Positions 1 to 31,235 of a DNA stretch of 31,235 bases are shown here, piece by piece; position 1 is the stretch's first letter; each line of letters opens with the position of its first letter. The DNA is from a virus: positions 1-31,235 of IMG/VR virus record IMGVR_UViG_3300007345_000154. One strand, written 5' to 3'. The position numbers were made by a program, and so were the translations under genes. The notes below the pieces were generated by a model. It was not told where the DNA came from and did not search any database. It saw only the letters and a program-made list of their open reading frames with translations.

Positions 1-89
1 AGAAGCGAGTCAAACTAACGAAGGAGCTTCAGGCACATCAAGCCCACCTCGATGACCTCAAGTCACAACTCGAGGCTTTAAACGCCTAA
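1..89 (+). CDS. C-terminal part of a small helical protein (cut by the window edge)
   Basis: The frame beginning at base 3 is open to a TAA at 87-89 and ends ...LDDLKSQLEALNA. It is rich in Lys, Glu, Gln and Leu with heptad-like Leu spacing, so it is probably a short coiled coil. The start lies outside the left edge. If the window is circular, the frame runs back through the right edge without a stop to GTG 31214, giving 36 residues starting (M)SRIKERQKRVK. No function is recognised. It sits 4 nt before the next small gene, as first gene of the rightward early block. Confidence 0.55.
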   Translation, partial: KRVKLTKELQAHQAHLDDLKSQLEALNA

Positions 90-93
90 CGCG

Positions 94-204
94 ATGCAAC
101 AATTCCTTCCACTCATCGAGGCCATCGTGGTCATCGTGGCGCTCGGCTCTGCCGCCATTATAGTAGAGACCCTTATCTCAATCTTTAAATCCTTCACAAA
201 ATGA
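94..204 (+). CDS. small single-span membrane protein (36 aa)
   Basis: ATG 94 to TGA 202-204. The protein starts MQQFLPLIEAIVVIVALGSA and is mostly one hydrophobic helix (about residues 6-30) with a short basic tail (IFKSFTK). It would be a single-pass inner-membrane peptide. Its stop overlaps the ATG of the next gene (ATGA at 201-204), the coupling seen throughout this phage. Its role is unknown; small membrane peptides in phage early regions can act in superinfection exclusion or host takeover, but nothing here proves that. Confidence 0.6.
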   Translation: MQQFLPLIEAIVVIVALGSAAIIVETLISIFKSFTK

Positions 205-389
205 TTCTCATCCAAGACAACGACGAGGCGCGTGACCTCGCCATTCAAATCGTAGAAACGCTGCTCGATGAATGCCCGCACCTGCTATCGGCGCAAGCCC
301 AAGAGTACAACGGCAACTTCACCGACGGCACGTTTGAACTGCAGGACACTATCCACGACTTTATCAACTCTAAAATTCAGAACGTATGA
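201..389 (+). CDS. hypothetical early protein, 62 aa
   Basis: ATG 201 to TGA 389, overlapping both neighbours by 4 nt (ATGA). It is a small acidic protein, mainly helical by composition (DEARDLAIQIVETLLDECPHL), with no recognisable domain, membrane segment or metal motif. Tight coupling on both sides shows it is translated as part of the early polycistron. Function unknown. Confidence 0.7.
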   Translation: MILIQDNDEARDLAIQIVETLLDECPHLLSAQAQEYNGNFTDGTFELQDTIHDFINSKIQNV

Positions 390-673
390 ACGACAAAAAC
401 ATCACCAAGATTCAGAACCTGCTGACCACCTGCCTCGACTGTGCAGGTGTCGAGCCTGAGCAGACCATCGCGCCCGTCATCAAGAAGAGCCCGGCAGGAA
501 TCAGCTACTACGTTGACCTCTGCATAGAGGACTACAACGAAGAGCAGCTTGCCTACTTCGTTGGCTTCCTGACCGAACAAATCGGATTCAAGAACATTTG
601 GTTTGACACATACCCATCAAGCGGGCGCGTTGACTTCGAATTAATCGTGCCGCTCGAAAGTTTGGCACGGTGA
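386..673 (+). CDS. hypothetical early protein, 95 aa
   Basis: ATG 386 to TGA 673, overlapping the preceding stop by 4 nt. No known domain. The second half (GISYYVDLCIEDYNEEQLAYF then VGFLTEQIG) has the same arrangement as GSLYFDFQVYDLTPELQFQL then GAFLGGAFG in the protein at 880-1209: a Tyr/Asp beta strand, an acidic turn, then a Gly-Phe-Leu helix. The two may be diverged duplicates separated by the tRNA-like pair. That is a by-eye alignment only. Function unknown. Confidence 0.75.
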   Translation: MNDKNITKIQNLLTTCLDCAGVEPEQTIAPVIKKSPAGISYYVDLCIEDYNEEQLAYFVGFLTEQIGFKNIWFDTYPSSGRVDFELIVPLESLAR

Positions 674-712
674 TTGCAATACACTGCCCGAGTTCTTTGA
701 CGTACTAACCAC

Positions 713-763
713 AGCAAGCCGCCCGCCGGGGGCGCAAGAGCGGTTCGACTCCGCTGCTTGCTC
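713..763 (+). ncRNA. tRNA-like element A: acceptor and T arm with one mini-arm
   Basis: A perfect 7-bp acceptor-type stem (713-719 with 756-762) encloses a perfect 5-bp T stem (739-743 with 751-755) whose 7-nt loop is TTCGACT, with the invariant G53-C61 pair and T54 T55 C56 A58 of tRNA. Between them lie only one 5-bp hairpin (CGCCC/GGGCG, 720-734) and a 4-nt linker. There is no D arm, no anticodon arm, and no encoded CCA (763 is C, then AAAA). At 51 nt it is far too short for a canonical tRNA. By geometry it could be an RNase P or RNase Z type substrate, but this is inference. A decayed tRNA is the alternative. Confidence 0.6.
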
Positions 764-768
764 AAAAT

Positions 769-850
769 GGCCTACTGCCGCGTGCCACACTATGTAGACG
801 TACATAGTGGCCGGGAGGATGCACACGAGGTTCGAGTCCTCGGTAGGTCA
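769..850 (+). ncRNA. tRNA-like element B: acceptor and T arm with long central hairpin
   Basis: A 7-bp acceptor stem (769-775 with 843-849, one G-U pair) joins a perfect 5-bp T stem (826-830 with 838-842) with loop TTCGAGT; T776 occupies the position of U8 and A850 that of the discriminator base. In place of D and anticodon arms is one long arm: CCG/CGG (778-780 with 812-814) and a perfect 9-bp hairpin (788-796 with 801-809) closed by a GACG tetraloop. There is no 7-nt anticodon loop and no encoded CCA. It begins 5 nt after element A, so the two are a tandem unit. All tRNA T-arm invariants are kept, which argues for selection. Confidence 0.6.
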
Positions 851-879
851 CTAATTCAAATCTTTTAAACCCAAACACT

Positions 880-1209
880 ATGGACAACATCTCAACGTGC
901 AAAATCACCCCGCGCCTCGCACAGGCGCAAGCCAAGAACACTTGCCTACAAATCGAGCGACTCATCCAAGCGTGCGGCATCAGCAAGGACGACTACACCG
1001 AAGTAGTGTGGCAAGAGCTCAAGGGCTCGTTGTACTTCGACTTCCAAGTTTACGACCTCACGCCTGAGTTGCAGTTCCAACTCGGCGCTTTCCTCGGCGG
1101 TGCATTCGGCGCTGCTTCAATTAACACAATGGCCTTCTATTGCAGTACCAACAAGTACCGAGGCCTTATCCGCTACGAAATCCAAACCACTATCAAAAAT
1201 GCCAAGTAA
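880..1209 (+). CDS. hypothetical early protein, 109 aa
   Basis: ATG 880 to TAA 1209. The leader (tttaaacccaaacact) has no Shine-Dalgarno sequence. The N-terminal half is helical (LAQAQAKNTCLQIERLIQAC) and the C-terminal half alternates strands around YFDFQVYDL and a Gly/Ala-rich FLGGAFGAA segment. No domain recognised. It is the first gene after the tRNA-like pair and may be a diverged duplicate of the protein at 386-673. Function unknown. Confidence 0.75.
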   Translation: MDNISTCKITPRLAQAQAKNTCLQIERLIQACGISKDDYTEVVWQELKGSLYFDFQVYDLTPELQFQLGAFLGGAFGAASINTMAFYCSTNKYRGLIRYEIQTTIKNAK

Positions 1210-1456
1210 TATCAAGATGCCTCCGGGCGAATGGTTCGTGCCCTCAGGGTACGCCCTTCACAATTTCATCACCAAAGCAATCAAGCGCGGTGACGGCGTG
1301 TTCAATCACCTCGCTATCAACCCTGACGGCGAAACCTTTATAGTAGGAACATACTTCGACCTGCCGAGCCCACAACGCACCGGCACTCTTTACCAACAAG
1401 ACACCTATGCCAAGCAAAAAGCGTGGGAGTTTATGTCAAACCACAAACTCAGCTAA
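1199..1456 (+). CDS. hypothetical early protein, 85 aa
   Basis: The frame is open from 1100, but ATG 1199 is preferred because it overlaps the previous stop by 11 nt, typical here, whereas 1100 would sit inside that gene. The product begins MPSNIKMPPGEWFVPSGYAL and has beta-strand character (GETFIVGTYFDLP). No recognised domain. Function unknown. Confidence 0.65.
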   Translation: MPSNIKMPPGEWFVPSGYALHNFITKAIKRGDGVFNHLAINPDGETFIVGTYFDLPSPQRTGTLYQQDTYAKQKAWEFMSNHKLS

Positions 1457-1457
1457 T

Positions 1458-1667
1458 GTGAAAAATCCCGAAACACAAATCGGCGGCAGCCACTACAACA
1501 AAATGCAGATTCAGCCCGTAACATTCATAATGGCCAACGGCCTCAGCTATGCCCAAGGCAACGTCATCAAGTACGTCTGCCGCTACGCTGACAAGAACGG
1601 CATCGAAGACCTGCAGAAGGCCAAGCAGTACATTGACTTTATGATTAACGCCCTGCTCGATGACTGA
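1458..1667 (+). CDS. DUF3310-type phage protein (SaV-like)
   Basis: The protein carries the DUF3310 signature: GGSHYNKMQIQPVTFIMANG, then GNVIKYVCRYADKNGIEDLQKAKQYID. DUF3310 proteins are small, widespread phage proteins found near nucleotide-metabolism and replication genes; their biochemical role is not settled. GTG 1458, two bases after the previous stop, puts GGSHY near the N terminus as in the family, so I prefer it; ATG 1407, which would overlap the previous gene by 50 nt, is the alternative and gives 86 aa. The stop overlaps the next gene by 8 nt. Confidence 0.8.
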   Translation: MKNPETQIGGSHYNKMQIQPVTFIMANGLSYAQGNVIKYVCRYADKNGIEDLQKAKQYIDFMINALLDD

Positions 1668-1980
1668 CTACGACAAGAACGAACTCGCGTTCCTTGCCTC
1701 GCGCAACGAACTCGAGCGCAAGTTCCACGAGATACGGGACTTCCTGCAGACCACATCGCCTGACAAGATTGGCAAGCAGCGCTATCAGAATCTATTCACC
1801 ATCGCGGGACTCGGCCTCACACTCATCCTCGAGAACAAGTTGATGTTCGACGAGATTGAGAAGCTACGCAAGCAAGCGCGGCGTGACGTTGCCGAGAACC
1901 TTGAACTAATCAGACAAGTCAATGCCCTCCAAGCAAGAATTAATGGCCAAGTGGCCGAAGACAATGCCCAAATGGAATGA
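1660..1980 (+). CDS. hypothetical helical protein, 106 aa
   Basis: ATG 1660 (8-nt overlap with the DUF3310 gene) to TGA 1980. It is almost wholly alpha-helical by composition, with a likely coiled coil in the C-terminal half (about residues 58-103, from LENKLMFDEIEKLRKQARRD on). No transmembrane segment or catalytic motif. Such proteins often oligomerise, but no role can be assigned. Confidence 0.7.
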   Translation: MTDYDKNELAFLASRNELERKFHEIRDFLQTTSPDKIGKQRYQNLFTIAGLGLTLILENKLMFDEIEKLRKQARRDVAENLELIRQVNALQARINGQVAEDNAQME

Positions 1981-2119
1981 GAAGTTCCCCTGCCCGACAA
2001 GCATCACGCTGTACAAGAGCGCGGTTGCAATGAGGCAAATCAAGAAGGACTTCCCCATTCCTCCCTTCCCAAACTTCAAACAAATATTTAAAGATTACAA
2101 AGATGCCCAAACTAAATGA
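1964..2119 (+). CDS. hypothetical protein, about 51 aa
   Basis: One frame with in-frame ATGs at 1922, 1943 and 1964 ends at TAA/TGA near 2119. I prefer ATG 1964 (MPKWNEKFPCPTSITLYKSA) because its 17-nt overlap with the upstream stop matches the overlap at its own 3' end with the gene at 2103. It is small, basic and Pro/Phe-rich near the C terminus (FPIPPFPNFKQIF). No recognised domain. Confidence 0.5.
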   Translation: MPKWNEKFPCPTSITLYKSAVAMRQIKKDFPIPPFPNFKQIFKDYKDAQTK

Positions 2120-2378
2120 ACTAATTGGCGTGAACGAACGCGCCTCAGGATACGTCACCTTCAGCTTCGATATTTACATCGACAATGTTCCTGTTGAGGA
2201 TGAGCAAATCTTATACGCAGACCTAATGAAGCTATTTAGCAAATGGCTGTCGGTTATGGAAACCCTGCTTCCCGAGCACTCACTCCTAAACAAGCGATGC
2301 GAGCTTCATATGGAAGACGTAGACGTCACCTATGAAGATGACTATGACCGACTCGGTTCAATTGACTGTGACCTATAA
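2103..2378 (+). CDS. hypothetical acidic protein, 91 aa
   Basis: ATG 2103 overlaps the preceding frame by 17 nt; stop at 2376-2378. The protein is acidic, with a beta segment near the N terminus (GYVTFSFDIYIDNVPV), a central helix (LYADLMKLFSKWLSVMETLL) and an Asp/Glu-rich tail ending DCDL. No known family recognised. A small acidic early protein could be a DNA mimic or host-protein binder, but nothing specific supports that. Confidence 0.7.
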   Translation: MPKLNELIGVNERASGYVTFSFDIYIDNVPVEDEQILYADLMKLFSKWLSVMETLLPEHSLLNKRCELHMEDVDVTYEDDYDRLGSIDCDL

Positions 2379-2388
2379 ACCCAACAAT

Positions 2389-2670
2389 ATGACACAAGAA
2401 CAACGAGAAGCCCTCAAGGTTGTCGAATCCGACATTCTCTTCGAGGCTAACGCCGAAGCGTATGACGAGTACATAGAAGTTGAGGGCACTACCATGGCCC
2501 GACTACCGGGTGGCGACATCGTGGCAATCGATACCGGGCAATACGTGCTCGGCTACCGATACGCTGAGGACGGCACGTTGGTTTGCACCCTGTTTACCGA
2601 CTACGGTTTCTGCAAGAGCGAGTGCTCGTACGCAGAAATCGACCCCCAAGGAAATATCGAACTTTACTAA
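2389..2670 (+). CDS. hypothetical protein, 93 aa
   Basis: The frame opens at 2332, but ATG 2389 (MTQEQREALKVVESD), 10 nt after the previous stop, is the natural start. The C-terminal half looks like a small beta barrel or meander (GDIVAIDTGQYVLGYRYAE, then TLVCTLFTDYGFCKSE). No recognised domain. It ends 8 nt before the next start. Confidence 0.65.
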   Translation: MTQEQREALKVVESDILFEANAEAYDEYIEVEGTTMARLPGGDIVAIDTGQYVLGYRYAEDGTLVCTLFTDYGFCKSECSYAEIDPQGNIELY

Positions 2671-2678
2671 TCAAGAAA

Positions 2679-3110
2679 ATGAAAGAAACAGAATACAACC
2701 AAGCTGAGGTAAAACAGTACCACGACTACCAAGACAACCGAGCACAGGCGCAACACCTGCTTTCCAAGCTCAAAGCCAAGGAGGCCGAGGGTATGGGTAT
2801 CACCAAGGTGTTCTGGAAGGACGGACAGCCTACTTTAGTAGAGTGTAGCTCCCGCCTGTACTGGGAAGGGCAGCTCAAGAAGCGAGGCTTCACTGGACGG
2901 CCTGAGTACCCCGCCTTGCCAGCCACCGAATCTCACGCTCGTCAACCGGCCACGTGGGAGGCAAAGCGTGATGCCAAGAATCGAAAAACATACACGCTTG
3001 AAGAAACGCAGACAATGAACTTCAAGACCAGCGGTCACCTCCCCGCTCACTACTACATGGACGAGAGTGCACTGGAGGCTTATGTAGAATCCTTAACCAA
3101 AGAAAAATGA
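2679..3110 (+). CDS. hypothetical protein, 143 aa
   Basis: Start ATG 2679 (MKETEYNQAEVKQYHDYQDN); the same frame is open further upstream, but that part overlaps the previous gene. The first third is a charged helix with Gln/Lys/Glu-rich repeats (AQAQHLLSKLKAKEAEGM); the rest is basic and aromatic (FWKDGQPT, LYWEGQLKKRGF). No recognised domain. The stop overlaps the next gene by 4 nt. Confidence 0.7.
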   Translation: MKETEYNQAEVKQYHDYQDNRAQAQHLLSKLKAKEAEGMGITKVFWKDGQPTLVECSSRLYWEGQLKKRGFTGRPEYPALPATESHARQPATWEAKRDAKNRKTYTLEETQTMNFKTSGHLPAHYYMDESALEAYVESLTKEK

Positions 3111-3376
3111 ATCATACTGACGAACGACTAATGGTGCTGACGGTTAGCTACGAGGATGTAGTTAAGCCAATGGAGCAATCAAGAAGCAACAAGGTGGAGT
3201 CCGCAGAGGTCAAGAGCATCTTGGAAGTTATCGAAGCCATGTTGCTTGATAAAGACCCTACCGCCTGCTTCTTCAACGTAGAGTATCAAGAAGACCAACA
3301 TTTCAGAAGCGGGGTGTGCGACATCTATGACGTTGCCAAGAACGACATCGTATTAATCAACATCTATTACACATGA
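3107..3376 (+). CDS. hypothetical protein, 89 aa
   Basis: ATG 3107 in an ATGA overlap to TGA 3376. Mixed alpha/beta composition: a strand (RLMVLTVSYEDVV), a helix (VKSILEVIEAMLLDKD) and a C-terminal hydrophobic strand (DIVLINIYYT). No known family recognised. Confidence 0.65.
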   Translation: MNHTDERLMVLTVSYEDVVKPMEQSRSNKVESAEVKSILEVIEAMLLDKDPTACFFNVEYQEDQHFRSGVCDIYDVAKNDIVLINIYYT

Positions 3377-3555
3377 GCGAACAAGAAAAAGAGCAGTATA
3401 TGCGAGTGCTATGGGCCAAGGTTCTTGCTTGGGAGGCTATCCAACAAGGACGAAAGCTGACCGGTATCGAGAAGATTATGGCCATCTCTCAGTGCAGCGA
3501 ATTTGACTGCAAGGTTAACCTCGGATGGCCTGACCCAAGTCTCAAAGAAATGTAA
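3373..3555 (+). CDS. hypothetical protein, 60 aa
   Basis: ATG 3373 (4-nt overlap with the previous stop) to TAA 3555. Small helical protein (KEQYMRVLWAKVLAWEAIQQ, then LTGIEKIMAISQC). It is the last gene of the first early run; a promoter-bearing gap follows. Function unknown. Confidence 0.65.
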   Translation: MSEQEKEQYMRVLWAKVLAWEAIQQGRKLTGIEKIMAISQCSEFDCKVNLGWPDPSLKEM

Positions 3556-3563
3556 TAAATTTC

Positions 3564-3592
3564 TTGCATTTGTCAGGAATAACCCTTATAAT
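3564..3592 (+). promoter_or_regulatory. sigma70-like promoter for the replication genes
   Basis: TTGCAT at 3564-3569 and a consensus TATAAT at 3587-3592 are separated by exactly 17 nt, in the only sizeable gap (3556-3622) between two otherwise overlapping gene runs. The annealing-protein ATG (3623) lies about 24 nt after the expected transcription start. It would drive the recombination/replication block as its own unit. Confidence 0.6.
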
Positions 3593-3622
3593 AAAAATAC
3601 GTCACCACTAAAAACAATCACC

Positions 3623-4360
3623 ATGGACAACCAAGAAGCAAGGTTGGGCGCTCTCGCAATTCTATGCGTTACCTTAATCGCCCTATTCATGATGACGCTA
3701 ACGACAGTCTTTGGGCAACAGATAGTGCCCGGGCCGTTCGGCACCTATCAAATAGTACAACCCATTAAATACAAAAGCCATGTAAACACACACCCCGCTG
3801 ACGGTTGGATTGAAGCCAACCCCGATGCTAACACAGTATCCAACTACAAGTTGGGTCAAACAGTCAAGAATGAGTTCAACCCCTTTAAACAATTAACAGA
3901 AAACATGAATGCAGATGAAAAGGCTAGGTTCAAACAGTTGGCCGAACAATACAATCTGGCACCAACCGATTTTTGGAAGTCCCCACAGGGTTTCGTTATT
4001 ATCTCGCGCAGAGGTATTGAAAAAATCCAGAGCGGCCTCGGTGCTACTATTAGCTACGACGTTGTACCTGAGTTCTCTGACCTGTCTATACCTCAGTATG
4101 TCATTAAGGCTACCGGTAAGATTCGTTCGAAGACTACAGGTACGCACCGCAGTAAGGATGGCGGACATGAATTTCCTGTATCACAAACGGTGGAACGTGT
4201 AGTCGAAACATTCGGCGAAGCGAATCCCAAGAATTGCCGTGGAGGAGCGCAAGCGTACATGGTGGCTATGAGCGAAAAACGCGCCATGGCACGCTGTATC
4301 CTTAAGCTCAGTGATTTTTACATGCTAAACGTCTTTTCGGAAGACGAGATTGATGAGTGA
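3623..4360 (+). CDS. putative single-strand annealing protein with N-terminal membrane segment
   Basis: From ATG 3623 the product is 245 aa. Residues about 7-30 form a hydrophobic helix (GALAILCVTLIALFMMTLTT) like a signal anchor, followed by about 60 residues without known features. From M95 (ATG 3905) comes a soluble part with two short hallmarks, ERVVETFGEANPKN and YMVAMSEKRAMARCILKL, ending FSEDEIDE. Metal-free 'A.AEKRA.aRaiLKL' segments like this occur in phage annealing/ERF-type proteins; the assignment is by pattern and position, just upstream of SSB and helicase. The earlier frame start at 3503 is rejected because it overlaps the promoter. A separate product from ATG 3905 is possible. 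Confidence 0.5.
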   Translation: MDNQEARLGALAILCVTLIALFMMTLTTVFGQQIVPGPFGTYQIVQPIKYKSHVNTHPADGWIEANPDANTVSNYKLGQTVKNEFNPFKQLTENMNADEKARFKQLAEQYNLAPTDFWKSPQGFVIISRRGIEKIQSGLGATISYDVVPEFSDLSIPQYVIKATGKIRSKTTGTHRSKDGGHEFPVSQTVERVVETFGEANPKNCRGGAQAYMVAMSEKRAMARCILKLSDFYMLNVFSEDEIDE

Positions 4361-4628
4361 TTGGGACGAGCTGTTAGATGGCAAGCCCAAGTTCAATGCG
4401 TGGCAAGAGCAGACCTACCTTCTTTACCTGCTCGCAAACTCTACGCTTAATGAATACGAGCGCGACATAATGTCCGACGCCATCATCGACCCCGACCTCA
4501 CCCCTGAGTACGCAAGGGAAATAGCTGATTACCTCAGAATCAATCAGCTGCACTTCTCAAACATTCCTAATCCGTCTCAAACCCAAATATCAAGGTTTGT
4601 AGACCTCATCTCAAAAAACCTAAAGTAA
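4353..4628 (+). CDS. hypothetical protein, 91 aa
   Basis: ATG 4353 (MSDWDELLDGKPKFNAWQEQ) overlaps the upstream stop by 8 nt; an in-frame TTG at 4350 precedes it. Acidic, helical (LLYLLANSTLNEYERDIMSD). No recognised domain. It lies between the annealing-like gene and SSB and overlaps the SSB start by 1 nt (TAATG), so it may be a recombination accessory, which is only an inference from position. Confidence 0.65.
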   Translation: MSDWDELLDGKPKFNAWQEQTYLLYLLANSTLNEYERDIMSDAIIDPDLTPEYAREIADYLRINQLHFSNIPNPSQTQISRFVDLISKNLK

Positions 4629-4954
4629 TGAATATTCCTAAAAGTGTTTCCATCTCTATTGACCTCAACAAGATTGACGAGCAATACATCATCCAAGGAA
4701 AGAACGGCGCACGGTATGTGGACCTCAAGCTAGTGAACAGCCCCGACAACCAATACGGAAGTGACTACTTCGTTTCTCAGGGACTGCCCAAGAGCGTCCG
4801 AGACGAAATCAAAGCCAATGGCGGCGAATACCCCAAGACACCAATCGTGGGCAACGGTAACGCTTGGCAGATTATGGAAGGCCGGTTGAACTCCAACAAG
4901 AACAATTCTGTTGTCGAGACTAAGCAGGAGGAGTCAAACGACATGCCGTTCTAA
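4628..4954 (+). CDS. single-stranded DNA-binding protein (SSB-like)
   Basis: 108 aa. The body is a compact beta-rich fold (NGARYVDLKLVNSPDNQYGS), followed by a disordered linker and a terminal EESNDMPF, matching the SSB C-terminal tip (acidic residues then Pro-Phe) that recruits replication partners. It would coat single-stranded DNA during replication and recombination. It sits between the annealing-like protein and the helicase with TAATG couplings on both sides. The OB fold itself is not provable by eye, so a non-SSB protein with a similar tail is the alternative. Confidence 0.6.
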   Translation: MNIPKSVSISIDLNKIDEQYIIQGKNGARYVDLKLVNSPDNQYGSDYFVSQGLPKSVRDEIKANGGEYPKTPIVGNGNAWQIMEGRLNSNKNNSVVETKQEESNDMPF

Positions 4955-5280
4955 TGTTGTCGCCAATCGACGTTATGCTCAACTTGCGGCACAAGTTTGA
5001 GGTTATACTCGATGTGGATAGCGGGGATGGGGCTTGCGCCCTGTCCCTGCTTGACAACGCTATCGAGTCAGCAAAAGACACATTACAACATTACGGAGAG
5101 CCGCCGCCCGTAATATTTAACTTAAACGAGGCCATCGAGAAGGTGACGGAAGAGCACTTCTCCAAGCTGAACTTTGACGAGGTGCACGACCTTGCCGTGC
5201 AGATGTTGGAGGACAGGATAGCTCAGCTAACACTACAATTAGAGCATGCAAAAGATAATCGAACAGATTCAGAGGGTTGA
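4954..5280 (+). CDS. hypothetical replication-region protein, 108 aa
   Basis: ATG 4954 (TAATG with the SSB stop) to TGA 5280, overlapping the helicase start by 35 nt. Acidic and helical; the C-terminal half is a probable coiled coil (VHDLAVQMLEDRIAQLTLQL). No recognised domain. Its place between SSB and helicase suggests a replication accessory, but there is no sequence evidence of what it does. Confidence 0.65.
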   Translation: MLSPIDVMLNLRHKFEVILDVDSGDGACALSLLDNAIESAKDTLQHYGEPPPVIFNLNEAIEKVTEEHFSKLNFDEVHDLAVQMLEDRIAQLTLQLEHAKDNRTDSEG

Positions 5281-6673
5281 CTCCGACGTATGGGAATCGC
5301 TTATCGGCGACCCTGAGAAGAGCATACCCTCTAAGACTCAGCCCGCAGCGGTAGGCGCCGTGATAAACTGGGCATCCAAGCAGGTTGAGTCACCAATCAT
5401 TTTGATTGGGCAAGAGGTGCATATATGGAACGGCAAGTATTACGAGCGCGGTTCTATTTACGACATCTTAGAGTGCGCTCTTCGCGTCCTAAACCTACCT
5501 GTGGCCAGCGCTATTGATGCAGACTTCATACGCAACGTGGAGAAAGCGTTAAGTGTAGCCTCTGACCGGTACGCCCTCGACATCGATATGAACCCCAAGG
5601 GAATCAACTTCGCCGATGGCGTTCTGTTCATGAACCAAACCTCAGTAGATTTCAAGGCGGGCCACAGCCATAAGAACGTATTTACCTACTGCCTTCCGTT
5701 TAACTACTTGGGAGAGCGAGGTGAGTCCAAGGTGTGGTCTAAGTTCATAAATCAAATCGTCCCCGACGAGGAGCTGCGTAATTACATCATGGCCTCATTT
5801 GCTAACGCCATCGCTTGCGACCCTATGCGGGCTCAGAGAATGCTTCTTCTTATGGGCGTAGGCGCTAGCGGCAAGTCGACATTGATTGACGCGGTGGTGT
5901 CAACCATCGGTAGCCGAAACGCTTGCCGTGTGGATGACCTTCGTAACCTCACCAAGGACGACAGCCGATACCGCATCGACCTCGCTAAGAACATCCTGTG
6001 TATCTGTGGCGACGCATCGGGCAATATCGGTAACAAGGACGTGCTCAAGCAAATCATTTCCAAGGAGGAGATTAGCGGTCGCAGACTGTATAAGGAGATT
6101 GAGTACTTCTATCCCCGTGCTAGCCTGCTCGTTGCCTCCAACGAGATTGGCTTTACCCACGCGCTCGGTGACTCGGGCATCAGTCGTCGTATCGACATCA
6201 TTCAGTTCAACAACCCTGTGGCTGAGAAGGACCGTGACCCGTTCATTGGAGAGAAGCTGGCAGCGCCTGCTGAGCAGAGGGAGATGATACTCGACATGAT
6301 TGACGCTATCATAGATATGCAGAACAATCACGGGAAGATGGTTCGCCCTGACTCTCTGGCTAAGGCGCTAACCGACCTCATGTATGATGGCGATTCATTC
6401 CTTGCGTTCATGGGGTGGTGCGGGCTCGAAGCTGATGGTGAGACGTCGGAAGATGAGAACACCGAGTGGCTGCACCAATCCGCTTTGCGCGACGCCTACA
6501 ATAGATTCAGCGGCGAATACGGCAACGCCACGCTAGGCATGAAAGGCCTTAAGGGTAAGTGCCGAGTGCACGGTTGCTCTATGAAGTCGGCAAGCGGTCG
6601 TTCCCACAACTTCAAGTTTAAGGTCGTAGACAACGACTTGTTTAGTAAAAACTTTTACATTAGAGCAGAATGA
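5246..6673 (+). CDS. D5/P4-type primase-helicase (SF3 helicase)
   Basis: 475 aa. The C-terminal half is a superfamily 3 helicase: Walker A GVGASGKST (about 204-212), a Walker B/B' region ending ICGDASGN (about 253-260), sensor-type LLVASNE (294-300) and the arginine-finger pair in ISRRIDIIQF (312-321). The N-terminal 190 residues fit the D5_N region; no full archaeo-eukaryotic primase catalytic domain is evident, so it may be helicase only. It would be the replicative helicase/initiator; no DNA polymerase gene is present, so host polymerase is presumably recruited. Start MQKIIEQIQR overlaps the previous gene by 35 nt. Confidence 0.88.
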   Translation: MQKIIEQIQRVDSDVWESLIGDPEKSIPSKTQPAAVGAVINWASKQVESPIILIGQEVHIWNGKYYERGSIYDILECALRVLNLPVASAIDADFIRNVEKALSVASDRYALDIDMNPKGINFADGVLFMNQTSVDFKAGHSHKNVFTYCLPFNYLGERGESKVWSKFINQIVPDEELRNYIMASFANAIACDPMRAQRMLLLMGVGASGKSTLIDAVVSTIGSRNACRVDDLRNLTKDDSRYRIDLAKNILCICGDASGNIGNKDVLKQIISKEEISGRRLYKEIEYFYPRASLLVASNEIGFTHALGDSGISRRIDIIQFNNPVAEKDRDPFIGEKLAAPAEQREMILDMIDAIIDMQNNHGKMVRPDSLAKALTDLMYDGDSFLAFMGWCGLEADGETSEDENTEWLHQSALRDAYNRFSGEYGNATLGMKGLKGKCRVHGCSMKSASGRSHNFKFKVVDNDLFSKNFYIRAE

Positions 6674-7209
6674 AACTAGAACAAAGATACCATAACACTC
6701 GCCTGCTTTCGCTGAGTGAGGTGTGGCAGCTAGCAAGCGACCTCAAGGCTGAGTGCGTAGAGGCTAACTACCCTCATAACAACTTGGTGGCTTGGTACCT
6801 TCGCAACAAATGCTACCTTCCTTTCTCTCTTATCGCAGAGTTGTGTGACTATTCAAGTAGCGACAAAGCCTCCCGTGCTGTAAAGGATGTGATGGACTCA
6901 AGCCAGCTCGTGTCCATGAGTTCTGAGTACATGGAGCTAATCGAGCTGTTTGACTGCCTCTCTTCTGAATTCTACAACCTAGGTGGCAACACGCTGCTAG
7001 AGCGAAGCCCCGATGAGTTTAAGACCTGCATGCTGCTGGAGGCAGCCGAGTTCGTGGGGTACAAAGACAACCGACGAAACGGCCAATGGTTCGAGCCTAC
7101 ACCCAAGCACTCTTCCCTCGCTACCTACATGGAGATAAAGAGGATGGAGGAGATGGGCTGCAGCTGTGAGGACATACTATCCAATTTTACATTCAAATCA
7201 AACAAATGA
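6670..7209 (+). CDS. possible DnaA-domain-IV-like DNA-binding protein
   Basis: 179 aa, ATG 6670 overlapping the helicase stop by 4 nt. Residues about 39-75 (LVAWYLRNKCYLPFSLIAELC, then DYSSSDKASRAVKDVMD) resemble the helix-turn-helix of bacterial DnaA domain IV, where a 'yl.r......s...ig..fg..dHsTv..a' pattern reads the DnaA box. The histidine of the DnaA signature is absent. The rest is unrecognised. If the likeness is real it could direct the adjacent helicase to an origin. This is a pattern-level inference; a generic HTH is equally possible. Confidence 0.45.
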   Translation: MKLEQRYHNTRLLSLSEVWQLASDLKAECVEANYPHNNLVAWYLRNKCYLPFSLIAELCDYSSSDKASRAVKDVMDSSQLVSMSSEYMELIELFDCLSSEFYNLGGNTLLERSPDEFKTCMLLEAAEFVGYKDNRRNGQWFEPTPKHSSLATYMEIKRMEEMGCSCEDILSNFTFKSNK

Positions 7210-8348
7210 GTCTATATTCAGTTTTCATGGAACGCATCCTCGAGCTGTTCGCCGAGGGCAAGTCCAAGGCAGAGATAGCTAGGATTCTAAAGAAGGAGTA
7301 CGAGCTGCCTCAATCAGAAGAGACCCTGCGCCGGGGTATATCAAACCAATTAAGCTCCTTGCCAGAGGAGACCGACCATTCTGCAATCGAGGCCTTCGCT
7401 AACAAGCACGGCATCGACATCGGGGATATTGCGTCTTACTGGCTTAAGGATGACAGCGGCATAAGTGTTAACGTAAAAACCAATAAAAATGAAATCACTT
7501 GGGAGAAAGTACGGGAAGAGATGCTTACTACTCTTGCATCTTATCGTCCGAATTTCGAGTATATACAGTACGACAAGTGTGTGGATGGCCACTGCTTGGT
7601 TATCGACCCGGCAGATGTTCACATCGGCAAGCTCGCGGATTCATTCGAGACCGGTAGCGATTATGATTCACAGATTGCGGTTAAGCGCGTTAAGGAAGGC
7701 ATTCGTGGAATCTTGCAAAAGGCGAGCGGGTTCGAGATAGAGCAGATTGTTTTTGTGGGGGGTAACGACATCCTTCACATTGACAGCCCTGCTAGGAAGA
7801 CTACGAGCGGCACACCGCAAGACACTGACGGTATGTGGTTTCGCAACTTCAAGATAGCTCAGAAGCTGTACATCGACCTCATCGGAAGCCTGCTTAAGAT
7901 AGCACCTGTACACTTCGTGTTCAACCCCTCAAACCACGACTACACGCATGGCTTCTTCTTGTCTGACATGATTTGCAACTACTTTGAAAACCACAAGGGT
8001 TTTACTCGCGACGCAGACTTGCAGCACAGGAAGTACTATGTTTATGGCAACAACCTCATTGGCACCACGCACGGCGATGGCGCAAAGAATCAGGACTTGC
8101 CGCTGCTGATGGCTACGGAAGCCCCACAGGAGTGGGCGCGGACGAAGCACCGCTACATCTACACGCACCACGTGCACCACAAGATGAGCAAGGACTTCCA
8201 AGGTGTTACGCTTGAGAGCTTGCGCTCGCCTAGTGGCACAGACTCGTGGCATCACAGAAACGGATACCAACATGCCCCCAAGGCCGTGGAGGGATTTATT
8301 CACCACCCCGAGCACGGTCAGGTAGCTCGGATAACACACAACTTTTAA
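7206..8348 (+). CDS. HTH plus calcineurin-like metallophosphoesterase
   Basis: 380 aa. Residues about 8-50 form a helix-turn-helix-like segment (GKSKAEIARILKKEYELPQS). From about 130 the metallophosphoesterase motifs appear in order: D137-x-H139 (DVHIG), GGND (185-188), NHD (243-245), THGD (288-291) and HHVHH (321-325). These bind two metals, and the family includes SbcD/Mre11 nucleases and DNA-end processing phosphoesterases common in phages. Substrate is unknown; the replication context points to nucleic acid. ATGA overlap with the previous gene; GTG/TTG starts are not needed. The N-terminal HTH is worth noting as a targeting module. Confidence 0.8.
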   Translation: MSLYSVFMERILELFAEGKSKAEIARILKKEYELPQSEETLRRGISNQLSSLPEETDHSAIEAFANKHGIDIGDIASYWLKDDSGISVNVKTNKNEITWEKVREEMLTTLASYRPNFEYIQYDKCVDGHCLVIDPADVHIGKLADSFETGSDYDSQIAVKRVKEGIRGILQKASGFEIEQIVFVGGNDILHIDSPARKTTSGTPQDTDGMWFRNFKIAQKLYIDLIGSLLKIAPVHFVFNPSNHDYTHGFFLSDMICNYFENHKGFTRDADLQHRKYYVYGNNLIGTTHGDGAKNQDLPLLMATEAPQEWARTKHRYIYTHHVHHKMSKDFQGVTLESLRSPSGTDSWHHRNGYQHAPKAVEGFIHHPEHGQVARITHNF

Positions 8349-8349
8349 G

Positions 8350-8550
8350 ATGATAGAATTTAAGTGCAAGGAATGCGACCACTTACAGACAAGGACAGAT
8401 ACCACTATAAAAGTCATAGACGGAGAACTTCGAATGACTGGAGATACTTGCGAGAAGTGCGGAGGAAGATGCGAACACGCAAACCCAAAGAAGGGTGTGC
8501 CCGGGATGTCGTTCACCGACTCGGGGACCGGAAAGAAGAGGGTATTATGA
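8350..8550 (+). CDS. small zinc-ribbon protein, 66 aa
   Basis: Two CxxC knuckles (CKEC at about residues 5-8 and CEKC at about 34-37) plus a nearby Cys-Glu-His suggest a zinc ribbon. The tail (GVPGMSFTDSGTGKKRVL) is basic and Gly-rich. It starts one base after the phosphoesterase stop and overlaps the reductase ATG by 4 nt. It could be a nucleic-acid-binding or redox protein; reductases need a dithiol donor, but these cysteines look structural. Role unknown. Confidence 0.7.
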   Translation: MIEFKCKECDHLQTRTDTTIKVIDGELRMTGDTCEKCGGRCEHANPKKGVPGMSFTDSGTGKKRVL

Positions 8551-10463
8551 ACAACGCTAAAACAAAAGAAATGGAAACACAAGTTAAAACACCGTGGGGC
8601 GAAGTCGGCTACCCCGTATACAAGCGAACCTACTCGCGACCGACAGAGGCCGGGAAGACAGAAGAGTGGCCCGAAACGGTCGAGCGCGTAATTGACGCCT
8701 GTCGAGACCAGCTAAACGTGGGCTTCTCTCAGTTCGAAGAGGGTGAGCTGCGAAAGATTATGCTTAACCTCAAAGGCACCGTTGCAGGCCGATTCCTGTG
8801 GCAACTCGGAACCAAAACGGTAGACAAGTTAGGACTGCCGTCCCTCCAGAACTGCGCATTCGTAGTGGTGGATGACCCTATCCGCCCGTTTACTTGGGCG
8901 TTCGAAATGCTTATGCTCGGCTCGGGTGTGGGGTTTAACATCCAGCGAGAGAACGTGTACCAACTTCCTAAAGTCAAGGCTCGGGTCAATGTAGAGCGTC
9001 AGGATAAAAACGACGCCGACTTCATCGTGCCAGACAGTCGAGAGGGCTGGGTAGAGCTTCTCAGGAAGACATTAGAAGCCTCCTTTATTACCGGAGAAGG
9101 GTTTACTTATGCCGCGCACATGATACGCTCCAAGGGCTCTCCTATCAAGGGATTTGGAGGTACGGCTTCTGGCCCTGACGATTTAGTGTGGGGCATCGGT
9201 GAGATTAACGGCATCCTGAACAAACGTGCAGGCCAACGCCTTAGCTCTGTGGATTGCCTTGACATCATGAACATCATCGGTAAGGTGGTCGTGGCCGGCA
9301 ACGTGCGGCGCTCAGCCCAGATTGCCTTGGGTGACCACGACGATATTGAGTACCTGCGTGCCAAGCGCTGGGACTTGGGCAACGTCCCGAACTGGCGTGC
9401 CATGTCCAACAACTCCGTCATCTGCGAGGACACATCCCTGCTGCCAGAAGAGTTCTGGGAAGGGTACAAGGGCAACGGCGAGCCTTACGGCCTCATCAAC
9501 CTTGAGTCGTCTCGACGTATGGGTCGAACCGGTGAAACTCAGTACCCCGACCCTGACGTGCAGGGGTATAACCCTTGCGCCGAACAGTCGTTGGCAAACT
9601 TTGAGACCTGCTGCTTGGCTGAGGTTTACTTGCCAAACATCGAGTCGGACTACGAACTGCGACAAGTACTCAAGTTCTTGTACCGCATCAACAAGCACAG
9701 CCTTTCCATCAAGTGCGCCATAAAGGAGACCGAGGACATCGTTCACAAAAACATGCGTATGGGAATAGGCGTGACGGGCTACTTGCAGGCAAGCGAGAAG
9801 CAGCGCTCATGGCTCGACGGTGCGTATGAATACATTCGAAACTATGACACAGAATACTCTAAACTACACGGATTCCCAGCATCTATTAAACTTACAACAG
9901 TCAAGCCATCTGGAACGCTTAGTCTACTTGCTGGCGTTACATCAGGTGCTCACCCAGCGTATAGTCAGTACTACATTCGACGAATCCGAATGTCGTCTGA
10001 TAGCAGCTTGGCCGCTACCGCCCGGAAGCAGGGGTACCCTGTGGAGTACGTGCTAAACTTTGACGGCACGGAAGACAAGTCTACTGTAGTGGTCAGCTTC
10101 CCCTGCAAGGTGCCAGACGGCACTAAGTTGGCAAAGGATATGACTGCCGTAGACCAGCTCGAGGTTATCAAGCGGTTGCAGAAAGAGTGGTCAGACAACT
10201 CAGTGTCTGTCACCATCTACTACCGAAAGCATGAGCTCGACGACATCAAGCAGTGGCTCGAAGACAACTACCACGACGTGAAGTCTGTCTCGTTCTTGTT
10301 GCACAACGACCACGGTTTCGCTCAGGCTCCTATGGAGGAGATTGACGAACAAACCTACACAGAGATGGCCGCTAAGGTTACGCCAATCGAAAGCCTCGAG
10401 GCGCTCACCCTTGAAGACATTGAAGTGGAGGACTGCGACACGGGCGCTTGCCCTGTACGATGA
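8547..10463 (+). CDS. nrdJ: adenosylcobalamin-dependent (class II) ribonucleoside-triphosphate reductase
   Basis: 638 aa from ATG 8547, which overlaps the preceding TGA; the longer frame from 8364 lies inside the zinc-ribbon gene and is rejected. It matches the monomeric NrdJ family of Lactobacillus leichmannii: C103 (LPSLQNCAF), the active-site N342-P-C344-A-E346, C355 eleven residues after C344 (as C408/C419 there), and the C-terminal C630/C635 pair in CDTGACPVR, the same spacing as C731/C736. It reduces ribonucleoside triphosphates to deoxy forms with B12 and a dithiol, supplying phage dNTPs without oxygen or an iron subunit. It closes the early block. Confidence 0.95.
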   Translation: MNNAKTKEMETQVKTPWGEVGYPVYKRTYSRPTEAGKTEEWPETVERVIDACRDQLNVGFSQFEEGELRKIMLNLKGTVAGRFLWQLGTKTVDKLGLPSLQNCAFVVVDDPIRPFTWAFEMLMLGSGVGFNIQRENVYQLPKVKARVNVERQDKNDADFIVPDSREGWVELLRKTLEASFITGEGFTYAAHMIRSKGSPIKGFGGTASGPDDLVWGIGEINGILNKRAGQRLSSVDCLDIMNIIGKVVVAGNVRRSAQIALGDHDDIEYLRAKRWDLGNVPNWRAMSNNSVICEDTSLLPEEFWEGYKGNGEPYGLINLESSRRMGRTGETQYPDPDVQGYNPCAEQSLANFETCCLAEVYLPNIESDYELRQVLKFLYRINKHSLSIKCAIKETEDIVHKNMRMGIGVTGYLQASEKQRSWLDGAYEYIRNYDTEYSKLHGFPASIKLTTVKPSGTLSLLAGVTSGAHPAYSQYYIRRIRMSSDSSLAATARKQGYPVEYVLNFDGTEDKSTVVVSFPCKVPDGTKLAKDMTAVDQLEVIKRLQKEWSDNSVSVTIYYRKHELDDIKQWLEDNYHDVKSVSFLLHNDHGFAQAPMEEIDEQTYTEMAAKVTPIESLEALTLEDIEVEDCDTGACPVR

Positions 10464-10511
10464 AGCACTTGGGAGAGTGCTGGGTCTCTAGGCTATACTA
10501 CCTAGGAGCCC
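10464..10511 (+). other. two tandem hairpins in the 3' UTR of the early transcript
   Basis: Directly after the reductase stop lie a 6-bp hairpin (10464-10469 with 10476-10481) and an 11-position hairpin (10482-10492 with 10501-10511; one mismatch and two G-U pairs). They precede the terminator. They may protect the 3' end or form part of a small stable RNA; a second weak terminator is less likely because only three T follow. Confidence 0.5.
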
Positions 10512-10520
10512 TTTAAAACG

Positions 10521-10569
10521 ACAAAACCCCCTACCGCGCCACAATGGTGCAGTAGGGGGTTTCTTTTTT
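10521..10569. terminator. bidirectional intrinsic terminator between convergent blocks
   Basis: An 11-bp perfect stem AAACCCCCTAC/GTAGGGGGTTT (10524-10534 with 10552-10562) with a smaller inner CAC/GTG pairing is followed by a T run (TTTCTTTTTT) on the + strand and by a shorter T-rich stretch on the - strand. It lies between the reductase stop (10463) and the holin stop (10591), where both transcription units converge. Confidence 0.9.
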
Positions 10570-10590
10570 CACCTCAAAAACCAACCACGG

Positions 10591-11022
10591 TTAAAGTTTA
10601 GTTTTCTCGTAGCTCCTTCCGGCGAAGTAAGCTCCAAAGGCGGTCAATGATAAAACTTCTAGCAAGGATATGTAATCTTCCTTGACATCGAAGTTTAAGC
10701 TCTCGGTAGAGTCAACTATCACCAGTACTAGGTAAAGTCCCAGCAAGGTAATCAATGACATTGGGCGTATCATACGAGTCAGCTTGCTGCCTGATTCATT
10801 GTCAGACACCCAGCGTGTAGTAATAGCCTCCTGAGCAATACGCTCTGCTTCGAGCATGCTTTTGTAATAGTCTGGGTCGTTCTTCTGCTCGTCGGAAAGT
10901 AAGTTCTTCACCAGACCGAGGACTCCCTTGTCGGGAATCGAGTCTTTAAAAACTTCAAATACGTTCGGAGCCTTTTCCCTTAGCCACGCACCTATCCGCG
11001 TTTCCTTTATTGTCTTCTTCAT
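10591..11022 (-). CDS. putative holin (GTA-holin/3TM-like)
   Basis: 143 aa. A charged helical N terminus (about 1-80) with RWVSDNESGSKLTRMIRPMS leads into two hydrophobic helices (SLITLLGLYLVLVIVD and a C-terminal YISLLEVLSLTAFGAYFAG) and a basic end. 'RW..D..S.S.L....RP' before paired membrane helices is the pattern of the phage GTA-type holin family. It would form the inner-membrane lesion that lets the amidase reach the wall. Last gene of the late unit; the adjacent amidase supports a lysis role. Its start lies 68 nt inside the amidase gene. Confidence 0.6.
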   Translation of the reverse strand: MKKTIKETRIGAWLREKAPNVFEVFKDSIPDKGVLGLVKNLLSDEQKNDPDYYKSMLEAERIAQEAITTRWVSDNESGSKLTRMIRPMSLITLLGLYLVLVIVDSTESLNFDVKEDYISLLEVLSLTAFGAYFAGRSYEKTKL

Positions 11023-11431
11023 TTAGCCATTCTTTTACGTCAAAACTTGGACACGCCTTGGTAACTCCCGGCAAATCTCTATGTCCGCACACGTACTTTA
11101 TATCTGGGTACATGCGCATGAGTCTGTTAATTAAGCGGTACAGCGAGTCTTTTTGAGACTCCGTTCTATTGTCTTCGGGCTGCATGTCTTTGTCCACGCC
11201 ACCGATATAACATACTCCTATGCTGGTTTTGTTGTATCCGTATGCATGGCTTCCTGTCCTGTGAACGTCACGCCCTTCTTGAATTGAGCCGTTACGAAGG
11301 ACGACATAGTGATACCCCACATCTGTCCAGCCGCGTTCGTTCACGTGCCACCCTCTTATGGTGTTTACGCCTATGTTCATGGTAGGCGGCGTGGCCGAGC
11401 AGTGTATAACTATCCTGTCAACAAACCTCAT
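10955..11431 (-). CDS. endolysin: N-acetylmuramoyl-L-alanine amidase (amidase_2/PGRP)
   Basis: 158 aa. Zinc ligands of the T7-lysozyme type are visible: H10 in IVIHCSA, H117 in CGHRDLPG and C127, with K125 two residues before the cysteine and Y40 in VGYHYVV matching the T7 catalytic residues. It cleaves the bond between N-acetylmuramic acid and L-alanine of peptidoglycan. There is no signal peptide, so it needs the holin. The C-terminal tail (after about 137) is basic and overlaps the holin start by 68 nt in another frame. Confidence 0.92.
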   Translation of the reverse strand: MRFVDRIVIHCSATPPTMNIGVNTIRGWHVNERGWTDVGYHYVVLRNGSIQEGRDVHRTGSHAYGYNKTSIGVCYIGGVDKDMQPEDNRTESQKDSLYRLINRLMRMYPDIKYVCGHRDLPGVTKACPSFDVKEWLNEEDNKGNADRCVAKGKGSERI

Positions 11432-11646
11432 GTCATACCAGATTTTGCAAGGAGTATCTTAAGCTCTTGAACAGCCTCCATAAGCTGGTCCAACTTCTTG
11501 TCCATAGATTCTTCTTTCTTTTCTAGATTTAAAATCCTTGACTTAAGTACCATGACTTGTTGGTTAATCTTTACCCAAGCCCCGATTCCTCCGCTAAGGA
11601 GAATAATGAACTCTAGAATCATTCCTGTAGTTAATTGTTCAATCAT
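11428..11646 (-). CDS. small membrane protein with coiled coil (lysis module)
   Basis: 72 aa. One N-terminal transmembrane helix (about 8-27, MILEFIILLSGGIGAWVKIN) is followed by a long coiled coil (VLKSRILNLEKKEESMDKKL). ATGA overlaps on both sides. A membrane anchor plus coiled coil beside the endolysin fits an inner-membrane spanin-like or accessory holin protein, but no partner lipoprotein is evident, so the role is an inference. Confidence 0.6.
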   Translation of the reverse strand: MIEQLTTGMILEFIILLSGGIGAWVKINQQVMVLKSRILNLEKKEESMDKKLDQLMEAVQELKILLAKSGMT

Positions 11647-11900
11647 AACTTACCGTATTCTCCCACAGGGATGTCAATTGTTACTTGTACTCCATCGGGC
11701 TGTACATACGTCATCTGTCGCGCTTCTGTAACATCCCACGTTTGGTATGTAGCGTAGTACACACCGTCTTCAAGTTCGCATTCTTCAATGGACTCTTGGT
11801 CGTACATGAATACCATATTGGGCAAACGTCTGTCAACCCAGCCCTCAATGAAATCCGTATCTTCTGTAACGGCCACTCTGTATGTATTTCCTCTAATCAT
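11643..11900 (-). CDS. hypothetical protein between tail fibre and lysis genes, 85 aa
   Basis: Beta-rich acidic protein (VYYATYQTWDVTEARQMTYV, then VQVTIDIPVGEYG). Starts by TAATG coupling with the propeller gene and ends overlapping the membrane-protein gene by 4 nt. No family recognised. Position suggests a tail-fibre accessory or chaperone, unproven. Confidence 0.6.
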   Translation of the reverse strand: MIRGNTYRVAVTEDTDFIEGWVDRRLPNMVFMYDQESIEECELEDGVYYATYQTWDVTEARQMTYVQPDGVQVTIDIPVGEYGKL

Positions 11901-13093
11901 TATCCTGCTACTAAAACTCCGTTTCTTTGTGCTGCTGTTGTCGCGCCTGTTCGAACTTGATACCAGTTTTTGTTTACGGTTTGACCAAACACCTCTTTAA
12001 ATTCTTCACTGTCTTCACCACCAATCCAAAACGCGCCGCTTTTTATGCCTATACCTAAATGCTCGCTTGTTGAGCCACTGTAGATGGCTGAGTCGTAATG
12101 TGTCCACCCTGAGCCTGCGGAGGTCAACTGGTAACCACTGTTGCTTAACTTTTTGTCCGTAGTGCTGTTGTCAGGCCGCATGTACGAACCTGCCTCACCG
12201 TTAAATCTGAGATAGCCGTCAGAGTCGATGTGACAACCGCCGTGATAGCTGTGACCGCAAATCTTAGCGCAAACGTAATCTGTTGAACTGTCAACAGCTA
12301 AAAGTGGCCCGTTGCTATCTGATGTTGTTGTTATCTGTGGGCCAGCGTAGCCGTTTGAATTATTACCTGTGAAATACACATCGCCACTGCTGTTCCTAAG
12401 CCATGCACAGCGATACCCACCTGCTGCTTCCACAATATTTGTCAGGCTGTTTTTTTCTCTTGTAAACGTAGAAATGGTACCAGTGCTTCCTTGACCTGTC
12501 ATGTAGTCGTATCCATAGCCTGTAGAATATGCTTCTCCGCTGCTATTGATAGCCCACGTGTGGCGATAGCCGTGATGAATCTTCACCCAATTTCCCGCAC
12601 TGTTCACAGTTGTCCAGTTACTCAAACTGCTAGTGCTACCGTCGCCGCGCATTCTTGACCATGCACCACCTATATACATGATGTTGCCACCTTTGATTGC
12701 GCCAAAGGACTCTTGACCTGCGGTAATATCTGTCCAGTCAGTATCGGTCCCGTATTGCCTCCATGTGCTATCGTTCGTGAAATAAGAACTGCTTAGGTAG
12801 TTGTTTGTGGCTGACCAATACCACAAAGTTCCATCGCTTTTTATAGCGTGAAACTGTAAAGCATTCTGACGGGCCACGACCTTTGTAAACGTGTGAGTAG
12901 ACGCTGGCCCAACATTGAAAGTTTTTGGAACGTCTGGATTTGCCCAAATTGAGGCACTGCCGTACATCTGCGTGCCTGTGTTGCTTACACTATTAGGTGT
13001 GACGCCTGACCCGCCACCGCCACCACTTTGTGTCGTAAAAAATCCATCGACGTTATCGATGTCTGATGTGGATATTCCTGAAATTTCTCCCAT
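11900..13093 (-). CDS. tail-associated RCC1-like beta-propeller protein
   Basis: 397 aa. After a short head and a Gly linker (SGGGGGSG) there are about six repeats of RCC1/BNR character, each with an 'A.i..dG.ly..G' core: FHAIKSDGTLWYWS, FGAIKGGNIMYIGG, HTWAINSSGEAYSTG, CAWLRNSSGDVYFTG, CHIDSDGYLRFNG, GIGIKSGAFWIGG. RCC1-like repeats fold as a propeller used for binding. Placed right after the tail-fibre gene (2-nt gap), it is probably a receptor-binding tip protein. The C-terminal end is Ala/Thr-rich (RTGATTAAQRNGVLVAG). Ligand unknown. Confidence 0.7.
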   Translation of the reverse strand: MGEISGISTSDIDNVDGFFTTQSGGGGGSGVTPNSVSNTGTQMYGSASIWANPDVPKTFNVGPASTHTFTKVVARQNALQFHAIKSDGTLWYWSATNNYLSSSYFTNDSTWRQYGTDTDWTDITAGQESFGAIKGGNIMYIGGAWSRMRGDGSTSSLSNWTTVNSAGNWVKIHHGYRHTWAINSSGEAYSTGYGYDYMTGQGSTGTISTFTREKNSLTNIVEAAGGYRCAWLRNSSGDVYFTGNNSNGYAGPQITTTSDSNGPLLAVDSSTDYVCAKICGHSYHGGCHIDSDGYLRFNGEAGSYMRPDNSTTDKKLSNSGYQLTSAGSGWTHYDSAIYSGSTSEHLGIGIKSGAFWIGGEDSEEFKEVFGQTVNKNWYQVRTGATTAAQRNGVLVAG

Positions 13094-13095
13094 TA

Positions 13096-15153
13096 TTAAT
13101 CAATTTGAATCCAGTCAATAGACGGATTAAAGTAACACATAACCTCGCCTCCTTGCAGCGTGGCAATATAGTATCCCATAACACGGGAGTATTCGTTCGC
13201 GGTACTTGGTGCTGTGGCACTAAATGCCCCCGACGCGCCAAGCCACAAAGGAGACCCCGCGCTTGCACCCGATATGGATGCTCCCGCATCAACCATACCC
13301 TGTAGCACGCATACTCCGCTTCCTGTATGAAAACCGAGAAGTTTTTTGGCGTTTGCGTTGTCTTTAGCGGCCAAGGCATCCCCCATGATGTCAACAACCC
13401 TATTTGACGCAGTAGAAACACCGCTGTTCATTGTTATGTTGGCGCTGGTTTCAAAAGAGTCTTCTTCGTATGCCGTAGGCGAACCCCCTCCCGTGCTTTG
13501 GTTTGTCCAGCTCAAGTTGCCGCTTCCGTCTGTCTTAAGGACTTGATTAGCGCTACCAGCGCTATTGGGCAGCACTAAGTCATAAGTGGCGCCGGCACTG
13601 TGCGGTGGACTTGCAATACTCACGCCATGTGTTCCGGCTTCGCACATCAATTTTATGGCACCTGCGTTGGTGTCGCCGTTTATTTGCACCAAACCCGTGC
13701 CGTTAGGGTCAAGTTCGATGTCACCGTTAGTCGTGCTTGTGGTAATCCTATTTGCTTGAACGTCTAGGTTCCCACCAAGCTGTGGGCTTGTGTCGTCAAC
13801 GACATCTTGCAATGCGCTGTCAGCCGTTGTGCCTTGTGCCGCAGTAGCGTAATCAGAAGAGTCAAACGCCTTGACCTGTGCAAGGTTGGTTACCTCTGAA
13901 TCCATTAACGCCCCTGCTGCGGTTACGTTAGCCGTGTCTGTTACGTCTGCGCTTGCTTCGATGCCTGCTAATTTTGTAATGTCTGCAGCAGTTGTAAACT
14001 TGTTAGTTGTTGATGCATCGCTAATGTCATCTGCATCTAACACAACAGCCCCTGTCTGCGTATTGACTGAATCAACAGCATTCACCTCCGCACCTGTAGC
14101 TATCCCTGACAACTTAGTGCGCTCTGCTGAAGTTATAATAGCCCCACTACCTGCGCTCGTTACGTCTGATAGGTCTGTGACACTAGCTGCTGCTATCTGA
14201 CCATCCGCGTCCGCATCCGTATACAGCTCTGAAGTCAAGGCAAGCGTGCCGTTAGATGTCGGCAAATCAATAACAGTATCCGCCGATGCTTGATTACGAA
14301 TAGTTGCCAAGTCATTGGTGCTGCTCTCTATGCGCAGGCGAGTGCCTGTCTTCACATCGAACACAGCGTTGTTGGCTGTGGTTGTGCCGTTAATTTCCAC
14401 AGCGGTAAACGCCGTCTCACTGCCCGAAGCCCCAGCTGCAACAACTAGGTCAATTTCACCGGGAGATGTTTCTGTCATCTTTACCTCAGTGACCCCTGTT
14501 TTTAAGGTCGCTGTGGTACCGGTAAGCTCCATTCTTGAGTTTGAGTTTGCTCCGTCAGTAAGTGTGGTGGTGTTGCCTTCCTTGATGTTTGTGTAAAGCG
14601 ATGAAAGGCGCCCGTCGGGAATCCACTTACTAGTTGCCGAATCCCAAGACAATACTTGATTGTCAAGAGGAGATGAAGCGTTGACATCGGTCAGGTCGTT
14701 TATCACACCTACGCTTGAGGCAGTGCCGGGCTCCCAGTTACCGCTTGTACTGTCGTAGATTAGGGCATCCCCGTCGGCTACTCCCGTGGTGTCAACGTCG
14801 TTCAGAACGCTGATGGCCTGTCCCGCAACGGATTCCGTGTCCTCTACGTATGATACGATAAAGTTTGTGCCTGCATTTGATGTGCGAACGTACAGCACGT
14901 CGTTTGCCTCCAAAGCAATCGGTGCCGTAAGAAGCTCCGTTGGTGTAGTGGTAGTGATAGAGGCGTATGCGAGCTCGGTAATACCGCTTCCAGACGCCGA
15001 CTTTTTAACTAACACCTCTACGTTAGCTGACGCACTCCTGTCCGTGCCCGTGACAGAAGCAACGACCGTGTTGGCCGCGCTTGCTGTCAAGGCGATAGTA
15101 CTGGTGGATGCAGATACGTTCTCTTTTACTATGAGTTTGTACTGAGTTGCCAT
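13096..15153 (-). CDS. tail fibre / structural protein with repeats
   Basis: 685 aa, Ala/Ser/Thr/Asp-rich, low in Cys and aromatic residues. An Ig-like N-terminal part (about 1-110, ending LYVRTSNAGTNFIVSYVED) is followed by fibre repeats: ND.D..GVADGDALIYDS then NDLTDVNASSPLDNQVLSWD, and later SVNTQTGAVVLDADDISDAS and LGGNLDVQANRITT. These are typical of tail fibres of marine phages. The C-terminal about 120 residues form a compact domain (GVCVLQGMVDAG, SRVMGYYIATLQGG). It begins by TAATG coupling to the tail hub gene. Confidence 0.8.
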   Translation of the reverse strand: MATQYKLIVKENVSASTSTIALTASAANTVVASVTGTDRSASANVEVLVKKSASGSGITELAYASITTTTPTELLTAPIALEANDVLYVRTSNAGTNFIVSYVEDTESVAGQAISVLNDVDTTGVADGDALIYDSTSGNWEPGTASSVGVINDLTDVNASSPLDNQVLSWDSATSKWIPDGRLSSLYTNIKEGNTTTLTDGANSNSRMELTGTTATLKTGVTEVKMTETSPGEIDLVVAAGASGSETAFTAVEINGTTTANNAVFDVKTGTRLRIESSTNDLATIRNQASADTVIDLPTSNGTLALTSELYTDADADGQIAAASVTDLSDVTSAGSGAIITSAERTKLSGIATGAEVNAVDSVNTQTGAVVLDADDISDASTTNKFTTAADITKLAGIEASADVTDTANVTAAGALMDSEVTNLAQVKAFDSSDYATAAQGTTADSALQDVVDDTSPQLGGNLDVQANRITTSTTNGDIELDPNGTGLVQINGDTNAGAIKLMCEAGTHGVSIASPPHSAGATYDLVLPNSAGSANQVLKTDGSGNLSWTNQSTGGGSPTAYEEDSFETSANITMNSGVSTASNRVVDIMGDALAAKDNANAKKLLGFHTGSGVCVLQGMVDAGASISGASAGSPLWLGASGAFSATAPSTANEYSRVMGYYIATLQGGEVMCYFNPSIDWIQID

Positions 15154-18035
15154 TAGAATCGTTTAATGAATACGGGAAACAAGTCCCCAAATAATCCAGT
15201 GCCCCCTCCACCTCCGAGGTCATCGTCGGTAATTGGACTGGTGGTTTGAACTTTGTCTATTTTGCTCTCGATTTCGGTGAGAGTCATTGTACCTGTGAAG
15301 CCGGTAGCGTCGAGGTGCTCGGTCACGTCAACGGCTGCGCTTGCCTTTTGAAAGATACGAACGATGTCACCGTCGTTATCGAAGTCTCCGAACCCGCCCG
15401 AGCCGGTACTATCTCCAGAGAAGCCTGTAGTCTCGGTCGTCGTAGTCGTGGGCTTGTGCGTCCAGCTTGCTCCGAGCATTGCGGACAACTGTGTACGACC
15501 GTCGCCTGTGATTGATATGCGGGTAGGCACGAAGTACTCAGTGGAGCCTCCGCCGAACTGCGACGTCTTGAACATGCGCCAAGGGAACAGGAACTCTTTT
15601 CCGTAGTCTGCTCCGTTCACAATAGCGGTGCCGCTAATAATCTGGCGAATCTCTCCACGAACCTGCAGCGCCTTGTATGCACAGATGGAGCCCATTGAGT
15701 CGAACGTGTAGGTCGGGTCGTTGAACTTTACCCACTTGACGTTGTCCTCCTGAGAGCCCCCTGACGGATGCGTAACTTTCCAGCGTCGGAAGGAGCGGTT
15801 GCCATTGTTGACATAGCTCGTGCCGAGCGCCACGGTTGGTAGTTGCAGCGTCTCGCTGCCCACCGGTGTAGAGAGAGTCTCGAATGACTCGACGTCCCAC
15901 TCCTTAGTTCCGTCACCAAGGAACACCTCGATGCCGCTGAGTTCGAACGATTCGGTTGAACTATTACGGTTGGTCGGATGTCCACCCAGCAGAGACTCGG
16001 TGTACGTGCGATAGCTGTAGCCCTGCCCGTCCGTGTCTGCATCGATGTACGTGCCTGAACCGTTGACAATCTTGCCTAGGTCCGTGTTGTCAAGCGCTTC
16101 CGTGAGCTGCACGTCAATAACCGTGCCAGAGCTGTTGCGGTACATAGCGTACGCGCTATTGGCTGGAATCTCAACATAACGTGGGTTCCACACCTTGAAT
16201 GAGGTGAAGTCCCCGGTACTGGCACCCTCGGCCACGGTTGGCGTGGTGATGGTGTTTTTGAAGCGCCACACGTAATGGTTGCGCTCGCCGTTGGACGCTT
16301 TAACAAGTATATTGTCATTATCCCCGTCAGCGATGAGTTGAGGCGGGGTATAGAACTTGGTAGTGGTGAAGTCGCTAGTTAGGAACTGGTCAATCTCACC
16401 CTCTTCAATAATAGTTTTGTCAGCCCCAATCATCAGGTCGAAGTAAGCCGTAGGGTACCGTGAGTCGGTATCCTTAACCCACTCCGCAGCTTCGTAGAAC
16501 TTTGGAATATAATTGGGAGCAACTCCCTCGTCTATATCTACCTGAACCAAGTCGCCATCCGCGCTGTACGGGTAGCTACGCATTCGGCGCCGCAGGCGAA
16601 AGTTGTTCGTCCCGTCGTTCACCTCGATGTACTGTCGGTACAGCCCGATGGTGCCGAGGCCGTAGTTATCGTTAAACCCATCCTTAGTTCCACGGAAAGT
16701 GGCGTTGCCAGAAATGTGAAAAGTAAATACCCCTCCGTCGTCCCCGTTGGGAATATTTATGCCAGTGACATTTCCGTCATTTGGATTGGAGAGCGTGTCA
16801 CCCCACAATGTACCCATCGCCTGCGTGTGAGGGTCTGTGGCGTTCTCGAAGACTGCATCCCGAGCGTAGGTAGGCAAATCGTTAGCCCCGCCTCGGATTC
16901 CGCGCCATATATGCTGCATATCGAAAGTGAGTCCGGCAGTGCCGTTCTGAGTGAATGAGACGATTCCTCGATTAAATTGGGCGGTGCTTTCGTAGCCCTT
17001 TCCTGCTCGGAAAATAAGGTCCGAGCCTGCTCCCTTGAATTTTTGAGTAGCTGCTGAAGCTGGGAATGCTGCACCACGTGTGGCACCTAACAGCAAGTGC
17101 TTTCCGTCCGCATCGAAGTCGATAGGGGTGGTGTTTGTAATTGCTGTGTGCTCCCACGTGCCATCAAGGTACCAAGAGAAGTACCCCGCCTCGCTGTCGT
17201 CGGCCTGATTTACTACTCGCTCCCGGTCAAATAACTGCCATCGCCCGTCTCCTAGACATAGTGTGGCACCAAGTGAGCCGACGATGTTGTAGAGCACCTC
17301 GTAGGTTGATTTAAATATCTCATCGCGCTTAGGCTTTCGCATCTCGTACCCGTCTCGTATTCTCGCTTCCTCGATTGCGTCTTGATACAAGCTGTTGCTG
17401 TCGATTTGAATAGAATCCAGCACAGCCTCCCCGTTAGCGAAGGCCGTATACGTGTCCGTGATTGGCCGAATAATCATTCGCTCCTCTAGGAACATATCCG
17501 TGGCCAAGTTGGAGAAGAGGTAATTGTGCGTGGGTACCTTTCGAAGGCATTCGTAAATCCACTCGATAGCGTCCTTCTCACCAGTGTATCGCGTATTGCC
17601 TGCGCCAAGGAAGTTAATCTCCTTGAGTAGAGAGATACCGTCGGTTGCTCTGAATGAAATCTGAACAAAGCCGTCTTCAATAAACTCTTTTACGCTCTCG
17701 GGAAGCACGACTCCTGCCCAAAACAACTTCTCGTTGTCCAGCTCGTCGGTAGCGTACACACGCACAACCAAGTTATATTCCTCGTCACCCCATACAGCGT
17801 TAATTATATCCGTTCGCTGCACCTGTGTTGCGATGCACGTCATGTTCAATGCCGAAGGGAGGAAGACAGGAGAGGGGGCATCTTCTTCCCCCTCCCATGA
17901 AATCCTAAATCCTTCTTCGCCTAACTCCAGCTTCGAGCCCAAGCCCACTGGGGCGAGGCTGTTGTCCCATAGCTCAATACGGTATCCTGTACCGTCTGGC
18001 ATTTTGTAGGTTGTGTTGGTTAGTCGTTTAGCCAT
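15153..18035 (-). CDS. tail tip/baseplate hub-type protein, 960 aa
   Basis: Large beta-rich protein directly after the tape measure gene (8-nt overlap), where siphophages encode distal tail and hub (Dit/Tal) proteins. The first about 270 residues (GYRIELWDNS, FWAGVVLPESVKEFIEDGFV, GRWQLFDRERV) look like a hub or gp27-like region. The remainder carries many short glycosylation-like Thr/Ser/Asp stretches and ends in a Gly-rich DDDLGGGGGTG. It would link tail tube to fibre and may contact the host. Assignment rests on position, size and composition, not on a decisive motif. Confidence 0.65.
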   Translation of the reverse strand: MAKRLTNTTYKMPDGTGYRIELWDNSLAPVGLGSKLELGEEGFRISWEGEEDAPSPVFLPSALNMTCIATQVQRTDIINAVWGDEEYNLVVRVYATDELDNEKLFWAGVVLPESVKEFIEDGFVQISFRATDGISLLKEINFLGAGNTRYTGEKDAIEWIYECLRKVPTHNYLFSNLATDMFLEERMIIRPITDTYTAFANGEAVLDSIQIDSNSLYQDAIEEARIRDGYEMRKPKRDEIFKSTYEVLYNIVGSLGATLCLGDGRWQLFDRERVVNQADDSEAGYFSWYLDGTWEHTAITNTTPIDFDADGKHLLLGATRGAAFPASAATQKFKGAGSDLIFRAGKGYESTAQFNRGIVSFTQNGTAGLTFDMQHIWRGIRGGANDLPTYARDAVFENATDPHTQAMGTLWGDTLSNPNDGNVTGINIPNGDDGGVFTFHISGNATFRGTKDGFNDNYGLGTIGLYRQYIEVNDGTNNFRLRRRMRSYPYSADGDLVQVDIDEGVAPNYIPKFYEAAEWVKDTDSRYPTAYFDLMIGADKTIIEEGEIDQFLTSDFTTTKFYTPPQLIADGDNDNILVKASNGERNHYVWRFKNTITTPTVAEGASTGDFTSFKVWNPRYVEIPANSAYAMYRNSSGTVIDVQLTEALDNTDLGKIVNGSGTYIDADTDGQGYSYRTYTESLLGGHPTNRNSSTESFELSGIEVFLGDGTKEWDVESFETLSTPVGSETLQLPTVALGTSYVNNGNRSFRRWKVTHPSGGSQEDNVKWVKFNDPTYTFDSMGSICAYKALQVRGEIRQIISGTAIVNGADYGKEFLFPWRMFKTSQFGGGSTEYFVPTRISITGDGRTQLSAMLGASWTHKPTTTTTETTGFSGDSTGSGGFGDFDNDGDIVRIFQKASAAVDVTEHLDATGFTGTMTLTEIESKIDKVQTTSPITDDDLGGGGGTGLFGDLFPVFIKRF

Positions 18036-20382
18036 AGATTCTGTCTAGCGCAGTTCCTGCACGTTGATTTGTTAATACTATATCTGTACCGGCCAGTGAG
18101 CCGCTTACGTTTAATGAACCGACTGTACGCTGGTCTGGTTGTTGGAAGCCGAGGCCGGCCCCTATGAACTGCCCGATGTTCTGTCCCTGCAATGCCGCGT
18201 CTGCAATTTGAGCAAATCCTTGCCCGAACAGACCGCCAGAGGCAAGCGACAGGATACCGAACGCAACGATAAGCGCTACCACCTTTCGTAGAACGGCGTT
18301 TAGGGCATCAACTATGTTCTCTCGAAAAGACTCGGCCCACGTCTTGCTCTGCTCAATTCCGTCAAAGAAGAAATCAGAGAAGGCCTGTCCCACGTTCACA
18401 GCAACGGCTCGAACCCGCTCGCCCCAAATCTCAACGTAGTTCTTCGCGAACTCGAATCGCTCGATGGCGGCTGCTACTTGCACGTCGCTCATGAGCTCGA
18501 ACTCGTCTTCGATGATGTCGTCCGGCAACTCGATTGGCTCAAGGTTGTCAACGAACTCAGACTCAATATCATTCCAGTACGATTCAATACGCTTAACGCC
18601 ACGGGAAACAATATTGTCGCGGTCCTTGTCTACTCGACCGAACATTTCGTTCAGGTCTTCTAACGGGTCAATATCGAAGTCGTTATACCCCAAGCGGTCG
18701 CCCAGTGCTTTGCGAGCGGCGTCTGCCGCTACCCTAGCCCGTTCCTCGGCGGCAGCCCTAAGGCGAGCCTTTTCCTCTGCGGTCATCTCCGTAGGGAAGA
18801 AGCCGAAAAAGCTGGACTTCCTATCTGAGGCCACCTCCTTATCGAGCACCTTATCGATAGCGTCACCCACGCCCTTGATGGCCTCCTCCTCTTCTCTGCG
18901 CTTGGCGATGTTTTCCTCGATTCGCTTGTTCAGCAGGGCTGTTCGGCGAGGGTTGTTCGTTTTGCTCAGGCTTTCCTGAGCCTTGGCAATTTGCTTATCA
19001 AGGCTGGCGATTCTGATTTTGGTCGCTACTGCATCACTCATCTGCTGATTAGTGAGCTTTGTCTGCTTGATGATGTCCAGACCAACGCCATATTGTTCGG
19101 CAAGGGCTTTGCTGAAGTGCTGGGTCGCCCTTACGTTCTGTTCTATCGGAGGCTTTGCCAAATTAAGTGCCGTACCAAGAGAGATTATGGCTGCAACCGC
19201 CGCGAACAACGGGTTGGCTGCCACAATGGTCCCAAGGGTTGAGAAGGCTAGGCCCAAAGCGCCAATGGTAAGCAGTGCCGGTCCGACCGCCGCAGTAAAG
19301 GTTGCGAGGGACACGATGACCGCCTTGAACGGCTTTGGTAATTTGGAGAGGTTGCGAAAGAAGCTGGCCAAGTTGTTGGATATGTTCTTGATGGTCGGAG
19401 CAAACTCCAAGGAAAACGCAATAGAAGCCTCCTGAGCTGCCGAAGTGACTCGTCTGAACGCTGCATATAGAGTGCTGTCCAAAGTGTCTGCCACGCTCTC
19501 CGTAAAACCTGCAGAGTTCTTTAAGGTATCGAGCAACAGCTCAAACTCAGCACGCAAGCCACCGATAGCCGCCGCTGGACCACCGCCACGCAGACCGAAC
19601 TGTTCGAGTTCTGCACGGTATCCTTGAGAAGTGTCAAGGAGGGCGTCAATGGTCTCCGCTGCGCTGTACCCCTCCTTGGCGAGCTCGGCCAGAATACGAC
19701 GCAAAGCCGTACCACCACGAGATGCGTCAAATCCACGGTCAGCCAGAAGTCCGATGAGCGTAGTGGTTTCTTCTAGGCTAAATCCAGCCGCCGCTGCTTC
19801 AGAGCCAACGTAGTTCAAAGAGGAACGCAACTTCTCTGCGTCTACCGCACTGTTTGCCGCAGCCGCAGCAAATACGTTTGTTACGTGAGCCGCCTGCTCG
19901 GTCAGTGTACCGACCTCAGTAAGCGATTCCTTAAATCGATTGAGCGTCTGAACTACAAACTCACCAGACTCAGCGATGCCATAGTCCAGCGCTTGTGCGA
20001 ACTGAAGGATGGGCTCCTGTATACCCTTAATCTCATTCTTCGTCTTACCCAGCTTCTTAAGGTTCAACTGAAGCTGCGAAACCTCCTCCGCAGTAAAGAT
20101 AGTTGTTGAACCAAGCTCTCGTGCCGTAGCAGCCAAGTCGGCAAACGGTTTGCTCGCTCCAGAGAGGGCGGCAATTTTGGTTTGCGCTAGCTCGAAGCCA
20201 GAGGCGGTCTCTATCGCGCCCTTAGCCGCGAGTGCAAGCGGTAGTGTCAAAGCGGCAGACAGGTCTCGTCCCGCACGGAACATCTGCTGACTGAACGCCT
20301 TAGTCTTTGACGTTGCCTTCGTCATCCCGGCTGCAAAGCCCGAGGAGTCCAGCAATAGCTTTGTGGTTATAGTGTTCTGCAC
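18028..20382 (-). CDS. tape measure protein (TP901 family)
   Basis: 784 aa. N-terminal LDSSGFAAGMTKATSKTKAF and FELAQTKIAALSGASKPFAD plus LGSTTIFTAEEV are hallmarks of the TP901 tape measure core, followed by ANSAVDAEKLRSSLNYVGSE. Hydrophobic segments lie near the middle (AVIVSLATFTAAVGPALLTI) and the C-terminal end (VVALIVAFGILSLASGGLFG). It sets tail length; at about 0.15 nm per residue it predicts a tail of about 118 nm. Placed after the chaperone pair and before the hub, as in siphophages. Confidence 0.93.
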   Translation of the reverse strand: MQNTITTKLLLDSSGFAAGMTKATSKTKAFSQQMFRAGRDLSAALTLPLALAAKGAIETASGFELAQTKIAALSGASKPFADLAATARELGSTTIFTAEEVSQLQLNLKKLGKTKNEIKGIQEPILQFAQALDYGIAESGEFVVQTLNRFKESLTEVGTLTEQAAHVTNVFAAAAANSAVDAEKLRSSLNYVGSEAAAAGFSLEETTTLIGLLADRGFDASRGGTALRRILAELAKEGYSAAETIDALLDTSQGYRAELEQFGLRGGGPAAAIGGLRAEFELLLDTLKNSAGFTESVADTLDSTLYAAFRRVTSAAQEASIAFSLEFAPTIKNISNNLASFFRNLSKLPKPFKAVIVSLATFTAAVGPALLTIGALGLAFSTLGTIVAANPLFAAVAAIISLGTALNLAKPPIEQNVRATQHFSKALAEQYGVGLDIIKQTKLTNQQMSDAVATKIRIASLDKQIAKAQESLSKTNNPRRTALLNKRIEENIAKRREEEEAIKGVGDAIDKVLDKEVASDRKSSFFGFFPTEMTAEEKARLRAAAEERARVAADAARKALGDRLGYNDFDIDPLEDLNEMFGRVDKDRDNIVSRGVKRIESYWNDIESEFVDNLEPIELPDDIIEDEFELMSDVQVAAAIERFEFAKNYVEIWGERVRAVAVNVGQAFSDFFFDGIEQSKTWAESFRENIVDALNAVLRKVVALIVAFGILSLASGGLFGQGFAQIADAALQGQNIGQFIGAGLGFQQPDQRTVGSLNVSGSLAGTDIVLTNQRAGTALDRIYG

Positions 20383-20384
20383 AA

Positions 20385-20702
20385 TTAGAAGTTTTTAAAT
20401 TTGTCCAGCAACTGGTTAGGCGACAGCTCGGGCTGCTCCTTCTCCATCTGCCTGTAAGGGTGGAAGTCGTCCAGCGTGATTTTCTTGCCACGCTTGGCTT
20501 TAGATTGTGCATACAGAGCCATCAATGAAGAGGTGTGATTCCATGCGAGGTCGTCTCGCTCACGAATTCCCTTCATATAGGATGAGGCTTCGGCAAGCGT
20601 GTAGCCCCAAAAGGAGTCGGGGTCTAGCCCACCTCGGATACACATGTGATACAGTGTTCCGAGGTTGGGCAGACTGTCCCTGTCCCCTTCATCCTCTCTT
20701 AC
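20385..20702 (-). CDS. tail assembly chaperone extension (gpT-like), reached by -1 frameshift
   Basis: The frame runs from the slip site at 20702 to TAG/TAA at 20385 (105 residues) and has no stop before that; a free ATG at 20645 would give 86 aa (MCIRGGLDPDSFWGYTLAEA). It contains a helical body and a basic stretch (SKAKRGKKITLDDFH). In lambda the equivalent gpT is made only as a gpG-T fusion; the arrangement here is the same, giving a fusion of about 215 aa. It recruits tail tube subunits to the tape measure, encoded 3 nt downstream. Confidence 0.8.
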   Translation of the reverse strand, partial: VREDEGDRDSLPNLGTLYHMCIRGGLDPDSFWGYTLAEASSYMKGIRERDDLAWNHTSSLMALYAQSKAKRGKKITLDDFHPYRQMEKEQPELSPNQLLDKFKNF

Positions 20703-21031
20703 TTTCCCGGCTCTTCCTCTGGGCTGAGCGCCAAACCAATTACCTCGGTAATTTTCTCAATGTCGCCGCCGTCTAGGATAAGCGCGATGAACTGCTCCTT
20801 GTTCGCGCCGAACTTCTTGCCGTTCTGCACGTGCCAGTTTACAACGCTGTAGTATGCAATGCAAGGGACTGAAGTCAAAGGGTCGTCAGCTACCCATTTA
20901 TCAAATTCTTGTAGCTTAATTCCCTCTCCGTTCAGAATGAGTCGGATTGCGTTCATAGTAAACAAAGCCTTGAGCGCCTTGCCTTTGAATTCGACCTCGA
21001 ACTCTCCTCGAAATGTGTTAGATGTATTCAT
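20699..21031 (-). CDS. tail assembly chaperone (gpG-like)
   Basis: 110 aa ending EEEPGK at TAA 20699. N-terminal beta part (FRGEFEVEFKGKALKALFTM) and helical remainder (NKEQFIALILDGGDIEKITEV) match the size and position of gpG-type chaperones between tail tube and tape measure genes. It binds the tape measure to keep it soluble and initiate tail polymerisation. The last codons form a -1 slippery site. Upstream lies the tail-tube terminator, so this gene is probably read through at reduced level. Confidence 0.75.
   Translation of the reverse strand: MNTSNTFRGEFEVEFKGKALKALFTMNAIRLILNGEGIKLQEFDKWVADDPLTSVPCIAYYSVVNWHVQNGKKFGANKEQFIALILDGGDIEKITEVIGLALSPEEEPGK
20702..20708 (-). promoter_or_regulatory. 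-1 programmed ribosomal frameshift site GGGAAAG
   Basis: On the minus strand GGGAAAG reads in frame 0 as (CC)G GGA AAG and is followed at once by TAA. This is the X XXY YYZ heptamer used in the lambda G-T site. After a -1 slip the frame continues without a stop into the downstream 105 residues. A small imperfect hairpin around GGGACAGTCTGCCC lies downstream. Seen directly in sequence; efficiency unknown. Confidence 0.88.
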
Positions 21032-21051
21032 GGTTGTGGTTGTTATGTGTG

Positions 21052-21082
21052 AAAAAAAAGGGGGAGCGCAATGACTCCCCCT
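21052..21082 (-). terminator. intrinsic terminator after the tail tube gene
   Basis: Minus-strand GGGGGAG/CTCCCCC (21081-21075 with 21066-21060) encloses an 8-nt loop and is followed by eight T. It lies 18 nt after the tail tube stop and before the gpG start. It probably cuts most transcripts here, lowering chaperone and tape-measure expression relative to the tube subunit. Confidence 0.85.
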
Positions 21083-21099
21083 CTAGATTATCCTATGGA

Positions 21100-21693
21100 T
21101 TACTCTCCTTTGTACAGGTCTCCGTATCCCTTAAGGGTAGCAGAGTAGGTGGCTAAGTCGTCAACGCCGCCAGTGGCAGACACAGACTCGAGCAGCACCT
21201 GACCTACGTAGAACGCCTCGTTTGCTCCCTCCGCAGTGTCGGTAGTGAACTTAGCAATTACGTACTGCTGGTTGCGGGCTGCGTCAATCAATGTGGTAGC
21301 AGAGCCGCTTCCAGTTGTCAAATCCAACAGCCCGTCCACAGAAAAGTTCCAGCTGAATGCGCCAGAAGCGATGTAGTTTGTAGAACCGCCTGAGCCGTTA
21401 CGTGCAGCGACCTCGTTGATAGTAGAGGAAGCGTCGAGCGTAGAGCTGGTAGTTGCAGACAAAAGGGTCAGTTCGTCAGTAGCGTCAGTGGAGTTAGTGT
21501 CACCACTCGCAACCTTTCCGATTGCGTTGAAGTTTCCGTCAGAGTCAACAGACAAATAGTAGTCGTCTTCGACTAGGCCAGCGGGTGCGCCGCCAGTGGT
21601 GGTAAAGGTGCTCTCGACCTTTACGATTAAGGGGCTAGTTACATTTCCGTTCAGGGCGTAGATGCCCATCGCGTTACTTGATACAGTAGACAT
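21100..21693 (-). CDS. major tail (tube) protein
   Basis: 197 aa. Beta-rich, Ser/Thr/Ala/Gly-rich, with the tail-tube signatures FSWNFSVDGLLDL, then TTLIDAARNQQYVIAKFTTD and VGQVLLESVSATGGVDDLATYSATLKGYG. It polymerises in hexameric rings around the tape measure. The leader (taaaataacataattATG) has no Shine-Dalgarno sequence. It is followed by a strong terminator, as suits a highly expressed structural gene. Confidence 0.85.
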   Translation of the reverse strand: MSTVSSNAMGIYALNGNVTSPLIVKVESTFTTTGGAPAGLVEDDYYLSVDSDGNFNAIGKVASGDTNSTDATDELTLLSATTSSTLDASSTINEVAARNGSGGSTNYIASGAFSWNFSVDGLLDLTTGSGSATTLIDAARNQQYVIAKFTTDTAEGANEAFYVGQVLLESVSATGGVDDLATYSATLKGYGDLYKGE

Positions 21694-21714
21694 AATTATG
21701 TTATTTTAAAATAG

Positions 21715-22191
21715 TTATCTAAATGATTTTTTGGCCATCGTTCGTACTAATCTCTCGATGCCCTCTTTTGCAAGTGCGGCCACTTTGCCGTTTTCAGCTC
21801 TAAACAAGCTAAAGAAGGGAACTCGCTTCTCGGCCTTCCTCTTGATTTGTCGAGCTGGAGTGGCAAAGAAGTGAGCGAACCAGCCTCCGGTTTTACCCTT
21901 GAGCTTCGGCCCAACGCGACGCCCGTATACGTGCTTGCGCTTTCCTCTAATTTTAGTGTTGCCGAACGGGTCTTGTAGGCGACCCTCGTTCTTTTCGAGC
22001 CACTTGTACATCTTCCCGCCGTTTACGGCGTTCTGCCAAGGCTTGACAGCCTTACGCAGTGTCCCATCTAACAGCTTCTCGGCCGTGCGCCCTTCCATGT
22101 TGTGTTGGAATCGAACCATCTGCCTAGTAAGGTCTTGAATTTGAGAGGTGTCAAATACGACCCTATTCTGTTTGCCGAAGGTGTTTGCCAT
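21715..22191 (-). CDS. HK97-gp10-like head-tail/tail completion protein
   Basis: 158 aa, very basic. N-terminal FDTSQIQDLTRQMVRFQHNM and the 'kg..l..alr.a.kp....ak' segment (LDGTLRKAVKPWQNAVNGGK) match HK97 gp10-like proteins, which act at the head-tail or tail terminator interface. Overlaps the head closure stop by one base (TAATG) and precedes the tail tube gene, the usual place. No catalytic motif. Confidence 0.7.
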   Translation of the reverse strand: MANTFGKQNRVVFDTSQIQDLTRQMVRFQHNMEGRTAEKLLDGTLRKAVKPWQNAVNGGKMYKWLEKNEGRLQDPFGNTKIRGKRKHVYGRRVGPKLKGKTGGWFAHFFATPARQIKRKAEKRVPFFSLFRAENGKVAALAKEGIERLVRTMAKKSFR

Positions 22192-22592
22192 TAGAATTGT
22201 CCTAAGTGGTTGACTCCGGTCGGGCTTCCGTCTGATTGGTCATCGCGCATCTCAGCACGTACGACGTATGCTTGATTTCGGCCAACGATTTGGATTGAGT
22301 AAATCTCAAAGTCACCACCGTTAAACCTGATGCGGTCATTAAATCGTAGGTTCGGGAAAAACCTAAACGTAAACTCAACCTTCATCTTACCTGTTCGCTG
22401 TTCGTTGAGGTTTTCCTCAGACGAGCCGGCAGACGGTGAGCCAACGTAGCCGATGGACGACCAAACATTCTTCCAGTTGGTGTAAGTTTTACTGAGTTGA
22501 CCTGTACTGGCGTCTATTCCTTCTGAGCACTGCTGGACCGTAATCTTGTGAGTAAGGTCTCCGGCGCGTAGGTGTCGCTTCTTTACTGCCAT
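22191..22592 (-). CDS. head closure protein (SPP1 gp16-like adaptor)
   Basis: 133 aa. LRAGDLTHKITVQQCSEGID near the N terminus, then WKNVWSSIGYVGS and RFNGGDFEIYSIQIVGRNQA, give the pattern of the phage head-tail adaptor family (small beta barrel). It would plug the connector after packaging. Encoded one base after the connector gene. Confidence 0.8.
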   Translation of the reverse strand: MAVKKRHLRAGDLTHKITVQQCSEGIDASTGQLSKTYTNWKNVWSSIGYVGSPSAGSSEENLNEQRTGKMKVEFTFRFFPNLRFNDRIRFNGGDFEIYSIQIVGRNQAYVVRAEMRDDQSDGSPTGVNHLGQF

Positions 22593-22593
22593 A

Positions 22594-23241
22594 TCAATAC
22601 TGTCTTACAGAGTTGAGCAGGCGGTGAACACCCTCTTTCACCTCGTTGGTAACAGCGCCTAAGGTTTCAGCCTCGCGGTGCATATCGTAGTGACCCACCA
22701 AGAGAAGCAATGCTTGGCGATACTGCCGTGGCAGGTCGTTCACATTGTCGCCTCCGGTGAGCACGACCTTGTAGAGGTCAACGCCGTATTCGTTTGCGTC
22801 GGTTGGTTCTTCAGCTTCGGTGAAGTTAATCTCAACAGGGTAGCCAGTGAGTCGGACCCGAGCCTTCGTGTCAGTAAAATCCACGTAGGTGTCTGAGTCG
22901 TTCATGTACTGAATACTAGTCACAGCCCAAGTCCCTGTAATCCCACGCAAAGCGTGAACCTTTTTGACGTCTCCTCGGTTGAGGTATACAGTCACTGTTG
23001 CGTTCAATGCCTCGGGGGTGATGGTCAGCGAGTAGCTGTTGTCTGGGTCTTCGTGTAGCGCGTCGGGAGTCGACGAGCAGAACACCCTGTTGGTGATTGT
23101 CTCCATATAATCGCAAGCGGCCTCAACGTAAGCACGGATGAGGTCGTCTGCATCTCCGCTCTCATAACGCAGGTGCTCGCGCACGGTAGCGTATGGAACC
23201 ATATCCTCTGCGTAGTAGTTATGTTCTTTTATAATCTTCAT
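22594..23241 (-). CDS. head-tail connector (HK97 gp6-like)
   Basis: 215 aa. N-terminal part (YATVREHLRYESGDADDLIR then AYVEAACDYMETITNRVF) is the signature of gp6/gp15-type connectors, helical proteins that form a ring below the portal. The C-terminal end is a helical tail (RQYRQALLLLVGHYDMHREA). The usual length of this family is about 100-200 aa; here a beta insert occupies about 65-165. It is preceded by the tRNA-like element C and the capsid terminator. Confidence 0.82.
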   Translation of the reverse strand: MKIIKEHNYYAEDMVPYATVREHLRYESGDADDLIRAYVEAACDYMETITNRVFCSSTPDALHEDPDNSYSLTITPEALNATVTVYLNRGDVKKVHALRGITGTWAVTSIQYMNDSDTYVDFTDTKARVRLTGYPVEINFTEAEEPTDANEYGVDLYKVVLTGGDNVNDLPRQYRQALLLLVGHYDMHREAETLGAVTNEVKEGVHRLLNSVRQY

Positions 23242-23257
23242 TGCGTTGGGATGTTAG

Positions 23258-23322
23258 AAGTGGAGTAGGGTTTCGAACCCCGCCGCTGGATACTGCCATA
23301 CGGTGCGTCTACGCCTCCACTT
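23258..23322 (-). ncRNA. tRNA-like element C in the capsid-connector gap
   Basis: On the minus strand a perfect acceptor-type stem (23322-23315 with 23265-23258, 8 bp) stacks on a T stem (23282-23278 with 23270-23266; three G-C, one G-U, one end mismatch) with loop TTCGAAA, keeping G53-C61, T54, T55, C56 and A58. The middle carries only one arm (CCG...CGG, 23303-23301 with 23285-23283, with inner TGG/CCA) and a mini GCG/CGC hairpin. No D/anticodon arm set, no encoded CCA. At 65 nt it is shorter than a tRNA. Same design as elements A and B on the other strand. Confidence 0.55.
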
Positions 23323-23328
23323 GGGGGG

Positions 23329-23360
23329 AAAATAGGGGAGCCCAATTGCTCCCCCTATTT
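23329..23360 (-). terminator. intrinsic terminator after the capsid gene
   Basis: Minus-strand AAATAGGGG[G]AGC pairs with GCTCCCCTATTT (one bulge) over 12 pairs with a 6-nt loop, followed by TTTT then CCCCCC. It lies 22 nt after the capsid stop and just before tRNA-like element C. The T run is short, so termination is probably partial, leaving lower expression of the connector genes. Confidence 0.65.
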
Positions 23361-23381
23361 CCTATATATAGTTATCAGCTA

Positions 23382-25211
23382 TTAGGATGTCTCACCCAAG
23401 TTAGCCAAAGTGTGGAACCCACCAGACTGCAGCGTCTTAACGTCGCGGTACTCGTTTGCCACCATTCGAACAACTCCGTCAGCCGCCAAAGTGTAAGGGT
23501 CAACGATGAGGTTTAATCCACCCCACGTGCCAGTCACCATCTGGTTCTTGTCAAAGAAGTTGATGTCGTTAGCAGTAGCTTGGCTAGAGATAACGCCGGG
23601 CATTCCGAGCAAGCTGATTCGAGACTTAGGGTCTGTAGCGTGCAGCAATCCAGAACCAACGTCGAGAGACTCGGTTCGAGCTACGCGGTATCCCGAAGGA
23701 GACGCGACGAACACAACGTCATTCAAGTCGATGTCGCCAGCCAAGATAGCCTGCTCGATGTCCAACACGTTGTTGGCGTCGTCAGTAGCGTCGAGGGGAG
23801 TGTCGACAGCCTCGATTGCAGTGATGATTGCGGCGTTGAACTGCTTGTCCAAAGCGCGACGGATGTCCATCTGGATGAAAGCAGCCATGTCGTCTCCAGA
23901 CTGAGCGAGCATCTGCTGAGTAACACCTACGTTAGCAGCGTAACGAGTTGGTGACAAAGTCACAGAGCCGAAAGCTGGCAAAGCCTCTGCCTTGGTCAAG
24001 CCTTCAGCTACTGCTTCGGCAGCGGTCAAAGTGCTCTGAACCTGCATCAAAACGTCTCCGTTGAGGTTCGTGAGGTTTCGAACGCCCAACTTGCTAGCGA
24101 GGTCGGCTGGAGCGTAGTTCTCCATGATTCCGTCGTCGCGCTTGCCAATTGCTCCACCGAAGCCGGTAGCACCGTCTGCCGCACCTGATGAGCTTTCCGT
24201 AGACGCTGTACCCAATGAGCGCAAAACCATGGTTGGGATGTTGTACCCACCTGAGACATTGAGTCCCGCGTTGCGCATTTCGTTAGTACCCTCTTGGGTC
24301 ATCTCAGCTTCGAGGCCGGTAACCTGACCCTTGGCTGCTTCTTTGAGGAACTTACCGAAAGAGAAATTCTTCGCGGCACGAGCTTCAGCGTCGCCCAGTC
24401 CCTGTACTACCGCTGGGGCAGCATTCTTGTTGTCTTCCATATTAGATTTAGATTTGTTTTGAGCTGAACGCTCTTCGTTTTTATTGTCTTCTTCTTCCGC
24501 CTCTTTTTTCTCAGCTGGCGGTTCCTCTGTTTCTTCTTCCATTTTTTCTTCGACCTCTTCTTCCTCCTCTTCTTTCATATTTTCCTCTTCCTCCTCTTCT
24601 TCTTCGTAGTGGCCGGGTCGCTCTTCAGGCTTTTCCTCTTCCTCATCTTCCATCTTCATTTCCTCCTCTTCTTCCTCAAGTTTTCGGAGCTCTTCTTCAA
24701 CCTCTCGGTCAAGCGCCGCCTCCATGGAACGCAAACCAACCTCTGTAGTTGGGTAAGCGCCTTGTGTGGTCGGGGAGACGTCGAACAATGTTTCGACCTC
24801 CATGATTGTTCGCAAGTGAACCCCGTTGTCTCGGCGCTCCCACGAGTCGTCAGCCACGGTAAAGCCAAATGAGCTTGTGGAGACATTTCCGCTTCGGATG
24901 TTCTCCGCCAAGTCCTTGGCATACGATTGGTCGCCCAACTCAAAGCGATACTTTAGGCCGACCTCGTCAACCTCTAGCTTGAGCCCCTTGCCTGCGCGGG
25001 ACAGCGGCTGGTTCCAGTCGTGATTGAAGAGAGCCACGGTGTTGCTCATGTCTGCCTTGTCAAAGGCACCACGAGCGACACGCTCAGCGAACTTACCTCC
25101 AATCACTGTTTCATCTTCAAATCGAGCCGCGTAACCTTCTACGACGGTCTTTCCGCCTTTGTCACGAACCTCAAAATCTGAAGATAGAAACCTTTTTTCT
25201 TGGTTATCCAT
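23382..25211 (-). CDS. prohead protease, acidic linker and major capsid protein fusion
   Basis: 609 aa. Residues 1-165 are an HK97-family (S78) prohead protease: H64 in LFNHDWNQPLSRAG, Ser in VSTSSFGFTV (111-114) and D144 in LFDVSPTTQGAYP. Residues about 170-247 are an extreme low-complexity acidic run (45 Glu in 78). From about 258 begins an HK97-fold major capsid protein (NFSFGKFLKEA, LNVSGGYNIPTMVLRSLG, VTQQMLAQSG, ending GGFHTLANLGETS). The protease would cleave the linker, which can act as scaffold. ATG 24440 (M258), after an A/T-rich stretch, could also yield free capsid protein. Confidence 0.9.
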   Translation of the reverse strand: MDNQEKRFLSSDFEVRDKGGKTVVEGYAARFEDETVIGGKFAERVARGAFDKADMSNTVALFNHDWNQPLSRAGKGLKLEVDEVGLKYRFELGDQSYAKDLAENIRSGNVSTSSFGFTVADDSWERRDNGVHLRTIMEVETLFDVSPTTQGAYPTTEVGLRSMEAALDREVEEELRKLEEEEEEMKMEDEEEEKPEERPGHYEEEEEEEENMKEEEEEEVEEKMEEETEEPPAEKKEAEEEDNKNEERSAQNKSKSNMEDNKNAAPAVVQGLGDAEARAAKNFSFGKFLKEAAKGQVTGLEAEMTQEGTNEMRNAGLNVSGGYNIPTMVLRSLGTASTESSSGAADGATGFGGAIGKRDDGIMENYAPADLASKLGVRNLTNLNGDVLMQVQSTLTAAEAVAEGLTKAEALPAFGSVTLSPTRYAANVGVTQQMLAQSGDDMAAFIQMDIRRALDKQFNAAIITAIEAVDTPLDATDDANNVLDIEQAILAGDIDLNDVVFVASPSGYRVARTESLDVGSGLLHATDPKSRISLLGMPGVISSQATANDINFFDKNQMVTGTWGGLNLIVDPYTLAADGVVRMVANEYRDVKTLQSGGFHTLANLGETS

Positions 25212-25228
25212 TTCTTTTGTTTTGTGAT

Positions 25229-25846
25229 TTATTTCGATGATAATTTATGACCTTTGGGAAAGAGGTCTGTATCGTGCTTCCCACTTCGGAATTTCTCGTT
25301 CTTTAGCGCGTAAAGGTAGGAGTTCACTCTGGCAAACGCCCACTGCTGAGAGGACTTGACGCTGGGTCTGACCGACTCAGGGTTAGTCTTGTACGCGCCT
25401 ATTCCTCGGTTGTAAACCGTTTGCAAGGTAGACTGACTAGTCTTTTTATAGGAGGCGTCAACTGATTCATTGTGGTCCTCCGCCTTCTTCTTCAGCGTTG
25501 GACCGACACCGCTCTTTTCAGCTCGGCTCTCTTTTTCAGCCTTGTTAATTGTGCTCTCACACCACGACTTCATGCTGTCGCCACCCCAAGCGGCGTACAT
25601 GATAGACCCGCAGATGTCTTTTCCCTTTTCATCTGTGAACTTACCTTGGTCGTAAGTCTTTGCTCTAGATAGGAAGGAGAAGGTTCTCTTCACTGTTGAT
25701 AGGTCGAGCTTGGCGTTGCTTGACAACTGCCGAGCACGGGTCCATCCCACACTGGTTCCACAGCTAGTGCCCTTTTCCTCTTTGTGTTTTAGGGCGGCCT
25801 TTGCCCTGTTCCTAGCAGCCTCGGGGTATCCTCCGTACTTAGCCAT
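25229..25846 (-). CDS. phage two-domain protein next to protease and portal
   Basis: 205 aa. The N-terminal half has the recurrent phage motif GTSCGTSVGWTRARQL, STVKRTFSFLSRAK, CGSIMYAAWGGDSMKSW, and the C-terminal half VYNRGIGAYKTNPESVRPSV, QWAFARVNSYLYAL (a DUF5824-like segment). Both recur in proteins encoded beside phage head genes, sometimes fused to the prohead protease. It is basic and has no catalytic motif I can name, so its job in assembly or DNA entry is unknown. Overlaps the portal stop by 8 nt. Confidence 0.65.
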   Translation of the reverse strand: MAKYGGYPEAARNRAKAALKHKEEKGTSCGTSVGWTRARQLSSNAKLDLSTVKRTFSFLSRAKTYDQGKFTDEKGKDICGSIMYAAWGGDSMKSWCESTINKAEKESRAEKSGVGPTLKKKAEDHNESVDASYKKTSQSTLQTVYNRGIGAYKTNPESVRPSVKSSQQWAFARVNSYLYALKNEKFRSGKHDTDLFPKGHKLSSK

Positions 25847-27134
25847 CTTCGTTCATTTTTGATTGATTGTCAACTCCCGGTCTTTCTTCATTATCTGAGC
25901 CACCGTTGCCGTTAGTTTTTTTCTCAGACTTTCCAGACGTGACTTTCGACGCATAATCAGCCATCTTAGACAGCGGCACTTGATTAAGTTGAATATGATG
26001 CTCATTGCCGCCATCAACCGGAGCCAAGCCTTCACGAGCTCTGACCTCGTTGATTGAGAGCACCCCGTCGGACAGCAGGGTGTGGTAGTACTGTGCTCGC
26101 GAGGTGGAGTCGGCGCGTAGCAGTGAGTCGACATCGAACCGGCATGAAAGCGACTTGTCGTCTCGTAGCAGCTTTCGCTCAACTTCGAGTTCGATTCTTC
26201 GCACCCAAGGCAGGATTGTGCCTTGGAAAAATTGCAACACTTGTTGTTCATAATTGCTGTATGCGGTGTTCCCTTCCATCCCTACCATCGCTGGTGGAAC
26301 AGAATAGAACCTTGCTATTTCTTCTGTTGAGTATTTCTTTGATTCTAGGAACTGTAGCTGCTCCAGTGGTACGGAAAGCGGTTGGTAAGAGAAGCCACCA
26401 CCAAGGATTGCCACCTTGTGAGCGTTACCGCTTCCCATGTATTCTTGACGCCACCGGTCTGACGCTTGCTGCATCTGCTCGATTGACAGAGGTTCTTTTG
26501 TGGTCAGGATTCCGCCGAGCATGCCTCCGTTCTCAAAGAAGGTAGCGCCAAAGTCCTGAACAGACTTAGCTGTCTTCAGGTTCTGCAGCTGTAGCTTCGT
26601 GGGAGATTCGTTTCTGAACGCTTTGATTTCCAGCATCTGCGAGGCAGGCACTGGCGTGGGCGCTCCGTGGTACTTGTAGTACCGCTCCCCCGTGTTCTTG
26701 TCTACGGTATGTTCAATTTCCGTGGCTGGAATCCAGTACATCTCTTCGCCGTCAGGCATTATCAGCGCATGACCTTGTCCGTAAAGCAGGGCGTCGCTAA
26801 CGACCATTTGCCAAAACTCATAAGCGCCCATGTGTCGGTTTGGCTGAACCCCGAGCAGATAAGACGAGGGGTGGTTCGCTACGGGTTCCGCAGCTCCATC
26901 AACCCCCTTCCTCTCTACTCCAACCCCCATAGAAGCTATGGTGTCAGCTATTTTACTCACACAAGCGTACACAGCAGATAGCTGCAAGCTGTCTGAGCCC
27001 TGAACCAGAACATTTCTTTGGGCGTGGATGGCACCAAGCCAACCTGTAGAGGCTCCAGCAAATGTCGGAATGTTGGTCTTCCGCTCTTCTTCTCGACCGA
27101 AAAGACGTTGAAATATGTTTTTTCTTTGTGCCAT
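25839..27134 (-). CDS. portal protein (HK97 family)
   Basis: 431 aa. The order of conserved segments is that of HK97-type portals: SAVYACVSKIADTIASMGVG, YEFWQMVVSDALLYGQGHAL, IEIKAFRNESPTKLQ-like stem region, EQLQFLESKKYSTEEIARFY, SVPPAMVGMEGNTAYSNYEQ, and NEVRAREGLAPVDGG. The ring of twelve forms the DNA entry vertex. The disordered tail is Ser/Gly/Asn/Lys-rich. Start ATG 27134 with an A/T leader and no Shine-Dalgarno; 36 nt after the terminase stop. Confidence 0.95.
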   Translation of the reverse strand: MAQRKNIFQRLFGREEERKTNIPTFAGASTGWLGAIHAQRNVLVQGSDSLQLSAVYACVSKIADTIASMGVGVERKGVDGAAEPVANHPSSYLLGVQPNRHMGAYEFWQMVVSDALLYGQGHALIMPDGEEMYWIPATEIEHTVDKNTGERYYKYHGAPTPVPASQMLEIKAFRNESPTKLQLQNLKTAKSVQDFGATFFENGGMLGGILTTKEPLSIEQMQQASDRWRQEYMGSGNAHKVAILGGGFSYQPLSVPLEQLQFLESKKYSTEEIARFYSVPPAMVGMEGNTAYSNYEQQVLQFFQGTILPWVRRIELEVERKLLRDDKSLSCRFDVDSLLRADSTSRAQYYHTLLSDGVLSINEVRAREGLAPVDGGNEHHIQLNQVPLSKMADYASKVTSGKSEKKTNGNGGSDNEERPGVDNQSKMNEDG

Positions 27135-27170
27135 ATATGTATTATAGTTAAAATGATGGGGTGGCGAAAA

Positions 27171-28934
27171 TTACACACCCATGACCTCCATGAAAAACTC
27201 GAAGTCGTGCGTCTCCTCCTCTTCGAAGGTCAGCATCTCTCCGATGGCCATGATTCCAGCTACAACACCGTCAATTTTGTCGCCCGATTTCGATTTGTCG
27301 ACCTTGATGTTACCGCTAGGGTCAGGCTTGATGACTACGTTACTCATCATCCAGCGCAACACCTCATCGCCACCGTGCCATAGTTTGCCCTCCAGTGCTA
27401 GCTTCTCCCACGCCTTAGATGGGAACGACATTGAGGCGTAACCCTGACCAAAAGGGTCGCACGGAACGCCGTCTCCTTCCAAATCTCGGATGAGGTTCAG
27501 GCTGTTCCAGCGGTCATAAGCGATGCCTTTTACGTTGTACTTTTCCATCAGGTTGTCTGAATCGTACTGAACTCTGCCGTCCATGACGTAGTTGCCGCTA
27601 ATCATGCGGCGAATCACGTTATAGTCGGTAACATTGCCCTCTGTAATGTGCACATTGTCAAACTCTTCTATTCTTGCGTATATATGGTTCGCGTCCTTCT
27701 CCTGACGCTTCTTTACCGCCCTCTCGGGCAAAAAGTAGTGAACCTCGATACCCACGCCATCGTTTGGGTCGCCCGTGGCGATGGCTAGGGCAGTTATGTC
27801 GTCCGTAGCCGCCAAGTCGAGGCCCAGATAAGCTATGGGTTTCTGCGTCTTTTCGTCTATTTCGTGACCCTTGGTGGCTGGTTCACAGTTCTCTTCGCTC
27901 ATCCAGACGTCGTCTTCTACCCATATATCCTGCGACCCCACGAAAAGGTTGCAATGCTTTACCTGAAACTCGGTGATGTTTCGACCTCCGTACAGCTTTG
28001 CATTGGCATACTGCTTCTGCAGATACTCCATAGAAATAGATTCGCCCAGTCCAGCGTTCGCCTTTTTCCAGTTCTCGGGGTCTTCCCAGTCGTCACCCTC
28101 GTCAATCTCGTAAATGAGGAACAAAAGGTTGTCGTTATGAGCGGTTCCGTCCAGAACGGCCTTTCCGCCACGAACAAACTCCGTCGCGACGCCATCCATG
28201 ACGAAGCCAGCCGTCGAGATGGCTAACATCAAGGGGGACTTACGCGCACCCATGGATGAGGCGAGCACTCGGTACAGCTCACCGTCTTTCATGGCGTGCA
28301 TCTCATCCACGCAGCCGATATTGAGACTCAGGCCGTCCAGAGTATTCGCATCCGAGCTAATTGGGCGTATTACCCCGTCGCGAGGACCGTGAATCTCTTG
28401 ACGATTGGCATGGAAGCGCTTCTGAAGTGGTTTAGACTTGAGCACGCATCGGCGAACCTCATCGAAAACCTCCTTGGCTTGGTCTCTCTTGGTCGCGGCG
28501 GTCACGAACTGGCCGGCTCCGTCTCTGTCAAGCACGGACATGGCTAAGATGATTGCGGCAGCAAGCTGCGACTTACCTGACTTACGAGCAACAAAAAAGT
28601 GTGCAGTGGTAAAGCGGCGACGCTTTGGGTCTTCCTTGTGCACCCAGCCAAACAATTGACCGATGAACGCTACTTGCCAAGGTGATAGTATGAATTGACG
28701 TCCAGCCCACTCTCCTCTGGTGTGGACACACACGTCCTCAATAAACTGCACGTAACGAGCAGCCTCGGTAGGATTGAATACCCACTCGAAGCTCTCGTCC
28801 GTCTCAACTCTGCCTAAATCATCAACAAACCGCTGATAAGCGAGCTTGATATATTTTCCTGATACGATTGAACCGTCGAGGACACCATCGACGTAGTCCC
28901 ACATTCGGTTCAATCTAGATAAGTCAACCGACAA
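27171..28934 (-). CDS. terminase large subunit (Terminase_1)
   Basis: 587 aa. N-terminal ATPase: Walker A ARKSGKSQ (116-123), Walker B with catalytic acid CVDEMH (208-213), coupling motif LMLAISTAG. C-terminal RNase H-like nuclease: LGLDLAATDDI (370-380) and SGDKIDGVVAGIMA near the end. It powers DNA packaging and cuts concatemers. The neighbouring HNH endonuclease and P27-type small subunit match HK97-like cos packaging. It overlaps TerS by 11 nt and starts MSVDLSRLNRMWDY. Confidence 0.95.
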   Translation of the reverse strand: MSVDLSRLNRMWDYVDGVLDGSIVSGKYIKLAYQRFVDDLGRVETDESFEWVFNPTEAARYVQFIEDVCVHTRGEWAGRQFILSPWQVAFIGQLFGWVHKEDPKRRRFTTAHFFVARKSGKSQLAAAIILAMSVLDRDGAGQFVTAATKRDQAKEVFDEVRRCVLKSKPLQKRFHANRQEIHGPRDGVIRPISSDANTLDGLSLNIGCVDEMHAMKDGELYRVLASSMGARKSPLMLAISTAGFVMDGVATEFVRGGKAVLDGTAHNDNLLFLIYEIDEGDDWEDPENWKKANAGLGESISMEYLQKQYANAKLYGGRNITEFQVKHCNLFVGSQDIWVEDDVWMSEENCEPATKGHEIDEKTQKPIAYLGLDLAATDDITALAIATGDPNDGVGIEVHYFLPERAVKKRQEKDANHIYARIEEFDNVHITEGNVTDYNVIRRMISGNYVMDGRVQYDSDNLMEKYNVKGIAYDRWNSLNLIRDLEGDGVPCDPFGQGYASMSFPSKAWEKLALEGKLWHGGDEVLRWMMSNVVIKPDPSGNIKVDKSKSGDKIDGVVAGIMAIGEMLTFEEEETHDFEFFMEVMGV

Positions 28935-29409
28935 GGTCGTCGATTTCGTCCCCGTCTGACTTCTTGCTGTTGGCGTTAGCGGCGTTTACCGCTGCGCCCA
29001 GCATGCGAGCACGGTCCATCGGAGACAGACCGAGCTTAGCACTCAGCTTGGAGACCTCACCCTGAACCTTGGACAGGGCGGTCATTTTTCCGCTTACGTT
29101 TGAGCTGCCGTTTTCGTACACTTGTACGATGTCGTCGATGGTTTGAATTTCTCTTGACAGCATTACAAACATGGAAAGGTTTTTCGCTAGCATGGTAACG
29201 GTTACGACATCGACGCTCTCAAGCAGACCGGTGTCGTTTAGGTAGTCCAGCACCATGGTGAACATCTTCTCACCCTCTTGGTCAAGGGAGACAATCGGCT
29301 TGAGCGGAAGGTTTTTGGAAAGGTCTTTCTTGACTACTTTCTCAACCTCCGCCTTGGCCTCAGATGTTGCCTGTCGCATGGACTGGAGTAGGGTGGATTT
29401 GTTTGCCAT
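28924..29409 (-). CDS. terminase small subunit (P27 family)
   Basis: 161 aa, helical, with the P27-type end LGLSPMDRARMLGAAV and central IQTIDDIVQVYENGSSNVSG. It recognises phage DNA at the packaging start and recruits TerL, whose gene follows with an 11-nt overlap. Basic N terminus (RQATSEAKAEVEKVVKKDLS) could contact DNA. Confidence 0.82.
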   Translation of the reverse strand: MANKSTLLQSMRQATSEAKAEVEKVVKKDLSKNLPLKPIVSLDQEGEKMFTMVLDYLNDTGLLESVDVVTVTMLAKNLSMFVMLSREIQTIDDIVQVYENGSSNVSGKMTALSKVQGEVSKLSAKLGLSPMDRARMLGAAVNAANANSKKSDGDEIDDLVG

Positions 29410-29414
29410 AGTGA

Positions 29415-29876
29415 TTAAACTTCTGTGATTTCTATTCGAAAGTCAAGGTAAGCAACGTACTCGTCCTCGAACTGGTAGTCCAGCCCTACAGACTCAGGGT
29501 AATATCTAACGTCGAGTGTGCGGGTATTGACGGTATCGGTGACTCTCGTCTCGCTGTAGTTTTGCATTCGGTCATAGATGGTGTCAATCAATTTAGCCAT
29601 GGTTGTCACATTGCCCATTCTTGCGTGGATTCGCATATCGTGCGATGAGCGAGTGCGACCATCTTGGACGCTGGACCCGAGGTGAGTGATATGCTCAATC
29701 ATGAGCAGCGCCTTATTGTTCTCGATTTGCCGGCTTTGGCGGAAGCCACCGAGCGTTAGGTCCAGTATCTCAGGCCCGAGCCCTCTTCCTACTCCGTTCC
29801 CGGTGTTTTCGGCTGCCCACTGTCCCAGTGTGTACTTGGTGGACACCAGCGCTTCTTTTAAATATGAGTGTGCCAT
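29415..29876 (-). CDS. tail-terminator/neck-like protein, unassigned
   Basis: 153 aa. Mixed alpha/beta with C-terminal strands (TRTLDVRYYPESVGLDYQFE and YVAYLDFRIEITEV) that recall tail terminator or tail-completion proteins. Its site, between nuclease and TerS, is unusual for a tail gene. Start shares a base with the VRR-NUC stop (TAATG). Function unproven; a packaging accessory is equally possible. Confidence 0.45.
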   Translation of the reverse strand: MAHSYLKEALVSTKYTLGQWAAENTGNGVGRGLGPEILDLTLGGFRQSRQIENNKALLMIEHITHLGSSVQDGRTRSSHDMRIHARMGNVTTMAKLIDTIYDRMQNYSETRVTDTVNTRTLDVRYYPESVGLDYQFEDEYVAYLDFRIEITEV

Positions 29877-30274
29877 TATTCGTATAAGTTAAAGTACTCG
29901 CAGATGACGTCAGCGCATTCCTCAAAACCTTTGCAGATTTCAGCACGCCAACCACGGTCGTTAAGTGATTTTATCCACGCCTTCTGTTCGTCAGAGGCGC
30001 GTCCCTTTTCAGTCTTGACCTCGATGGCCAGACCGTTGTAGAATCCTCGAGGCTCAAAGATGAGCATGTCTGGAACTCCTTTGGAGTAGCCAGACTCTTT
30101 CATCTTCTTTGCCGTGTGCATTGCTAAACGCACACCACCCACCGTCGCCGAGTAAAGGGGCTTGGGGTCGATAGACTCTAGCAGCCCAACGATGGCAACT
30201 TGTATGTCGTGCTCGGGGCTTTTGTTTTTTCGCGACGGAACCTTCCCGTCAACAAACCATGTAGGTGAGTTCAT
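29876..30274 (-). CDS. VRR-NUC domain nuclease
   Basis: 132 aa. The VRR-NUC core is present in order: VGGVRLA, KGVPDMLIF (catalytic Asp), LAIEVKTEKGRASDEQKAW (E and K of the PD-(D/E)xK motif). These small phage nucleases act on DNA during replication or repair and often accompany helicases. Here it lies in the late packaging unit beside the HNH gene, which suggests DNA processing before packaging. Confidence 0.88.
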   Translation of the reverse strand: MNSPTWFVDGKVPSRKNKSPEHDIQVAIVGLLESIDPKPLYSATVGGVRLAMHTAKKMKESGYSKGVPDMLIFEPRGFYNGLAIEVKTEKGRASDEQKAWIKSLNDRGWRAEICKGFEECADVICEYFNLYE

Positions 30275-30486
30275 TCTTCTAACACTTTTGCTTCGCTGTT
30301 TGCATTAAGGATAATCCACTCAACCAGCGGCTCGTCCCCGTCCATCTCGATTTCAAAATGCTTGTCTGTCGCCATTACTACGGTTAGGTTTGTTTGGTAT
30401 TCATTTGAAATATCTTGCACGTACTGTTCGAATGCCTCGCACTCCCAGTCTTCCCACCCATCGGTAGGCACGATTATAGTTTTCAT
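30271..30486 (-). CDS. hypothetical protein, 71 aa
   Basis: Acidic protein with ATGA overlaps on both ends; MKTIIVPTDGWEDWECEAFE at the start and a beta strand (YQTNLTVVMATDKHFEIEMD). No recognised domain. Sits between the HNH and VRR-NUC genes, so it may aid them, by position only. Confidence 0.6.
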   Translation of the reverse strand: MKTIIVPTDGWEDWECEAFEQYVQDISNEYQTNLTVVMATDKHFEIEMDGDEPLVEWIILNANSEAKVLEE

Positions 30487-30899
30487 TTGTTTTGGTTTTT
30501 AAGTTTCTCTCTCAGGTAGTCAACCCATTTCTCGAACGTGTTGAAGGCTATGCCCTTCGCCTCGTACGCAGCTCGCCTTGAGTTACACGACCTGCACGAC
30601 CCTACTATGTTGGTCTGGTCGTATGGGCTAACTCCTTCCTGCTCGCACCTACGGACAGGTATTATGTGGTCAGCCTCCGTGGCTTCGCTGACCCTAGCTA
30701 GATGTAGACACCATTGACACACACCGTCCCGATTCAGCACGGCCTGCCTAGTCGACCTCCACATATCAGTTTTGTAGAAGCTGTTGTCACCCATTCCTGT
30801 GAACGGCTTGACCAGCTCTCCGGTCGTCGCCCTCCTCCTGTTGCGTCCAGCCTTCTTTGCCATCCATGGTTTAGGTCGAGATTTTCTCTTGATGTCCAT
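30483..30899 (-). CDS. HNH endonuclease (packaging-associated)
   Basis: 138 aa from ATG 30899 (MDIKRKSRPKPWMAKKAG), which I prefer because a basic start precedes the HNH core as in the family; ATG 30935 would add 12 residues. The HNH core is W-R-S-T-R-Q-A-V-L-N-R-D-G, CQWC, ADHIIPV, N(IVG)SCRSCNSRR, with a zinc-binding CxxC pair and the catalytic histidine. HNH genes next to terminase (HK97 gp74-like) stimulate specific cos cleavage. First gene of the leftward late unit. Confidence 0.85.
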   Translation of the reverse strand: MDIKRKSRPKPWMAKKAGRNRRRATTGELVKPFTGMGDNSFYKTDMWRSTRQAVLNRDGVCQWCLHLARVSEATEADHIIPVRRCEQEGVSPYDQTNIVGSCRSCNSRRAAYEAKGIAFNTFEKWVDYLREKLKNQNK

Positions 30900-30935
30900 A
30901 TATACTATATAGCCCCAAATCTTGGTGTAGGACAA

Positions 30936-31213
30936 AAAAATCGCCCAGAATGAGAAAATGACTTGAGTTCAGCAAACTTTCCCGTTATGGAGGATTTGGG
31001 TGATATGTATACTTTTTTATAGTGTAAGTCATTTTGTCATCCTAACACCTTAGTTCTCTAATGTTTACTGGGTTTTTGGGATGTCGTGTTCTCATTTGGA
31101 TTTCATTACCCGGTCATTCTTGAACCGTTTTTCTCATCGCGATAAAACTGGGTGACCCCCCCTAAGTGAGAAAATAGTACCCCAAGGGTGACTTGGACTC
31201 CCCCTGCCTCATT
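30936..31213. repeat. non-coding divergent control region with TGAGAAAA motifs
   Basis: No convincing ORF. TGAGAAAATGACT (30951-30963) is matched in inverted form at 31027-31039 (12 of 13). TGAGAAAA recurs as TGAGAAAATAG at 31167-31177, and on the minus strand at 31128-31136 (TTTTTCTCA); a shorter TTCTCA lies at 31089-31094. GGGTGA also recurs three times (30998, 31151, 31187). These could be operator or iteron sites for divergent transcription or an origin. A cos site may also lie here, given the adjacent HNH and terminase genes, but none is recognisable. Confidence 0.5.
31120..31148 (+). promoter_or_regulatory. possible early promoter for the rightward unit
   Basis: TTGAAC (31120-31125), 17-nt spacer, TAAAAC (31143-31148). 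The spacer holds a TTTTTCTCA copy of the repeat and another copy lies at 31167-31177 near the start site. It would drive the rightward unit only if the window is circular. Matches are moderate (4 of 6 in each hexamer), so this is tentative. Confidence 0.3.
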
Positions 31214-31235
31214 GTGAGCCGCATAAAAGAAAGAC
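31214..31235 (+). CDS. possible N-terminal part of the small helical protein at the left edge
   Basis: GTG 31214 followed by AGC CGC ATA AAA GAA AGA C reads (M)SRIKER and continues in frame into bases 1-89 if the ends join. It supports circularity of the sequence but is not proof. The right edge is otherwise non-coding. Confidence 0.35.

Follow-up and report, generated by a model that had tools for sequence, protein, structure and literature searches.

A marine phage genome, the 31,235-base IMG/VR record IMGVR_UViG_3300007345_000154 (analyzed over its whole length and called here the window), carries three tRNA-like elements, E1, E2, and E3. We found that these elements are conserved structures, as their shape is kept in relatives while their letters have changed, that in the cases examined they lie on the sense strand at gene borders, and that they exchange there with terminators. 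We consider it about an even chance (probability roughly 0.5) that they serve at these borders as processing signals for RNase P and perhaps RNase Z, a reading in which cleavage is predicted from sequence. The window encodes a terminase, a portal protein, a fused protease-capsid protein, a primase/helicase, an exonuclease, and a ribonucleotide reductase, and no integrase was found in the subset of its open reading frames (ORFs) that was searched. Positions 600 to 900 gave no match by DNA similarity to phage records, and alignment of the portal protein to GTDB genomes identified neither a host nor a prophage. The phages carrying this family of elements probably infect Bacteroidota. The Bacteroidota promoter motif TTTG-N18-22-TAnnTTTG was clearly enriched only in one relative, L134 (4 versus 0.2), with none in the window, and this host assignment is only suggestive.

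E1 and E2 share a single gap of about 200 nt between two small early genes and have the same orientation as both. The upstream ORF (386 to 673, plus strand) encodes 95 amino acids and the downstream one (880 to 1209, plus strand), whose ATG lies 30 nt past E2, encodes 109; neither was assigned to a family. E1 (713 to 762, plus strand) consists of an acceptor stem (713-719/756-762), a central 5-bp hairpin (720-734), and a T arm (739-755), and reads AGCAAGC / CGCCC-GCCGG-GGGCG-CAAG / AGCGG TTCGACT CCGCT / GCTTGCT, with an insert of 19 nt between the acceptor strand and the T arm. E2 (769 to 849, plus strand) has its acceptor stem at 769-775/843-849 and its T arm at 826-842, and reads GGCCTAC / 50-nt insert / CGAGG TTCGAGT CCTCG / GTAGGTC. 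The tandem arrangement of 7-bp acceptor-type and 5-bp T stems that had been described from the sequence is thus borne out, as all 12 pairs form in both elements (Watson-Crick throughout in E1, one of them G-U in E2) and both T loops are seven nucleotides long and start with TTCGA. The spacing of 5 nt given in the preliminary description is correct if the optional U768-A850 pair, which can lengthen the E2 acceptor stem to 8 bp, is included, and is 6 nt otherwise. Similarly, the central arms had been described as a 5-bp hairpin in E1 and a 9-bp hairpin with a GACG loop in E2. Both hairpins are present, but the E2 arm is longer: its 9-bp hairpin (788-796/801-809, loop at 797-800) rests on a lower stem (780-786/817-822) with a further 4 bp, GCGT/ATGC, plus two C-G pairs, which covaries in relatives. 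The folding energies depart only modestly from expectation (z = -1.5 for E1 and -2.6 for E2), and the comparative evidence for the two structures is stronger.

The third element that had been announced for the window is E3 (23321 to 23259, minus strand), located between the gene of the fused head protease-major capsid protein (MCP; 23382 to 25211, minus strand) and that of the head-tail connector (PF05135, phrog_40; 22594 to 23241, minus strand), whose start lies 17 nt past the element. It combines a 7-bp acceptor stem and a 32-nt insert with a T stem in which the first pair is mismatched (four of five pairs formed, 11 of 12 overall). A GC-rich hairpin with an interrupted U-tract (approximately 23322 to 23370, minus strand) stands directly upstream, and no intrinsic terminator, defined as a GC hairpin followed by a U-tract, was found at this site. 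The 3′ ends read CAA in E1, A-CTA in E2, and T-CTA in E3, while counting the outer A-U pair as position -1/73 gives T-CCA in the relatives L002 and L003.

As had been proposed, the elements are not canonical tRNAs. ARAGORN and Rfam made no tRNA call on E1 to E3, and the same tools detected true tRNAs nearby in relatives. Of the features of the tRNA family RF00005, E1 and E2 have the 7-bp acceptor and the 5-bp T stem with its TTCRA loop, but an anticodon arm with a 7-nt loop is absent from both, the 19-nt insert of E1 holding a single 5-bp hairpin and the E2 hairpin ending in a 4-nt loop. What is kept is the part that characterizes RNase P substrates, in which the acceptor and T stems stack over about 12 bp and end in a T loop. 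The only tRNA-like Rfam match in the region was that of E2 to the mascRNA-menRNA family (RF01684), which reached 18.4 bits against a gathering threshold of 42.5 and in a different register.

Shuffle controls, which had been named as a way to refute the elements, turned out in their favor. A strict scan gave 0.03 matches per dinucleotide-shuffled 31-kb window on both strands; since it was limited to inserts of at least 20 nt, it returned only E2, and E1 with its 19-nt insert came from a wider scan. We then took a census of 1.23 Mb of nonredundant DNA from relatives, collected mainly by protein similarity and in a few cases by pattern search. It contained 17 perfect elements, including three true tRNAs and thus 14 that are not tRNAs, as compared to a single one in ten shuffled sets (0, 0, 0, 0, 0, 0, 0, 1, 0, and 0). 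A looser test yielded 39 matches; the shuffles gave 0 to 8, on average 4.7, and chance therefore accounts for part of the weaker matches. Because the sample is biased toward relatives, the elements are not independent inventions; their sequences nevertheless differ widely. Constant among them are the acceptor/T stack and the TTCGA loop, while the insert ranges from 11 to about 70 nt and the acceptor sequences show no common identity set, as would be expected if the shape alone is read. A GG able to meet the T loop is found in all 16 representative inserts, which is a weak signal (p = 0.035; p = 0.002 for an ACGG motif). One insert, that of the element at 1239-1341 in L169, contains three direct repeats of about TGTGACCTACATCACACC.

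Covariation in relatives likewise spoke for the proposed folds. The E2 elements of the window, L003, and L133 share the 50-nt insert length, the acceptor, the lower central stem, the 9-bp hairpin, and the T arm, and the GACG loop is invariant. In their alignment, 98.8% of the cells are paired over 28 pairs, and 12 of these pairs are altered on both sides among the three sequences. None of 500 shuffles reached the observed pairing, and sliding the partners reduced it to 33 to 41%. L003 had been obtained by protein similarity and its E2 by the scan, and L133 by searching for a pattern that covers the T arm and 3′ acceptor strand. Their selection ignored the central arm, which carries 9 of the 12 double-sided changes. 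A pattern scan of viral records detected no E2 copies beyond those already known.

At the E3 site, nine acceptor/T-arm variants showed 92.6% of cells paired and double-sided changes at 10 of the 12 pairs, with none of 500 shuffles matching either the paired cells or the covariation score. At this site the T stem usually begins with a mismatched pair. The loci were gathered by protein similarity and not by structure, and the nine variants were drawn from those in which the scan detected an element. Three loci with the same site upstream of the connector gene (L023, L089, and L124) can be matched only if the T loop is shifted (ATTCGATG or AATCGATG), and they have a conserved extra hairpin.

The placement of the elements follows the genes. 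In L002, L003, L134, L152, and L154 the gap after the stop codon is 5 to 10 nt; in other cases the element comes after a hairpin. The next start codon often lies 13 to 30 nt 3′ of the element. This distance leaves no room for a separate promoter, and transcription of the downstream gene would therefore usually have to run through the element. The elements of L152 and L154 have no close start codon downstream, and some relatives lack elements altogether. In L149 an element precedes a homolog of the 880-1209 ORF, which in the window lies next after E2. In L003, an E1-like element (915-956) whose acceptor sequence is different stands immediately ahead of the E2 of that phage, and because this pair sits in another gap, two small genes away, the E1-E2 pair appears to be a movable unit. 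Three gaps of L002 each hold a 42-nt element (2096-2137, 2558-2599, and 4712-4753) that begins 6 to 8 nt past a stop codon; the three copies are nearly identical, suggesting a recent spread by copying.

The exchange with terminators was seen at the border between the MCP and connector genes. At 17 loci, a hairpin with a broken T-tract is followed by the element and then by the connector gene; in L055, the element is present and the terminator absent; the remaining relatives lack the element and have a hairpin followed by a T-tract. The T-tract is interrupted in the element-bearing clade (one to five T of eight), whereas it is intact in most relatives without the element.

Elements of this kind also occur in cultured phages. 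Maribacter phage Panino (PP540027.1) contains an unannotated perfect element with the same layout at 4941-5031, 9 nt past one gene and 22 nt ahead of the next. Blastn identified a homolog of it in the crAss-like Cellulophaga phage phi14:2 (1760-1849), downstream of a terminator-like hairpin, and between the two acceptor stems three pairs are changed on both sides and one is mismatched. In a related phage from spring water (MW202828.1), positions 523-696 hold a 107-nt tRNA-like gene and, 7 nt on, an element of 60 nt that has an acceptor arm, a D-like arm, and a T arm but no anticodon arm. No perfect element of such kind was found in phi39:1 or in the first 50 kb of phi46:3.

Because the same shape recurs with differing letters at the gene borders of relatives, the elements probably mark cut sites in phage mRNA. 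Of the three functions suggested initially, an mRNA processing signal fits best, given the gene borders, the exchange with terminators, and the short distance to the start codon, while a stability cap and a decoy fit less well. As processing signals, the elements would be transcribed within mRNA leaders or between genes and would imitate the part of a tRNA that RNase P (and RNase Z) measures, namely, the coaxial stack of acceptor and T arms, about 12 bp long, with its T loop. Host RNase P would cut on the 5′ side, and the message released upstream would have a fixed 3′ end; on the 3′ side, cleavage by RNase Z, or trimming, could leave a short unstructured leader for the downstream gene, with an effect on expression. 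At the capsid/connector border, the element would take over the role that a partial terminator has in relatives: the abundant capsid message, with a strong hairpin at its end, would be kept apart from the less needed connector message. An encoded 3′ CCA, which aids RNase P without being indispensable, is absent from most elements, so a lower efficiency of the enzyme would be expected. The cutting of tRNA-like and minimal substrates by RNase P, also in phages, has long been known. The enzyme reads the acceptor/T stack and the T loop (PMC11143913, PMC4919913), and the Escherichia coli RNase P RNA cleaves bare acceptor/T-stem/T-loop hairpins (PMC11143913).

Several known systems resemble the phage elements in part. 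mascRNA and menRNA, which mark the RNase P-made 3′ ends of MALAT1 and MEN-beta, are likewise tRNA-like, with an acceptor, a T arm, and a reduced center, and sit next to the 3′-end structure of a long transcript, but they are mammalian and, as noted, E2 scores far below their threshold. In mitochondria, tRNA structures between genes guide the cutting of polycistronic RNA; these are real tRNAs in organelles, whereas the phage elements are only tRNA-like. The tRNA-like domain of tmRNA and the 3′ tRNA-like structures of plant viruses mimic the acceptor/T half as well, but lie at RNA ends and are aminoacylated, while the phage elements are internal, located at gene borders, and show no amino acid identity. 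Minimal RNase P substrates such as AT1 (PMC11143913) share the geometry cut down to the acceptor/T stack and are synthetic, in contrast to the natural phage elements with their inserted variable arm. Among phage transcripts, host RNase P cleaves T4 dimeric pre-tRNAs, M3 RNA, the C4 antisense RNA of P1/P7, and T4 gene 32 mRNA (PMC11143913). The T4 Pro-Ser dimer (PMC11143913) has a 3-nt spacer, no CCA, and a 3′ UAA, and in this it resembles the E1-E2 tandem with its CTAA trailer; the T4 dimers are true tRNAs, and the likeness is one of layout.

The fold might instead remain on the mRNA, at a 5′ end created by RNase P or at a 3′ end, and block exonucleases with no role as a separator. This would suit L171, in which a promoter-like stretch precedes the element and 15 nt separate it from the start codon, which puts it in the 5′ leader, so that not all elements can separate two genes; it would also suit the MCP site, where a strong hairpin adjoins the element. 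We regard it as unlikely, since a plain hairpin would suffice for protection, and there would be no explanation for the retention of a precise tRNA T loop and of 12 bp of acceptor/T geometry. It is likewise improbable that the elements are released as small RNAs that soak up RNase P, the CCA enzyme, EF-Tu, or toxins attacking the acceptor end of tRNAs. The tandem and repeated copies (E1-E2 and the L002 triplet) would fit such a decoy, and the long conserved central arm of E2 with its invariant loop points to some role in addition to recognition by RNase P. Nevertheless, the elements are tied to gene borders and not to genes with their own promoter, their central arms differ completely between relatives, and no defense system was linked to them. 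Lacking an anticodon arm, the elements are unlikely bait for anticodon nucleases.

It is quite unlikely that the elements are divergent or decaying tRNA genes overlooked by annotation programs. Genuine tRNA-Arg and tRNA-Met genes are present in related genomes, and one 101-nt element (L177, 7105-7205) scores barely above the threshold of the Rfam tRNA model (31.0 versus 29 bits), but inserts of 11 to 19 nt are too small for an anticodon arm and a D arm, and in E2 the 9-bp hairpin with its 4-nt loop is maintained by covariation and not decaying. The L177 element adjoins a true tRNA-Met and may link tRNAs and mimics. Last, chance folds, contradicted by the shuffle controls of the strict scan and the census and by the covariation, and a short coding gene are both highly improbable: a frame from the ATG at 767 is open across E2 in the window, L003, and L133, but it ends at varying places and in L133 overlaps the next gene in another frame, and we dropped this coding reading because the E2 substitutions follow the base pairs.

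Our search of open-access papers found no family of conserved, divergent anticodon-less elements at phage gene borders that exchange with terminators. We also know of no earlier case in which such an element replaces a terminator between capsid and connector genes. Such elements escape standard tRNA and Rfam scans; as Panino and phi14:2 are cultured, the RNase P reading can be tested now. Tentatively, and with less confidence than we place in that reading, we propose that dispersed anticodon-less tRNA mimics may be general cutting marks at the gene borders of Bacteroidota phages, interchangeable with terminators, through which the tRNA-maturation enzymes of the host would set the relative amounts of phage messages. 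If cleavage is shown, the elements would represent a natural and conserved use of a minimal RNase P substrate as punctuation in phage mRNA.
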